A program made the position numbers and the translations under genes. A stretch of 64,000 nt of DNA, from positions 1,860,001-1,924,000 of the forward strand of contig NZ_CP011807.3 of assembly GCF_001029105.3 (NCBI RefSeq). Direction: 5' to 3'. The stretch comes from Pandoraea faecigallinarum (GTDB taxonomy: Bacteria; Pseudomonadota; Gammaproteobacteria; Burkholderiales; Burkholderiaceae). Shown here piece after piece: positions 1-64,000 of this stretch (its first letter is position 1; every line of letters begins with the position of its first letter). The notes beneath the pieces were generated by a model. The model was not told the DNA's origin. It worked only from the letters and a program-made list of their open reading frames with translations, and did no database searches.

Positions 1-1622
1 AGATCCAGCGCGGCAAGCTCGCCCGGCGTGACCTGTTCCAGGGCAAGTCGTCGTCGATGAAATTCCTTTTTCGCTTGCCGCGAGATCTCGACGAACTGTT
101 CGGCGCTCATCCCCTTGAGCTCTTCGGCCGGCTCGAAAATCGTCGACCCCGTGCGATTGCGCGCATAAATGCCGTACTCCTCGCGCAGATTGTCGAACGG
201 CGGATCGATGGTGAAGATGTCCAGTGCCGCCTGCGTCAGCGATTTCGAATAGAGCGCTCCCTGTTGGGCACTTTGGTGACGTGTGAACGCGTCGCGATCG
301 GGGTGGTACTGCCAGAGCGTGAAACGCTTGAGAAACCAGCCGTCGGGATTCAGATTGGCGGCCAGAGGGTAGCTTCCGTCCTTAAAGCGGTTGGCAAGAA
401 AGCGTTTGATGTCGAGGAGCGGCGCAAGCGTCTGTCTCAGTTTGTCCTGTGCGTGCATGCGAAAGAACTGTGCCGTGATGACCGGACCCAGTCGTCTCGA
501 CGCGGCGGACGGTGACAGCGGATTGACGTCGGTCTTGAGGTTGCCGACGGCATCCTTTCGGGCGCGCTCGGCGCGTATCCGGCTGGCGAGTACCTGACTT
601 CTGCCCAAAGGCGCCGCCTGCGTCTGCGGCATTCGCAGCGGGTCGAACGGCAACGGCATTTCCCATGCGCTCTGAACAGCGAAGCCGGCCTGGGAAATCA
701 CCGCGTCGGCAAACGCCTCGATATGTTGCAGGAGCGAGGGGGATTGTGTCGGTTCCGGCGTCGGCTGTCCCGATGGCGCATGGCTTTGCTGCGGTGCGCT
801 GCCCCGTAGGTTGTCCGCGTCGACACGACGACGCGTATTGTCCCTCGTGCCGCCGGACGCCCGATCCCGACCGAACCGCTGGCGCGCATTCATGTCAAGC
901 GGCTCGATATTCCGGTACGGCACGACCATGCGCTCCATGGCGCTCTGTGCATAGAGCCACCGGGTGAGAACGCCCGCGACCCCATGTTCGCGAAACGCAA
1001 ACGCGGGCGCACGTGCGGACAGGCGTGCAGCGGCCTGTCGCGCAATAAACTCGTACTCCAAAGGATTGCGATCGCGCCGATAGTCGGAACCGTAGTACAG
1101 CAGCCACCAGAACGCCTTTTGCAGCCGGGCGCGGAAGGTCTCGCCCGGGCGGTCGTTGATCGGGCCCGCCGGGTCTGCCCCGCGTTGCATGGCGCGAAGA
1201 ACGTCGCGGTTCAGGCTTCTGCGCAGATCGCGGACGTAGCGCTCGCTGGTCAGGCGTCGCGCGATTTCGCCAAGTGTCTCGAACGGCCGGCGCGACACCA
1301 GCGCCCATTCCCATGCGACAAGGATTTTCGGTGCCAGGTCGTGTTCCCGCTCCAGGGCCGCGGAGAACGATTCCAGGTCTTCCGCGAGGAATACCGCAAC
1401 GTCGGCGGGGGGCACGCGGGTCAACGCCAGCAGCAGGGCGGCATGCGCTTGCGGGTCCATCTCGTAGAGGTCGGCGAGGGCCACGGCAAGGCCGGGCGGG
1501 AGATGCGTCAGATGGTTGTCCAGAAGCGCCGCGCGCACCGGTGTCCGGTCCGCGGATGCCGGGCGCGCGGGCGCCGGTGTAGTGCAGGGCAGTATGAGCA
1601 GCGCTGGTGCGGCGTGAATCAT
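1..1622 (-). CDS. Large uncharacterised protein, N-terminal 540 residues (truncated by window edge)
   Basis: One open frame runs from an ATG at 1622 (preceded by GAAGGGA) to the left edge with no stop, so at least 540 residues are encoded and the C-terminus lies outside. Codon-position GC bias and continuous sensible translation support it over the shorter overlapping frames. I see no clear signal peptide, although the first 25 residues are hydrophobic and Ala/Pro-rich. A segment near residues 430-470 (NPDGWFLKRF, then SLTQAALDIF) resembles the pattern found before the active region of large dermonecrotic-toxin-like or DUF6543 proteins of Pseudomonas and Burkholderiales. That link is pattern memory only. 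The gene stands alone, divergent from the MaoC-like gene. Function unknown. Confidence 0.7.
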   Translation of the reverse strand, partial: MIHAAPALLILPCTTPAPARPASADRTPVRAALLDNHLTHLPPGLAVALADLYEMDPQAHAALLLALTRVPPADVAVFLAEDLESFSAALEREHDLAPKILVAWEWALVSRRPFETLGEIARRLTSERYVRDLRRSLNRDVLRAMQRGADPAGPINDRPGETFRARLQKAFWWLLYYGSDYRRDRNPLEYEFIARQAAARLSARAPAFAFREHGVAGVLTRWLYAQSAMERMVVPYRNIEPLDMNARQRFGRDRASGGTRDNTRRRVDADNLRGSAPQQSHAPSGQPTPEPTQSPSLLQHIEAFADAVISQAGFAVQSAWEMPLPFDPLRMPQTQAAPLGRSQVLASRIRAERARKDAVGNLKTDVNPLSPSAASRRLGPVITAQFFRMHAQDKLRQTLAPLLDIKRFLANRFKDGSYPLAANLNPDGWFLKRFTLWQYHPDRDAFTRHQSAQQGALYSKSLTQAALDIFTIDPPFDNLREEYGIYARNRTGSTIFEPAEELKGMSAEQFVEISRQAKKEFHRRRLALEQVTPGELAALD

Positions 1623-1976
1623 CGGAAATCCCTTCGGACGTGAAGACACAGCGACAGTCGAACGGGCCGGCCCACCCCCTACGCGCTGCGACCGTCTTTT
1701 GCATGCGATCATGGCGAGTGCATGGCACCCCGGCTCTCAGGATTCGCTCGTGCGCGAGAACGGTGTAAATTGTCCGATCGGGGCGATGGGAGCGGCGGGA
1801 CCAAACCGGATCAAAACGCGGATCACAACGCGGATGACAACGCGGATGACAACGCGGATGACAACGCGGATGACAACGCGGATGACAACGCGGATGACAA
1901 CGCGGATCACAACGGGCCGGCGCAGCACGCGTATCCGGGCGTGCGGGCAATGCCGGACGCGACAAGGAGATGAGGC
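1623..1976. other. Divergent intergenic region with 12-bp tandem array
   Basis: The 354-bp spacer lies between the large minus-strand gene and the MaoC-like gene. It must hold both promoters. Its central feature is the 12-bp tandem repeat listed separately. Open frames through the repeat (Asp-Asn-Ala or Thr-Thr-Arg periodic peptides) are by-products of the repeat and are not called as genes. Confidence 0.6.
1815..1910. repeat. Tandem repeat, 8 units of 12 bp
   Basis: Eight consecutive 12-bp units occupy exactly 96 bp. The six central units are identical (AACGCGGATGAC). The first and last carry the same single change (GATCAC in place of GATGAC), which makes the array symmetrical. It ends 66 bp before the start codon of the MaoC-like gene. 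There are no spacers, so it is not a CRISPR. Perfect internal units suggest recent slippage, so copy number probably varies between strains. Confidence 0.97.
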
Positions 1977-2441
1977 ATGGCAACGCTTGAGTATTATTTC
2001 GAGGACTTTTCCGTCGGCGACACTTTCGATCTTGGCGAGTACACGTTCACAGCCGAGGAGATCGTGACGTTCGCACGCCAGTTCGACCCCCAGCCGTTTC
2101 ACCTCGACGAGGCGCGCGGGCGGGCATCGCACTTCGGCGGACTGATCGCCAGCGGCTGGCACACCTGCGCAATCATGATGCGGCTAAACGTCGACAGACT
2201 GCTCTCGCGCTCGTCGAGCATGGGGTCGCCGGGAGTGGAACAGATCGAGTGGCTCAAGCCGGTGCGTCCCGGTGACACGATCACGGTAACGAGCAGCACA
2301 CTGGAAGTGCGCGCTTCGAAAAGCCGGCCCGATCGGGGCATCGTGCGGCAACTGTGGACCGCCACCAATCAGCACGGCGAAGAAGTGTGCCGCTTCCGGG
2401 GCACGGGAATGTACCTGAGGCGTCCGGTCGAGCGCGCGTGA
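1977..2441 (+). CDS. MaoC family dehydratase (hotdog fold)
   Basis: The 154-residue protein is a single MaoC-like hotdog domain. The hydratase-2 type motif region FDPQPFHLDEA (about residues 41-51) is followed by an FGGLIASGWHT helix that carries the usual (R)-specific enoyl-CoA hydratase Asp/His pair. A strong AAGGAGAT precedes the ATG by about 9 bases. Likely activity is hydration of an acyl-CoA or a related thioester; the substrate cannot be read from sequence. It stands alone, next to but not in the same operon as the minus-strand beta-oxidation-like block. Confidence 0.88.
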   Translation: MATLEYYFEDFSVGDTFDLGEYTFTAEEIVTFARQFDPQPFHLDEARGRASHFGGLIASGWHTCAIMMRLNVDRLLSRSSSMGSPGVEQIEWLKPVRPGDTITVTSSTLEVRASKSRPDRGIVRQLWTATNQHGEEVCRFRGTGMYLRRPVERA

Positions 2442-2513
2442 TCGCCGCAATGCGGGCGGCACCCGGCAACGAATCGTATGGAAAACATAGGGCGCGCCGG
2501 CGTGCCGGCCGGC

Positions 2514-2849
2514 TCAGTGCGACAAATCGCTTACCGAGGCCGCCGGGGCGTCGCGCTTGACCTGCTTGATACCGTCTTCCATCTGGTCTGCCGTCGAGAA
2601 CATCTGACTTTGCCCGATGATCTCGCCGTTGCGCGCTTTGAGCACGAAGTAGGGGCGCCCGGACGTCGATGTCTTGCGCTCGAAGCGATGATCTTCCGCC
2701 GAATTCTTGCGAACCGATTCGATACCGTTCTGCGCGGAGGCGCGCGCCTTATAGTTTTCGGAGGAGAGGATAACGTGGCCGGCATCGGCCAGAAGCGTGA
2801 AGTGGAACTCCCCGTTGGGATGGCGCTTGAGTTCGAATTTGCCTGACAT
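2514..2849 (-). CDS. DUF1508 (YegP-like) small protein
   Basis: The 111-residue protein contains two tandem copies of the YegP/DUF1508 unit. The first includes GKFELKRHPNGEFHF and SSENYKARASAQNGIESV; the second includes RPYFVLKARNGEIIG and the FSTADQMEDGI helix. The start chosen is the ATG at 2849, which has GGGAGAT upstream and begins directly with the first repeat; an earlier in-frame ATG adds 18 unlikely residues. Family members are small cytosolic proteins of unknown function. It ends 72 bp after the convergent MaoC-like gene. Confidence 0.87.
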   Translation of the reverse strand: MSGKFELKRHPNGEFHFTLLADAGHVILSSENYKARASAQNGIESVRKNSAEDHRFERKTSTSGRPYFVLKARNGEIIGQSQMFSTADQMEDGIKQVKRDAPAASVSDLSH

Positions 2850-3156
2850 ATGTGGATCTCCCGGATCTTCCAAAAGCCAGCGGCGGCGCACTGCGAACTG
2901 CAAGATGACAGCGGCCGAGTGCCGTGTCGAGGAATGCGGCTAGATTAGCACCGCCGGCATTCCGGCGAAACCGCACCTTTGTTTCGAAGTGTAATGCACT
3001 TTGCCGGACACCTCCGGGATCTCGGCAGGCAACGCCGGCGTCGCCTCGCCGGGCGCGTCCATGCACGCCCGGACGCGCCCGTACGCGCCGGAGCGCCTCG
3101 GGGGCTCGCTGAGACGCCGGCGGGTCCGGGGCGGCGCCATGGCGCCCGGCAGTCGT
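2850..3156. other. Intergenic region with a 10-bp perfect hairpin
   Basis: The 307-bp spacer lies between two minus-strand genes. A perfect 10-bp inverted repeat (GGGCGCGTCC, 3051-3060, with 3071-3080) lies about 75 bp downstream of the GST gene. It may end that transcript, but no T-run follows on the minus strand. I see no supported gene here. Confidence 0.5.
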
Positions 3157-3849
3157 TCAGCGGCGCGCGTACTGCGTGGCGCCGAACAGCATTTCGCGCG
3201 CCTTGTCGTCCTGCAACGGCTTACGGGCGTCGGCCAGCACCTTGACGCCGCGTTGCACCGCCGGGCGGGCCTCGATGGCTTCGAACCACTTCCGCACGTT
3301 GGGGAAGTCCGACAACTCCACGCCCTGATTCTTCCATGAGCGCAGCCACGGCCAGATCGCGATGTCGGCCACGGTGTACATGTCGCCGGCCACATACGGG
3401 TGACGGCTCAACCGCTTGTCGAGCACGCCGTACAGACGTCGCGCCTCATTGGTGTAGCGCCTGATCGCGTAGTCGATCTTCTCGGGCGCGTAGATCCGGA
3501 AGTGGTGCGCCTGACCGAGCATCGGCCCCACGCCGCCCATCTGGAACATCAGCCATTCGAGCGTCTCGTACTTGCCGCGTACGTCTTCCGGGAGGAAACG
3601 GCCGGTTTTACCGGCCAGATACAGCAGGATTGCCCCGGATTCGAACAGGGAGATCGGCTGGCCGTCGGGACCGTCCTCGTCGACGATGGCAGGAATCTTG
3701 TTGTTCGGCGAGATGGCGAGAAATTCGTCCTTGAACTGGTCGCCTGCGCCGATGTCGACGGCATGGGCGTGATAGGCCAGCCCACACTCTTCGAGCATGA
3801 TGTGGACCTTGTGGCCGTTGGGCGTAGCCCAGGAATAGACCTGAATCAC
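3157..3849 (-). CDS. Glutathione S-transferase family protein (YfcG/YghU-like)
   Basis: The 230-residue protein has an N-terminal thioredoxin-fold GST domain (IQVYSWATPNGHKVHIMLEE, with the NKIPAIVDEDG cis-Pro motif and the FESGAIL glutathione-gamma-Glu motif). A helical C-terminal domain follows (YVAGDMYTVADIAIWPWL). The ATPNGHK active-site context is typical of the bacterial Nu-class disulfide-bond oxidoreductases YfcG and YghU rather than classical Tyr or Ser GSTs. The start is a GTG at 3849 with GAGGAG seven bases upstream; no ATG fits the domain boundary. It lies 100 bp downstream of the acyl-CoA dehydrogenase gene on the same strand. Confidence 0.85.
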   Translation of the reverse strand: MIQVYSWATPNGHKVHIMLEECGLAYHAHAVDIGAGDQFKDEFLAISPNNKIPAIVDEDGPDGQPISLFESGAILLYLAGKTGRFLPEDVRGKYETLEWLMFQMGGVGPMLGQAHHFRIYAPEKIDYAIRRYTNEARRLYGVLDKRLSRHPYVAGDMYTVADIAIWPWLRSWKNQGVELSDFPNVRKWFEAIEARPAVQRGVKVLADARKPLQDDKAREMLFGATQYARR

Positions 3850-3949
3850 TTGCGGCTCCTCGTGGATGCTTCGGTCGGTGAAACTGCCTGAAAAGTTGGC
3901 CGGAACGGCTGCCGGGAAATTACACCACAGAACGTTTTTTCGCGTGCGC

Positions 3950-5167
<1,218 letters not shown>

Positions 5168-5248
5168 GGGATCTCCGTTCGGTGACTGTCGGTATCGATA
5201 AGGACGCACGCGGCCGGGTGCGTGCTGGCGGCCGGACGGACACGCGCG

Positions 5249-6376
5249 TTAGGCGTCGCGCGCGTGTTCGCAAAGGCCGCCGTGTTCGGCACGCTGCGCG
5301 TATTGCCATGCGAGCTCCGCCATCGGACGCGCCCGTTTGCCCGCGTCGAGCGCCTGCCGGCTGGCGGCGGTGCCTTCGCTCGCGCGTTTCATGATCCCCT
5401 GCAGGATTGCCGCGGTGCGAAACATGTTGTACGCAAGATAAAAATGCCACTGCGCGGGCGGCGCGATACCGGTGCGCTCACTGTATCGGCGGATGTACGC
5501 GTGTTCGTGCGGAATGCCCAGCGCTTGCCAGTCCAGTCCGGCAATGCCGCGGAAAACGCCCGGACTCACGTGCCACGCCATGCAGTGATAACTGAAGTCG
5601 GCGAGCGGATCGCCCAACGTCGAGAGTTCCCAGTCGAGCACGGCGAGCACGCGCGGCTCGGTGGGATGGAAAATCAGGTTGTCGAGACGGAAGTCGCCAT
5701 GGACGATGGTCGTGCGCTCAGGGGTGTCGGGCGTGAAGGGGGGCAGATGGGCGGGCAGCCAGTCGATGAGGCGGTCCATCGCCTCGATGCGATCCGTCTC
5801 CGAGGCACGATACTGCTTGCTCCAGCGGGCGATTTGGCGCGCGATGTAGTCGCCGGGCTTGCCGTACGATTCGAGACCGATCGCGCGATAGTCCACCTGA
5901 TGCAGCGCCGCAACGACGCGATTCATCTCGTCGTAGATTTCGCTGCGCCCGGCGGGCGTCATACCCGGCAGCGCCGGGTCCCACAGCACACGCCCGTCCA
6001 CGAAATCCATGACGTAGAACGCCAGTCCGATCACGCTCTCGTCTTCGCAAAGACCGCGCATGCGCGCCACGGGGACGTCGGTGCCCGCCAGCGCGTGCAT
6101 CACGCGATACTCTCGCTCGATGGCGTGTGCCGAGGGCAGCAGTTTCGCGGCGGGCGCCGGCTTGGTGCGCAGCACGTATGCGACGCCAGGGGTCGTCAGA
6201 CGATAGGTGGGATTGGACTGGCCGCCGTTGAATTGCGTGACGGTGAGTGGCCCGGCAAAGCCGTCGACGTGGGTGGCGAGCCAGCGCTCGAGTGCCGCGG
6301 CGTCGAAGGGCAGGCGCTCGCCCGGTGCACGCTCGCCTGCAAAGGCGGAAAAGTCCTGTACAAGCTCCTCGGCCAT
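5249..6376 (-). CDS. Phosphotransferase (APH/choline-kinase fold), ACAD10/11-N-terminal type
   Basis: The 375-residue kinase-fold protein has a nucleotide-binding N-lobe (QFNGGQSNPTYRL, then YVLRTKP with the ATP-contacting Lys). The catalytic loop is TTIVHGDFRLDNLIFH, followed by the metal-binding VLDWELSTLGDPLADF. These are APH-family Brenner and DFG-equivalent motifs. The FNGGQSNPT start is the signature of the group fused to acyl-CoA dehydrogenase in ACAD10/11. The start at 6376 has AGGAGAC just upstream. It precedes the acyl-CoA dehydrogenase gene by 81 bp. Expected activity is ATP-dependent phosphorylation of a hydroxyacyl-CoA, not antibiotic resistance. Confidence 0.87.
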   Translation of the reverse strand: MAEELVQDFSAFAGERAPGERLPFDAAALERWLATHVDGFAGPLTVTQFNGGQSNPTYRLTTPGVAYVLRTKPAPAAKLLPSAHAIEREYRVMHALAGTDVPVARMRGLCEDESVIGLAFYVMDFVDGRVLWDPALPGMTPAGRSEIYDEMNRVVAALHQVDYRAIGLESYGKPGDYIARQIARWSKQYRASETDRIEAMDRLIDWLPAHLPPFTPDTPERTTIVHGDFRLDNLIFHPTEPRVLAVLDWELSTLGDPLADFSYHCMAWHVSPGVFRGIAGLDWQALGIPHEHAYIRRYSERTGIAPPAQWHFYLAYNMFRTAAILQGIMKRASEGTAASRQALDAGKRARPMAELAWQYAQRAEHGGLCEHARDA

Positions 6377-6584
6377 GCTGTCTCCTGCATTTCCGGTGCT
6401 GCGTTGATTGGGACCGACTCGTGGGTCTTGCCGTTGTTCGTGCGCGCCGCAGGAGGGACTCGCGGCGCGCTGCGTGGCGTGTATTGCGCGGGTGCGGCGT
6501 GGCGGGTCAGGCCGAAGCGCTTCGCCGTTGCCTGCCTGACGCATGCCGAATCCGGACAGCCTGGCGATTCGGCAAGCCGGCCAC

Positions 6585-7340
6585 TCAGCGGTTTCGGCGC
6601 GATTGCAGGAACGACGCGAAAATCTTCTCCATGACCGTAAGCCGGTTGTCGCGATGCAATGGCTGGGGCGGTGCGTAGTTCATGAGGCGCACGACCCAGT
6701 CGTCAGGCCTGTCGCCGACATCCAGCGCATTGATGCACGCGGGTGTCTGGGCGAGCTGACCGAGGAAGAGGCGTCCCTGCGGGTGCATGGCATGCGACAG
6801 AATCGCGCGATTCACGCCGCCATGCAATACCAGCAGCACGGTGTCCCACGACTTGTCGTCGCGCAATTCCTTCAACGGGGGCACCACGCGGTCGAGCAGT
6901 TCGCTCACCGATTCACCGTTCATGAAACGGGTGGCCTCCGGTACCAGACCGTCAAAAGCACTCAGAAATGCCTGTGCCATTTCGGCGGGCGGCAGATGCG
7001 AGATGCTGCCCGCGCGAATCTCCTGCCAGCACGTCCACGTCTCGATGTCGATCTGTTGGCCGGTCTCGGCGAGGACCCGCATGGCCGTCTCCCGGGTGCG
7101 GGGCAGGCCGCTGACGATCACGCGATCGAAGCGAATGCCTTCGGCGGCGAAGGCCCGTCCGGCAGCGCTCGCCTGCTCGCGTCCCCGTTCGTTGAGCGCA
7201 ACGTTATCGGCGTCGATGGGTTTGCCGCTGTCGTCGAAGTAAGTGACGTCGCCGTGGCGCATCAGATAGATGCGGCGACGCGCGGGCGGGGTGAATGCCA
7301 GCGCAGCGGCGTCGGGGCCGAGATGGCCGAGTGAACTCAT
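6585..7340 (-). CDS. Histidine phosphatase family protein
   Basis: The 251-residue protein is of the phosphoglycerate-mutase-like histidine phosphatase superfamily. The phosphorylated His lies in the early YLMRHGDVTY motif (near residue 28). The second catalytic His is in LLVLHGGVNRAI. NERGREQASAAG and SGLPRTRETA give the other family elements. The start at 7340 has AGGAG about 9 bases upstream. It sits between the enoyl-CoA hydratase gene and the APH-type kinase gene on the same strand, so it may dephosphorylate a pathway intermediate or correct misphosphorylated CoA esters. The substrate is unknown. Confidence 0.88.
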   Translation of the reverse strand: MSSLGHLGPDAAALAFTPPARRRIYLMRHGDVTYFDDSGKPIDADNVALNERGREQASAAGRAFAAEGIRFDRVIVSGLPRTRETAMRVLAETGQQIDIETWTCWQEIRAGSISHLPPAEMAQAFLSAFDGLVPEATRFMNGESVSELLDRVVPPLKELRDDKSWDTVLLVLHGGVNRAILSHAMHPQGRLFLGQLAQTPACINALDVGDRPDDWVVRLMNYAPPQPLHRDNRLTVMEKIFASFLQSRRNR

Positions 7341-7446
7341 GCGGTAATTCTCCTGAACGGGGGCCGGCAGACGGTATTCGCTGGTGCAGCGCATTGACCG
7401 GCGGCGTACACGGGACGTTCGTGCACGCCGTCGAGGGGTCATGCGA

Positions 7447-8226
7447 TCAGGTGTATTTTGCCGGACGTTTTTCGAGGAAGGCGCTGATTCCTTCCAGACC
7501 GTCGGCATGATGCAGCGAGGCAACGAAGTTGTCGCGCTCCGCACCGAGTTGCGACGTGAGCGACTCGCTCGCGCCGCTCTCGACGAGCGACTTGATACGG
7601 CCCACGGCGTTCGGCGAAAGCTGTGCGAGATCCGTCGCCCAGTTCAGCGCTTCGGCGCGCGCCTGACCTGGCGCGACGACGCGATTGACGACACCTGCCG
7701 TCGCCAGACGCGCCGCAGACACCGGCTTGCCTTCGAGCAGGATTTCCGTGGCCAGCGCACGCGGGAGCGCCTGCGACAGAAACCACGAGCCGCCGCCGTC
7801 GGGCGTGAGGCCGACCTTGACGTACGCCATCACGAACTTGGCATTGTCGGCCGCGACGAGCAGGTCGCACGCGAGCGCGAGCGAGAAACCCGCACCGGCC
7901 GCCGCGCCTTCGACGGCGGCGATGATCGGCTTCGGGCAGGCCCGCAGCGCTTCGATCCATTCAGCCAGCGCGTCGATGCTCGCGGCCTGCACCGACGGAT
8001 CCTTCTGGCGGTTTTCCAGAAGACGGTTCAGATTGCCGCCGGCGCAGAAGAAATTGTCGGCACCGGTGAGCACCACGGCGCGCACCGAGGCGTCGCGCTC
8101 GGCAGTCGCCAGCGCCTCGACGCCGGCGGCATACATGTCCGGATGCAGCGCGTTGCGGGCGCCGGGATTGGACAGCGTCAGTACCAGCGTCTGGTCGACG
8201 CGTTCGGCGAGCAGTTCGGCAGCCAT
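7447..8226 (-). CDS. Enoyl-CoA hydratase/isomerase family protein
   Basis: The 259-residue protein is a single crotonase domain. The two oxyanion-hole loops are GADNFFCAGGNL and AVEGAAAGAGFSLALACD. The VGLTPDGGGSWFL segment follows, as in PaaG-like and general enoyl-CoA hydratases. The usual second catalytic acid position is Asp (PDGGG), common in isomerase-type members. The start at 8226 has GGAGACT upstream. It lies 16 bp after the 3-hydroxyacyl-CoA dehydrogenase gene, certainly in the same transcript. Together they supply the hydration and oxidation steps of a beta-oxidation-like route. Confidence 0.9.
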   Translation of the reverse strand: MAAELLAERVDQTLVLTLSNPGARNALHPDMYAAGVEALATAERDASVRAVVLTGADNFFCAGGNLNRLLENRQKDPSVQAASIDALAEWIEALRACPKPIIAAVEGAAAGAGFSLALACDLLVAADNAKFVMAYVKVGLTPDGGGSWFLSQALPRALATEILLEGKPVSAARLATAGVVNRVVAPGQARAEALNWATDLAQLSPNAVGRIKSLVESGASESLTSQLGAERDNFVASLHHADGLEGISAFLEKRPAKYT

Positions 8227-8242
8227 CGATGGAGTCTCCGGA

Positions 8243-9799
8243 TCACTGTTCTTCGGTGAGCAGCGACACGCCGAGCTGGGCGCGGCGCGTGAGCCACGGC
8301 GACGGGCGATAACGCGGGTCGCCGTAGAACGATTGCAGATTGCGCAGCACGGTGAGCAACTGACGCGCACCGACCGCATCGCCCAGGGCGAGCGGCCCCT
8401 TGGCGTAGCCCAGGCCCAGCGTCACGGCGCGGTCGATGTCGCCCGGCGTGGCAATGCGCTGTTGCGCGATGTCCGCGCCGATATTCACGATGGTGGCGAT
8501 CACGCGTTGCGCAACGAAACCTGCCGAGTCGCGAATCACGGTGACAGGCGTGCCGCCGTGGGCGAACAGGGCATGTGCGGCGTTGCGCGCCTCGGCGCTG
8601 GTGACCGGCGTCGTCATGAGTGTGTGGCGCTTCGCACCGGCGAGCGGCAGCAGCGTATCGATGGCGACCGTGCGGGTGGCGTCCAGACCTTGTTCGACGG
8701 CGCACGTCGTGGCGTCCAGACCGAGCGGCGTCACGACGATCAGCGCCGTGTCCGACGGCTTGTCGCCGCTTTCGATGGTCACCCCCGTCGCACCGAGCCA
8801 TTCGACAACGGCCGCGAAACCGCGCGTGTCGGCACGGCTCACCCAGACACTCGCGGGCAGCGTGTCGGGCGCCGGGGCTTCGGGCGGCACCTGCTGCTTG
8901 CCATCGACATAGCGATAGAAACCTTCGCCGACCTTGCGGCCGAGCAGCCCGCCAGCGAATCGCACGGCGGTAATCGGCGAGGGTCGGAAACGCGCTTCTT
9001 CGTAGAACTGGTGATAGATCGACTCCATCACCGGATGCGACACGTCGAGTGCCGTGAGATCGAGCAGTTCGAAGGTCCCGAGACGGAAGCCCGCCTGCTC
9101 GCGCAGGATGCGGTCGATATCGGCGAAACTGGCGACGCCCTCGCTGGCCACGCGCAGCCCTTCGGTGTTCATGCCGCGCCCGGCGTGGTTGACGATGAAG
9201 CCGGGCATGTCCTTGCAGCGCACCGCCGTGTGGCCCATGCGCTGGCCGAGAGCAAGCAGGGCGTCGCCGACTTCCGGTGCGGTGCGCAGGCCGTCGATGA
9301 CCTCGACCACCTTCATGAGCGGCACCGGATTGAAGAAGTGGTAACCGGCCACGCGCGCCGGACGCTCGCATGCGGCGGCGATGGCCGTAATCGACAGCGA
9401 CGACGTGTTGGACGCCAGAATCGCGTCGGGGGCCACAATCCCTTCGAGCGAACGGAACAGGTCGCGCTTCACGTCGAGCTTCTCGACGATGGCTTCGACG
9501 ACCAACTGGCAATCCGCCAGATCGTCCAGCGCGTGGCAGGCCTGCAAGCGGTCCATCGTCGCCTCGACACTCGACGCCTCGATCTTGCCCTTGGCGGCGA
9601 GCTTGTCCAGCGTGTCGCGCAGGGCATCCAGCGCGGCTTGTACGGCGTTCGCATTGGTGTCGTACAGCTTCACACGCAAACCGGCCTGAGCGGCGATCTG
9701 GGCGATGCCCCGGCCCATGGCGCCGGCGCCGACGATGCCCAGTACTTCGATGGCTTTACCGGCGGTGGCCGGGGAGGTTGACGAGGGGGAGGCGGTCAT
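8243..9799 (-). CDS. 3-hydroxyacyl-CoA dehydrogenase (PaaH/PaaC-like, double C-terminal domain)
   Basis: The 518-residue protein begins with a Rossmann fold (VLGIVGAGAMGRGIAQ, about residues 19-34). It contains SNTSSLSIT and the catalytic HFFNPVPLMKVVE stretch with His and Glu. Two C-terminal dehydrogenase domains follow (GFIVNHAGRGMN and, near the end, GFVAQRVIATIV), the arrangement of PaaH-type 3-hydroxyadipyl-CoA dehydrogenases. It is the first gene of the minus-strand block. No other paa gene is present, so phenylacetate degradation is not implied and a general acyl-CoA role is as likely. The ribosome binding site is weak. A TetR-type palindrome lies 126-145 bp upstream. Confidence 0.9.
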   Translation of the reverse strand: MTASPSSTSPATAGKAIEVLGIVGAGAMGRGIAQIAAQAGLRVKLYDTNANAVQAALDALRDTLDKLAAKGKIEASSVEATMDRLQACHALDDLADCQLVVEAIVEKLDVKRDLFRSLEGIVAPDAILASNTSSLSITAIAAACERPARVAGYHFFNPVPLMKVVEVIDGLRTAPEVGDALLALGQRMGHTAVRCKDMPGFIVNHAGRGMNTEGLRVASEGVASFADIDRILREQAGFRLGTFELLDLTALDVSHPVMESIYHQFYEEARFRPSPITAVRFAGGLLGRKVGEGFYRYVDGKQQVPPEAPAPDTLPASVWVSRADTRGFAAVVEWLGATGVTIESGDKPSDTALIVVTPLGLDATTCAVEQGLDATRTVAIDTLLPLAGAKRHTLMTTPVTSAEARNAAHALFAHGGTPVTVIRDSAGFVAQRVIATIVNIGADIAQQRIATPGDIDRAVTLGLGYAKGPLALGDAVGARQLLTVLRNLQSFYGDPRYRPSPWLTRRAQLGVSLLTEEQ

Positions 9800-9924
9800 T
9801 CGGATTGTCTCGAAGTTGGTGTCGATTGTCGTCGATCGGTATCGTTTCGAAGGGCGTTGCCAGACGGCGAACAGCGTTGACGCAGCGCGTCAGCGTCGCG
9901 TCTTCCACGTGACTTGCCATTCTA

Positions 9925-9944
9925 CCGTCCGACCGGTCGGTCGG
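9925..9944. promoter_or_regulatory. Palindromic operator, TetR type
   Basis: The core CCGACCGGTCGG (9929-9940) is a perfect 12-bp palindrome. It extends to 20 bp with a single mismatched pair (9928/9941). Palindromes of the form ACCGACCGGTCGGT are typical operators of TetR-family regulators of acyl-CoA catabolism in proteobacteria. It lies upstream of the 3-hydroxyacyl-CoA dehydrogenase gene and would serve the whole minus-strand block. No TetR gene is in the window, so the regulator would act from elsewhere. Confidence 0.75.
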
Positions 9945-10173
9945 GAAATGAATTTCCTGCCGAGTCGATGGGCGATGCAAACCGATGCCCAAATCGCGTT
10001 GCGGCTATTGTCGCCGATCTTGCCGCCGTTGCCAGCGATTGTTCCGCTGCGCGGTCGGCGAGGGCAACGGCACGGGAGGGAGGTGGGGCGGAATTCGGGA
10101 CGTCTCATCCGCATTCCGTTCCCGGACCTGTGTCCGGTAACGGTACACTTGCGGTAACCGGCGCTCGGAATCG

Positions 10174-10232
10174 GGTCGCAAACCAGTCGTGAATCAGGTC
10201 GTGAATCAGGTCGCGAAACAGGTCGCGAAACG
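10174..10232. repeat. Degenerate 12-bp tandem repeats, about 5 units
   Basis: Five consecutive units of the form GGTCG(C/T)(A/G)AA(A/T)CA occupy 10174-10232. One is shortened to 11 bp. Pairs of neighbouring units are nearly identical (two GTGAATCA types, then two GCGAAAC types), which suggests stepwise duplication. The run ends 27 bp before the displaced GST ribosome binding site. Confidence 0.85.
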
Positions 10233-10269
10233 GAACGCAAACGCCGGCTCACTCACATGGGAGAATGAA

Positions 10270-10282
10270 ATGAACGCGTCCC
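10270..10282 (+). repeat. Left subterminal inverted repeat of the IS
   Basis: ATGAACGCGTCCC, a perfect 13-bp inverted match to 11674-11686. It lies within a couple of bases of the inferred left border and about 107 bp before the transposase start. Confidence 0.9.
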
Positions 10283-10388
10283 ACCCCGTGACCGAGTGAG
10301 CAAAGGAAGGTGGATCCTCACGGGCCAACGGCATCGATGTGCCCAAAGTGGAAAATACGAAGTTTTCCAAAGCAACCGGAGGATCCGA

Positions 10389-11408
10389 GTGAATTGTACG
10401 GCAGTGGGTGTAGACATCGCGAAAAGTGTGTTCCAAGTGCATTACGTCGATCAGGAAACTGGCGAGATCGTGAACAAGCCGATCAAGCGGGCAAAGTTCC
10501 TTGAGCATTTTGCGAACCGAGCGCCGTGCCTGATCGGGATGGAAGCGTGCGGTGGTGCGCACCACTGGGCCCGGCAACTCGCGAAGCTGGGCCACGAGGT
10601 GAAGCTGATGCCGGGGGAGTTCGTAAAGGCTTTCAACATCAGGAACAAGAGCGATGCGGCTGATGCGAAGGCGATCTGGCTGGCCGTGCAGCAGCCGGGC
10701 AAGCCGGTCGCAGTAAAGACCGAAATGCAGCAAGCCATGCTGGGGCTGCACCGGATGAGACAGCAACTGATCAAATTTCGCACGATGCAGATTAATGCTC
10801 TGCGAGGGCTGCTAACGGAATACGGTGAAGTGATGGGCAAGAGTCGGGCGAAGCTCGATAAGGAAATACCCGCTGTGCTCGAACGGATTGCGGAGCGTTT
10901 GCCTGCCGTGCTGATCGATACGTTTCGCGCGCAGTGGAACGGACTGGAGAAGCTTGATGAGCAGATCGCTGAGATCGAGCGTCGGATGCGCGAGTGGAAG
11001 AAAGAGGATAAGGCGGTCAAGGCCATCAGCGAGATTCCCGGTGTTGGATTACTGACGGCAACAGCAGCTGTCGCGATGATGGGAGATGCGAAAGCGTTCA
11101 GTTCGGGACGAGAGTTTGCCGCGTGGGTTGGGATCGTGCCGAAGCAGACGGGTTCGGGCGGCAAGGTGAACTTGCATGGCATATCAAAGCGCGGCGACAC
11201 ATATCTGCGCACCCTGCTGATTCACGGTGCACGATCTGTGCTGACGCATGCGAAAGAGCCCGGTGAGTGGGTCGAACAAATCCAGAAGCGGCGGCCAAAA
11301 AATGTCGTAATCGTCGCGTTAGCCAACAAGATGGCGCGAACGATCTGGGCAGTTCTTGCCCATGACCGGCAGTACCAGAAGGGATACGTGAGCGTGAAAC
11401 CCGTCTAA
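10389..11408 (+). CDS. IS110-family (IS1111 group) transposase/recombinase
   Basis: The 339-residue protein is of normal length for the family. The N-terminal DEDD RuvC-like domain shows Asp9 (VGVDIAKS), Glu52 (GMEACGG), Asp89 and Asp92 (NKSDAADAKAI). The C-terminal Tnp domain carries the helix-hairpin-helix ISEIPGVGLLTA and the expected catalytic Ser256 (PKQTGSGGK), so all catalytic residues are present. The start is a GTG at 10389 with GGAGG nine bases upstream; the frame remains open further upstream, but those residues do not belong to the domain. Family enzymes are RNA-guided recombinases that move the element without terminal duplications. It looks intact. Confidence 0.93.
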   Translation: MNCTAVGVDIAKSVFQVHYVDQETGEIVNKPIKRAKFLEHFANRAPCLIGMEACGGAHHWARQLAKLGHEVKLMPGEFVKAFNIRNKSDAADAKAIWLAVQQPGKPVAVKTEMQQAMLGLHRMRQQLIKFRTMQINALRGLLTEYGEVMGKSRAKLDKEIPAVLERIAERLPAVLIDTFRAQWNGLEKLDEQIAEIERRMREWKKEDKAVKAISEIPGVGLLTATAAVAMMGDAKAFSSGREFAAWVGIVPKQTGSGGKVNLHGISKRGDTYLRTLLIHGARSVLTHAKEPGEWVEQIQKRRPKNVVIVALANKMARTIWAVLAHDRQYQKGYVSVKPV

Positions 11409-11494
11409 ACGGGCAGCGCTTGCGTAGAGGATTAACGTTTAAACACAGGGTGAACGTCGAAAGGTTGCGCAGCAATCGAGTGTGATGACAAGCC

Positions 11495-11645
11495 AGGTAG
11501 GACCGGGACTCGCTAAACCTGAATGATGCCTCGAGCTTTGAGCTCGCCGGGAGAATGAGGTGCGAGTCAGCGAATTTCATAGGGGCCCGCAGCGACTGTA
11601 CCGACTGCATCGAGGCCGGATATAGAGCTGCAGCCCATCCTGTCT
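11495..11645 (+). ncRNA. Candidate bridge RNA in the 3' end of the IS
   Basis: Downstream of the transposase an outer stem (GACTCGC, 11507-11513, with GCGAGTC, 11562-11568) encloses an internal loop closed by a hairpin (CGAGC/GCTCG, 11532-11536 and 11542-11546). The 5' side of the loop contains ATGATG (11523-11528). The 3' side contains GGGAGAATGA (11549-11558). These match, in the geometry of target guides, the two halves of the insertion site read on the minus strand (ATGATG-TC-ATTCTCCC). A second loop follows: TTCAT (11576-11580) and ATATAGA (11620-11626) flank a GGCC...GGCC hairpin. ATATAGA equals the element's right terminus, as expected for a donor loop. RNA ends are not determined. Confidence 0.72.
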
Positions 11646-11673
11646 ATCAAAACACGCGAAAACTGTTGCAAAC

Positions 11674-11686
11674 GGGACGCGTTCAT
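11674..11686 (-). repeat. Right subterminal inverted repeat of the IS
   Basis: GGGACGCGTTCAT, the exact complement of the left repeat at 10270-10282. It is followed by ATA and the putative GA core, then by the GST start region. Confidence 0.9.
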
Positions 11687-11695
11687 ATAGACATC

Positions 11696-12352
11696 ATGTT
11701 GAAGCTGTACGGCTTTCCAGTCAGCAACTATTACAACAAGGTTAAGGTTGTGCTGTACGAGAAGGGCTTGCCTTTCGAAGAGTCCGAAGCCATTCCCTGC
11801 CAGGACGAGCCGATGCTGCAATGCTCGCCGCTCGGCAAGGTGCCGTATCTGCAAACGGAGAAGGGCTTTCTGGCCGAATCGCAGGTGATCTGCGACTTCC
11901 TCGAAGCGACGCATCCCACGCCAGCACTGTTCTCGGCCGATCCGTGGCGGCAGGCCAAGGAGCGCGAACTGCTCACGATGGTCGAACTGCATCTGGAACT
12001 GGTAGTGCGTGAAGTGTACAAGCAGGCGTTCTTCGGGGGCACGGTGTCGGAAGGCACGCGTGAGCGAACCGAGAAACTGCTGCGTCGTAATATCGTCGCG
12101 TTCAAGCGCATTGCCAGGTTCGCCCCTTATGTTGCGGGCGAGACATTCACGATGGTCGACGTTGCCGCGGGCATTCACTTGCCGATCCTCGGCATGGCCG
12201 CGCAAGCCGTCTATGGCGAAGACTTCCTGAATGCCGAAGGCATCGACTGGAAGGCCTACGGGAAGATGCTCTCGGAGCGCGAATCCTTTCAGCGCATGCG
12301 CGCCGAGCAGAAGGCTTACCAGCAGGCACAGCAAGCGAAGAAAGCGGGATAA
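11696..12352 (+). CDS. Glutathione S-transferase family protein, leader interrupted by IS
   Basis: The 218-residue protein has a thioredoxin-fold N-terminus (KLYGFPVSNYYNKVKVVLYEKGL, split by the CSPLGKVPYLQTEKGFLAESQ cis-Pro and glutathione-binding segment). The helical GST C-terminal domain follows (FAPYVAGETFTMVDVAAG). The ATG at 11696 fits the domain start, but no ribosome binding site precedes it: the sequence immediately upstream is the end of the IS. GGGAGA at 10259-10264, on the far side of the element, would sit 8 bases from this ATG if the element were removed. An in-frame extension back to 11555 is open through the IS end. Translation is therefore probably reduced. Confidence 0.87.
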   Translation: MLKLYGFPVSNYYNKVKVVLYEKGLPFEESEAIPCQDEPMLQCSPLGKVPYLQTEKGFLAESQVICDFLEATHPTPALFSADPWRQAKERELLTMVELHLELVVREVYKQAFFGGTVSEGTRERTEKLLRRNIVAFKRIARFAPYVAGETFTMVDVAAGIHLPILGMAAQAVYGEDFLNAEGIDWKAYGKMLSERESFQRMRAEQKAYQQAQQAKKAG

Positions 12353-12404
12353 TGCCGCAAGGCGTGTGCCGCAGGCGTGGCTTCGCAGCCGGCGCCGCAA
12401 ATCG

Positions 12405-12448
12405 AAACGGCCGCCATTTTCGAGATTTTTCGAAATGCGGCCGTTTTT
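12405..12448. terminator. Bidirectional intrinsic terminator
   Basis: AAACGGCCGCCATTTTCG pairs with CGAAATGCGGCCGTTT across an 8-base AT-rich loop, followed by a T-run. A-rich and T-rich flanks on both sides suit both the plus-strand GST gene and the convergent aminotransferase gene that ends at 12501. Confidence 0.85.
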
Positions 12449-12500
12449 CCGTTTTTTCGGCCCGCCAGTGTCGTCTGACGCCGTCGTCAAACCTGCGTCG

Positions 12501-13688
12501 TCAAACTTTCGCCAGCCTTGCGAGCGCTTCTCGCAGTGTGTCGTCCTGCTTGGCGAAACAGAAGCGCACCACGCCCGACTCGTGCGGCTCGTGATAGAAG
12601 GCCGAGACCGGAATAGCCGCGACGCCGATTTCCCGTGTCAGCCACAGCGCGAAGTCCGCCTCGCTCATGTCACTGATGGCGCTGTAATCGACGCACTGGA
12701 AATAGGTGCCTTCGCACGGCAGCAGTTTGAAGCGCGTGCTTGCGAGACCTTCGCGGAATAGATTGCGCTTCTTCTGATAAAAGCCGGACAGTTCGAGATA
12801 CGGGGACGGATCGCGCATGTAGTCGGCCAGACCGACCTGCATGGGCGTGTTCACCGTGAATACGTTGAACTGATGCACCTTGCGGAATTCGGCCGACAAT
12901 GCGGCCGGTGCGGCGACGAAACCGACTTTCCAGCCTGTCACGTGATAGGTCTTGCCGAAGCTCGACACGATGAAACTGCGGCGCGCGAGTTCCGGATGGC
13001 GCGCCACGCTCTCGTGATGCTTGCCGTCGTACACCATATGTTCGTAGACCTCATCCGAGATCAGCAGAATGTCGGTGCCCGCCACGATCTCGGACAGCTT
13101 CGCGAGGTCCTGCTCGTGCCACACCGTGCCGCTCGGGTTGTGCGGCGTGTTGAACAGAATGAGACGCGTGCGCGGCGTGATGGCCGCGGCCAGCCTGTCG
13201 AACGGAATGCGGAATTCGGGAGCTTCCAGCGTGATGAACACCGGTTTGCCGCCGGCGAGTTCGATCGACGGGACGTAGCTGTCGTAAGTCGGCTCGAACA
13301 CGATCACTTCGTCACCCGGATGCACCGTCGCCAGAATGGCGGTAAGCAGAGCCTGTGTGGCCCCGGCGGTCACCGTGATCTCGGTATTCCAGTCGTAATG
13401 CTGCCCATAGAGCTTGCCGATCTTCTCGGCAATGGCCTGACGCAGCGCCGGCACGCCCGCCATCGGCGGATATTGGTTGTGGTCTTCGCGCATGGCGCGC
13501 GAGACCGCGTCGACGATCTTCGGATCGCACGGGAAATCGGGGAAGCCCTGGCCGAGGTTCACCGCCTGCTTCTCGGCGGCCAGCGCCGACATAACGGTGA
13601 AGATGGTGGTGCCGACATTCGGCAGGCGCGACGCGAGCGGCGGGGCAACCAGCGCTGGCGTGGTGGATCCAGTGTGAGGCGCGTTCAT
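12501..13688 (-). CDS. Pyridoxal-phosphate aminotransferase, class I (methionine aminotransferase-like)
   Basis: The 395-residue protein is a full-length fold-type I aminotransferase. The Schiff-base lysine is Lys246 in SSFGKTYHVTGWKVG. TPHNPSG (about 181-187) and SDEVYEHMVYDG are the cofactor-binding Asn and Asp/Tyr regions. The C-terminal VRFCFAK supplies the substrate-carboxylate Arg. The NLGQGFPDF opening and SFGKT context match YbdL/kynurenine-aminotransferase-like enzymes that prefer methionine; specificity is inferred by family. It is monocistronic, convergent with the GST gene. The ribosome binding site before the ATG at 13688 is weak. Confidence 0.9.
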   Translation of the reverse strand: MNAPHTGSTTPALVAPPLASRLPNVGTTIFTVMSALAAEKQAVNLGQGFPDFPCDPKIVDAVSRAMREDHNQYPPMAGVPALRQAIAEKIGKLYGQHYDWNTEITVTAGATQALLTAILATVHPGDEVIVFEPTYDSYVPSIELAGGKPVFITLEAPEFRIPFDRLAAAITPRTRLILFNTPHNPSGTVWHEQDLAKLSEIVAGTDILLISDEVYEHMVYDGKHHESVARHPELARRSFIVSSFGKTYHVTGWKVGFVAAPAALSAEFRKVHQFNVFTVNTPMQVGLADYMRDPSPYLELSGFYQKKRNLFREGLASTRFKLLPCEGTYFQCVDYSAISDMSEADFALWLTREIGVAAIPVSAFYHEPHESGVVRFCFAKQDDTLREALARLAKV

Positions 13689-13776
13689 GTTGACGAGGAA
13701 CGATGCAGTGATCAGGCCGCCATTCTACCGCTGTCGCGCCATCCCTGCGGGCGGCACCGGGTCGTCGGCCCCTCAT

Positions 13777-13812
13777 TTCCGAACTGTGTTTCGAACTGTG
13801 TTCCGGACTGTG
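13777..13812. repeat. Three degenerate 12-bp tandem units
   Basis: Three units of the form TTYCGRACTGTG (13777-13788, 13789-13800, 13801-13812) lie in the spacer between the aminotransferase start and the PIN-domain gene. Each differs from the next by one or two bases. Confidence 0.85.
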
Positions 13813-13919
13813 GGCAGCCGGTCTGCCGGGGTGTCCCCATCCCGCCTTCGGATATCTCCCGTAACGACGCCGCCTGCCGGCGCCGTATCCCGCGGGACCG
13901 CGAGACCGCGAGCCCTGTC

Positions 13920-14432
13920 TCATCCGCCCACGGCGAGCAGCGACGTGAAAGCGCTTGCCGTCACGATCCGGAAGCCGAACCGGCGCGCCACGCGGCTGCG
14001 CAGTTTGAGCACCGCCTTGTCCTTGCTGACGAGCCAGTGCGCATGGCCGTCGCGCGCGGCTTCCAGAAATTTCTGATCGTCGCGGTCGCGGCAAAGGGGC
14101 AGCGGCGCGGGCGGGGCGGTGTCTTCCGGCACCACGATTCGATGCGTGTGTGCGTCGACCCAGGCAAGCGCGGCGTCGTTGTCGAGTTCGCGTGATGCGA
14201 ACTGCGGGTAGGTGAGCACGATAGCCAGCTCGTCGCGGCAGCGGGGGGCCATGAGCGCGGTGAGGCGGCGCTCGACGAGCGCATCGCGCACCGGCCGTGC
14301 GACCGGATCGTCGAACACCAGCAGATCGATCCAGACATTGGTGTCGAGGACCACGCGCGGCGGTGTGGCGAGGGAGTCGAGATGCTCGGCGAAGGCCCGG
14401 TCGGCAGGCGTGGCGACAGCGTTTTGAAGCAT
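13920..14432 (-). CDS. PIN-domain protein, putative toxin-antitoxin toxin family
   Basis: The 170-residue PIN-domain protein opens with the acidic motif RVVLDTNVWIDLLVFDDP. RCRDELAIVLTYPQF, CRDRDDQKFLEAA and LVSKDKAVL follow, giving the expected set of metal-binding Asp and Glu residues of the PIN_3 (VapC-related) group. The start at 14432 (MLQNAVAT) is chosen because the longer frame to 14516 would overlap yaaA. No small antitoxin gene lies next to it, so it is probably a solitary PIN nuclease. It is divergent from yaaA with a 58-bp shared spacer. Confidence 0.8.
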   Translation of the reverse strand: MLQNAVATPADRAFAEHLDSLATPPRVVLDTNVWIDLLVFDDPVARPVRDALVERRLTALMAPRCRDELAIVLTYPQFASRELDNDAALAWVDAHTHRIVVPEDTAPPAPLPLCRDRDDQKFLEAARDGHAHWLVSKDKAVLKLRSRVARRFGFRIVTASAFTSLLAVGG

Positions 14433-14490
14433 TGGATAGAATGACGGTTTCTCGAAAGTTTCTCGATCAAGCAGGAACGCTGCACCCGAT

Positions 14491-15270
14491 ATGATAATTG
14501 TTCTCTCGCCGGCCAAATCGCTCGACTACGAAACGCCGCCTCACGTGAGCACGCACACCGTGCCCCAATTCGTGGACGACGCTGCCGAACTCATCGAGGG
14601 CCTGCGTGAACTGAGTCCGGCGCAGGTCGGCTCGCTCATGAGCATCTCCGACCAGCTCGCCGCGCTCAACGCCACGCGCTATGCCGAATGGTCGCCGCGC
14701 TTCGATACCTCCAACGCCAAGCAGGCGGTGCTCGCTTTCAACGGCGATGTCTACGAAGGCCTGTCCGCGCGCACGCTCAACGCCTCGCAACTCGACTTCG
14801 CCCAGAAGCATCTGCGCATTCTGTCGGGGCTGTACGGCGTATTGCGTCCGCTCGACCTGCTGCAACCGTATCGCCTCGAAATGGGCACCCGCTTTGCGAA
14901 CAAGCGCGGGCGCGATCTTTACGCCTTCTGGGGCGAGCGCGTGACGCAAACGATCAATGCGTCGCTCGCCGAGCACAGCGAAACGCGCCGCGTGCTGGTG
15001 AATCTGGCATCGGAGGAGTATTTCAAGGTCGTCAAACGCCGCCTGATCGAAGCGCCGGTGATCACGCCGGTGTTCGAGGACTGGAAGAGCGGCAAGTACA
15101 AGATCATCAGCTTCTACGCCAAGCGCGCTCGCGGTCTGATGGCTCGCTACGCCATTGAGCGCGGCGTGACCGATGTGCAGCAACTCAAGGCTTTCGATGC
15201 CGAGGGTTACGCCTTCGACGATAGCGTCTCCAACGATTCGCTGTGGATCTTCCGCCGCCGCGTGGCCTGA
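14491..15270 (+). CDS. yaaA: Peroxide stress protein YaaA
   Basis: The 259-residue protein is a full-length YaaA/DUF328 member. It begins with the signature [16 protein letters not shown]. It contains [25 protein letters not shown] and, near the C-terminus, [15 protein letters not shown]. In Escherichia coli YaaA limits free iron and protects DNA and proteins during hydrogen peroxide stress, and binds DNA through a helix-hairpin-helix-like fold. The length matches the family exactly. It is transcribed alone, divergently from the PIN gene. Confidence 0.95.
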
Positions 15271-15337
15271 CGCCAGCCATCTGCCCACCCCCGGGACAGT
15301 GAGCCGGGGCGCTTCATTTCTGCCAGCGAGACAAGTC

Positions 15338-16486
15338 ATGACCGTGCACATCAGCAGCAAATTCGACAGCGGTGCGATCGAGGTGGTGAGCGCCGAGCGT
15401 GCCGACGACATCCACGTGCGTATTGCGCGAGACGGCGCGGCCGAGTTTGCGCAGTGGTTCCATTTTCGCGTGCAGGGGGTAGCGGGTGTGCCGTGCCGCA
15501 TCGTGTTCGATAACGCCGGGCAGACATCCTATCCGCGTGGCTGGGAGAACTACCGGGCGGTGGCGTCGTACGACCGCGTGACGTGGTTTCGCGTGCCGAC
15601 GTCGTATGACGGGCAGGTCATGACGGTGGCGTTCACGCCCGCGCACGACAGCGTGTATCTGGCGTACTTCGAGCCATATCCGGATGAGCGCCATCTGGCG
15701 TTGCTCGGTACGGCGCAGAATTCGCCGCTGGTGCGATCGCACTCGATGGGGCAGACCGTCGACGGACGCGACATGACGCTGCTCACCGTCGGCGAACCGC
15801 GCGCCGGCAAGCGTCACATCTGGGTGATCGCGCGTCAGCATCCCGGCGAGACGATGGCGGAATGGTTCGTGGAGGGAATGCTGCGCCGCCTGCTCGGCGC
15901 CGGCGACTGGGCAGGCGACCCACTGGCGGCGGCGCTGCTCGACGAGGCCGTGTTCTTCGTGGTGCCGAACATGAACCCCGACGGTTCGGCGCGCGGCCAT
16001 CTGCGCACCCACGCGGCGGGCGCGAACCTCAATCGCGAGTGGCTGACGCCCGACCTCGCGCGCAGCCCCGAAGTCCATCACGTGCGTGCCGCAATCGAGG
16101 CGACCGGCTGCGACATGTTCTTCGACATTCACGGCGACGAAGCGCTGCCGTACGTGTTTCTCGCCGGTAACGAAGGCGTGGAGTCGGCGACGCCTGCGCT
16201 GCTCGCGCGCGAGAAAGCGTTCGGCGAACGGTTCAAGGCGGTGAGTCTCGACTTTCAGGACAAGTTCGGCTATCCGCCGGGCAAGCATGGCCCCGAGTCA
16301 CTCAAGCTCGCCTCGAAGTGGGTCGCGCATCGCTTCGGTTGTCTGTCGCTCACGCTCGAAATGCCGTTCAAGGACAACGCCAATCGTCCCGATCCGCAAG
16401 TCGGATGGAGCGGGGCTCGAAGCGCAGCGCTGGGCGCTTCGATGCTTGCCGCGATCTGGGCACAGATGCAGGCCGATCAGCGCTGA
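15338..16486 (+). CDS. M14 family metallocarboxypeptidase (cytosolic carboxypeptidase-like)
   Basis: The 382-residue protein has an N-terminal beta-sandwich domain (about residues 1-125) followed by an M14 peptidase domain. Zinc ligands are in RQHPGETMAEWF (HxxE) and FFDIHGDEALP (His). NLNREW supplies the substrate-binding Asn-Arg, and LTLEMPFKD the catalytic Glu. This two-domain form without a signal peptide is that of bacterial CCP/AGBL-type carboxypeptidases. The natural substrate is unknown. It begins 67 bp after yaaA; the spacer is GC-rich with no clear terminator, so co-transcription is possible. Confidence 0.9.
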   Translation: MTVHISSKFDSGAIEVVSAERADDIHVRIARDGAAEFAQWFHFRVQGVAGVPCRIVFDNAGQTSYPRGWENYRAVASYDRVTWFRVPTSYDGQVMTVAFTPAHDSVYLAYFEPYPDERHLALLGTAQNSPLVRSHSMGQTVDGRDMTLLTVGEPRAGKRHIWVIARQHPGETMAEWFVEGMLRRLLGAGDWAGDPLAAALLDEAVFFVVPNMNPDGSARGHLRTHAAGANLNREWLTPDLARSPEVHHVRAAIEATGCDMFFDIHGDEALPYVFLAGNEGVESATPALLAREKAFGERFKAVSLDFQDKFGYPPGKHGPESLKLASKWVAHRFGCLSLTLEMPFKDNANRPDPQVGWSGARSAALGASMLAAIWAQMQADQR

Positions 16487-16604
16487 GCGCGCGGGGCGGC
16501 CTCGGCAACCTGGCGACGCTCCGGCAACGGCTCGCCTGCGCACGCGACAAAGCGCGGCGCACGGGGCGTCGTGCCTGATGTCTTGCCCGATCGTCGCGCG
16601 ACGA

Positions 16605-17240
16605 TCAGTTCTTCTTTTTCGCGGTGCTCTTCTTCGTGCTGCCCGATTTGGCAGACGACGACTTCGCTGTCGATTTGCTGCCCGAGGCCTTGGCCGTGGT
16701 GCCACGCTTGCCCGACTTCGCCGTTGCGTGCGACGCCTTGCCGCGTGCCGCGCGCCTGACGGGTTGCTCGACCTGCGAGAGCGGCGACGTATAGTCGAAG
16801 CCCATCATGCGGCCATCGGCATATCCGCAGCGAATGTGGATGTTGTCCGTCTGCCCGCTCGTGCGTTTGCCCACGCCATCGAGTTCGACCATTTGCGTGA
16901 CGTCGACACGTTGCTTGCGATCGTCGAACGGACCGTTCCACGGTTCGATTTTCGCGTGTCCCGGATCGAGCGCGGTCTCGTTGTACTCGACACTCTCGTA
17001 ACCGGGCAGTGTCGCGACGACGAAACTCGCGTGTGCCGCGCAGTCGGCGACCAGCGGATCGGCGTGACGGGTGTTGATGAACTGCTCGACCAGCGCGCGA
17101 TGCTGTTCGAGCGTGAAGGCCTGTGCGGGGGCCGTGAAGGCCGACAGGCAAAGCGGCGCGGCGACAGCGGCGATGCCGGCGGCCTGGCGCACGGCTCGCA
17201 TCACGACGCCTGCGGCGCGTTGAAAAAATCGATTCGACAT
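16605..17240 (-). CDS. Exported protein with Lys/Ser/Ala-rich tail (BspC-like)
   Basis: The 211-residue protein has a signal peptide that ends near residue 40 (AAPLCLSAFTAPAQA). A compact domain follows with two Cys (ADCAAH and IRCGY) and the HRALVEQFINTRHADPLVADC helix. A basic low-complexity tail rich in Lys, Ser, Ala and Thr starts near residue 145. The domain resembles the BspC-named family annotated in Burkholderia, a match from memory with moderate certainty. The tail is eukaryotic-histone-like in composition and could bind nucleic acid or cell-wall polymer. The start at 17240 puts the signal peptide at the N-terminus; longer frames do not. Confidence 0.75.
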   Translation of the reverse strand: MSNRFFQRAAGVVMRAVRQAAGIAAVAAPLCLSAFTAPAQAFTLEQHRALVEQFINTRHADPLVADCAAHASFVVATLPGYESVEYNETALDPGHAKIEPWNGPFDDRKQRVDVTQMVELDGVGKRTSGQTDNIHIRCGYADGRMMGFDYTSPLSQVEQPVRRAARGKASHATAKSGKRGTTAKASGSKSTAKSSSAKSGSTKKSTAKKKN

Positions 17241-17633
17241 TGCTTGACGTATTCTCGGGGGCGTAAGGATCGTTTGCATGCGGCGATCCTGAGCATTGCA
17301 GAGCAATGCGGGCATGCAGGACACCTTTTGCAGGGTCGTCGGCATGCGCCGCTCGCGAAGAAGCTTGACCGCATTTTGGAAGACAGCGGCGAAGCGGCAT
17401 CCATCTTAACCGAAAAAAAGCCGCTCAAGCCCGCCCGTTAAGCCCTCGCACCGCCCCTCGCACCGCATATGGCGCTTCATGAAAGTTACGGCGCGCTACA
17501 ATGCAGGCCAGCCAGAGCGACGTTTCGCCGCATTTTCATTCACACTGCGTTCGGTTTGCGGCGTTTGCTTCGCGCCTCGTGCGCGGTGCAACGGCTTGTC
17601 GTTACGTCTGGTCTCACGTTTTCACTTTTCGGC
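17241..17633. other. Divergent intergenic region
   Basis: The 393-bp spacer lies between the exported BspC-like protein and the TrmB-like methyltransferase. An in-frame extension of the latter back to 17469 is open, but its residues do not belong to the methyltransferase fold. I see no other gene, repeat or clear operator. Confidence 0.5.
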
Positions 17634-18320
17634 ATGTTCGCAAATTCACGCACGGTAGCCAGTGCTCAATCCGGTCCGCACGACAATCTCGCGGCGCTCG
17701 TGGGCCGTCATCGAGACGCCCCGTTTCGCAAGCCGCTGGCCGCCTATAGTGCCGCAGCGTTCGATGCGGCAATCGCCGCATGGCGCCAGGCTGGCGGCGC
17801 GCCCTTGATCCTCGACGCCGGGTGCGGTGTGGGCGAGAGCACGCTGCGGCTCGCCACGCAATTTCCCGATCATTTCGTCATCGGTATCGATCAGTCGCAG
17901 AGCCGCATCGTGCGCGGCAAGGACTGGTGGGACGATGTCTGGCCCGACAATTTCGTGTGGGTGCGCGCCGATCTCGTCGACTTCTGGCGGCAGCTTCACG
18001 ACGCAGGCATTCACCCGGCGCGTCACTACATTCTCTACCCGAACCCCTGGCCGAAGATCGGCCAGCTCGCGCGTCGATGGCACGCGCACGCCGTATTTCC
18101 AACGGTCGTCGCGCTCGGCGGTGTGCTGGAGTGCCGCAGCAACTGGGACGTCTACATCGACGAATTTGCGTTGGCCGTCGAGTGGCTGAGCGGTGTTCGC
18201 CCGCACGTCGAAGCGTGGACGCCGCAGGACGGCACCGCCCCCCTTACGCCATTCGAGCGCAAGTATCTGGCCTCGGGGCATGGACTGCATCGTTGTGTGG
18301 CGACGTTGCCGTCGCGCTGA
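17634..18320 (+). CDS. TrmB-like SAM-dependent methyltransferase
   Basis: The 228-residue protein has a Rossmann methyltransferase fold: LILDAGCGVGESTLRLA (motif I), IGIDQSQSRI (motif II), and YILYPNPWPKIGQLARRWH, the NPWP-containing motif of the tRNA (guanine-N7) methyltransferase family. Canonical TrmB has a DPWPK(K/R)xHxKRR stretch there; this protein has NPWPKIGQLARRW, so it is a divergent paralogue whose RNA substrate is uncertain. The ATG at 17634 is chosen because the fold begins shortly after it. Confidence 0.82.
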   Translation: MFANSRTVASAQSGPHDNLAALVGRHRDAPFRKPLAAYSAAAFDAAIAAWRQAGGAPLILDAGCGVGESTLRLATQFPDHFVIGIDQSQSRIVRGKDWWDDVWPDNFVWVRADLVDFWRQLHDAGIHPARHYILYPNPWPKIGQLARRWHAHAVFPTVVALGGVLECRSNWDVYIDEFALAVEWLSGVRPHVEAWTPQDGTAPLTPFERKYLASGHGLHRCVATLPSR

Positions 18321-18362
18321 TCCGGGACCCGCGCGCGCGAGCCCGGGTTGCGCATCACAAAT

Positions 18363-18399
18363 GAAATCGGCCGTGCAGGGTGAGTGCACGGCCGATTTC
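18363..18399. terminator. Strong hairpin between convergent genes
   Basis: A perfect 15-bp stem, GAAATCGGCCGTGCA with TGCACGGCCGATTTC, encloses a 7-base loop. It begins 43 bp after the TrmB-like gene and 73 bp before the end of the convergent DUF2863 gene. T-runs are short, with the A/T pairs inside the stem, so it probably works in both directions. Confidence 0.8.
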
Positions 18400-18471
18400 G
18401 TTCGAGGTGCGGCGGTTGCCGCGCGATGAGGCGACGAGGAGACGGGGGCGCAAGCGCGCAAACGTCTCCGG

Positions 18472-19650
18472 TTAGTGGAAGTGCGGGCGGCTCGGCTCGG
18501 CGTCTTCCGGCATTTCCGCGTGAACGACTTCGCCCACGGGATCGGGATAAAGCGGCACGCCGCAATCGTCGCAATATTCGGGGTCGAAGCGCCCGGGGTG
18601 CTTCCGGATGTCGTTCATGCCGCACGCCTTGAGCAGATCGGTGACTTCGTCGAGCGCGCCGCCTTCGACTTCGCCATTCTCACGGCCGTAAAGCGGCCAC
18701 ACCACGCCGTAGATCACCTCGTTGCTGCCGCGTCGTGTGAAGCCGATACGGTACTCGTCGATGTTCTGCTCGCCGAAGCCCGCGACAACGGCGCGCAGCT
18801 CCGGCGGGGTGAGCGAGAGCACGTCTTCGAGGTAGCGCAGCGCGGTGCGAATCGTGTGCGGACGAATGCGTTCGTCGGCTTCCCGGCAACTGGCGTAGTA
18901 AGCGTCGGGCAGCAGACATTCGATCTCGCAGCCCGGCAACAGGGCATTCAGATTCGGCCCGCCCTGCGCAGACCAGGCTTCCTGGCATTGCCCCCGCTCT
19001 GCGTGGCGCGGGCCGGCTTCCTGCCAGCGGAACATCGGTGCGCCCTTGGGCACGGTGACGGCCGCCAGCAGGAACCGTGGGTCGGCGAGGATCGGCGCCG
19101 TTTCCGGCAGGTCGCTGCCCGGTTGCTTCACTTCGGCGCCGCTCACGGCGGCCTGCACGAGTTGCTGCGTGACTTTCCAGGACTCGCAATGCGTGCGCGG
19201 GAGTTGATCGATGCTATACAGGTAGGGCGAGATCGCCACGCGTGCCGATTCGGCGAGCACATGCGCGTGAAGATGCGCGCGAACCGGCATGAGGGCGTCG
19301 GCCTTCACCGGCCCCGAAGGAATCGCGTAACGGGTCCACGCAAGAATGGGGATGGCGACGAGCAGACCGTCCCAGAGCTGATCGTCGGCCTCCGGCTCGG
19401 CCGATTCGCTTTGCGACTCGATGAGGTCGGCGAGCGCGCCATAGGCTTCGCTGTGGTTGGCCTGAAGGTGGTCGAGCGCGGCGTCGATGGCCGGCTGGTT
19501 GCCGTTGCGCAGCACACGTGTGAGCAGCGTATCGAGCTGGGCTTCCCAGAAGCGGTCTTCGATGCGGCTTCCGGAGGCGGCCAGCGCGAGCGCGTGGCCG
19601 ACCAGCTTTTCGGCGTCGGGAGTCAGTCGTTTGGCGGTGCGTGAGCGCAT
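18472..19650 (-). CDS. DUF2863 family conserved protein
   Basis: The 392-residue cytosolic protein is conserved in Burkholderiales and annotated as DUF2863 (recognised from the MRSRTAKRLTPDAEKLVGHAL opening, split by the SGSRIEDRFWE region). The C-terminus has a CDDCGVPLYPDP pair of Cys that could form half a zinc site, and an acidic end. I see no enzyme motif or membrane segment. It ends at the strong hairpin shared with the TrmB-like gene. Function is unknown. Confidence 0.85.
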   Translation of the reverse strand: MRSRTAKRLTPDAEKLVGHALALAASGSRIEDRFWEAQLDTLLTRVLRNGNQPAIDAALDHLQANHSEAYGALADLIESQSESAEPEADDQLWDGLLVAIPILAWTRYAIPSGPVKADALMPVRAHLHAHVLAESARVAISPYLYSIDQLPRTHCESWKVTQQLVQAAVSGAEVKQPGSDLPETAPILADPRFLLAAVTVPKGAPMFRWQEAGPRHAERGQCQEAWSAQGGPNLNALLPGCEIECLLPDAYYASCREADERIRPHTIRTALRYLEDVLSLTPPELRAVVAGFGEQNIDEYRIGFTRRGSNEVIYGVVWPLYGRENGEVEGGALDEVTDLLKACGMNDIRKHPGRFDPEYCDDCGVPLYPDPVGEVVHAEMPEDAEPSRPHFH

Positions 19651-19740
19651 AGTCGTGCAAAGCAGAAATACATGAACTCACGATTGTACGGCATGCGTGA
19701 ACGCGATAGACGGGACGCGTTCGCCAATCGCGCCGACGCC

Positions 19741-20367
19741 TCAGAAATCGAAGGCCAGGTTGGCGGGAGCGCAGAGCCGTGTGCCACGCGTGGCTGCCGT
19801 ACGGGCCCCTGGCACCGGAGGCAGCGCGGCGCCTTCGAGCGAGAGCAGCGTGAGCTTGCGCTCAAGGCCACCGGCGTAGCCCGTGAGGGTGCCGTCGGCG
19901 CCGATCACGCGGTGGCACGGCACGATGACCGATATCGGATTGCGCCCGTTAGCGGCGCCGACGGCCCGTGACTTGTTCGCGTCGCCCAGCGCGTGCGCGA
20001 GGTCGCCGTAGCTGCGGGTCTCACCGAAAGGAATGCGGCGGAGTGCGTCCCAGACGCTTTTCTGGAACGGGGTGCCCTCCGGTGCGAGATCCAGTTCGAA
20101 CAGGCGTCGGCCGTCATGGAAATACTCGTCGAGTTGCTGTTTCGTGGCATTGAGCACGGCAAGGCCGTCACCGTCGAGGCGCGTGTGTCCGTCCTCCGGG
20201 AAGTGCTTTTGACGCGAGAAATACACGCCGGTGAGGGCTTCGCCGTTCGCCACGAGCAGCATCTGGCCGAGCGGGCTCTCATAAAGCGTTTGGTAGCGAA
20301 CGCCAGGCGCGCTTGCCCGGGGGGAGGAAGGCGACGCAATAGATGCATCAGATGTCGTGCGGGTCAT
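19741..20367 (-). CDS. ogt: Methylated-DNA--protein-cysteine methyltransferase (Ogt)
   Basis: The 208-residue suicide repair protein removes O6-methylguanine from DNA. The acceptor is Cys151 in the invariant VIVPCHRVIG motif. The helix-turn-helix (FGETRSYGDLAHALG with the Arg finger region NKSRAVGAANGRNP) and GYAGGLERK complete the domain. An N-terminal Ser/Ala-rich stretch of about 20 residues precedes it. Its ATG overlaps the stop of the upstream AlkA-type gene by 4 bases (ATGA), so the two are translationally coupled. Confidence 0.95.
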   Translation of the reverse strand: MTRTTSDASIASPSSPRASAPGVRYQTLYESPLGQMLLVANGEALTGVYFSRQKHFPEDGHTRLDGDGLAVLNATKQQLDEYFHDGRRLFELDLAPEGTPFQKSVWDALRRIPFGETRSYGDLAHALGDANKSRAVGAANGRNPISVIVPCHRVIGADGTLTGYAGGLERKLTLLSLEGAALPPVPGARTAATRGTRLCAPANLAFDF

Positions 20368-21884
20368 GCGAAAACCTCCTGCAAAGTCTCGACCGGCTGA
20401 CCTGCCGGCCCTTGCGCTGCGGCGCGCCATATGTGCAGCGCGGCATAGGCTCGCCAGGGCGCCCATTGCGCTGCGCGTGCCGCGACGGCGCGTCCGTCGG
20501 CGGCACCGAGCGCCTGGCGCAGCACCAGATCGTCGACGGGCATCGCATCGGGCGAGCCAAGAGCGCGCATTGCGATGTACTGCGCCGTCCACGGGCCGAT
20601 GCCCTTGATGGCGAGCAGCGCGGCGATCGTCGCCTCCAGTGGTGCGAGCGGATCGAGCCGCAGCCTGCCGTCCACCATCGCCTGCGCGAGCCCGTGAATT
20701 GCGGCAATACGACTTCGAATGATACCGGCTTCGCCGAGCGAATCGGCGGGCGCGGCGAGCATTTGCGCCGCGCTCGGGAAGGTATGCGTGAGTCCGTGGA
20801 CCGGGGCCGGCAGGGGCGTTCCGAATCGCTGCGCCAGCCGTGCAAGCAGACGACGTGCGCCCTTGACCGTAATCTGCTGACCGACGACGGCACGCACGGC
20901 GATCTCGAAGCCGTCGACCGCGCCCGGCACGCGCAGGCCCGGCGTGGGCGATGCGAGCGTGCCCAGATGGGCGTCGATCACGTCCGGCCGTGCGCCGAGA
21001 TCGAACAGATGACGCAGTTTGCCGAGCACTTGCGGCACGCTGCCCGCCAGCGCCGGGGGCAGCGTCACCTGTAATGCGTGGCGATTTGGCAGCGGCGAGA
21101 CCCGGCACCAGCCAGCGACCGTCCGGCCGTCCTGGCGCTCGATGCTCAGCGTGCGGGTGTAGACGTCGCCTTCGCGCAGTTCGACGCCCTCGATGGCGCG
21201 CTCGCCCAGGAAGTCGAGCAGGGCGTGCCAGGCGAAGGGCGGGCGGTAGGCGAGCTGGAATACCAGATCGCCATCCGGAAGGGTTGCCATGCGTGCGGTG
21301 TGGGCGTTCAGACGCAGGCGTCCCGGCGCGAATCCGTATCGTGACTTGAATAGACCGTTGAAACGCCGGACACTGCCGAAGCCAGAGGCCAGCGCGACTT
21401 CCGTGACGGGCAGCGCGGTGTCCGTCAGCAAGCGTTTGGCGAGCAGCAATCGTTGCGTCTGTGCGTATTCGACGGGCGACACGCCGAATTCGTCGGCAAA
21501 AATGCGTCGCAGGTGACGCTCGGTGATGCCGATGCGGGCGGCCAGATCGGGCAACGCGGCGTGATTGAGAAAACCCTCGTCGATCATGGCGGCGGCGGCG
21601 TCGGCCAGTTCCCGCGACGCGTCGAATCGCGCGCTGCCGGGCGCGAGTTCCGGACGGCATTTCAGGCAAGGGCGGTAACCGGCCTTTTCCGCTGCGGCGG
21701 CGCTGCCGTAGAACGAGCAGTTCTCGAAGCGCGGCGTGCGCACATTGCAAACTGGACGGCAATAGATCCCGGTCGACGAGACACCGACGAAGAACCAGCC
21801 GTCGAAGCGCCGGTCGCGGGCGCAGACGGCCTTGTAGCAGACTTCCGGATCGAGCTTCATGGGCGTTGAGGCAGCAGAGAACAT
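20364..21884 (-). CDS. Ada-AlkA fusion: alkylation-sensing regulator and 3-methyladenine DNA glycosylase
   Basis: The 506-residue protein has three parts. (1) An Ada-type zinc domain with Cys42, Cys46, Cys73 and Cys76 (TGIYCRPVC, RPCLKC) includes the phosphotriester-methyl acceptor. (2) An AraC-type helix-turn-helix region spans about residues 88-185 (ALPDLAARIGITERHLRRIF). (3) An AlkA glycosylase ends with the helix-hairpin-helix AIKGIGPWTAQYIAMRA and the catalytic Asp452 (MPVDDLVLRQ). This is the fused Ada/AlkA arrangement common in actinobacteria and Burkholderiales. With Ogt it forms a self-contained adaptive response to alkylation damage, likely autoregulated through the methylated Ada domain. 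The start at 21884 is the first in-frame ATG; one eight codons later is possible. Confidence 0.94.
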   Translation of the reverse strand: MFSAASTPMKLDPEVCYKAVCARDRRFDGWFFVGVSSTGIYCRPVCNVRTPRFENCSFYGSAAAAEKAGYRPCLKCRPELAPGSARFDASRELADAAAAMIDEGFLNHAALPDLAARIGITERHLRRIFADEFGVSPVEYAQTQRLLLAKRLLTDTALPVTEVALASGFGSVRRFNGLFKSRYGFAPGRLRLNAHTARMATLPDGDLVFQLAYRPPFAWHALLDFLGERAIEGVELREGDVYTRTLSIERQDGRTVAGWCRVSPLPNRHALQVTLPPALAGSVPQVLGKLRHLFDLGARPDVIDAHLGTLASPTPGLRVPGAVDGFEIAVRAVVGQQITVKGARRLLARLAQRFGTPLPAPVHGLTHTFPSAAQMLAAPADSLGEAGIIRSRIAAIHGLAQAMVDGRLRLDPLAPLEATIAALLAIKGIGPWTAQYIAMRALGSPDAMPVDDLVLRQALGAADGRAVAARAAQWAPWRAYAALHIWRAAAQGPAGQPVETLQEVFA

Positions 21885-21971
21885 GGCTGCAACTCTACGC
21901 GCGCGCGGGCGCGACGGCTAGCCATTTTCGGACGTGACAAGGCGACCCAAAGCGCACTCCCCATCAACGAC

Positions 21972-21997
21972 AAAACCCGGCACGAGGGCCGGGTTTT
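21972..21997. terminator. Intrinsic terminator downstream of acnA
   Basis: AAAACCCGG and CCGGGTTTT form a 9-bp stem with an 8-base loop, 47 bp after the acnA stop on the minus strand. The T-tract forms one arm, as in many betaproteobacterial terminators. Confidence 0.85.
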
Positions 21998-22043
21998 GGT
22001 GCGTCGCGGGCGAGGAGAAATCCGTCACCCGCGTGCGCCGAAC

Positions 22044-24752
22044 TTACGCCGCCGCGAGCAGCTGACGCAGCACGAACGGCAGAATGCCGCCGTGCTTGTA
22101 GTAGTCCACTTCGATCGGCGTATCGATACGCAGCAGGACTTGCACCTTCTGCGTCTCGCCGTTCTTGCGATGGATGACCAGCGTGACGTCCTGTTGCGGT
22201 TTGATGTCCGCCGTCAGACCCTCGATGTCGTAGGTTTCCTCGCCGGTGATGCCGAGCGATTCCACGCTGTCCGATCCCTTGAATTGCAGCGGCAGCACGC
22301 CCATGCCGACCAGGTTCGAGCGGTGGATGCGCTCGAACGACCGGGTGATGACCGCCTTCACGCCCAGCAACTGCGTGCCCTTGGCCGCCCAGTCGCGTGA
22401 CGAACCGGTGCCGTACTCTTCGCCACCGAACACCACCGTCGGGGTGTTCTCGCCCATGTACTTCATGGCGGCGTCGTAGATCGAGAGCTGTTCGCCGCTC
22501 GGTTGATGAATCGTCACGCCGCCTTCCACGCGCGAGCCGTCCGCCTTTGGCGGGATCATCAGGTTCTTGATGCGAACGTTCGCGAACGTGCCGCGCATCA
22601 TGACTTCGTGATTGCCGCGACGCGAGCCGTAGCTGTTGAAGTCGGCCTTGAGCACGCCATTCTCGAGCAGCCACTTGCCTGCCGGCGAGGTTTCCTTGAT
22701 CGAGCCTGCCGGGCTGATGTGGTCGGTCGTGACCGAGTCGCCGAACACGCCCAGTGCGCGAGCACCGTGAATCGGCTTGATGTCGGCGTTCGGCTCCATC
22801 GTGAAGCCTTCGAAGAACGGCGGCTCGGCAATGTAAGTCGACGCCGGCCAATCGTAGACCTGGCCCTTCGAACCCTTGACCTTGGCCCACAGCGGGCTCG
22901 GCTCCTTGACGGAATCGTAGTTGGCCTTGAACACCTTGGCGTTCATCGCGTACTTCATCAGCTTGTGAATCTCTTCGCTGGTCGGCCAGATGTCGCCCAG
23001 GAAAATTTCGCGGCCGCCACGGCCCTTGCCGACCGGCTCGGTCATCAGGTCGCGCGTGACGTTGCCGGCGATGGCGTAGGCCACGACCAGCGGGGGAGAT
23101 GCGAGGAAGTTGGCGCGGATGTTCGGGTGAATGCGCGCCTCGAAGTTGCGGTTGCCCGAGAGCACGGCGGCCGCCACCATGTCGTTCTTCGTGATCGTCT
23201 CGTTCAGTTCGGCCGTCAGATCGCCGGCGTTGCCGATACAGGTCGTGCAGCCATAAGCCGTCACGCCGAAGCCGAGTTTCTCGAGGTACGGCAGCAGGCC
23301 CGCCGCTTCCAGATACTCAGTCACCACGCGGCTTCCCGGGGCGAGCGAGGTCTTGATGTGCGGAGCCACCGTCAGGCCGGCTTCCACGGCCTTCTTCGCG
23401 AGCAGGCCGGCGGCGAGCAACACGCTCGGATTCGACGTGTTCGTGCACGATGTGATGGCCGCGATCAGGACATCGCCGTTGTTCACGTCGATGCCGCTAG
23501 CCGTCTTGTACGTCGTCTCGAGTTGTTCCTTGGTGAGGTTGAAACCGTTCTCCGACACGGGCTTGGTGAACAGGTCCTTGAACGTCGCCTTCACGTTGCC
23601 GATTTCGATACGGTCCTGCGGACGCTTCGGACCGGCCAGCGACGGCGCGACCGTACCCAGATCCAGCGTGAGGGTCTTCGTGTAATCGATGCTGTTCGTC
23701 TTCGGCACGCCGAACAGGTTCTGGGCCTTGAAGTACGCTTCGAATGCGTCGATTTCCGCCTTCGTACGGCCCGTGCCTTCGAAGTAGTCGATCGTCTTCT
23801 CGTCGACCGGGAAGAAGCCCATTGTGGCGCCGTATTCCGGCGCCATGTTGGCGATCGTGGCGCGATCCGGCAGCGCCAGGCTCGACGTGCCTTCGCCGAA
23901 GAATTCGACGAACTTGCCGACGACCTTCTCGCGACGCAGCATTTCGGTGATCGTGAGCACCAGGTCGGTGGCGGTCACGCCTTCACGCAGACGGCCCGTG
24001 AGTTCCACGCCGACGACGTCAGGCGTCAGGAAGTACACCGGCTGGCCGAGCATGCCGGCTTCGGCTTCGATGCCGCCCACGCCCCAGCCCACCACGCCGA
24101 TACCGTTGATCATGGTCGTGTGGCTGTCCGTGCCCACGAGCGTGTCCGGGTAGTACACGTCGTCCTTCTTGTGCACGCCGCGCGCGAGATATTCCAGGTT
24201 CACCTGGTGGACGATGCCATAGCCCGGCTGCACGACGCCGAACGTGTCGAACGCCTGCATCCCCCACTTCATGAACTGATAGCGCTCGTTATTGCGCTGG
24301 AATTCCAGTTTCATGTTCAGGTCGAGCGCCTTCTTTTCGCGGAAGTGATCGATCGTGACCGAGTGGTCGACAACCAGATCCACCGGCACCAGCGGCTCGA
24401 TACGCTTCGGGTTCGTGCCCTGGCGCTCTGCGACATTACGCATTGCGGCCAGGTCGGCAAGCAGCGGCACACCGGTGAAGTCTTGCAGCACGACCCGCGC
24501 GACGACGAACGGAATCTCGTCGGTACGCTCGGCATGCGGTTGCCAGTTGGCCAGTTGCTTGACGTGCTCTTCGGTCACCTTCTTGCCGTCGCAGTTACGC
24601 AGCACGGACTCGAGAACGATGCGAATCGACACCGGCAGGCGCTCGACGTTGACACCCAGGGCTTTGCCCAATTGGGGCAGCGAATAGAACTTGCCTTTCT
24701 TGTTACCGCCGAGCTTGAACTCTTTCAGCGTTTTGTGGAGGTTGTGGGCCAT
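22044..24752 (-). CDS. acnA: Aconitate hydratase A
   Basis: The 902-residue enzyme isomerises citrate and isocitrate with a [4Fe-4S] cluster. The cluster ligands lie in [12 protein letters not shown] and in [35 protein letters not shown], split by other conserved blocks, and the swivel-domain [16 protein letters not shown] are diagnostic for AcnA/IRP-type aconitase. The length is normal. The ATG at 24752 (MAHNLHKTL) fits the family N-terminus; a start 10 codons earlier is less likely. It is monocistronic, followed by a terminator. Confidence 0.97.
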
Positions 24753-24959
24753 GATCTTTCCTTGAGTGATACAGAAAAACAAAGCAGTGGTGAAGCAATG
24801 GGTGGGGGCGGCATTGCGCGAGCACCCTCATGAGCGCCCGCTGCGATGCCTGTGCGTCGATCTTCCGGCGCACCGGATACTACGATCCTTCAGAAGCTAC
24901 AGCAGGAAAGCGGCTGGCGCATTACGGGAACCGAATCGGTGTCGAGACCGGGCACGCGC

Positions 24960-25448
24960 TCAGTTCGTCACCTTGATCAGTTCGTTCGATTGCGTCGGCG
25001 CGAGCTTGTTTTGATCTGCCATCGCCTGCGTCATGCATTCGTCAGCCAGACGGCTGCCGCCATCGCGGTGGGTGAAGAGCATTGCCTTGGCCGGAATCAC
25101 GACCAGGTCCATGCCGCTCGCGGCGTCATAGAAACGGTCTGCGCCCGTCGTCGTCTGCTGACGCGGAAGGCGGTAATTGCGGCCTTCCCAGAACATCGTC
25201 AGGATCTGGTCGCGCTTCATGTCACCCTTGATGTACAACTTATTGTTCTCCTTGCAGCTCCAGAGTTCCGAGCCTTCGTCCGGTTGCGCCGGAGCAGCGG
25301 CAACGGCGGCCTTCTTCTTGGCCGGTGCCTTCTTCTTCGGGGCTGCCTTCTTGGTCGTGGTCTTGCTTGCCGGTTCGGCGGCAAATGCCGTCGGCAGGAC
25401 GGCAACAGAACACAGGGCAACCAGCGCAGTCAGGCAAAGCTTCTTCAT
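24960..25448 (-). CDS. Exported MliC-like protein with Lys/Ala-rich linker
   Basis: The 162-residue protein has a signal peptide (about residues 1-23, ending PTAFA-A). A Lys/Ala/Pro-rich linker (about 25-55) follows. The C-terminal domain has LWSCKENNKLYIKGD, LTMFWEGRNYRLPRQQTTTGADRFYD and a distal DECM. Paired Cys, the YRL segment and the TGA-RFYD turn recall MliC-type inhibitors of C-type lysozyme. The assignment is moderate; no lipobox is present, so it would be periplasmic rather than membrane-anchored. It stands alone between acnA and mdh. Confidence 0.75.
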   Translation of the reverse strand: MKKLCLTALVALCSVAVLPTAFAAEPASKTTTKKAAPKKKAPAKKKAAVAAAPAQPDEGSELWSCKENNKLYIKGDMKRDQILTMFWEGRNYRLPRQQTTTGADRFYDAASGMDLVVIPAKAMLFTHRDGGSRLADECMTQAMADQNKLAPTQSNELIKVTN

Positions 25449-26152
25449 GGTGGGTCTCTCCAGAGGGTATTAACCGACATTCCGTAAAAGCGCAGATTAT
25501 CGTACGAAGTCTGCGTCGTTCGACGTCACCACACAAATTTTTTCAATTCCTTTCACGCAAGCGCGACGAGCGGCGGCGGCGGGAGCCGGCGACGCTATCG
25601 TTGGTGTTGCGGTGCGGAATTCGGCACTTCGCCGGACTGGACGGCGCTTCGCGAGCGATGCGTGCAGCCAGGCGTGCATCGTAAAAGGCGGGAAGCGTCG
25701 TGGGCGGAATGCTTGGCGAAACGGGCGTGAAACGAGCGCGAAATGAGCGCAAAATGAACGCGGTGCGGCGCGCATGGGGGCGTGCGGGATCGGGCGCGGT
25801 ACGCTTGTCGCGGGCACTGCGCCATCGCCGGTCACCCGGCGCGGGGCATGGCTTGCGGCAATCGGACGCTGCATTCGCTTGGCCAAGAAATCGCTCGATG
25901 AGGCGTGAGGGAGTGGCGGGAGCATAACGCACAGGCCGGTGAGCTTGCTGGCCGGTTGCGGCGCGTTGTCACTCCGAATTCAAGGAACGTTCGGGTACTG
26001 CCTGCTGCGCGATGATACGAGACGATACGGAGTGATGCTGCGTGGTGCGGGAGTTGCGCCGGCACTGGGGGTAGCCGCCGGCGCAGTCCCGGCCCGTTGC
26101 GGCGCTTTTGGCGTCGCGCGGGGCCGGCTTCCCGGGGAAGTTCCGGGAAGAA
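25449..26152. other. 704-bp intergenic region without a supported gene
   Basis: This lies between the MliC-like gene (divergent side) and the 3' end of mdh. Open frames on the minus strand (for example 25543-25932) are Arg/Ser/Pro-rich with no recognisable domain and no ribosome binding site. Three 11-bp degenerate repeats are at 25725-25757. No RNA gene was recognised. Confidence 0.55.
25725..25757. repeat. Three degenerate 11-bp tandem units
   Basis: GCGTGAAACGA, GCGCGAAATGA and GCGCAAAATGA are consecutive. Each differs from its neighbour by one or two bases, the same style as the 12-bp runs elsewhere in the window. Confidence 0.75.
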
Positions 26153-27136
26153 TCAGCCCAGCAGATGTGCCACGCCGGCGCGCTCTTCTTCAAGCTCTTT
26201 CAGCGTGAAGTCCATCTTTTCACGCGAGTAGGCGTCGATTTCGAGGCCTTCCACGCGCTTGTACTTGCCGTTTTCGCAGATCACCGGCACGCCGTAGATC
26301 ACATCTTGCGGAATGCCGTACGAGCCATCCGACGGAATACCCATCGTGACCCACTTGCCGTTCGAGCCCAGCACCCAGTCGTGGATGTGGTCGATGGCGG
26401 CGTTGGCGGCCGAGGCGGCCGACGACAGACCGCGGGCTTCGATAATGGCGGCGCCGCGCTTGCCGACGGTCGGCAGGAACACGTCGTTGTTCCACACGTC
26501 GTCGTTGATCATGGCCTTGACGCTCTGGCCGTCGATCGTGGCGAAGCGGTAGTCGGCGTACATCGTCGGCGAGTGGTTGCCCCACACGGCCAGCTTTTCG
26601 ATGCTGGCGACCGGCTTGCCGGTCTTGGCGGCGATTTGCGACAGGGCACGGTTGTGGTCCAGGCGCAGCATCGCGGTGAAGTTTTCCTTCGGCAGGTTCG
26701 GTGCCGACTTCATGGCGATGTAGGCATTGGTGTTGGCCGGGTTGCCGACCACCAGCACCTTGACGTTGCGGCTGGCGACTTCGTCCAGGGCCTTGCCCTG
26801 CACCGTGAAGATCGCGCCGTTGGCTTCGAGCAGATCCTTGCGCTCCATGCCCTTCGAACGCGGACGGGCGCCAACCAGCAGGGCGACGTCGGCATCCTTG
26901 AATGCGACCTTCGGATCGTCGGTCACGACCACGCCTTGCAGCAGCGGGAACGCGCAGTCTTCGAGCTCCATCACAACGCCCTTGACGGCGGCTTGAGCTT
27001 GCGGGAGGTCGAGCAGTTGCAGGATGACGGGCTGATCCTTGCCGAGCATGTCGCCATTGGCGATACGGAACAGCAGGGAGTAGCCGATTTGGCCAGCGGC
27101 GCCGGTGACGGCGACACGCATTGCGGGTTTTGCCAT
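26153..27136 (-). CDS. mdh: Malate dehydrogenase
   Basis: The 327-residue NAD-dependent enzyme oxidises malate to oxaloacetate. The Rossmann motif is [19 protein letters not shown] (about residues 7-25). The substrate loop Arg pair is in [16 protein letters not shown], and the catalytic His in [24 protein letters not shown] and the cytosolic-type NGK/DIY segments place it with the MDH-2 group of Burkholderiales. The start at 27136 ([10 protein letters not shown]) fits the family; upstream in-frame codons do not. It is divergent from gntR across a spacer with two palindromes. Confidence 0.97.
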
Positions 27137-27318
27137 GAGAATCTCTCCAGACGTGTACAAATTCCTGCGAAGCTCAGGATAGGCTCGCCGTCCGGGTGGC
27201 AACTCTTGCCAGGCTGACAGCGCCGCGTCACATGAAGCTTCTAAAATTCCTTGACCTACGGAAGCTTGCGGGCTGTGCGGGGTGTGCTGCCGTCGACGTG
27301 TGAAGCACCGGACGCTCT

Positions 27319-27332
27319 TATCTTATAAGATA
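27319..27332. promoter_or_regulatory. Palindromic operator 1 (likely GntR site)
   Basis: TATCTTATAAGATA is a perfect 14-bp palindrome, 183 bp upstream of the mdh start and 151 bp upstream of gntR. It shares the TCTTAT/ATAAGA half-site with operator 2. Confidence 0.75.
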
Positions 27333-27402
27333 GCCGTGCTGCGGCCGCAGGCCCCTGTTAGCCCGCGCCAGTGTAGGAGTCGCCACAACGAATGTCAACT
27401 CT

Positions 27403-27430
27403 ATCTTATGTCTTATATAAGACATAGGAT
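27403..27430. promoter_or_regulatory. Palindromic operator 2 (likely GntR site)
   Basis: The core TATGTCTTATATAAGACATA (27407-27426) is a perfect 20-bp palindrome. It extends to 28 bp with one mismatched pair. It ends 53 bp before the gntR start codon, a position suited to autorepression. Confidence 0.82.
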
Positions 27431-27482
27431 TATTGCTGTTATTCGATGGACGAAGGTCTTGATTTGTGGTCAAATCCCCGCC

Positions 27483-28319
27483 ATGAATGCGAACGTTCGC
27501 GACACATCCAACACCACGCCGCCTGTCGACGCCCCACAGCGATCTGACGGCGCGCGCGACGCCGTGCCGGCCGCTCAGGCCTTGCCGGGGGCTGCCGGAG
27601 CGTCGCCGACCTTCAGCCCGCTATACCAGCAGATCAAGGGGCTCATTACCCAGAGCCTGCAAGCCGGCGAATGGAAGCCCGGCGAAATCATCCCCAGCGA
27701 AGTCGATCTGGCCTCACGTTACAAGGTGAGCCAGGGAACGGTGCGCAAGGCCATCGACGAACTGGCCGCCGAGAATCTCCTCGTGCGCAGGCAGGGGCGC
27801 GGTACCTTCGTCGCGACCCATCACGAAGACCGGGTGCAGTTCCGGTTTCTGCGTCTCGCGCCCGATTCGGGCGAACCCCATCACCCGCCCAGCCGCCTGA
27901 TCGAGTGCCGCCGTATGCGCGCACCGGCCGAAATCGCGCGTCAGCTTGAGTTGCGTGCCGGCGATGGCGTGATTCTGATTCGCCGCATGATGGATTTCTC
28001 GGACCGCCCGACGGTGCTCGACGAAATCTGGCTGCCGGGCTCGCTGTTTCGTGGGCTGACTGCGGAAAAACTCAATGAATACAAGGGGCCGATGTACGGC
28101 CTGTTCGAAGATGAATTCGGCACGCGCATGATTCGCGCCGTGGAAAAAGTCCGTGCAGTGGCCGCGGACGACATGACGGCGGATTTGCTCAAGGTGCCGA
28201 AGGGTTTCCCGTTGCTGAGCGTGGAGCGTGTTTCGTTCACCTACGGCGACAAACCGGTGGAAGTCCGCCGGGGCTGGTATGTCACCACGGAACATCATTA
28301 CCAAAACGAACTGAGTTGA
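27483..28319 (+). CDS. GntR-family transcriptional regulator (HutC/UTRA type)
   Basis: The 278-residue regulator has an N-terminal Ala/Pro-rich stretch (about 1-40), a GntR winged helix (FSPLYQQIKGLITQSL, IIPSEVDLASRYKVSQGTVRKAIDEL) and a C-terminal UTRA ligand domain (RLIECRRMRAPAEIARQL, VILIRRMMDFSDRPTVLDE). Two palindromes with TCTTAT/ATAAGA halves lie just upstream and are its probable operators. It is flanked by mdh and the sdh-gltA operon, so it probably controls central carbon genes in response to a TCA-related metabolite. The ligand cannot be read from sequence. Confidence 0.9.
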   Translation: MNANVRDTSNTTPPVDAPQRSDGARDAVPAAQALPGAAGASPTFSPLYQQIKGLITQSLQAGEWKPGEIIPSEVDLASRYKVSQGTVRKAIDELAAENLLVRRQGRGTFVATHHEDRVQFRFLRLAPDSGEPHHPPSRLIECRRMRAPAEIARQLELRAGDGVILIRRMMDFSDRPTVLDEIWLPGSLFRGLTAEKLNEYKGPMYGLFEDEFGTRMIRAVEKVRAVAADDMTADLLKVPKGFPLLSVERVSFTYGDKPVEVRRGWYVTTEHHYQNELS

Positions 28320-28542
28320 CGGATTCGGTCGGCGAATTCGGTCTGCAATTGCATTGAGAGGGTAGGGCGACTTTTCCGGGGGCGTGCCGGTGTCGTGGCC
28401 GGCGGGTGCCTGAGAGTCGAGGCTTGGGGGCGGCGTGTCGTGCGCCGTTGGCAGGAATTTCCGAACCATTGGAACCGGTATGGTGCAACGCACTAGAATC
28501 GGCGCTAAAATTCGGAGTTGATGTAACTACATGGGGTCTAGC

Positions 28543-28956
28543 ATGGCTGAAGTGGTAAAAAAAGAGCGGCCAGTCTACAGGAATATTGGTATCGGACAGA
28601 TTGTCTCGTACCGTCTCCCGCCGGCTGGTATCGTTTCGATTCTGCACCGTATTAGCGGTGTCATCTTGTTCCTTCTGTTGCCGTTCGCACTGTATTTGTT
28701 CGAACAGAGCCTCACGTCGGAACTGACCTTCGACACGCTTCGAAGCGTCGCCTCCAACTGGTTTGTCAAGCTCGTCATCCTGGCGTTGTCGTGGGGCTTC
28801 CTGCAGCACTTCTGTGCCGGCGTGCGCCACCTGCGCATGGACTTCAATCACGACGCAGTGAGCAAGGAAGCCGGCAAGAACTCGGCGGTGGTGGTCCTCG
28901 CCGTGTCGCTGGTGCTGACGCTGGCCGTGGCTCTCAAGCTTTTCGGAGCGTTCTAA
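28543..28956 (+). CDS. sdhC: Succinate dehydrogenase cytochrome b556 subunit
   Basis: The 137-residue membrane subunit of complex II has three transmembrane helices. The quinone-site SILHRISG motif is near residue 33, and the haem-ligand region FCAGVRHLRMDF is in the second helix. It anchors SdhAB and passes electrons to ubiquinone. The ATG at 28543 (MAEVVKKERP) is preferred by family comparison; an ATG four codons earlier is also in frame. It is the first gene of sdhCDAB-sdhE-gltA and is separated from sdhD by one base. Confidence 0.95.
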   Translation: MAEVVKKERPVYRNIGIGQIVSYRLPPAGIVSILHRISGVILFLLLPFALYLFEQSLTSELTFDTLRSVASNWFVKLVILALSWGFLQHFCAGVRHLRMDFNHDAVSKEAGKNSAVVVLAVSLVLTLAVALKLFGAF

Positions 28957-28957
28957 G

Positions 28958-29323
28958 ATGGCACAGAACAATATCGGTTCGAAGCGCCTCGTCGTTGGCG
29001 CCCACTACGGCCTGCGCGACTGGATTGCCCAGCGCATGACCGCGGTCATCATGGCCGTCTATACCGTGATCCTGCTGGTGTGGTTCTTCATCGCCAAGGA
29101 CTTCTCCTACGAAGGCTGGGCCGGCATCTTCTCGCATCAGTGGATGAAGCTCGCCACGTTCGTCACGCTGCTCGCGCTGTTCTATCACGCGTGGGTCGGT
29201 GTGCGCGACGTCTGGATGGACTACGTCAAGCCCGTCGGTGTGCGACTGGCGCTGTACGCGCTGACGATCGTCTGGCTGCTGGCTTGTGCCGGCTACGCCG
29301 CCCAGATTCTGTGGAGAGTGTAA
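28958..29323 (+). CDS. sdhD: Succinate dehydrogenase hydrophobic membrane anchor
   Basis: The 121-residue anchor has three transmembrane segments. The LFYHAWVGVRDVWMDYVKP stretch contains the haem-binding His and the Asp-Tyr pair of the ubiquinone site. GLRDWIAQRMTAV near residue 18 is characteristic of SdhD. It starts one base after sdhC and ends three bases before sdhA, which indicates tight translational coupling. Confidence 0.95.
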   Translation: MAQNNIGSKRLVVGAHYGLRDWIAQRMTAVIMAVYTVILLVWFFIAKDFSYEGWAGIFSHQWMKLATFVTLLALFYHAWVGVRDVWMDYVKPVGVRLALYALTIVWLLACAGYAAQILWRV

Positions 29324-29326
29324 AGA

Positions 29327-31102
29327 ATGGCTGCAATTAAAAATTCGCTGCCGCGCCGCCGCTTTGACGTCGTCATCGTGGGCGCAGGTGGTTCGGGCAT
29401 GCGCGCTTCGCTGCAACTGGCCAAGGCCGGTCTGTCGGTGGCAGTGCTGTCCAAGGTGTTCCCCACCCGTTCGCATACCGTGGCCGCTCAGGGCGGCATT
29501 GGCGCTTCGCTCGGCAACATGAGCGAAGACAACTGGCATTACCACTTCTACGACACCATCAAGGGTTCCGACTGGCTCGGCGACCAGGATGCGATCGAGT
29601 TCATGTGCCGTCAGGCGCCGAATGCCGTCTACGAGCTGGAACACTTCGGCATGCCGTTCGACCGTAACCCGGACGGCACGATTTACCAGCGTCCGTTCGG
29701 CGGTCACACGGCCAACTACGGCGAGAAGCCCGTCCAGCGCGCTTGCGCGGCTGCCGACCGCACCGGTCACGCGCTGCTGCACACGCTGTATCAGCAAAAC
29801 GTCGCGGCCAAGACCCATTTCTTCGTCGAGTGGATGGCCCTCGACCTGATCCGCAACGAAGAGGGCGACGTCCTCGGCGTGTCGGCGCTGGAACTCGAGA
29901 CCGGCGAAGTCTACCTGCTCGAAGGCAAGTGCACGCTGTTCGCCACCGGCGGTGCCGGTCGCGTTTATGCGGCGTCGACCAATGCGTTCATCAACACCGG
30001 TGACGGGCTGGGCATGGCTGCTCGCGCAGGCATTCCGCTCGAAGACATGGAATTCTGGCAATTCCACCCGACCGGCGTGGCCGGCGCGGGCGTGCTGATT
30101 ACCGAAGGCGTGCGCGGCGAAGGCGGTATTCTGCGTAATTCGAACGGCGAGCGCTTCATGGAGCGCTACGCGCCGACGCTGAAGGATCTGGCGCCGCGTG
30201 ACTTCGTGTCGCGTTCGATGGACCAGGAAATCAAGGAAGGCCGGGGTTGCGGCCCGAACGGCGACTACGTGCTGCTCGACCTCTCGCACATCGGTGCCGA
30301 GACGATCATGAAGCGTCTGCCGTCGATTCGCGAAATCGCTCTGAAGTTCGCCAACGTCGACGCGATCAAGGAGCCGATCCCCGTCGTGCCGACCATCCAC
30401 TATCAGATGGGCGGTATTCCGACGAACTACAACGGTCAGGTCGTGGTGCAGAAAGATGGCTCGTCGGTGCCCGTCAACGGCTTCTACGCAGTGGGCGAAT
30501 GCTCGTGCGTGTCGGTCCATGGCGCTAACCGTCTGGGTACGAACTCGCTGCTCGACCTCGTGGTGTTCGGCCGCGCTGCCGGTAACCACATCGTGGACTT
30601 CGTCAGGAACCACGGCGAACACAAGCCGCTGCCCGCCGATGCCGGCGAGAACGCACTGGCGCGTCTGGGCCGTCTCGAAGCATCGAGTTCGGGCGAGTAC
30701 GCACAGGACATTGCCAACGACATTCGCGCGACGATGCAAAAGCACGCCGGCGTGTTCCGTACTTCGGACCTGCTCAAGGAAGGCGTGGACGAGATCAAGC
30801 AAGTGGCCGAGCGCGTGTCGCACGTCCACCTGAAGGACAAGTCGAAGGTGTTCAATACGGCGCGTATGGAAGCGCTGGAAGTCGACAACCTGATCGAAGT
30901 GGCCAAGGCCACCATGATTGCAGCGGAAGCCCGTAAGGAAAGCCGTGGTGCGCACGCGCACAGCGACTATCCGGAGCGCGACGACGCCAACTGGATGCGC
31001 CACTCGCTGTTCTTCAGCGAAGGCAACCGTCTGGAATACAAGCCGGTGCAGATGAAGCCGCTGACCGTCGACTCCGTTCCGCCCAAGGCGCGTACGTTCT
31101 AA
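29327..31102 (+). CDS. sdhA: Succinate dehydrogenase flavoprotein subunit
   Basis: The 591-residue catalytic subunit has the FAD Rossmann motif VVIVGAGGSGMRA (about 15-27). The covalent-FAD His is His50 in FPTRSHTVAAQGG. Substrate-site residues are in FWQFHPTGVAGAGVLITEG and in SCVSVHGANRLGTNSL. The C-terminal RKESRGAHAHSDYPERDD binds near the flavin. Covalent flavinylation would use SdhE, encoded in the same operon. Confidence 0.98.
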   Translation: MAAIKNSLPRRRFDVVIVGAGGSGMRASLQLAKAGLSVAVLSKVFPTRSHTVAAQGGIGASLGNMSEDNWHYHFYDTIKGSDWLGDQDAIEFMCRQAPNAVYELEHFGMPFDRNPDGTIYQRPFGGHTANYGEKPVQRACAAADRTGHALLHTLYQQNVAAKTHFFVEWMALDLIRNEEGDVLGVSALELETGEVYLLEGKCTLFATGGAGRVYAASTNAFINTGDGLGMAARAGIPLEDMEFWQFHPTGVAGAGVLITEGVRGEGGILRNSNGERFMERYAPTLKDLAPRDFVSRSMDQEIKEGRGCGPNGDYVLLDLSHIGAETIMKRLPSIREIALKFANVDAIKEPIPVVPTIHYQMGGIPTNYNGQVVVQKDGSSVPVNGFYAVGECSCVSVHGANRLGTNSLLDLVVFGRAAGNHIVDFVRNHGEHKPLPADAGENALARLGRLEASSSGEYAQDIANDIRATMQKHAGVFRTSDLLKEGVDEIKQVAERVSHVHLKDKSKVFNTARMEALEVDNLIEVAKATMIAAEARKESRGAHAHSDYPERDDANWMRHSLFFSEGNRLEYKPVQMKPLTVDSVPPKARTF

Positions 31103-31117
31103 GGGATTCGCAAGATC

Positions 31118-31819
31118 ATGAAACGCATTTTTGAAGTCTACCGCTACGATCCGGACAAGGACGCTGCACCGTACATGCAGACCTACGAGGTCGAACTCGA
31201 CGGTCACGAGCGCATGCTGCTCGACGCTCTGGTCAAGCTCAAGAAGATCGACGAAGGCATCGCTTTCCGCCGCTCGTGCCGCGAAGGCGTATGCGGTTCG
31301 GACGCGATGAACATCAACGGCAAGAACGGTCTGGCCTGCCTGACCAACATGAACGATCTGCCGAACAAGATCGTGCTCAAGCCGCTGCCGGGTCTGCCCG
31401 TCATTCGCGATCTGATCGTGGACATGACGCACTTCTTCAACCAGTACCACTCGATCAAGCCGTACCTCATCAACCCCGAGCCGGCGCCGGAGAAGGAGCG
31501 TCTGCAATCGCCCGAACAGCGCGATGAGCTCGACGGTCTGTACGAGTGTATTCTGTGCGCGTCGTGCTCGACGTCGTGCCCGAGCTTCTGGTGGAACCCG
31601 GACAAGTTCGTTGGCCCGGCCGGTCTGCTCCAGGCTTACCGCTTCATCGCGGATAGCCGCGACACGGCGACCAACGAGCGGCTGGACAACCTGGAAGACC
31701 CGTACCGTCTGTTCCGCTGCCACACGATCATGAACTGTGTCGACGTTTGCCCGAAGGGTCTGAACCCGACGAAGGCTATCGGCAAGATCAAGGAGCTGAT
31801 GGTGCGTCGCGCCGTCTGA
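31118..31819 (+). CDS. sdhB: Succinate dehydrogenase iron-sulfur subunit
   Basis: The 233-residue protein carries three clusters: [2Fe-2S] in FRRSCREGVCGSDAMNING with the later LAC, [4Fe-4S] in CILCASCSTSCP, and [3Fe-4S] with CHTIMNCVDVCPKGLNP. All ligands are present. It carries electrons from SdhA to the SdhCD quinone site. It lies 15 bp downstream of sdhA. Confidence 0.98.
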   Translation: MKRIFEVYRYDPDKDAAPYMQTYEVELDGHERMLLDALVKLKKIDEGIAFRRSCREGVCGSDAMNINGKNGLACLTNMNDLPNKIVLKPLPGLPVIRDLIVDMTHFFNQYHSIKPYLINPEPAPEKERLQSPEQRDELDGLYECILCASCSTSCPSFWWNPDKFVGPAGLLQAYRFIADSRDTATNERLDNLEDPYRLFRCHTIMNCVDVCPKGLNPTKAIGKIKELMVRRAV

Positions 31820-31829
31820 TTCGACGATC

Positions 31830-32102
31830 ATGCCGGATAACACTCACCAGTCCGATCCGGTAAAACGTGCCCGCCTGCGCTGGCGGGCACGCCGCGGTTT
31901 GCTGGAAAACGACCTCATCCTCGAACGATTCTTCGCCAAGTACGAAGCCTCGCTGACCGACGAGGATGTGGGCGCCCTCACGAAGTTGCTCGATCTGAGC
32001 GATAACGATTTGATGGATCTGCTGCTAGCGCGTAAAGAGCCCGAGGCGGATCTGGACGGGCCGGACGTGCGGCGCCTGCTGGCGCTTCTGCGTGCCGTGT
32101 AG
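31830..32102 (+). CDS. sdhE: FAD assembly factor SdhE
   Basis: The 90-residue helical protein promotes covalent attachment of FAD to SdhA. The family RGxxE motif appears as RARRGLLENDLILERFF (about residues 20-36), which contains the conserved Arg-Gly and Glu residues. It lies 10 bp after sdhB and 29 bp before gltA, as is usual in betaproteobacteria. Confidence 0.95.
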   Translation: MPDNTHQSDPVKRARLRWRARRGLLENDLILERFFAKYEASLTDEDVGALTKLLDLSDNDLMDLLLARKEPEADLDGPDVRRLLALLRAV

Positions 32103-32131
32103 GGGTTTTGGAATTTTTTTGAGGAAGCGAT

Positions 32132-33433
32132 ATGACTCCGTCTGATGTTAAAGCCACCCTATCTTTCTCTGACGATTCGCCCAGCGTAGAGCTGCCGATT
32201 TATCAGGGGACGATGGGCCCGGATGTGATTGACATCCGCAAGCTGTACGGCCAGACCGGCAAATTCACGTATGACCCCGGCTTCATGTCGACGGCGTCGT
32301 GCAATTCCGCCATCACCTACATCGATGGCGACAAGGGTGAGCTGCTGTACCGCGGCTACCCGATCGAGCAGCTGGCGACCCACTGCGACTTCCTCGAAAC
32401 CTCGTACCTGCTGCTCAAGGGCGAACTGCCCAACGCGGCACAGAAGAAGGAATTTGTCGACACCGTGACCCGTCACACGATGGTTCACGAGCAGATGAAC
32501 TTCTTCTTCCGTGGCTTCCGTCGCGACGCCCACCCGATGGCCGTGCTGACCGGCTCGGTCGGTGCCCTGTCGGCGTTCTACCATGACTCGCTGGACATCA
32601 ATAACCCGAACCACCGCGAAGTGTCGGCGATTCGTTTGATCGCCAAGCTGCCGACGCTCGTCGCCATGGCGTACAAGTACAGCATCGGTCAGCCGTTCGT
32701 GTACCCGAGCAACGACCTGTCGTACAGCGCGAACTTCATGCGCATGATGTTCGCGAACCCGTGCGAAGAGTACAAGGTCAACGACGTGCTGGTGCGCGCT
32801 CTGGACCGTATCCTGATCCTGCACGCCGATCACGAGCAGAACGCTTCGACCTCGACCGTCCGTCTGGCCGGCTCGTCGGGCGCCAACCCGTTCGCCTGTA
32901 TCGCTGCCGGTATCGCATGTCTGTGGGGTCCGGCGCACGGTGGAGCGAACGAAGCCGCGCTGAACATGCTCGAACAGATCGGTTCGCCGGACAAGATCCC
33001 CGAATTCATCAAGCAGGTGAAGGACAAGAATTCGGGCGTGAAGCTGATGGGTTTCGGTCACCGCGTGTACAAGAACTACGACCCGCGCGCCAAGCTCATG
33101 CGCGAGACGTGCTACGAAGTGCTCAACGAACTCGGCCTGCACGACGACCCGCTGTTCAAACTGGCCATGCAGCTCGAAAAGATCGCCCTGGAAGACGAGT
33201 ACTTCGTGTCGCGCAAGCTGTACCCGAACGTCGACTTCTACTCGGGTATCGTTCAGCGCGCGCTGGGTATCCCGACCTCGATGTTCACCTGCATTTTTGC
33301 GCTGGCCCGTACCGTGGGCTGGATCGCGCAGTGGAACGAGATGATCGGCGAGCCGGATCAGAAGATCGGTCGTCCGCGTCAGCTGTTCATCGGTCACACG
33401 CCGCGCGAAGTCGCGCCGATCGACAAGCGCTAA
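32132..33433 (+). CDS. gltA: Citrate synthase (type II)
   Basis: The 433-residue hexameric-type citrate synthase condenses acetyl-CoA and oxaloacetate. Catalytic His residues lie in [18 protein letters not shown] and [17 protein letters not shown]. The catalytic Asp is in [27 protein letters not shown] is the CoA/oxaloacetate loop. GAGGAAG lies 7 bases before the ATG. It is the last gene of the sdh operon; GC-rich hairpins follow (33449-33476). Confidence 0.98.
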
Positions 33434-33448
33434 GCCCTGTCGAGGCGT

Positions 33449-33476
33449 CCGGCACGGCCCCCGCTTGCCGTGCCGG
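33449..33476 (+). terminator. Possible terminator hairpin after gltA
   Basis: CCGGCACGGC and GCCGTGCCGG form a 10-bp stem 16 bp after the gltA stop. A second small stem (CCTTGCCG/CGGCAAGG) follows within 30 bp. No T-run is present, so the effect may depend on Rho. Confidence 0.45.
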
Positions 33477-33717
33477 CACCGCAACCTTGCCGAAACGGCA
33501 AGGCGGTGCGGCCCGCAACGAGCCCTCGTTGCGCTATATTCGAATTCACGGCACAGGCTGCCGTGATTCGCACAAATCCCCGGTTCATCGTGCGTTTACC
33601 GCCCGGTTTTCCGGGGATTTCGTATTCCGCCGGCGCGAAAGCGCTATGGCATAATCAAAAGTTCACAGAACGATATTCCGCGTTCTCAGAACGACAATTT
33701 CGCCCCGCGTTTTTATC

Positions 33718-35127
33718 ATGGCCAAGACGCTGTATGACAAGTTGTGGGATGCACACGTCGTGCATACCGAGGACGATGGCACGACCGTGCTTTACATCGA
33801 CCGTCATCTGTTGCATGAGGTGACCAGTCCGCAGGCGTTTGAGGGCCTAAAACTCGCGCAGCGTCCGGTCTGGCGCCTCTCGGCCAACCTTGCCGTGTCG
33901 GACCATAACGTGCCGACCACCGACCGCACGCAAGGCATTGCCGACCCGGTCTCGCGTCTGCAAGTCGATACGCTCGACGCGAACTGCGACGGATTCGGCA
34001 TTACCCAATTCAAGATGAACGACGTCCGTCAGGGCATCGTGCACGTGATCGGACCGGAGCAGGGCGCGACGTTGCCCGGCATGACGGTCGTCTGCGGCGA
34101 CTCGCACACGTCCACGCATGGCGCCTTCGGCGCGCTGGCGTTCGGGATCGGCACGTCGGAAGTCGAGCACACGCTTGCCACGCAGACCTTGCTCATGAAG
34201 AAGAGCAAGAACATGCTGGTGAAGGTCGAAGGCACGCTGCCGCGCGGCTGTTCCGCGAAGGATATCGTGCTGGCCGTCATCGGCCGGATCGGCACGGCGG
34301 GCGGCACCGGTTACACCATCGAGTTCGCCGGTTCGGCCATCCGCTCGCTCACCATGGAAGGCCGCATGACCGTGTGCAACATGGCCATCGAGGCGGGGGC
34401 GCGTGCCGGTCTGGTCGCGGTGGACGACACGACGATCAATTACGTGAAGGGCCGTCCGTTCGCCCCGACCGGCGTGGAATTCCAGCAGGCCGAGGCCTAC
34501 TGGCGCACATTCCATACCGACGCCGGAGCGGCTTTCGACCACGTGGTCGAAATCGACGCCAACACGCTGCGCCCGCAAGTGAGCTGGGGCACGTCGCCTG
34601 AAATGGTGGTGAGCATCGAGGACCGCGTGCCGGATCCCGAGAAAGAAAAGGACCCCGTCAAGCGCAGCGCCATGGAGCGCGCGCTCGAGTACATGGCGCT
34701 CACGCCGGACACCCCGATGGCGAGCATCAACATCGACAAGGTGTTCATCGGTTCGTGCACGAACTCGCGTATCGAAGACATCCGTGCCGCGGCCTACGTC
34801 GTGAAGAAGCTCGGTCGACGTGTCGCGTCGAACGTGCGTCTGGCGATGGTTGTGCCGGGTTCCGGTCTCGTGAAGCAGCAGGCCGAGCAGGAAGGTCTGG
34901 ACAAGGTTTTCAAGGCGGCGGGCTTCGAGTGGCGCGAGCCGGGTTGCTCGATGTGTCTGGCGATGAACGCCGACCGTCTGGAGGCGGGCGAGCGTTGTGC
35001 GTCGACGTCGAACCGTAACTTTGAAGGCCGTCAGGGCGCGGGCGGGCGTACCCATCTGGTGAGCCCGGCGATGGCGGCGGCGGCGGCCATCGAAGGCCAT
35101 TTCGTGGACGTGCGCCGTCTCGTCTGA
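33718..35127 (+). CDS. leuC: 3-isopropylmalate dehydratase large subunit
   Basis: The 469-residue aconitase-family subunit works in leucine biosynthesis. [4Fe-4S] ligands lie in [12 protein letters not shown] and [30 protein letters not shown] and DVPTTDR-like NVPTTDRT are LeuC signatures. It works as a heterodimer with LeuD. The start at 33718 has a weak ribosome binding site in an AT-rich leader; no leucine-rich leader peptide was recognised upstream. Confidence 0.97.
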
Positions 35128-35182
35128 CGCGCACGCATCGATTTATCCGTTGTTTGACAATTTCTTTGATAGAGACAACACC

Positions 35183-35311
35183 ATGAAGAAACTGTGGACG
35201 CTGATCGGTGCGGTGCTGCTGTTGGGCGTGGCAGGTTGCAACACGATGGCCGGGCTTGGCAAGGATACCCAAGCCGCCGGCTCGGCCCTCGAGAACGCCG
35301 CGAAGAAGTGA
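35183..35311 (+). CDS. Entericidin A/B-family small lipoprotein
   Basis: The 42-residue lipoprotein has a short signal ending in the lipobox LLGVAGC (Cys19). NTMAGLGKDTQAAGSALENAA follows in two parts, the entericidin core. A toxic-antidote role is known for the Escherichia coli EcnAB pair; here a single gene is embedded between leuC and leuD, a position conserved in Burkholderiales and probably only a shared transcript. The start ATG at 35183 lies in the AGAGACAACACC leader with a modest GAGA. Confidence 0.9.
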   Translation: MKKLWTLIGAVLLLGVAGCNTMAGLGKDTQAAGSALENAAKK

Positions 35312-35443
35312 TGCGACGGTGCGTGTCGCGGGCAAGGGTCAAAGGGGCCCAAGTCCGGCGCACGCCTTTGAGATTCTCGGTTTTGACGGCGCTGTCCCTA
35401 AGCGGCAGGTCGTGACCGAACTGTTTTGATCAGGTGGTTCGTG

Positions 35444-36094
35444 ATGGAAAAATTTACCGTCCATACGGGGTTGGTGGCACCGCTGGATCGCGAGAACGTG
35501 GATACCGATGCGATCATCCCCAAGCAATTCCTGAAGTCGATCAAGCGCACGGGCTTCGGCCCGAATCTGTTCGACGAGTGGCGTTATCTCGATGTAGGTC
35601 AGCCGGGCCAGGATTGCAGCAAGCGTCCGCTCAACCCGAATTTCGTGCTCAACCAGCCGCGCTTCCAGGGCGCAACGGTGCTGCTCGCGCGCAAGAACTT
35701 CGGCTGCGGCAGCTCGCGCGAGCATGCGCCGTGGGCGTTGCAGCAGTATGGCTTTCGGGCCGTGATTGCGCCGAGTTTCGCCGACATCTTCTTCAATAAC
35801 TGCTACAAGAACGGGCTGCTGCCGATCGTGTTGTCCGAGATGCAGGTCGATCATCTGTTCAACGAGACGGCGGCGTTCAATGGCTATCAGTTGACCATCG
35901 ATCTGGACAAGCAGGCGGTGATCACGTCGGACGGCCGTGCCTACGAGTTCGATATCGCACCGTTTCGCAAATATTGCCTGGTGAACGGTTTCGACGACAT
36001 CGGCCTGACGCTGCGTCACGCCGACAAGATTCGCGCCTACGAGGCCGAGCGGCTCGCCAGGCAGCCGTGGCTCGCAACGCGTTTGCCGGGTTGA
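35444..36094 (+). CDS. leuD: 3-isopropylmalate dehydratase small subunit
   Basis: The 216-residue swivel-domain subunit pairs with Leu[17 protein letters not shown] and the substrate loop [18 protein letters not shown] (about residues 82-99) are diagnostic. The start at 35444 (MEKFTVHTG) is chosen over an ATG six codons earlier because it matches the family N-terminus. It is separated from leuC by the entericidin gene. Confidence 0.97.
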
Positions 36095-36129
36095 GACCCG
36101 CGCACGCAGGGCACATCCAAGGAGATTGC

Positions 36130-37197
36130 ATGAAAATCGCTGTGTTGCCGGGTGACGGCATTGGTCCGGAAATCGTGACGGAAGCCGTCAATGTGCTCAA
36201 CGCACTTGGCGAAAAGTTCGAGCTGGAAGAAGCGCCGGTCGGCGGCGCAGGTTACGAGGCGGCGGGTCATCCGCTGCCGGACGCGACGCTGAAGCTGGCC
36301 AAGGAAGCGGATGCGATCCTGTTCGGCGCCGTCGGCGACTGGAAGTACGACTCGCTCGAGCGCGCGCTGCGCCCCGAGCAGGCGATTCTGGGTTTGCGCA
36401 AGCATCTGCAACTGTTCGCCAACTTCCGTCCGGCCATCCTGTACAAGGAACTGGCAGAGGCTTCGAGCCTCAAGCCGGAGATCGTGGCAGGCCTCGATAT
36501 CCTGATTATTCGCGAGTTGAACGGCGATATTTACTTCGGGCAGCCCAAGGGCTTCCGTCAATCGCCGGACGGGGCTTTCGAGGGGGCACGCGAAGGTTTT
36601 GATACCATGCGCTATAGCGTGCCGGAAGTGGAGCGTATCGCACACGTGGCGTTCCAGGCAGCCGCCAAGCGCGACAAGCGTCTTTGCTCGGTCGACAAGG
36701 CCAACGTGCTGGAGACTTCGCAACTGTGGCGCGACACGATGATCGAGGTCGCGAAGCAGTATCCGGACATCGAGTTGTCGCATATGTACGTCGATAACGC
36801 CGCGATGCAACTGGTCAAGGCCCCCAAGAACTTCGACGTGGTGGTGACGGGTAACATGTTCGGAGATATCCTGTCGGACGAAGCCGCGATGCTCACGGGC
36901 TCGATCGGCATGCTGCCCTCGGCGTCGCTGGATGCCAACAACAAGGGGCTGTACGAACCGTCGCACGGTTCGGCCCCCGATATCGCCGGCAAGGGTGTGG
37001 CCAATCCGTTGGCGACGATCCTCTCGGCGGCCATGATGCTGCGTTACACGCTCGGCCGTGCCGAACAGGCCGACCGTATCGAGAACGCGGTGAAGAAGGT
37101 GCTGGCGCAGGGGTTGCGCACGCCCGATATCTGGCAGGAAGGCGCGACCAAGGTCGGTACGCGCGAAATGGGTGCGGCAGTGGTGGCCGCACTATAA
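36130..37197 (+). CDS. leuB: 3-isopropylmalate dehydrogenase
   Basis: The 355-residue NAD-dependent oxidative decarboxylase begins [16 protein letters not shown]. It carries [13 protein letters not shown], the substrate-binding Arg region, and the [26 protein letters not shown] metal-site block (split here by description). [17 protein letters not shown] is the cofactor loop. AAGGAG lies 8 bases before the ATG. It completes leuCDB. Confidence 0.98.
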
Positions 37198-37257
37198 CGT
37201 TGACGGGGCGTCGGGAGACGCCCCTCGGCGCAATTGCAACGATAAGAGAGTGGATAA

Positions 37258-38388
37258 ATGAAAACCGTAGGTCTGGTAGGTTGGCGGGGCATGGTCGGTT
37301 CGGTTCTGATGCAGCGCATGCAGCAGGAGAACGACTTTGCCTTGATCGAGCCGGTGTTTTTCAGCACCAGCAACGCGGGCGGCAAAGCCCCGTCGATGGC
37401 GAAGAACGAAACTTCGCTGAAAGACGCCAATGATGTCAACGAGCTGAAAAAATGCGACATCATCATTACCTGCCAGGGCGGTGACTACACAACGGATATC
37501 TTCCCGAAGCTTCGCGCCGCGGGTTGGAACGGTTACTGGGTGGATGCGGCATCGACGTTGCGCATGAAGGACGATGCGATCATCGTGCTGGACCCGGTCA
37601 ACCTTGACGTCATCAAGAACGCGCTTACGAAGGGAACGAAGAACTTTGTCGGCGGCAACTGCACGGTCAGTTGCATGCTGATGGGGCTGGGCGGTCTGTT
37701 CCAGCACGGTCTGGTCGATTGGCTCACGTCGATGACGTATCAGGCGGCTTCGGGCGGCGGCGCGCAGCACATGCGCGAGCTGCTGACGCAGTTCGGCAAG
37801 ATCAACGCCGAAGTCAAGGCGCTGCTCGACGACCCGCACTCGGCCATTCTCGAGATCGACCGCAAGGTGCTCGCCAAGCAGCACGCGCTCACGGCCGACG
37901 AAACCCGGCAGTTCGGTGTGCCGCTGGGTGGTAACCTGATTCCCTGGATCGACAAGGACCTGGGCAACGGCCAGTCGAAGGAAGAATGGAAGGGCGGCGC
38001 CGAGACCAACAAGATTCTGGGTCTGGGCGACGGTTTCCCGGGCACGCGCGCCATTCCGGTCGACGGTCTGTGCGTGCGTATCGGTGCAATGCGCTGTCAT
38101 AGCCAGGCGCTGACCATCAAGCTTACGAAAGATGTGCCGTTAGACGAACTGACCGACATCATCGGCCAGGCGAACGACTGGGTGAAGGTGGTGCCGAACA
38201 CGCGCGAAGCGTCGATGACGGATTTGACGCCCGCTGCCGTGACCGGCACGATGACGATCCCGGTGGGCCGCCTGCGCAAGATGTCGATGGGTCCGGAGTA
38301 CCTGTCGGCATTCACGGTGGGCGATCAACTGTTGTGGGGCGCGGCGGAACCGCTGCGCCGCATGCTGCGGATCCTGCTCGACGCTTAA
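37258..38388 (+). CDS. asd: Aspartate-semialdehyde dehydrogenase
   Basis: The 376-residue NADPH-dependent enzyme of the lysine, threonine and methionine pathway has the cofactor motif [18 protein letters not shown]. The nucleophile is Cys135 ([11 protein letters not shown]), at the position numbered 135 in the Escherichia coli enzyme. [16 protein letters not shown] supplies the substrate Arg and the catalytic His. It follows leuB by 60 bp, probably in the same transcript. Confidence 0.98.
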
Positions 38389-38512
38389 GCGTTGCAGCGT
38401 ATCGGTAAGGCGTGAAGAACGGCGGCCCGCGAGGCCGCCGTCCGCGCTTTGGGAGGCGCCCGGTGTGGCACGGGCGCCAGTGACAAACGACTGACAGGCT
38501 AGACCAGACACA

Positions 38513-41500
38513 GTGCGGAAATACTCGACCGGCAAGCGCGCAAATTCGACCCGTAATTCGTTTCGCTTGAGTGCGGCGGCGGCTGTCTTGTGGAGCCTCG
38601 GGCTTCTCAATGCCGGGGCTGCGGAGTTCGGTCCGCAGCAGGTGCGCTCGGGGCCGGGCCAGCCGCTGCGTGCCGTGATCGTGCTGGGCAACGTATCGCA
38701 GGCGGAGGCCGACGGTTTGTCGGTCAAGCTTGCACCGCGTGAAGCCTTCCGGCAGGCTGGCCTGCGCTACGACCCCACGCTCGACAAGCTCTCCGTGTCG
38801 ATCTCGCCCACGGGCGGGCGTGAGGCGGGCTACAGCGGCACGTATCTCGTACACGTCGACTCGGCCGAGCCGGTCGGCACGTCCTTCCTCGATCTGTTGC
38901 TGGTGCTCGAATGGCGCACGGGGCGTCAGTCCAACGCGGTGACGCTGTCGGCCATTCCCGAAGCCAGTGCGGGTCAGCCTCAGGCTGTCGTGCCTGCGGC
39001 GGCGAACGCGCAGACGTCCGCTGCTTCCACCGCGTCGAACGCACCGTCGACATCCGCGCCTTCGCGCCGCGCCGCCGGTCCGGCAACGGCGGAAGGCACG
39101 CGCAAGGTCGAGCGCGGCGATTCGTTGTCGTCCATCGCGCGCGAGTACACGGGCGGGGAAGGCGGCACGACGCTGGCGCAGATGATGACCGCGTTGTTCG
39201 AGGCGAACCGCTCGGCGTTCATTGGCAACGACCCGAACCGGCTGCGGCTGGGGGCGACGTTGACGCGTCCGGCCGATGCGCAGGTGCAGAGCGTTCCTGC
39301 CGCGCAGGCACGCAAATTCGTGTCGACGGCGCGAGAACAGTTTGATGCGTATCGCGCGCGGCTGGCCGAATCGACGGCGCAGCAGGGGGCGCCGGCCGCT
39401 GGCCGCAGTGCGCAGGGCGCGATCGAAGCGGGCAAGGCACCGGAAGCTGCCGTCCCCGCCACGCGCGATGAATTGAAGCTGTCGCGGCCCGGTAAGGCGG
39501 GCGCGGGCGGTACAGCCGGTCGCACCGGTGGCAGCGAAGAAGAGCAAATCGCCCAGGGCAAGGCGCAGGCCGAGGCCCAGGGCAGGGTGAGTGAGTTGCA
39601 GAAGAACGTAGCAGATCTTCAGAAGCTGTTGTCGGTCAAGAATCAGGCCGTCGCTAATCTGGAGCAGCAGGCCGCGACCGCTTCCGGGGTGGCCGCGCAG
39701 GAGAAGACGGCGAAATCCGCCGATGGCAAGACGATGAGCGCACCGTCCGGTAGCGTGGCCAGGCCGACGGCCGCCGCCGGAGCCAATGGCGACGCGAATA
39801 CCGCAGGCGGCGCGCCCAGCGACGCGGCGGTGGCTGCGTCCGGCGCGGCAGCTTCGGCGGCCTTGGCAGACGCGAGCGCCTCCGAGGCGACGGCAGCGGC
39901 GCCGGCGAGCGATGTTGCCGTGGCACCCGCCAGCGCGCCGGCGGCCGAATCGAAGCCGGCGCCGAATGCGGGCATGAACTGGCGTGCGCTTACGCGGAAT
40001 CCTTACGTGCTGCCGGGGGCGGGTGCGCTGGTGGCGTTGCTCGGCCTGTGGTGGCTGATGCGCCGTCGCCGTGCCGAACCGCCGGCCGGCCAGCCGGGAC
40101 AGTATGACGATGGTCATGACGGGCAGCGCGACGCCGAGACGGGATCGGACCCGTCGTCGGGCGCTGCCGCGTTGGCTGGTGCGGCCGGTGTAGCCGCGGC
40201 CAGCGCTGCGGCCTTGTACGCGGCAAATCAGGGGCAAGCCGATGAGCATCTGCCTCCCGAGGCCGGCACGTCGTGGCCGGCGCCGGAGGACGACGTCGCC
40301 GCGCTGGAGGATGTTCAGCCGGATGCCGTCGCGAACGAAGCGGCCGGATCGGCCGAATTGAATGCATGGGAAGCCGAGCAGGATGCCCTGAGCGGCGAGG
40401 CGGCAGACGGGCTTGCCGAAGGATTGGACGATGCCTCGGCCGATGCGGCGCAAAACGAAGGCATCGGTGCGCCCGCAGAACCGCTCGTGACCGAAGCAAA
40501 GCATGCGGCACCGGCGGTGTCCGCCGCACCGCAAACGTCATCGGAAGCCGCCGGTGAGGCCGACATCGACTGGGACGCCGCCTTCGCCGAACAGGCGGGC
40601 GAGGTGCCCGTGGCCCATGACGATCCAGTGGATGCGACGTTGTCGTCGCTCGACGCGCCGGGAACCGCGGCCGCCATCGGCGGCGCGGCGGCTTCAGCGT
40701 CGTTGACGCCGTCGGCAGCGCGGACAGCCGAAGCGCCGAAGACAGGTGCGACGCCCGAGGGCGGTGTGGCAGGTATGCTGGGCGATCTCGATCTGGGCAT
40801 TCCGGGCCAGCCGGCGAACGTCGGCACGATTTCGAGCGATGCGTTACCGTCGCTGAGCAAGGGCATCGGCTCGGTGCAATTTACGATGGCCCCCCCGGGC
40901 GACCCCCGTCTCGAGCAGGCGCACGGCGCCGATTCGGGCGATATGGCCGGCGCGTCGGACTCGATCGACTCGACCGATGCCGAGGACGATTTCGACGGCG
41001 AGTTGAGCGACGCCGATTTCGACGCCGCCATGCAGCAGGCCCAACAGTCCCAACAGCCCCAACAGGCTCCGCAGAGCGCGAGCATGTCGGAGGTGCCGCG
41101 CGGCTACGCCGATGCGGCGCATGAAGCGCCTTCGCTGCGTCCGATGTCGTTCGATTTGTCGGACTTCAGCCTCGATTTGAAGGGCGACGATGCCACATCG
41201 CCTGCGCCTGCATTCGTAGGCGCGCCGGCGCTGCCCGACGGCACCGGGCAGGAGGCGCTGATCGAGCACGTAACGCTGGACCCGCAGCAAGCACCGACGT
41301 CGCAGACGTCCTTCGCACAGGCCCCTGCCGCGCCGCAGGTGCCTCAGACGGTTCAGATGAATCAGGCGAGCGCACCGGTGCCGGACATTGCCGCGGCGAC
41401 GCCGTCTTCCGAGCCGATTGCGCCACGTGCCGCGCCGCCGGACGTGCCTGACGAATTCCACACCAAGCTCGAACTGGCCACGGCATACCAGAGCATCGGC

Positions 41501-41602
41501 GACGACGAAGGCGCGCGGGAGTTGCTCGAGGAGGTGATTGCCGGTGGCGACGCGGCGCAGCAGTCGGTGGCGCGGGCGCGGCTGGCCGAGCTGGGCAAGT
41601 GA
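38513..41602 (+). CDS. fimV: FimV/HubP-family polar scaffold protein
   Basis: The 1029-residue inner-membrane protein has a signal peptide (about 1-38) and a FimV N-terminal domain (FGPQQVRSGPGQPLRAVI). A LysM peptidoglycan-binding domain spans about 195-255 (VERGDSLSSIAREY). A coiled-coil segment near 345-390 is followed by a single transmembrane helix at about 495-515 (VLPGAGALVALLGLWWL). A long acidic Ala-rich cytoplasmic region ends with the conserved TPR-like FimV C-terminus (EFHTKLELATAYQSIGDDEGA). FimV and HubP organise the cell pole and type IV pili. The start is a GTG at 38513 with a weak ribosome binding site. A terminator follows. Confidence 0.92.
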   Translation: MRKYSTGKRANSTRNSFRLSAAAAVLWSLGLLNAGAAEFGPQQVRSGPGQPLRAVIVLGNVSQAEADGLSVKLAPREAFRQAGLRYDPTLDKLSVSISPTGGREAGYSGTYLVHVDSAEPVGTSFLDLLLVLEWRTGRQSNAVTLSAIPEASAGQPQAVVPAAANAQTSAASTASNAPSTSAPSRRAAGPATAEGTRKVERGDSLSSIAREYTGGEGGTTLAQMMTALFEANRSAFIGNDPNRLRLGATLTRPADAQVQSVPAAQARKFVSTAREQFDAYRARLAESTAQQGAPAAGRSAQGAIEAGKAPEAAVPATRDELKLSRPGKAGAGGTAGRTGGSEEEQIAQGKAQAEAQGRVSELQKNVADLQKLLSVKNQAVANLEQQAATASGVAAQEKTAKSADGKTMSAPSGSVARPTAAAGANGDANTAGGAPSDAAVAASGAAASAALADASASEATAAAPASDVAVAPASAPAAESKPAPNAGMNWRALTRNPYVLPGAGALVALLGLWWLMRRRRAEPPAGQPGQYDDGHDGQRDAETGSDPSSGAAALAGAAGVAAASAAALYAANQGQADEHLPPEAGTSWPAPEDDVAALEDVQPDAVANEAAGSAELNAWEAEQDALSGEAADGLAEGLDDASADAAQNEGIGAPAEPLVTEAKHAAPAVSAAPQTSSEAAGEADIDWDAAFAEQAGEVPVAHDDPVDATLSSLDAPGTAAAIGGAAASASLTPSAARTAEAPKTGATPEGGVAGMLGDLDLGIPGQPANVGTISSDALPSLSKGIGSVQFTMAPPGDPRLEQAHGADSGDMAGASDSIDSTDAEDDFDGELSDADFDAAMQQAQQSQQPQQAPQSASMSEVPRGYADAAHEAPSLRPMSFDLSDFSLDLKGDDATSPAPAFVGAPALPDGTGQEALIEHVTLDPQQAPTSQTSFAQAPAAPQVPQTVQMNQASAPVPDIAAATPSSEPIAPRAAPPDVPDEFHTKLELATAYQSIGDDEGARELLEEVIAGGDAAQQSVARARLAELGK

Positions 41603-41675
41603 CGACGTGGCGGGGAAATCGCGATCGCGATGTCCCGTCCGAACGACTGTACAAGACTGATTGACCGTAGTTTTT

Positions 41676-41704
41676 GGGCGCTCGTTGGTTGAGCGCCCAT
41701 TTTT
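41676..41704 (+). terminator. Intrinsic terminator between fimV and truA
   Basis: GGGCGCTC and GAGCGCCC form an 8-bp stem with a 7-base loop, followed by a T-run (41700-41704). The T-run ends 9 bases before the truA ATG, so the terminator occupies the place where a ribosome binding site would lie. Confidence 0.9.
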
Positions 41705-41713
41705 CTTTCTCCT

Positions 41714-42514
41714 ATGCGAATCGCACTCGGTATCCACTACGACGGCACGGCGTTCTCCGGCTGGCAATCGCAGCCCCACGGCAATACCGTGCAGCAGGCG
41801 CTCGAAGCCGCACTGCGTGAATTCGGCGGCGTTGCGCTGCCGACAACGGTGGCGGGGCGCACCGATACCGGTGTTCACGGCATTGGGCAGGTCGTGCATT
41901 TCGACACCGATCTGGACCGGGCGATGTTCTCGTGGGTACGCGGCGTTAACGCGTTCCTGCCGAAAACCGTCGCCGTGCAGTGGGCTCAGGCGATGCCGGA
42001 CGACTTCCACGCCCGTTTCTCCGCCTTCGAACGCACGTATTTTTACGTGCTCTACGCGAATCCGGTGCGCTCGCCGCTGCTGCACGGCCGCACAGGCTGG
42101 CTGCATACGCCGCTCGATCTCGACGCGATGCGCACGGCGAGCCGGGTGCTCGTGGGCGAGCATGATTTCTCGGCCTTCCGTTCGTCGGAATGTCAGGCCA
42201 AAACGCCGGTCAAGCACCTCTACGCCGTCGACATCGAGCAGCAGGGCGACTTCTTCATCTTCCGCTTTCGCGCCAGCGCCTTTTTGCATCATATGGTGCG
42301 CAACATCATGGGATGTCTGGTCTCGATCGGCCGGGGGCGTCAGCCGGCGAGCTGGATGACGCACGTGCTCGCGAGCGGCGACCGGCGTCAGGCGGCGCCG
42401 ACGTTCATGCCGGACGGCCTCTATCTGGCACGGGTGGGGTATCCTGACCGATTCGACGTGCCCGAGCCCAACTGGGCGGCGTGGCCGTTCCCGATGCCAT
42501 GGACAAGTTCATGA
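41714..42514 (+). CDS. truA: tRNA pseudouridine synthase A
   Basis: The 266-residue enzyme modifies uridines 38-40 in the anticodon stem. The catalytic Asp is Asp51 in [23 protein letters not shown] and [17 protein letters not shown] are family signatures. No Shine-Dalgarno sequence precedes the ATG: the upstream 20 bases are the T-rich tail of the fimV terminator and a CT-rich stretch. Its TGA overlaps the trpF ATG (ATGA, 42511-42514). Confidence 0.96.
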
Positions 42515-43170
42515 AATCTCGTACGCGTATCAAGATTTGCGGCCTGTCGCAGCCCGCCGACATCGATCACGCCGTTGCACTGGGCGTCGACGCCATCGGG
42601 CTCGTCTTTTACCCGCCCAGCCCCCGTTATGTGGATCTCGGGCGTGCAGCCGACCTGGCGCGCCGTGTGCCTTCCTATGTGAGCCTCGTGGGGCTGTTCG
42701 TGAATGCCGATGCAGATGAGATCGCCCGCGCCGTGGAGGCCGTGCCGCTCACCGCCCTGCAGTTCCACGGGGACGAAACCCCCGAGCAATGTGTGGCGTT
42801 GTCGGCGGCGGCGGGGAACCGCCCGTTCCTGCGCGCCATGCGTATCGGCCCGGAGACGAAAGACAGTGGCGATTTGCTACAATTCGCCAATGCGTACACC
42901 GCCGCGCAAGGCATCCTGCTCGACGCTCTGGTCGAGGGCTACGGCGGTGGAGGAAAGGTTTTCGATTGGTCACTTATTCCAAAAGACATCGCGCGTCGGG
43001 CCGTTTTGAGTGGTGGCTTGAACGCACACAACGTTGCTGATGCCATCCGCCGGGTGACGCCTTACGCCGTCGACGTATCGAGCGGTGTGGAGGCGTCGAG
43101 GGGCGTGAAGGATCACGCCCGCATGACGGCGTTCGTTCAGGCGGTGAACGCTGCCGACGCCGATAGCTAA
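42511..43170 (+). CDS. trpF: Phosphoribosylanthranilate isomerase
   Basis: The 219-residue (beta/alpha)8 isomerase of tryptophan synthesis has RIKICGLS with the catalytic Cys, [11 protein letters not shown], and the catalytic Asp in [31 protein letters not shown] binds phosphate. The ATG at 42511 overlaps the truA stop; in-frame alternatives are an ATG at 42499 and a GTG at 42481. The overlap indicates translational coupling with truA. Confidence 0.95.
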
Positions 43171-43246
43171 TGCAACCCGCCGGGGTGGCCCCAAGGGCCG
43201 TGGCGCCCGCCACCGAGCCGCCCTGGTAACGCGAAGAGTGACGACC

Positions 43247-44449
43247 ATGTACGATTTGCCTGACGCCCACGGCCATTTCGGCCAGTACGGCGGTGTCTTT
43301 GTGGCCGAGACGCTGATTCACGCGCTCGACGAACTGCGCGAGGCTTATGCCAGATATCAGCAGGATCCGGCCTTCCTCGAAGAATTCCATTACGAACTGA
43401 AGCACTACGTCGGCCGTCCGTCGCCGATCTATCACGCCAGGCGCTGGAGCCAGGAACTGGGCGGCGCGCAGGTGTACCTCAAGCGCGAAGACCTGAACCA
43501 TACGGGCGCGCACAAGGTGAACAACGTGATCGGTCAGGCGCTGCTCGCGCGTCGCATGGGCAAGCGCCGTGTGATCGCCGAGACCGGCGCCGGCCAGCAC
43601 GGCGTGGCGACGGCGACGATCGCAGCGCGCTTCGGCATGGAGTGCGTGGTGTACATGGGCTCGGAAGACGTCAAGCGTCAGGCCGCCAACGTGTACCGCA
43701 TGCAACTGCTCGGCGCGACCGTCGTGCCGGTGGAATCCGGTTCGAAGACGCTCAAGGACGCCCTCAACGAAGCCATGCGCGACTGGGTGACGAACGTCGA
43801 AAACACGTTCTACATCATCGGCACCGTGGCCGGCCCGCATCCGTATCCGATGCTCGTGCGCGACTTCCAGAGCGTGATTGGCGAAGAGTGCAAGGTCCAG
43901 ATGCCCGAACTAGCCGGCCGTCAGCCCGATTACGTGCTGGCCTGCGTGGGCGGCGGTTCGAACGCGATGGGTATTTTCTACCCGTACATCGACGTGCCGG
44001 ACGTGAAGCTCGTGGGCGTGGAAGCGGCGGGCGACGGCATCGAAACCGGCCGCCACGCGGCGTCCATCATCGGCGGCACGCCCGGCGTGCTGCACGGCAA
44101 CCGGACTTATCTGCTGCAAGACGCCAACGGTCAGATCACCGAGACGCATTCGATCTCGGCCGGCCTGGACTATCCGGGTGTCGGCCCGGAGCACGCATGG
44201 CTGCACGACATCAAGCGTGCCGAGTATGTGGGCATTACCGATACGGAAGCGTTGCGGGCCTTTCACGACTGCTGCCGGATCGAGGGCATCATCCCCGCAC
44301 TGGAGTCGAGCCACGCGCTCGCTTATGCGTGCAAGCTGGCGCCGACCTTGCCGAAGGAACAGATCGTGCTGGTCAATCTCTCGGGACGCGGCGACAAGGA
44401 TATGCACACCGTGATGGCGCTGGCCAGGCCGGCGCCCACGGCCGCATAA
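43247..44449 (+). CDS. trpB: Tryptophan synthase beta chain
   Basis: The 400-residue PLP enzyme joins indole and serine. The Schiff-base lysine is Lys90 in [23 protein letters not shown] is the carboxylate loop and [10 protein letters not shown] the phosphate-binding loop. The start at 43247 ([16 protein letters not shown]) matches the family; a GTG three codons earlier is in frame. It is separated from trpA by a DNA methyltransferase gene. Confidence 0.97.
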
Positions 44450-44512
44450 CGCGAACCGCGAGACGCCACCGATCCCAAGCACCCGACTCAGATTAAGGAC
44501 ACCAGAACCAGC

Positions 44513-45442
44513 ATGACCGATCTGACTGATCGCAAGGCACCCAATGACGTCCCGGGGACCGAACGCTCCCTGGACGCCACCGAAGCGGCCGCCGCGCGTC
44601 TCGAGGCCATGGAAGCGGCCGGAGAACTGCGCGCGCGTTGGGCGCCGGGCGACATCACGTTGCGTCATGCGGACTTCCTGCAACATTTGCACGAACTGGA
44701 AGACGGCAGCGTCGACCTGATCCTTGCCGATCCGCCTTACGGCCTCGGCAAGGATTACGGCAACGATTCCGACAAACGTTCCGGCGAGGACTTTCTCGGC
44801 TGGACGTATGGCTGGCTCGAAGCAGCAATTCCGAAGCTCGCGCCGCGCGGCTCGCTCTACCTGTTCTGCACGTGGCAGTACGCCCCGGAACTGTTCGTGT
44901 TCCTCAAGCAGCGCATGCTGATGATCAACGAGATCATCTGGGATCGCCGAGTGCCCAGCATGGGCGGCAGTACGCGGCGGTTCTCGTCGGTGCACGACAA
45001 CATCGGCTTTTTCGCGGTCTCGAAGGACTATTACTTCGACCTCGACGCCGTGCGCGTGCCCTACGATGCCGCGACGAAGAAAGCGCGCTCGCGCCGTATC
45101 TTCGAAGGCAGCAAGTGGCTGGAGCTGGGTTACAACCCCAAGGATCTGTGGTCGATCTCGCGATTGCACCGGCAAGACCCCGAACGCGTCGATCATCCGA
45201 CGCAGAAACCGCTGCATATCATCGAGCGCATGGTGCTGGCCAGTTGCCCGCCCGGCGGTCTCGTGCTCGACCCGTTCATGGGCAGCGGCACGACCGCCGT
45301 GGCCTGCGCGCTGCATGGCCGGCGTTTCGTCGGCTATGAACTGAACGCGCACTACCACGCGCTCGCCAACCAACGACTTCAGAGACTTTCCGATCATGTC
45401 CCGCATTCAAGCCACGTTCCAAGCCTTGCAAGCGCAGGGTAA
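44513..45442 (+). CDS. Site-specific DNA methyltransferase (beta class, N6-adenine/N4-cytosine), trp-embedded
   Basis: The 309-residue amino-methyltransferase has motif IV as [14 protein letters not shown] (about residues 71-84) before motif I as [14 protein letters not shown] near 255, with a target-recognition region between. This is the beta-class order. [14 protein letters not shown] is motif X-like. No restriction endonuclease gene adjoins, so it is an orphan methyltransferase. It lies between trpB and trpA and overlaps trpA by 47 bases. Related enzymes occupy the same place in Burkholderia, where, from memory, one has been linked to CACAG methylation. The specificity here is not known from sequence. 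Confidence 0.93.
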
Positions 45443-46220
45443 AAAGGGCCTCATTCCGTTCATTACCGCCGGCGATCCCGAGCCGGGCTGGACGGTCAAG
45501 CTGATGCACGCACTGGCAGACCATGGCGCCGACGTCATCGAGCTTGGCGTGCCGTTCTCGGACCCGATGGCCGACGGTCCCGTCATTCAACGCGCCTCCG
45601 AGCGTGCCCTGGCGCGCGGCGTGAGTCTGGCCGAAGTGCTCGGCTACGTGGCCACCTTCCGTCAGACGAACGACCGCACGCCTGTCGTGCTCATGGGGTA
45701 CGCCAACCCGATCGAGGCCATGGGGCTCGATGCCTTCGCCGAGCGGGCCGCCAAGGCCGGTGTGGACGGCGTGCTGGTCGTCGATTACCCCCCGGAGGAG
45801 GCCGACGGCTTCGCCGGTGCGGTGCGCGCACACGGCATCGATCCGATCTTCCTGCTCGCGCCGACCTCGACGGACGCCCGGATTGCGGCAGTGGCGCGTC
45901 AGGCGAGCGGTTACCTGTATTACGTCTCGCTCAAGGGTGTGACGGGCGCGGCCAGCCTCGATACGGCCAGCGTGGCCGCGAAGATTCCCCAGATCAAGGC
46001 GCAGGCCCGCCTGCCGGTCGGTGTCGGCTTCGGGATTCGCGACGCCGAGACGGCCCGCGCGGTGGCCAATGTGGCCGACGCGGTGGTGATCGGCAGCGCC
46101 ATCGTGCAGTTGCTGGAAAACACGCCACGTGATCTGGAGGGGCAGAACGCGGTAAAATCGCTGGCTGAATTTATTGGCGGTATCCGTCAGGCGCTCGACT
46201 CGGGCGCCAAATCGGCGTAA
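45396..46220 (+). CDS. trpA: Tryptophan synthase alpha chain
   Basis: The 274-residue (beta/alpha)8 lyase releases indole from indole-3-glycerol phosphate. The catalytic residues are Glu49 ([16 protein letters not shown]) and Asp60. [11 protein letters not shown] and [10 protein letters not shown] are family motifs. Its first 47 bases lie inside the methyltransferase gene, which enforces coupling. Its last codons form the first unit of a 13-bp repeat. Confidence 0.97.
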
Positions 46221-46264
46221 ATTCGCGGCGTAAATTTACGGCGCAAGTTCACGGCAGAAGTTTG
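46213..46264. repeat. Four degenerate 13-bp tandem units at the trpA stop
   Basis: CGGCGTAAATTCG, CGGCGTAAATTTA, CGGCGCAAGTTCA and CGGCAGAAGTTTG are consecutive. The first unit contains the trpA stop codon (TAA). Divergence increases from left to right. Confidence 0.88.
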
Positions 46265-46384
46265 CCGTGTACGGGCGCTGTGGCGTCGTGCTGCGCGCCA
46301 CGGCGCGGATACCGCCCGGTGAAACGCCGAATTGAAACGGCCGTATCGTCGCGACGACACGGCCGCCTTGAAATGCCCCGAAAG

Positions 46385-46411
46385 CGCCCGCTCCCTCCCG
46401 AGCGGGCGTTT
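46385..46411 (+). terminator. Hairpin just upstream of accD
   Basis: CGCCCGCTC and GAGCGGGCG form a 9-bp stem with a CCTCCC loop, followed by TTT. It ends 14 bases before the accD ATG, and the accD ribosome binding site (AAGGAG) follows at once. A second weaker stem (CGGCCGT/ACGGCCG) lies about 45 bp upstream. It may end the trp transcript or act as a leader structure for accD. Confidence 0.65.
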
Positions 46412-46425
46412 GGCAAGGAGAAACT

Positions 46426-47301
<876 letters not shown>

Positions 47302-47435
47302 GCTGCGATCGGTCACCTCGGGCGTTCGCGCGCCGTTGCGGTGCCCCCAAGGGCGGTGCAACGGCGTAGAATGACGCAACGCCACGCAGCGCTGCACCCG
47401 CGGCGCGTAAATGCATCACTTAGCAGGACAGAAGC

Positions 47436-47467
47436 GCGGACGTGAGTGACGTCCGCGTTTTGTTTTT
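47436..47467 (+). terminator. Intrinsic terminator between accD and folC
   Basis: GCGGACGT and ACGTCCGC form an 8-bp stem with a 5-base loop. A T-rich run (47458-47467) ends 13 bases before the folC ATG. Another stem (GCCGTTGC/GCAACGGC, 47332-47365) lies further up in the same spacer. Confidence 0.88.
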
Positions 47468-47480
47468 CTGCACGCACATC

Positions 47481-48779
47481 ATGCCGACATACTCCACTCT
47501 CGACGCCTGGCTCGCCCATCTGGAAACCGCTCATCCCGTGGGCATCGACATGGGCCTCGCGCGCATCGGGCGCGTGAAGGATGCCCTCGGGCTGACATTC
47601 CCATGCCCCGTCTTCACGATCGGCGGCACGAACGGCAAGGGCTCGACCTGCGCCATCATCGAAGCGATTCTGCTGTGCGCCGGTTACCGCGTGGGCTGCC
47701 ACACGTCACCGCATCTGATCTCGTTCAACGAGCGTGCGCGCATCAATGGCGAGAACGTCGACGATGCCACGCTGCTGCCGCACTTCGAAGCCGTCGAAAA
47801 TGCGCGTACGAGCTTCGACGAGCCGGTCTCGCTGACGTATTTCGAGTTCACCACGCTGGCGATCATGCACATGTTCGCCACGGCAGGTCTCGACGCCGTG
47901 ATTCTTGAAGTGGGGCTGGGCGGGCGTCTGGACGCCGTGAACATCGTCGACGCCGACTGCGCGGTCATCACGAGCATCGACATCGATCACCAGCAATATC
48001 TCGGCGATACGCGCGAGGCGATCGCCATCGAAAAGGCGGGCATCTTCCGTTCGGGTAAGCCGGCCATCTGCGGCGACCCCATGCCGCCGGCCACGCTGAT
48101 CTCCGAGGCCGAGCGTATCGGCGCCGACCTGTGGTTGTTCGGGCGCGATTTCAACTATCAGGGCGACAAGCAGCAATGGAGCTATGGCGGACGGCAGATG
48201 CGCCGCCCGGCGCTGGCCTATCCGGCGCTTCGCGGCGCCAACCAGTTGCTCAACGCGTCGGCGGCACTCGCCGCGCTCGAATCGATGCGTAGCGTGTTGC
48301 CGGTCTCGGCACAGGATATTCGCCTGGGGCTCGCGTCGGTCGAGTTGCCGGGGCGTTTTCAGGTGCTGCCGGGGCGTCCGGCCGTGGTGCTCGACGTGGC
48401 ACACAACCCGCACGCCGCCGCTGCGCTGGGCCACAATCTCGACGGCATGGGCTTCTTTCCGTACACGTATGCCGTGTTCGGGGCGATGGCCGACAAGGAC
48501 ATCGAGGGCGTGCTGCGTCACCTTGTCGACAAGGTCGATCACTGGCGTTTGTGCGCGTTGCCGACCGAGCGCGCCGCGAGTCCGGCAGCGCTCGAAGAGA
48601 AGTTGCGGGCCGTGGGTTTCGTCGAAGATGCCGATCATTCGGTCGAAACCTTCGAATCCCCTGAGAATGCCTATGCCGCCGCGCTCGAGCAGTGCGGCGA
48701 GAATGATAGAATCGTGGTTTTTGGATCGTTCTTTACGGTAGCGGGTGTGATGTCGCATCGCAAATTGCAGCGGCACTGA
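47481..48779 (+). CDS. folC: Folylpolyglutamate synthase / dihydrofolate synthase
   Basis: The 432-residue ATP-dependent ligase adds glutamate to dihydropteroate and folates. The P-loop is FTIGGTNGKGSTCA (about 38-51), followed by HTSPHL, LTYFEFTTLA, EVGLGGRLDAVN and SIDIDHQQYLG. VLDVAHNPHAA is the C-terminal-domain motif. The ATG at 47481 (MPTYSTLDAWL) is preferred over a start 13 codons earlier that falls within the terminator. As with truA, little ribosome binding site is visible. Confidence 0.95.
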   Translation: MPTYSTLDAWLAHLETAHPVGIDMGLARIGRVKDALGLTFPCPVFTIGGTNGKGSTCAIIEAILLCAGYRVGCHTSPHLISFNERARINGENVDDATLLPHFEAVENARTSFDEPVSLTYFEFTTLAIMHMFATAGLDAVILEVGLGGRLDAVNIVDADCAVITSIDIDHQQYLGDTREAIAIEKAGIFRSGKPAICGDPMPPATLISEAERIGADLWLFGRDFNYQGDKQQWSYGGRQMRRPALAYPALRGANQLLNASAALAALESMRSVLPVSAQDIRLGLASVELPGRFQVLPGRPAVVLDVAHNPHAAAALGHNLDGMGFFPYTYAVFGAMADKDIEGVLRHLVDKVDHWRLCALPTERAASPAALEEKLRAVGFVEDADHSVETFESPENAYAAALEQCGENDRIVVFGSFFTVAGVMSHRKLQRH

Positions 48780-48893
48780 AGCGTGACGGTGCGCGTGCCG
48801 TGACATTTGCTTACGAGAAATGTCATGCACACGGCGCACCAGATGCGCGATGATCGATCCAACGACGCAAGTTTCGACCTGAGCCAAGGGCCT

Positions 48894-49838
48894 ATGGGAT
48901 TGTTTTCCTTCCGCAAGAAAGACGCCGAAGCCGTTTCCCCGAAGCGCGGTAGCCGCAGGAGCGGCCGCACCGGCACCCGTACGGCGGGAGGAGGGGGCGA
49001 GTACAGCGAGCACGAGCAACTCGACCCGCTGCTGCCCGAAAAGCAACGCGCGCGCCGCCGTCTGGTTGGCGCGCTCGCGCTCGTGCTCGCGGCCGTCATC
49101 ATTTTGCCGATGGTGCTCGCACCCGAGCCGAAGCCGGCCGCCGACGACATTGCCATCCAGATTCCCGGAAAGGACACCAACTCGCCGCCGGTACGCGTGA
49201 AGCCGAAAGCCGCGGCAGTGACGCCGTCCGACGCTTCGCTCGACAAGGGCGAAGAGGCCGTCGACAGCAGCACCCTGGCGCAATCGGCCAAGCCTGCCCC
49301 TGCTGCCGTGCCGCCTTCAGCGCCGGCACCCGCACCGGCGCCTGCGGCGACCGTGCCGGAACCGCAAGTGGCGCAATCCAGACCCGAACACAAACCGGAA
49401 GCCAGGCCCGAGCCCCGGAAGCCCGAGCAGCACGCCGAGGCGAAGCCCACGGCCAAGCCGGAGTCGCATGACGGGGCGAAGCCACCTGCCAAGCCGAGTA
49501 ACAACGTGGCGGATCCGATCGCACAGTTCGCGCAGAACAACACGCCCGCCAAGCCGGCCGCGAAACCGGCTGACAACCACGACAATTCGCAGAAGCCGGC
49601 ATCGGGCGGCAAGTATCTGGTGCGCATCGGCGCCTTCTCGACGCAGGACCGCGCACAGGCATGGCTGGTCAAGCTCAAGCTGGTGAACGTGCCGAGCTAC
49701 ATGGTGAAGAGTTCGGTCGATGGCCGTGAGCTTTACCTGCTGCGCGCGGGGCCGTTCCCGGACCGTAACGCCGCGGAAGCCGCCGGCAAGAAGATTCGCG
49801 ACGCCGGTCTGACGGCGCAGGTCGCCGAGGCAGGCTGA
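48894..49838 (+). CDS. SPOR-domain membrane protein (DedD-like)
   Basis: The 314-residue protein has a basic cytoplasmic N-terminus, one transmembrane helix (about 57-76) and a long Pro/Ala/Lys-rich periplasmic linker. A C-terminal SPOR domain follows (about 238-314, GGKYLVRIGAFSTQDRAQAW). SPOR domains bind denuded septal peptidoglycan, so the protein is expected at the division site, like DedD. The ATG at 48894 has AAGGG upstream. The stop is one base before the cvpA start. An 8-bp hairpin (TGACATTT/AAATGTCA) lies upstream at 48801-48825. Confidence 0.88.
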   Translation: MGLFSFRKKDAEAVSPKRGSRRSGRTGTRTAGGGGEYSEHEQLDPLLPEKQRARRRLVGALALVLAAVIILPMVLAPEPKPAADDIAIQIPGKDTNSPPVRVKPKAAAVTPSDASLDKGEEAVDSSTLAQSAKPAPAAVPPSAPAPAPAPAATVPEPQVAQSRPEHKPEARPEPRKPEQHAEAKPTAKPESHDGAKPPAKPSNNVADPIAQFAQNNTPAKPAAKPADNHDNSQKPASGGKYLVRIGAFSTQDRAQAWLVKLKLVNVPSYMVKSSVDGRELYLLRAGPFPDRNAAEAAGKKIRDAGLTAQVAEAG

Positions 49839-49839
49839 G

Positions 49840-50808
49840 TTGGGCGATACGGTGCATGGCGGTCTGCTGACCGTGGTCGACTACGCGGCCATCGCCATCC
49901 TGCTCGGATCGATGTTGCTGGGCATGCTGCGCGGGCTGGTGCGTGAACTGTTCAATCTGGTGGGCTGGGTGGTGGCGTTCTTCGTGGCGCGTGCGTTCGG
50001 CCCGAGCGTGGCACACTGGTTGCCCGCCGACCTGCCCGGTGGCGAACTGACGCAGGGCGCGCTGGGTTTCCTGCTGGTGCTGGTGGCCGTGGTGTTCGGT
50101 GCCGGTATCGTCAGCGCGCTGGTGGGGCGTATGACCGATCTGATCGGGTTGCGTCCGGCCGATCGCGGGCTCGGTATGCTGTTCGGCATCGTTCGCGGCG
50201 TTCTGCTCTTGATGTTATTGATGGTCGCCGCCAAGTTAACGGCGTTGCCGCAACAGCCCGTGTGGCAGCAGTCGGTGACGCGCCCGTGGGTAGAGGCGGG
50301 GCTCGAGCGCCTGATGCCGTATCTGCCCGAGGCAGTGCGGCATTACCTGCGCAAGCCCGAGACCGCTGTGCCCAACGTCAACCCGATGGGGACAACCCTT
50401 CCCTTGCCACAATTGGAACCCTACCGCGGGTCGCCGGACTCGGGCGGGCACAGTGGTGTGCCGCGCGACGGCGCGCAACGTTCCTCGGGCAGTCACGGCG
50501 ATGCCATCGGCGGTGCCACGAGCGGCATGGCCGGGGCGGCGGTGAGCGAAGTGGTGAGCGAAGGGGCGAACGACGTCCGGAATGCGGCGAACATGGCGAA
50601 TACCGCGAATACCGCAACGAAGGCCGTATCGGCGCGCTTGTCGAACCTGATGGGGGGTGGCGCGCTGCGCGACACCAACGGCACGGGGCTGGGGGCGCAG
50701 GCGGCAGGTGAGGGAGTGGGTGTCTCGCAGCAGGGATGGGGAATGCGCAGCGGCGGACCGGGCGGTTCGCCCACCCCATCGACCGGCCTGCACAAGGTTT
50801 CCGAATGA
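49840..50808 (+). CDS. cvpA: CvpA family protein with unusual C-terminal extension
   Basis: The 322-residue protein is longer than typical CvpA (about 160 residues). Residues 1-130 form four transmembrane helices with the family pattern (LRGLVRELFNLVGWVVAFFVA, described in parts; LGMLFGIVRGVLLL). Residues from about 165 onward are a low-complexity hydrophilic tail rich in Gly, Ser, Asn and Ala. CvpA is needed for colicin V export and envelope homeostasis in enterobacteria and is commonly next to purF, as here. The start is a TTG at 49840, one base after the previous stop; a GTG four codons later is possible. Confidence 0.88.
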   Translation: MGDTVHGGLLTVVDYAAIAILLGSMLLGMLRGLVRELFNLVGWVVAFFVARAFGPSVAHWLPADLPGGELTQGALGFLLVLVAVVFGAGIVSALVGRMTDLIGLRPADRGLGMLFGIVRGVLLLMLLMVAAKLTALPQQPVWQQSVTRPWVEAGLERLMPYLPEAVRHYLRKPETAVPNVNPMGTTLPLPQLEPYRGSPDSGGHSGVPRDGAQRSSGSHGDAIGGATSGMAGAAVSEVVSEGANDVRNAANMANTANTATKAVSARLSNLMGGGALRDTNGTGLGAQAAGEGVGVSQQGWGMRSGGPGGSPTPSTGLHKVSE

Positions 50809-50863
50809 CGGATAATACAGTCCGTTTGATGCAGATTTCGATGTTTTTTGAAGGATTCATGCC

Positions 50864-52387
50864 ATGTGTGGCATCGTCGGTGTAGTCTCCAAATCTCCGG
50901 TCAACCAATTCATCTACGATAGCCTGCTGCTCTTGCAGCACCGCGGCCAGGACGCCGCCGGTATCGCGACGACGGATGGCCAGTCCTTCTACATGCACAA
51001 GGGCAACGGCATGGTGCGCGACGTGTTCCGCACGCGCAATATGCGTGACTTGCCGGGCACTGTGGGCATTGGCCAGGTGCGCTACCCGACGGCAGGTTCG
51101 TCGAGCGCCGCTCAGGCGCAGCCGTTCTACGTGAACGCTCCGTACGGCATCGTGCTTGCCCACAACGGCAACCTGACGAACTGGGAACAGCTCAAGGACG
51201 AGATGTTCCGCGTCGACCGCCGTCACATCAACACGACCTCCGATTCCGAAGTCCTGCTCAACGTGCTCGCCCACGAGTTGCAGGAAAGCTCGCGCGACGG
51301 TCTGTCCGTCGCGTCGCTGTTCCAGGCGGTGGGCAAGGTGCATGGCCGTCTGCGCGGCTCGTACGCCATCGTCTCGATCATTTCCGGCTTCGGTCTGCTC
51401 GCGTTTCGCGATCCGAACGGCATCCGTCCGCTGTGTATCGGCCGTTTCGACGGCCCGAACGGCACGGAGTGGATGGTGGCGTCCGAATCGGTGGCGCTCG
51501 AAGGCATGGGCTTCGCGTTCGAGCGCGACGTCAAGCCGGGCGAGGCGATCTTCATCAGCAACGACGGCAAACTGACCTCGCAGCAATGCTCGGCGGTGTC
51601 TTCGATGCATCCGTGCATTTTCGAACTCGTGTACCTGGCGCGTCCGGATTCGGTACTCGACGGTGTGCCGGTCTACGACGCCCGCCTGCGCATGGGGGAT
51701 TACCTCGCCGAGAAGATCAGCCGCGAGATCGTCAACTACAAGGACATCGACGTCGTCATGCCGATTCCGGACTCCAGCCGTCCGGCGGCCATGCAGGTGG
51801 CGAAGCGTCTGGGCCTGAACTACCGCGAAGGCTTCTTCAAGAACCGCTACGTCGGCCGTACCTTCATCATGCCCGGCCAGGCGATGCGCAAGAAGTCGGT
51901 GCGCCAGAAGCTCAACGCCATGCGTGTCGAGTTCAAGGACAAGAATGTGCTGATCGTGGACGATTCGATCGTGCGCGGTACGACCAGCCAGGAAATCGTG
52001 CAGATGGCGCGTGACGCCGGTGCCCGCAAGGTGATCTTCGCCTCGGCGGCGCCGCCGGTGAAATTCCCGAACGTGTACGGCATCGACATGCCGACACGCA
52101 GCGAACTGGTGGCGCATGACCGCAGCGACGAGGAAGTCGCGCGCATCATCGGCGCCGACGAACTGATTTATCAGGACGTCGAAGACATGAAGGCGGCGGT
52201 GCGCGACATCAATCCGGCGCTGTCGGACTTCGACGCGTCATGCTTCGACGGCCACTACATCACCGGCGACGTGACGCCCGAGTACCTGAACCGCCTGGAG
52301 CAGCAGCGCAAGGCGCCGAAGGCGCCGGTCGTGGAATCCGGCGAAGGCGATGAAAACGAGCCACGCGGTGTGCAACTGGGGCTTTGA
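50864..52387 (+). CDS. purF: Amidophosphoribosyltransferase
   Basis: The 507-residue enzyme commits PRPP to purine synthesis. The N-terminal nucleophile Cys (MCGIVGVV) is exposed after Met removal, with no propeptide. The glutaminase domain has YPTAGSSSAAQAQPF and AHNGNLTNW. The PRPP loop is NVLIVDDSIVRGTTSQE. The length is normal. It follows cvpA by 55 bp, with GAAGGA upstream. Confidence 0.97.
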   Translation: MCGIVGVVSKSPVNQFIYDSLLLLQHRGQDAAGIATTDGQSFYMHKGNGMVRDVFRTRNMRDLPGTVGIGQVRYPTAGSSSAAQAQPFYVNAPYGIVLAHNGNLTNWEQLKDEMFRVDRRHINTTSDSEVLLNVLAHELQESSRDGLSVASLFQAVGKVHGRLRGSYAIVSIISGFGLLAFRDPNGIRPLCIGRFDGPNGTEWMVASESVALEGMGFAFERDVKPGEAIFISNDGKLTSQQCSAVSSMHPCIFELVYLARPDSVLDGVPVYDARLRMGDYLAEKISREIVNYKDIDVVMPIPDSSRPAAMQVAKRLGLNYREGFFKNRYVGRTFIMPGQAMRKKSVRQKLNAMRVEFKDKNVLIVDDSIVRGTTSQEIVQMARDAGARKVIFASAAPPVKFPNVYGIDMPTRSELVAHDRSDEEVARIIGADELIYQDVEDMKAAVRDINPALSDFDASCFDGHYITGDVTPEYLNRLEQQRKAPKAPVVESGEGDENEPRGVQLGL

Positions 52388-52513
52388 TCCGAACGTTGTA
52401 AAGGGCCGGCCCCGAGTCGCGATTGACCCTGTCGTCCGCCCCGGGCAGCCGGGGCAACCCTGTTGCAAGGCGGGGGTTTTCCTTCTCCGCCGCCAACGTG
52501 CTACACTGCTTCA

Positions 52514-52575
52514 CACGTCGATTTGATTTCAGCTTGCGGACGTGGGGGAATCTCCCCGAAACAGCTAAAGCGAGG
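52514..52575 (+). ncRNA. SAM-II riboswitch (long-loop type) upstream of metZ
   Basis: A 6-bp P1 stem (CACGTC, 52514-52519, with GACGTG, 52539-52544) encloses a loop starting GATTTGA and ending GCTTGC. AAACAGCTAAAG follows at 52559-52570. The order GATTTGA...GCTTGC...ACGT...AAACA.GCTAAA is the SAM-II (SAM-alpha) consensus, a compact pseudoknot. An extra hairpin, GGGGA/TCCCC (52545-52557), is inserted before the 3' conserved strand, as in the long-loop variants. An extended -10 (TG-C-TACACT, ending 52507) would start RNA just at P1. A terminator follows within 20 bases, so SAM should switch off metZ by transcription termination. Confidence 0.85.
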
Positions 52576-52594
52576 CCTAGACAGATGGATTTCG

Positions 52595-52634
52595 AGCCCG
52601 TTTTGCTGACAAGCGAAACGGGCTTTTCTTTTTT
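52595..52634 (+). terminator. Intrinsic terminator of the SAM-II leader
   Basis: AGCCCGTTT pairs with AAACGGGCT, with an inner GCT/AGC stem and GACA loop. A T-rich run TTTTCTTTTTT (52624-52634) follows. It ends 37 bases before the metZ ATG and is the natural expression platform of the riboswitch. Confidence 0.92.
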
Positions 52635-52671
52635 GGCCGGCGAGCGAGCCGACCCAATGACGAGACACACG

Positions 52672-53859
52672 ATGGATTCCTTCGACTTCGATACCCTGGC
52701 GGTGCGCGCGGGCACGCAGCGCTCCGAGTTTGGTGAACACTCCGAGGCGCTGTACCTGACCTCGAGCTTCGTCTTCAAGAGTGCGGCCGAAGCGGCCGAG
52801 CGTTTCGCGCATTCGGAAGAGGGCTTCACTTACTCGCGGTTCACCAATCCGACCGTATCGATGTTCCAGGATCGTCTGGCGGCGCTCGAAGGTGGTGAGG
52901 CATGCATGGCGACGGCGTCGGGCATGAGCGCCATCGTCTCGGTCGTGATGACGGCCCTGTCGGCCGGCGATCACCTCGTGAGCTCGCAAAGCATCTTCGG
53001 CTCGACGCTGAACGTCTTCTCGACGATCTTCAGCCGCTTCGGTGTCGAGACGACCTTTGTCGATCCAACCGACCTCGACGCGTGGCGCGCCGCGATCCGT
53101 CCGAACACGAAGATGTTCTTCCTCGAAACGCCGTCCAATCCGCTGACCGACATCGCCGACATCGAGGCCATCGGCAAGATCGCGAAGGAGGCCGGAGCGC
53201 TGTTCGTGGTCGACAACTGTTTCTGTACGCCGGTATTGCAGCGTCCGATCGAGTACGGTGCGGACGTGGTAGTGCACTCCGCGACGAAGTATCTCGACGG
53301 TCAGGGCCGTGTGCTGGGCGGCGCCATCGTCGGCAAGAAAGATTTCATCATGGGCAAGATCTTCACGTTCGTGCGCAGCGCCGGCCCGACGCTCTCGGCG
53401 TTCAACGCGTGGGTGTTGCTCAAGGGCCTGGAGACGCTCTCGCTGCGTGTCGAAAAGCAATCGGCCAACGCGCTCGAGACCGCCCGGTGGCTGGAGCAGC
53501 AGCCGCAGGTCGGTCGTGTGTTCTATCCGGGATTGCCCTCGCATCCGCAATACGAATTGGCGAAGCGTCAGCAGAAGTCGGGTGGGGCGATCGTCGCGTT
53601 CGAACTCAAGGGCGCGACGCCCGCCGAGCAGCGCGAGAACGCCTGGCGCGTGATCGACAACACGCGCGTGTGCTCGATTACCGGTAACCTCGGCGACACG
53701 CGTACGACCATCACGCACCCGGCAAGCACGACGCATGGCCGCATCACGCCCGAGGCCCGCGCGGCTGCGGGCATCACGGAAGGGTTGATCCGTCTGGCCG
53801 TCGGTCTGGAGTCGCCGGCCGACATTCAGGCCGATCTGGCACGCGGTTTCGTGAACTGA
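52672..53859 (+). CDS. metZ: O-succinylhomoserine sulfhydrylase
   Basis: The 395-residue PLP enzyme of the Cys/Met metabolism family forms homocysteine directly from O-succinylhomoserine and sulfide. The Schiff-base lysine is Lys206 in VVHSATKYLDGQG. YSRFTNPTVSMFQDRLAALE and ASGMSAIVSV bind cofactor. FDTLAVRAGTQRSEFGEHSEAL, in parts, is typical of MetZ. The start at 52672 is preferred; an ATG at 52657 is in frame. It is controlled by the SAM-II leader and terminator directly upstream. Confidence 0.95.
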   Translation: MDSFDFDTLAVRAGTQRSEFGEHSEALYLTSSFVFKSAAEAAERFAHSEEGFTYSRFTNPTVSMFQDRLAALEGGEACMATASGMSAIVSVVMTALSAGDHLVSSQSIFGSTLNVFSTIFSRFGVETTFVDPTDLDAWRAAIRPNTKMFFLETPSNPLTDIADIEAIGKIAKEAGALFVVDNCFCTPVLQRPIEYGADVVVHSATKYLDGQGRVLGGAIVGKKDFIMGKIFTFVRSAGPTLSAFNAWVLLKGLETLSLRVEKQSANALETARWLEQQPQVGRVFYPGLPSHPQYELAKRQQKSGGAIVAFELKGATPAEQRENAWRVIDNTRVCSITGNLGDTRTTITHPASTTHGRITPEARAAAGITEGLIRLAVGLESPADIQADLARGFVN

Positions 53860-53883
53860 GTCGACTCGTTAGCAAGGGATGTC

Positions 53884-54954
53884 ATGAGCAAGTTCTGGAG
53901 TGCGGGCGTTGCCGATCTCACGCCCTACGTGCCCGGTGAGCAGCCGCAAATGCAGCGGCTCATCAAACTCAACACCAACGAGAATCCGTACGGTCCGTCG
54001 CCGCGCGTGCTCGCCGCCATTCGCGAAGCCCTCGGTGGCGACGCCGATGCGCTCAAACGCTATCCGGACCCGGACGCGCGTTGCTTCAAGCAGGCGATTG
54101 CCACGCGCTTCGGTCTGGAACCCGCCAACGTGCACGTGGGCAACGGCTCGGACGAAGTGCTGGCGAACGTGTTCCAGGGGCTGCTCAAACACGACAGGCC
54201 AATTCTGTATCCGGACATCACGTACAGCTTCTACCCCGTGTATTGCGGACTGTATGGTGTGGCGTTCGAGAATGTGCCGCTCACGGATACGTTCGAGATC
54301 GACGTCGACGCCTACCTCAAGCCGAACGGCGGCATCATCTTCCCGAATCCGAACGCACCGACGGGACGTGTGCTGGCGTCGGGCGAGATCGAGCGCTTGC
54401 TCGCGGGCAATCCGGATTCGGTCGTCGTGATCGACGAAGCGTATATCGACTTCGGCGGCGAGACGGCTGCCGGGCTGATCGCGAAGTATCCAAATCTTCT
54501 GGTGGTGCAAACGCTATCGAAATCACGCTCGCTCGCCGGGTTGCGCCTGGGTTTCGCCATCGGGCATACGGATCTGATCGAAGCGCTGGAGCGCGTGAAG
54601 AACAGCTTCAACTCGTACCCGCTGGACCGTCTCGCGCAGGCCGCGGGCGTGGCGGCCATCGAGGACGAAGCGTATTTCGACGAGACGCGCCGGGCCGTGA
54701 TGGCAAGTCGCGACGCGTTGACGGCGCGACTCGAAGCCCTTGGCTTCGAGGTGCTGCCGTCGAAGGCGAACTTCGTGTTCGTGCGTCACGCGTCGCACGA
54801 TGCCGCGCGATTGGCCGCCGCCCTTCGCGAACGATCGATCATCGTGCGTCACTTCGGGCATGCGCGCATCGCGCAGTTCCTGCGCATTACGGTGGGCACG
54901 AACGACGAGTGCATGGCGTTGACGGACGCGTTGAAGGCGGTGCTGGGCCAGTAA
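53884..54954 (+). CDS. hisC: Histidinol-phosphate aminotransferase
   Basis: The 356-residue class-II-like PLP aminotransferase has the cofactor lysine Lys213 ([15 protein letters not shown]). [14 protein letters not shown] and [11 protein letters not shown] are substrate and cofactor regions, and [11 protein letters not shown] is the C-terminal Arg motif. It stands outside a his operon, 24 bp after metZ, so it may be a second copy or serve aromatic amino-acid transamination as well. The GGGATGTC leader is weak. Confidence 0.93.
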
Positions 54955-55018
54955 GGTCCGCGCCGATGGCGACCGCCCTCAAACCCCGGCATTCCGTTCA
55001 GCATTCCCGGCAATCCTC

Positions 55019-55056
55019 ACGCGCAACAACTGTCAACGTTGACAGTCGTTGCGCGT
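55019..55056. promoter_or_regulatory. 38-bp near-perfect palindrome
   Basis: Two 19-base arms meet with no loop; only one pair (55028/55047) is mismatched. The centre is ACTGTCAACGTTGACAGT. It lies 64 bp after hisC and 69 bp before the halovibrin-like gene. With no loop and no T-run it is unlike an ordinary terminator and more like an operator or a cruciform/recombination site. Confidence 0.75.
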
Positions 55057-55125
55057 AACGCTTGCTGCAAATCTCCTCATATCGGGCACCCCGTGTGACC
55101 CGCATATCGAAGAGGAGACCGCGTC

Positions 55126-56097
55126 ATGCGTCATCCGCACCTTCATCAATGGAGCATCGTCGTGGTGCTCGTGTCGCTGTTGTGTGCGTGCACCTCGCTG
55201 CCCATGCAGACGGGGTCCCCAGGTCAGTCGTCGCTCGCTTCGGCACCACGTGATATTAAGAGCCTTCATCAGCGTGGGCTCGAGACGATCGTCGAGCTAT
55301 ATCGCCATTACAACTCGACGGCCAAGGATTGCGGGGAGGCCAACCTTCCCGCCGTGCTGTGCAGTGGCGTCCTGATCCGCGCGACGGAGAACACGCCCGA
55401 CGGCATTGCGTGGGACCCGAGTCCATCGTCGATCACGAGTGGCGGCACATCCTTCTCCTGGCTTCGTCAGGACACCAATTTCTCGCTGATTCCGGTCGAC
55501 CGTACTAGTGGATTCATCTTCTATCCGAAGCTGCATACGCCGCCGGACAAAAACGGCAAGATCGATGTGCTGTGCGCATTTCCCAACGACGGCCTCACCT
55601 ACATGAGAGACGAGCAGGGGTGCGGCATCATACCGTCGTATCCCGACGTAAGCCGGCCCTGTGACATACAGGGCATTACGACCGCCGCGCAATGGTTCGC
55701 GATGTGGGACGCCGCGTTCGACAAGATGGCACAGACGTGCGGCTTCAATATTCGTCCGAACGCAAAGGATCAGGCGGACCGGTTCATGCAGGTGATTCTC
55801 GCCAGAGCGATGATCCCCGACTGGGCGTGGATACAATGGGATGAACTGCGGCTCGCCACATGGCAGCCCGGTACCGGAAAGGATCTGCCAATACTTGCGT
55901 TCTTCTATGGCGAAGGCAATGCTGCGGGACTCGCCGGTGCGCGCATCGATCAGCAGAAATACTTCGACATGTTCGGGCAGGCGATTCCGATCGTTCGCCT
56001 GTCGCTGCCCCCCGCGAAGGGGGGACGGGCACAGTTTTCGTACAGCGACGACGACCAGGCGGTTCACGCCGAAGGCAGCAGGGCGATAGTGCGGTAA
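55126..56097 (+). CDS. Halovibrin-like (HvnA-type) lipoprotein
   Basis: The 323-residue protein has a lipoprotein signal peptide (lipobox LLCAC, Cys21 or 23). The body contains VLCSGVLIRATENTPDG, WDPSPSSITSGGTSFSWLR, SGFIFYPKLHTPPDK, VLCAFPNDGLTYMR, QGCGIIP and IQGITTAAQWFAMWD. These blocks, in this order, are those I associate with halovibrin HvnA-type secreted proteins, described as NAD-active enzymes in Vibrio fischeri. Several Cys suggest disulfides. GAGGAGA lies 7 bases before the ATG. Codon use is somewhat less GC-biased than its neighbours, so acquisition by transfer is possible. Confidence 0.68.
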   Translation: MRHPHLHQWSIVVVLVSLLCACTSLPMQTGSPGQSSLASAPRDIKSLHQRGLETIVELYRHYNSTAKDCGEANLPAVLCSGVLIRATENTPDGIAWDPSPSSITSGGTSFSWLRQDTNFSLIPVDRTSGFIFYPKLHTPPDKNGKIDVLCAFPNDGLTYMRDEQGCGIIPSYPDVSRPCDIQGITTAAQWFAMWDAAFDKMAQTCGFNIRPNAKDQADRFMQVILARAMIPDWAWIQWDELRLATWQPGTGKDLPILAFFYGEGNAAGLAGARIDQQKYFDMFGQAIPIVRLSLPPAKGGRAQFSYSDDDQAVHAEGSRAIVR

Positions 56098-56142
56098 ATC
56101 GGTACCGCGGTAAGGGGAGCGAGTGGCATGTGCCGACGGGCG

Positions 56143-56173
56143 CGGGGCCCGATGCGAGTCCGCATCGGCCCCG
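56143..56173. terminator. GC-rich hairpin between convergent genes
   Basis: CGGGGCCCGATGCG pairs with CGCATCGGCCCCG with one bulged base and a 4-base loop. It lies between the ends of the halovibrin-like gene and the convergent sulfatase-fold gene. There is no T-run, so it is only a probable terminator. Confidence 0.5.
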
Positions 56174-56255
56174 TTATGCCGCTCGGCATGCGCCTCAACT
56201 CTCGCGTGCGGCGTCGAGCGACGCTAGCCGCGCCGCCTGGGAGCGGGCGATGATC

Positions 56256-57920
56256 TCAGCCGGCCTCGGCGGACACCGGTGCCGGCGGCGCCGCAGCGGG
56301 CACGTAGGGCGCACCGTTGATGCGGCGCGGTGCCGGGGTGAACGCATCGCTGAGCAGGTCGTGCGCGGCGTTGTAGTACGGCGTATCGATGTCGAGCAAC
56401 CCGAGCATGGTGTGCTCGAGACGATCGGTCTGATACGGACGTGCTTCGAGCGCGGCACGCGCCTCGGCGCCGGGCGCATTGCGCCTCCAGACCAGCATCG
56501 GTATTTCGTAGCCGGAGGCGTCCGACACCGATTGCCCCGTGTGATTGCGGGTATGGCCGACTTCCTGCGCGTGATCGGAGCTGAACAACAGTGCGGCGTC
56601 GGACTTTGCCGTCGCCGCCATCGTTTTGCGGATCAGACTGGAGACGACGTAATCGTTATACGCCATGGCATTGTCGTAGTCGTTGCGCGGACGGCGTACC
56701 CATAACGAGCGTCCCTGCGCTTCGAGGTCCGCCATGACGTCGTCGTCGGTGTTGTCGAAGCGGGCGAATTCGTCGGGGTAACGCATATCGTAGGTCGGAT
56801 GCGCGCCCAGCAGATGCACGACGATGAGCTTGCGCGGGGCGTCGCCGGCGAGTGCGGCTTCGACGTCCGGCAGCAGATTCCCGTCGAAATTATTCTCCCC
56901 GCGACCGTAGCCCTTGTTGATGAAAACGCGCTCGTCGGCGCGATTGGCGACCAGTCCCAGCCAGCCGTCGTTGGGCACCTGGTTCGAGATCCAGTACGTG
57001 CGGTATCCGGCTTCCCTGGCGAGCATCACGAGATCGGGCTGACGTGTCCATGCATCGGGATCGTCGAGGCTTGCGGGCGTGAGCATTTTCATGAGCGATG
57101 CCATCGTTGCCGGTTCGGACGACACCACGTCGCGAAACACCATCAGTTCGTCGCGCAGGGAGCCGAGCATCGGTGTGGTATTGCGCGCATAACCGTAGAT
57201 CGACATGTTGTTGCGATTCAGGCTCTCGCCGATGATCCACACGACTGTCTTGCGCTCCGGCCCGCGATAGCGCACCTGCCATTCGGCCCGCGCGGCCATG
57301 TTGCGATCGAGTTCGCGCTGCAACCTGTCGGCGTGCGCCACCTGTCCCTTGTAGTCGAGGTAGCGGATCGGCCAATAGAGCAGCGGGTTCTCCTTGGCCA
57401 TTGTCGGGTTCAGATGCAGCGCGAGAAAACCGGTGAAGAACGTCACGATGGCGAGCTTGCTGCGGCGGCGCAGCGGCGGCAGGGGATGCAACGCTTCGGC
57501 GCGCGAGAGCCGGTGCTCCAGCAGGCCGGCCGCCGTCATGAGGATCGCAAACGCGGCACCGGCCTCGGCGACGTCGCGCCAGTTGTGCCGGAAGAACTCC
57601 CCGGCCTCGGACGGATTCGTGTTGAACACCGCCTGCAACACGAGCAGATGATTCGGGCGCAAACCGAAGTAGTCGCGCAGGAAGCCTTTGGTCGCGGCGT
57701 CGAGGAAGAAGACAGCGATCACGCCGAGCGTGGTCGCGCTGAGCCACCCGGGCCGTGCGCGCAGCAGCAGACACAACCCGGCCAGACCCGGCAGCGCGGT
57801 CGCCATGATTGCCGCGCTCTTGCCGTATTCGCGCGCGCTGAGCATGCCCAGCGCCCAGAACACAGTGAGGCCGCCCAGTCCGATGCCAAGGCGGTAAAGA
57901 AGCGATTTCACGATGAACAT
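56256..57920 (-). CDS. Phosphoethanolamine transferase-like protein (EptA/CptA family)
   Basis: The 554-residue inner-membrane protein has about four to five N-terminal transmembrane helices (residues 5-170) and a periplasmic alkaline-phosphatase-fold domain. The nucleophile region is WIIGESLNRNNMSIYGYARNTTP; the residue after Gly-Glu is Ser233, where EptA has Thr. LLFSSDHAQEVGHTRNHTG is the metal-binding block. CptA-type enzymes share GES and SIYGY-like text, so lipid A core, or another envelope glycan, is a likely acceptor. GGGGG directly precedes the ATG. Such genes can contribute to cationic-peptide resistance, but that is not shown here. Confidence 0.85.
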   Translation of the reverse strand: MFIVKSLLYRLGIGLGGLTVFWALGMLSAREYGKSAAIMATALPGLAGLCLLLRARPGWLSATTLGVIAVFFLDAATKGFLRDYFGLRPNHLLVLQAVFNTNPSEAGEFFRHNWRDVAEAGAAFAILMTAAGLLEHRLSRAEALHPLPPLRRRSKLAIVTFFTGFLALHLNPTMAKENPLLYWPIRYLDYKGQVAHADRLQRELDRNMAARAEWQVRYRGPERKTVVWIIGESLNRNNMSIYGYARNTTPMLGSLRDELMVFRDVVSSEPATMASLMKMLTPASLDDPDAWTRQPDLVMLAREAGYRTYWISNQVPNDGWLGLVANRADERVFINKGYGRGENNFDGNLLPDVEAALAGDAPRKLIVVHLLGAHPTYDMRYPDEFARFDNTDDDVMADLEAQGRSLWVRRPRNDYDNAMAYNDYVVSSLIRKTMAATAKSDAALLFSSDHAQEVGHTRNHTGQSVSDASGYEIPMLVWRRNAPGAEARAALEARPYQTDRLEHTMLGLLDIDTPYYNAAHDLLSDAFTPAPRRINGAPYVPAAAPPAPVSAEAG

Positions 57921-58138
57921 CCCCCAATGCTGCTGGCACGTCGAGGCGTGCCTGTCGATAATCGTCCGCTGGCCTAGGCCATGAAGGCTACGAAGGACAC
58001 GAAGACTGGAATGGCCGGGATCTCAGGCTTAGCGGCAGCGGTTCGACCGGGGAATGCGGAATTGGTGTCGTGATGTCGAAATTTTGGGACGAATGCCGAT
58101 CGGTATTCCGATATTTCTCAGGAACTCCCCGCGGGCGC

Positions 58139-58504
58139 TCAGTACAGGCGAGCACCGTTTGGCACCGGGCGCTCCACGCCAGCCAGAACGATCGCGCCGT
58201 CGGCGTCGGCAAATCCGGTCACCAGCACTTCCGAGACGACGCCCGCAATGCGTTTCGGTGCGAAGTTGCACACGCACAGCACCTGACGTCCCACGAGGCC
58301 CTGGGGCGTGTAATGGACGGTGATCTGGGCGCTCGACGTCTTCACACCCCGCTCGCCGAGATCGACTTCCAGTACGTAGGCCGGCTTCTTCGCCTTCTCG
58401 TTGGCGCGGGCCGCCACGATCGTGCCCACGCGCAGTTCGATCTTCTCGAAGTCGTGCCATTCGATAGGGGGTGCCGCGTCGGCATGGTTGACGGTGTCCG
58501 TCAT
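58139..58504 (-). CDS. csaA: CsaA-like tRNA-binding domain protein
   Basis: The 121-residue protein is a single OB-fold tRNA-binding domain: [39 protein letters not shown] and [20 protein letters not shown]. This matches CsaA, a dimeric secretion-related chaperone in Bacillus and a common small protein in proteobacteria, related to the C-terminal domain of MetRS. The start at 58504 (MTDTVNHAD) fits the family length. It is downstream of the AraC regulator on the same strand with a 116-bp gap. Confidence 0.92.
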
Positions 58505-58620
58505 GACTTGCTCCGTTGTCTCGTCGATGGATGATCGCGAGCAGCTTAGCGGGTGGCGAGGCCGTGCGGCTTGTGAAATCCGGCAGGCGGGAAATCGTGC
58601 GTGTGCGAAGGGCCCGAGCG

Positions 58621-59469
58621 TCAGTCGTCCTGCCTCGGCGGCGAAATTCCGACGGCGCGAATGTCGCCGTTGCTTGCGTGGCCCATGCGCGCTTCGGCCG
58701 GTCTGGCGGCACGCTCGCGCCGCCAGACCGCGGGCGTGAGCCCGTAGTGCTGCCGGAAGGCATGGGTAAGCGCGCTCTGATCGTTGAAGCCGACGTCGAG
58801 CGCGATCTCGGCGAGCGGCGTGTCGTGCGCCAACAGCAGCGATGCCGCCCGCGCGAGCCGCAGGCGCATGAGATACCGGTGCGGCGTCTCGCCCGTCATC
58901 GCCACGAAGCAGTCGTGAAAATGACGAACGCTCATGCCGGCTTCGTGAGCGAGTGTCGCGGTGTCCGGCGGGGTGGCCAGATCGGCTTGCAGCCGCGCGT
59001 CGATCCGGGCGAGATCCAGCCGCAAGGTGCGCGAGGCGTGACGCGCCGGCGCCAGTCGCGCCATCAGCGCCCGAAGCCAGTCGCGCACGACAGGATCGTC
59101 TGCATCGAGCGGATGTCCCGCATCGACGCTGTGACTGACCCGGTGGGCGAGCGCCAGCAGCGTGGCATCGAGCGCGAAAAATGCCTCGTGCGCGAACGCG
59201 CGTTCGGTGCCCGTCTCGCGTGCAACGCGCGAAGGGACGTCGAGTACGACCTGCCGGTTCGGCCCGTCCCCGCGGTAGTCGTGCCGCACGCCCGCCGGGA
59301 TCACCACGCCGTTGCGCGCGCCGACGCGGCCCGACTGCATGGCGTTGCCGTCGAGCGAGAGCGACATCCGTCCGGACAACCCGATCACGACCTGATGGAA
59401 GTCGTGCGTATCGGTGCTGTCGGTCGTGCGGTATTCGCGCAATTCGAGGATGCGGGGGGGAGTGGCCAT
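58621..59469 (-). CDS. AraC-family transcriptional regulator
   Basis: The 282-residue regulator has an N-terminal cupin-type sensing domain ([33 protein letters not shown]). The C-terminal double helix-turn-helix is near residues 165-260: [19 protein letters not shown], then [21 protein letters not shown] and [13 protein letters not shown]. It is divergent from the ssu operon across a 292-bp spacer, so it could control that operon or act on distant genes. The sensed ligand is unknown. Confidence 0.92.
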
Positions 59470-59761
59470 GAGACGAAGTTAAACGGGCAGGGGCGGTGCA
59501 ATCGTCAAGAAAAACGGGGAAGCCGGCCGTCATCCCCCTTTCCTGGAATAAGGTGCGAAAGGTGCATGACTTCAGGTTATGAAAAAACGCGCAAAGCTAT
59601 CCCGGATTGATTGGTTCGGCCGTGCGAAGCGGGTCGATACACTGGTTCTCCAGTGGCCGGAATGATCCGGCCGGCATCGCAGACGCAGGGCAGACAAGCT
59701 CGCTGCGGGCACGGTGCGCTTCGATTTCTCAGGGCCTGCGGCCCGTCTTTGGCAGGGAAGT

Positions 59762-60439
59762 ATGACATACGCCGTTACGATCTCGGGCAGCCCGTCGGCC
59801 GCCTCGCGCAGCGCCCGGCTGCTGCGTTTCGTCGAATCCGAACTGGTCGGAGCCGGTATCGAGGTCCGCCGCATCGACGTTCGCGCGCTCTCGCCTGCTG
59901 CGCTGCTCGCGGCCGATGCGTCGCATGACGATCTGCGTTACGCACTGGCGCAAGTGGCTGGTGCGCAGGCGGTAGTCGTGGCCACGCCTGTCTACAAGGC
60001 TGCCTACAGCGGGCTGCTCAAGGCATTCCTCGACGTTTTGCCTCAGGACGGTCTTGCCGGGAAACTCGTCGCGCCTTTCGCCACGGGCGGCAGCCCCGCC
60101 CATCTGCTCGCGCTCGACTACGCCCTCAAGCCGGTGCTCTCCGCGCTCGGTGCGCAACACATTCTGCGCGGGGTCTTCGCTGTCGATCAGCAGGTGCCGA
60201 AGGAAGAAGGAGCCGCGCTCGACGCGGCCATCGCCGACCGGCTCGGTGCGAACGTCGATCAGCTCTCGCAATGGCTGCATGAGCGCGAGGTGATTCGTCA
60301 GTGGCCGGCGAGGGCGGCCGGGGGGATTCACGACTCAAGTCGTGCACCGGGCGCACCGAACGGAAACGGACCTGGCGGGCTTAATGGGCCTAATGAACCT
60401 AACGCACGTAGCGCGAACCGCGCCACGCTCGCTGCCTGA
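59762..60439 (+). CDS. ssuE: NADPH-dependent FMN reductase SsuE
   Basis: The 225-residue flavodoxin-fold reductase supplies reduced FMN to Ssu[21 protein letters not shown] binds the FMN phosphate, and [21 protein letters not shown] is the family block. [25 protein letters not shown], in parts, is typical of SsuE. The family domain ends near residue 185; a further 40 residues are Asn/Gly/Pro/Ala-rich and arise from degenerate short repeats in the DNA (about 60345-60425). The start at 59762 has AGGGAAG upstream. It is the first gene of the ssu operon. Confidence 0.92.
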
Positions 60440-60453
60440 TCGCCGGAGCGCGT

Positions 60454-61614
60454 ATGCAAGTCTTCTGGTTCATTCCGACGCATGGCGACACCCGTTATCT
60501 CGGCACGTCCGACGGCGGGCGCGTGTTCGATTTCGACTACGCGCGTCAGATCGCAAGTGCGGTCGACTCGCTCGGCTACGAGGGCGTGCTACTGCCGACC
60601 GGTCGTTCCTGCGAGGACGCCTGGGTCACCGCATCGAGCCTGATCGGTGCGACGCGCAACCTGAAGTTCCTCGTCGCCATCCGCCCAGGCATTGCCTCGC
60701 CCGCGCTGACGGCGCGCATGGCTTCGACGTTCGATCGCCTGTCGGGGGGCAGGTTGCTGATCAACGTCGTGACCGGCGGCGATGCCGGTGAGCTCGAAGG
60801 CGACGGCTTCTTCGCCGATCACGCCGAACGCTACGCCGTGACCGACGAATTCCTGCGCATCTGGCGCGAGATCTTCGGAAAATCGCATACCGGCGAGAGC
60901 GTCGATTTCGAGGGCGAGCATCTGCGTGCGACCGGCGCGAAGCTGTTTTTCCCGCCGGTGCAGACGCCGTATCCGCCGCTGTACTTCGGCGGTTCGTCGG
61001 ACGTGGCACGCCAGATCGCGGCAGAACAGCTCGACGTCTACCTCACGTGGGGCGAGCCGCTCGCCGACGTGGCCGAAAAGATTGCGGACGTGCGCACACG
61101 TGCGGCAAAACTCGGTCGCACGTTGCGCTTCGGTCTGCGTTTGCATGTGATCGTTCGCGAGACGGAAGACGAGGCCTGGCGCGCGGCCGATTCGCTTATC
61201 AGCAAGCTCGACGACGAGACCATCGCGCGCGTTCAGGCCCAGTTCGCCAAGATGGATTCGGAAGGGCAGCGACGCATGGCGGCGCTGCATGGCGGACGCC
61301 GCGACAGGCTCGTCATTGCCCCGAACCTGTGGGCAGGCGTGGGGCTGGTACGCGGTGGGGCAGGCACGGCGCTCGTGGGCGACGGTCCGAGCGTGGCGGC
61401 GCGCCTTCGCGAGTACGCGGATCTGGGCATCGACACCTTCATTCTGTCGGGCTACCCGCACCTCGAAGAGGCATATCGCTTTGCGGAACTGGTGTTTCCG
61501 CATCTGCCGCGGCGCGTGCGCGAAAAGCTCGGGGGGCACGGCAAGGTCTCGCTGTCCGGTCCCATCGGCGAGGTGATGGCCAACAACATCGTACCGCAGG
61601 CGTCGCAAAGCTGA
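60454..61614 (+). CDS. ssuD: FMNH2-dependent alkanesulfonate monooxygenase
   Basis: The 386-residue bacterial-luciferase-fold enzyme releases sulfite from alkanesulfonates. [35 protein letters not shown] and [16 protein letters not shown] are SsuD signatures. [27 protein letters not shown], in parts, lies around the active site. It lies 14 bp after ssuE. It provides sulfur when sulfate is scarce. Confidence 0.97.
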
Positions 61615-61698
61615 GCGGCGGACAACATCCTGACGACTTCACCTTGAACGCAACACAAACGGGGCCGCATCACCGTGGTGCCCCGAGGGGAAATTCGC

Positions 61699-62553
61699 AT
61701 GACGCAACTCACTTCAACGACATTGACCGGCGCTGCCACGGGCAGCAGCGCTTCGGCCGGCACGCTGCAACGCTACCGGCGCACGTTCGTGCGACGCCTC
61801 GCGCCGTGGGTGGTGCCGATTGCGCTGGTGGCGCTCTGGCAACTCGCGGCAGAAGCGGGCTGGCTTTCCACGCGCGTGCTGCCGGCGCCGTCTGCCGTTG
61901 TCGACGCCGCGTGGCAACTGGCGATCACGGGGCAAATCTGGCGCGACATCGGCGTGTCGACCGGGCGCGCCGTGATCGGCTTCGTCATCGGCGGCGGCCT
62001 CGGATTGCTGCTCGGCATGCTGACCGGTCTGTCGCGTGTGGCGGAGACGGCCCTCGATTCGTCGTTCCAGATGCTGCGCAACATTCCGCATCTGGCGCTG
62101 ATTCCGCTCGTGATCCTGTGGTTCGGCATCGACGAGAAAGCCAAGCTGTTCCTCGTCTCGATCGGTGTGTTTTTCCCGATGTATCTGAACACTTACGCGG
62201 GCATCCGCGCCGTGGATCCGGCGCTGGTGGAGATGGCGCGCAGCTATGGTCTGCGCGGATGGGCGCTGTACCGCGACGTCATCCTGCCGGGGGCGCTGCC
62301 GTCGATTCTGGTGGGTGTGCGCTTCTCGCTGGGGCTGATGTGGGTCACGCTGATCGTGGCGGAGACCATCTCGGCGCAATCGGGAATCGGCTATCTGACG
62401 ATGAACGCCCGGGAGTTTCTGCAAACCGACATCGTGCTCGTGGGGATCTTGCTGTATGCGTTGCTGGGCAAGCTGGCCGACGTGCTGGCCAAGGAACTGG
62501 AATTTCTCTGGTTGCGCTGGCATCCGGCCTTTCAACGAGGAGCCGCCGCATGA
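61699..62553 (+). CDS. ssuC: Aliphatic sulfonate ABC transporter permease
   Basis: The 284-residue inner-membrane permease of the TauC/SsuC type has six predicted transmembrane helices. The EAA-type cytoplasmic loop is [26 protein letters not shown] (in parts). [21 protein letters not shown] is a family hallmark. GAGGGG lies 8 bases before the ATG at 61699. Its TGA overlaps the ssuB ATG (ATGA, 62550-62553). Confidence 0.95.
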
Positions 62554-63593
62554 GCGCACAACAACTCGCCCCGGTCGCGGGCGCTGACATCGAAGCCGAA
62601 TGGACGGCAGAGCAACGCGCGACGGTCGGCACGCAAAGACTGTCGCTCGACCCGCAGCCCGACCCGTACGGCACGCAACTGCCACTCGGCGTTGATGCCG
62701 CCGCGCCGCGTACGGCGGCTGGGACGAATCTAAAAGTGGTACGCCCGTCGAGTAACCCGCATGCCGCGACCTCGGCAATCGTAGTGACTGAAGCGGCCGC
62801 GCTCCCGCCTGGCTTGCGAATCGAAGCCGTCGGCAAGCGCTACGGCGCTCGCCCGGTACTGTCGGATTTCTCGCTGACGATTCCGCGCGGCGGATTCGCC
62901 GCCATCGTGGGGCGCAGCGGTTGCGGCAAGTCGACATTGCTGCGCCTGATCGCCGGTCTCGAAACGCCGGACACGGGCAGCATTACGCTCGACGGTCATG
63001 CACTCGTCGGCACCTCCGGCAAGCTCGCGACGCGCATCATGTTCCAGGATGCGCGGTTGCTGCCGTGGCGCACGGTGCTGGAGAACGTGGCGATCGGGCT
63101 GCCGAAGTCCGCGCATGCGCGCGCGCTCGAAGTGCTGCGTGAAGTCGGCCTTGCCGAGCGCGTCAACGACTGGCCGAGTCAGCTCTCGGGCGGTCAGCGC
63201 CAACGGGTCGCGTTGGCCCGCGCGCTGGTGCACCAGCCGGACCTGTTGCTGCTCGACGAACCGCTGGGAGCGCTCGACGCGCTTACCCGAATCGAAATGC
63301 ACGCGCTGATCGAGCGACTCTGGCGCGCGCACGGCTTCACCGCGCTGCTCGTCACGCACGACGTGCAGGAAGCCGTGGCCCTGGCCGATCGCGTCGTGCT
63401 CATCGAGCAGGGGCGGCTGGGACTCGATCAATCGGTGTCGCTGGCGCGCCCGCGAGCGCGCGGCAGCGCTGAGTTCGCCGGGCTCGAAGCGCAGGTGCTC
63501 GCGCGAGTGTTGCAGACCGAAGTGGCGCCGTCTTCGCATGTGCCCGCGCCGGAGCCCTTGTGGCCAGCGGCGACGGTGCGCTGGGCGGTGTGA
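62550..63593 (+). CDS. ssuB: Aliphatic sulfonate ABC transporter ATP-binding protein
   Basis: The 347-residue ATPase has a complete ABC domain from about residue 88: Walker [10 protein letters not shown] (121-129), Q-loop [10 protein letters not shown], signature [15 protein letters not shown], Walker [13 protein letters not shown] and switch [11 protein letters not shown]. An unusual N-terminal extension of about 87 residues, Ala/Pro/Gln-rich and without a known fold, precedes it. The ATG at 62550 has GAGGAG upstream and overlaps the ssuC stop, so the extension appears to be translated. Confidence 0.95.
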
Positions 63594-63685
63594 TGCGCGT
63601 CGGCATGGCGTAGAACCAACGAATCGGAACCGCCGATTCAGAACCGTTTTTCCGAACCGATTTTTTCCGAACACAGGAGTTCACC

Positions 63686-63901
63686 ATGGGTATCACTGCT
63701 ATCAACGTGCGCAACCAGTTCAAGGGCCGTATTCGCGAAATTCTGCGCGGTCCCGTGCTCTCGGAGGTCGACGTCGAGACGCCAAGCGGCATCGTGACGT
63801 CGGTCATCACCACGCGCTCCATCGACGAACTGCGTCTGGACATCGGCTCCGAAGTCGTGGCGCTGGTCAAGGCCACCGAAGTTTCGTTGGCCAAGCTCTG
63901 A
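63686..63901 (+). CDS. Molybdopterin-binding (Mop/TOBE) protein, SsuF-like
   Basis: The 71-residue protein is a single TOBE/Mop domain (MGITAINVRNQFKGRIREI, GIVTSVITTRSIDEL, GSEVVALVKATEVSLAKL). Such small proteins are called SsuF in pseudomonads, where they are encoded at the end of ssu operons and needed for growth on some sulfonates; they also bind molybdate or related oxyanions in other settings. GGAG lies 7 bases before the ATG. A 92-bp spacer with small inverted repeats separates it from ssuB. Confidence 0.9.
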   Translation: MGITAINVRNQFKGRIREILRGPVLSEVDVETPSGIVTSVITTRSIDELRLDIGSEVVALVKATEVSLAKL

Positions 63902-63909
63902 GCCGAATC

Positions 63910-63945
63910 CGGCGGGACGGGGCCGATCGTCCGTCCTGCCGTTTT
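63910..63945 (+). terminator. Terminator of the ssu operon
   Basis: CGGCGGGACG pairs with CGTCCTGCCG (one mismatch) across a 12-base loop, followed by TTTT. It lies 8 bp after the stop of the Mop-domain gene. A further hairpin (63958-63996, CCTGCATCGGA/TCCGATGCAGG) follows at the window edge. Confidence 0.7.
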
Positions 63946-64000
63946 CCTGCGTGGGAACCTGCATCGGATACGCGCGGGGGCGACGTCCGATGCAGGATGC

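Follow-up and report, generated by a model that had tools for sequence, protein, structure and literature searches.

An IS1111-group transposon with a bridge RNA that appears to be programmed to translation start sites

The window analysed here (the whole stretch of DNA, 64,000 nt long) is occupied at 10264-11689 by an insertion sequence of the IS1111 group of the IS110 family, and the question raised by this locus is how such an element chooses its insertion site. The original prediction held that the loop of a bridge-RNA-like structure in the 3' end of the element spells that site. Both halves of the site were indeed found in the loop, but the prediction had missed that the site is a translation start and not an arbitrary sequence. 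Very probably, this IS1111-group element has a bridge (seek) RNA whose guides are programmed to the starts of translation.

The element and its sites in the home genome

The element, its parts and the flanking target are as follows.

10264..11689, plus strand: IS1111-group insertion sequence, delimited by uninterrupted sites in relatives and by 9 identical copies
10264..10269, plus strand: left terminal extension AATGAA, missing from uninterrupted sites
10270..10282, plus strand: left subterminal inverted repeat ATGAACGCGTCCC, a perfect 13-bp inverted match to 11674-11686
10270..10299, plus strand: leader ORF of 9 codons (MNASHPVTE) whose start lies within the inverted repeat, 6 nt past the host GGAG; putative function from sequence and leader-length comparison
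10389..11408, plus strand: transposase/recombinase with a GTG start and GGAGG (10378-10382) ahead of it, from Pfam DEDD_Tnp_IS110 and Transposase_20
11674..11686, plus strand: right subterminal inverted repeat GGGACGCGTTCAT, from element copies and the inverted match to the left repeat
11687..11689, plus strand: right terminal extension ATA, with the shared G next to it at 11690, from uninterrupted sites
10259..10263, plus strand: left target half GGGAG, the Shine-Dalgarno of the downstream glutathione S-transferase gene, with the same bases in uninterrupted sites L154-L158
11691..11698, plus strand: right target half ACATCATG; the interrupted gene starts at ATG 11696-11698, from uninterrupted sites
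11696..12352, plus strand: glutathione S-transferase gene (218 aa), separated from its Shine-Dalgarno by the element; Pfam GST_N_3 from residue 4

The transposase (339 aa) scored above the Pfam cut-offs for both DEDD_Tnp_IS110 (51.7 bits) and Transposase_20 (82.3 bits), and the IS621 and ISCro4 proteins with PDB structures are its homologues (E 4e-9 for IS621). The traits of the IS1111 group were present: perfect 13-bp subterminal repeats (group range 7-17 bp) with the short extensions AATGAA and ATA, 265 nt of non-coding DNA between the transposase stop codon and the right inverted repeat, and a target that is not duplicated, since uninterrupted sites show 1 shared base only. Pfam domains, repeats, extensions and the 3' non-coding region all agreed with the predicted IS1111-type identity. 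The end of the element is ambiguous by 1 bp because a G is common to 10263 and 11690. A transposase 99% identical to that of the window is encoded on the Pandoraea vervacti plasmid NZ_CP010898.2. No promoter was found in a scan of 11400-11760; an outward promoter for the cut-off gene is therefore not claimed.

The home genome (5.73 Mb, 3 contigs) contains 9 copies of the element, with 0 differences over 1418 bp. The prediction was to fall if copies with the same loop lay next to other sequences, and this was not the case: all nine have GGAG on the left (GGGAG or AGGAG) and (C/T)(A/G)TCATG on the right. The junction and the ATG are separated by 5-6 bases in every copy (GGAG^N5-6-ATG; the spacer of the L006 copy is longer by one base), and an ORF of at least 70 codons opens at this ATG in the orientation of the transposase in 9/9. 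The genes after six of the copies encode a glutathione S-transferase, an HIUase, a short-chain dehydrogenase, a LysR regulator, a methyltransferase and CsbD; the remaining three copies are followed by two similar plasmid proteins and one long protein, and neither the long protein nor the one plasmid protein tested matched Pfam.

Uninterrupted sites were recovered from relatives for 13 of the 14 sites tried. For the home guide, 7 of 8 queried sites have relatives without the element and L002 has none; this query did not include L008, which nearly duplicates the L009 site. The relatives read are a selection of the matches (28 for the home guide, then 21 and 6 more). Those of the home-guide sites keep this anatomy (GGGAG-ACATC-ATG), often with a diverged upstream region but with the Shine-Dalgarno and ATG retained; GGAG is lacking in L164 (site L005). 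Three other guide pairs in the genus gave uninterrupted relatives for 6/6 sites, 5 of them with a start codon; L030 lies at GGAG^CACCGATAG, without ATG, and GGAG is lacking in L341 and L342 (site L017). At another of these sites, L031, TAAGG followed by the ATG of an 11-codon ORF is kept in 6/6 relatives read (L310, L316, L318-L321); AAGGA is lacking in L310 and L319. The L031 target is conserved across the genus despite differing upstream DNA and perhaps belongs to a leader peptide.

Free copies of the guide motif GGAGNYRTCATG occur 19 times in the home genome, against 2 for a reversed control. An ORF of at least 60 aa opens at 14 of the 19, compared with about 39% of nearby ATGs (taken from flanks as a yardstick), and some of the free copies fall within long upstream open frames. 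The target sequence by itself thus has a tendency to lie at gene starts, and sensing of anything beyond it need not be assumed.

The RNA of the right end and its guides

The following features were assigned in the right end.

11507..11513, plus strand: outer stem of the bridge RNA, 5' arm GACTCGC, pairing with 11562-11568, from covariation
11562..11568, plus strand: outer stem, 3' arm GCGAGTC, from covariation
11518..11520, plus strand: inner 3-bp helix, 5' arm, pairing with 11558-11560; nearly invariant, with no both-side changes
11533..11545, plus strand: inner hairpin between the guides, from covariation analysis
11524..11532, plus strand: guide 1 TGATGCCTC, the complement of the right half of the target as read on the top strand, with the A of the start codon included, from guide-flank comparison
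11546..11553, plus strand: guide 2 GCCGGGAG, identical to the left half of the target as read on the top strand and hence pairing with the bottom one, from guide-flank comparison
11554..11558, plus strand: AATGA, which equals the element's own left tip and is constant in most of the clade, from alignment
11574..11581, plus strand: candidate donor guide ATTTCATA, where TTTCAT/TTCCAT largely tracks ATGAA/ATGGA inverted repeats

The outer stem, the 3-bp inner helix and the hairpin are kept in 48 aligned relatives, with 99.3% of cells paired. Changes on both sides of a pair were found in 24 cells of the stem-loop, compared with 3.9 in shuffles (0 of 500 shuffles reached this number), and slid versions of the stem-loop gave at most 47% paired cells and at most 5 both-side cells. 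The 7-bp stem that had been read directly from the letters is backed by this covariation; the inner hairpin also exists, with an extent of 11533-11545 in place of 11532-11546. The conserved stem-loop encloses two variable blocks, which is a trait of bridge RNAs and seekRNAs. No Rfam family reached its gathering score anywhere in the 64,000-nt window, and the thermodynamic fold of the right end is no more stable than its own shuffles (z -0.96). The covarying sequences confirm the structure of a predicted bridge (seek) RNA in the right end. For the candidate donor guide, CCAT is read in 7 of the 8 ATGGA rows among those listed, and elsewhere in L124 and L125.

The right-hand guide had been noticed as ATGATG complementary to CATCAT in the right flank. 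This complementarity holds, between 11523-11528 and 11692-11697, which is one base to the left of the flank position first given. On the left, an identity of ten bases had been proposed, and GGGAGAATGA at 11549-11558 does equal bases 10259-10268. Only GGGAG among them is target and the other five are the left tip of the element itself, because uninterrupted sites end the target at GGGAG (10263). Within 11409-11686 there is a single GGGAG and a single complement of CATCAT. Some bases of the right half depart from guide 1: T for C at the second base and G for A at the third are compatible with wobble pairing, and A at the first base, against C in the guide (3/9 copies), is not.

Whether guides and sites change together was assessed with 38 distinct guide pairs drawn from 70 rows (12 were dropped for unreadable ends or flanks, and one L117 row was set aside), with repeats of a guide pair counted once. 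Taking the best of three registers for own and swapped flanks alike, block 2 matched its own left flank at 5.16 of 6 bases and swapped flanks at 1.92, and the complement of block 1 matched its own right flank at 5.05 of 6 and swapped flanks at 2.53. The summed match was 388 against a permutation mean of 176 (sd 10.7), and none of 20,000 permutations was as good. The guides are complementary to both target strands and change in step with the site, as in bridge RNAs and seekRNAs. A chance match, judged unlikely in the original prediction, is indeed so, and the co-variation of loop and flanks that it had put forward as a check was seen across the clade. The order of the guides and their polarity, the latter also predicted, are those reported for IS1111 seekRNAs (PMC11187229). 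One relative, L117, has a tandem of bridge-RNA units, of which the first RNA fits the left flank and the second the far right flank; the arrangement resembles two right ends joined together.

Translation-start guides across the clade

When 249 genomes sampled from the family were searched with a covariance model of the RNA, at least 77 had a match. The survey covered 161 loci, an uneven sample, of which 79 were found via protein words of this transposase; 60 regions were picked among the stronger places listed from the covariance-model search, and six loci were plasmid matches among 60 listed. Among the 161 loci, 27 had no RNA pattern, 29 were RNA matches without readable ends and 1 had no right flank; the 106 other element rows gave 92 distinct sites, or 91 after the second RNA of L117 was set aside. 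A further 20 more distant regions were used for distant-relative comparison only. The readable set thus comprises 91 distinct insertion sites with 64 distinct guide pairs.

Guides ending in GGAG, GGAGG, AAGGA or AGGGA were found in 18 of the 64 pairs (37 sites), compared with a mean of 4.8 and a maximum of 13 in 5000 sets of column-shuffled guides, under a definition chosen after the list of guides had been seen. Other members of the clade have unrelated targets. An ATG lies 4-8 nt past the junction at 35/37 sites of the Shine-Dalgarno type and at 24/54 others, and an ORF of at least 60 aa opens from this ATG in 30/35 and 8/24 cases, respectively (39% for 705 other flank ATGs). Among 30 downstream proteins of the Shine-Dalgarno class (29 that fit the strict definition, and that of L126), 20 had a Pfam match above cut-off, and 14 of these have a domain that begins no more than 15 residues from the ATG; of the other downstream proteins, 3 of 9 had a match. 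A ParB gene of P. oxalativorans is annotated as starting exactly at the predicted ATG. A looser definition of the Shine-Dalgarno guide gave ORFs of at least 60 aa at 29/45 sites compared with 10/47; it was dropped since AAGG, AGGA or GAGG inside unrelated guides was also caught.

Not all sites of this type are equally clear. The ORF is short in L031 (11 codons), L099 (5), L250 (17), L182 (54) and the second copy in L098 (36), and the 73-codon ORF of L185 overlaps an annotated gene on the opposite strand. The right flanks of L130 and L099 match poorly; they share a start, TGTGCGAC, while their guides differ and neither fits well. At five loci (L107, L098, L182, L126 and L255) the gene whose start codon adjoins the element encodes another IS110-family transposase, as called by Pfam for L107 and L098 and from the first residues only for L182, L126 and L255.

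It could be argued that this is an ordinary bridge-RNA element without a targeting trait, whose gene-start sites are incidental because a constant GAAT in the RNA of the clade favours AT. Guide 1 does mostly start with T after GAA, an ATG is also present at the 24/54 sites of other guides noted above, and the association of Shine-Dalgarno guide with ATG is not significant over 7 independent pairs (on average 3.5 agree, 0 oppose and 3.5 are tied). However, the excess of Shine-Dalgarno endings over shuffled guides (post hoc as their definition is), the Pfam matches in two thirds of the downstream proteins and a label which requires at least 7 changes on the tree speak against it, and we consider this account improbable.

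Far less probable still is wide insertion followed by selection, in which only insertions in the gap between Shine-Dalgarno and start codon survive and no guidance is involved. Insertions outside coding sequence are generally better tolerated, but the guides themselves spell the sites and all nine home copies have the same orientation. In addition, a more distant relative whose guide differs, present in the P. oxalativorans genome in 7 copies (6 with readable ends), uses another site: its copies lie at sequences resembling GACAG^GCGTCA, and only 1/6 has an ATG at the expected place.

On a tree of 57 transposases the Shine-Dalgarno-guide trait requires 10 changes (bootstrap range 9-10), 7 of which are forced by well-supported branches, compared with about 14 changes with shuffled labels. 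Gains and losses are not told apart in these counts, and the tree is unrooted; L126 was omitted for its very long branch, and the trees exclude sites whose transposase is shorter than 280 aa (10 listed). Because the label is clustered on the tree, part of the trait is inherited; the other part has been regained or lost by guide change.

A tentative addition to this reading is that the leader MNASHP... is driven by the Shine-Dalgarno of the host, which insertion brings to 6 nt from the ATG in the inverted repeat, and that translation of the transposase is tuned in this way. The GGAG-AATGAA-ATG spacing fits this idea, and the leader has 6-10 codons in 16/16 elements of the Shine-Dalgarno type, compared with 10 codons or fewer in 15/41 others (Mann-Whitney p 0.0002). 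After correction for kinship about 3 of 7 independent pairs are in favour and 0 opposed (p 0.25), the ATG in the inverted repeat is common throughout the clade, and the transposase has a GGAGG of its own. The host Shine-Dalgarno might start the short leader ORF, but we regard the tuning of translation as rather doubtful.

Proposed mechanism and known systems

The site and the orientation of insertion follow from the anatomy of the locus and the uninterrupted sites. In the proposed mechanism, guide 2 would read the Shine-Dalgarno GGGAG via the bottom strand and guide 1 the spacer and first letters of the start codon via the top strand. As these two stretches spell a ribosome-binding site and a start codon, copies would land between them. 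By analogy with IS621 and seekRNA work, an RNA-held DEDD recombinase would join the circular element between GGAG and ATG in the orientation of the gene. The host gene retains its ATG and loses its Shine-Dalgarno. The transposase lies downstream of the host Shine-Dalgarno and is therefore presumably behind the promoter of the gene as well; the element may profit from these host signals. Within the clade, targeting of translation starts was reached or lost repeatedly through guide change. We lean, with some reserve, towards a more general statement: that RNA-guided transposons have repeatedly evolved guides to the translation initiation region as a whole, a composite of Shine-Dalgarno, spacer and start codon. 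This target would presumably be favoured because it is among the commonest near-invariant short non-coding sequences and fixes the orientation, and insertion would place the element behind the promoter and Shine-Dalgarno of the gene it enters.

If correct, this would be natural evolution of a reprogrammable RNA-guided recombinase, in which guides change fast and a generic target of ribosome-binding site plus start codon is found on several branches. The 64 natural guide pairs with their sites are material for learning pairing rules (wobble, and the one-base longer spacer in 1/9 identical copies), and the borrowing of host expression signals by such elements becomes testable.

Bridge and seek RNAs of IS1111 elements have been described, each IS with its own target (PMC11187229; PMC11208160). 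No paper tying an IS110/IS1111 guide to Shine-Dalgarno sites was found in the literature text searched; a target logo of this kind may exist in the figures or supplements of the seekRNA paper. As far as these searches go, guides that spell Shine-Dalgarno and start codon with the transposase co-oriented with the gene, and a trait gained or lost at least 7 times in one clade, seem to be new.

The element resembles the IS1111-group seekRNA elements ISEc11, ISPa11, ISKpn4 and ISPst6 in recombinase type, subterminal repeats, terminal extensions and downstream non-coding region, and in the order of its two guides, where the one that matches the top strand comes 5' of the one that matches the bottom strand (PMC11187229). 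It differs from them in its target, Shine-Dalgarno plus start codon, and its seekRNA is a predicted one. With the IS110-group bridge RNA of IS621 (PMC11208160; structures 8wt6 and others) it shares a bispecific RNA loop and a homologous recombinase; it departs from IS621 in carrying the RNA at its right end, in its long inverted repeats and in a guide order that is the one of IS1111 members. IS884 of Cupriavidus necator H16, a named relative, has 84% protein identity and the same RNA architecture, but its guides are GGGTAATAC/GCAGTACG and the copy read does not target a translation start.

The closest parallel in target is IS900, an IS110-family element of Mycobacterium avium subsp. paratuberculosis. 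According to the title of a 1997 paper, IS900 reportedly targets translation initiation signals. Its insertion motif is given as CATGNNNNNNTCTCCTT (PMC8141618), and this is the reverse complement of AAGGAGA-N6-CATG, i.e., a Shine-Dalgarno plus CATG. Like the present element, IS900 inserts between Shine-Dalgarno and CATG. From the strand of the motif and the position of hed on the complementary strand, the IS900 transposase seems to have an orientation opposite to that of its target gene, whereas the one described here has the orientation of the gene in 9/9 copies. No bridge-RNA explanation for the site choice of IS900 was given in the portions of the IS900 literature examined. The element described here makes such an explanation available to test for the entry of IS900 into translation initiation signals.
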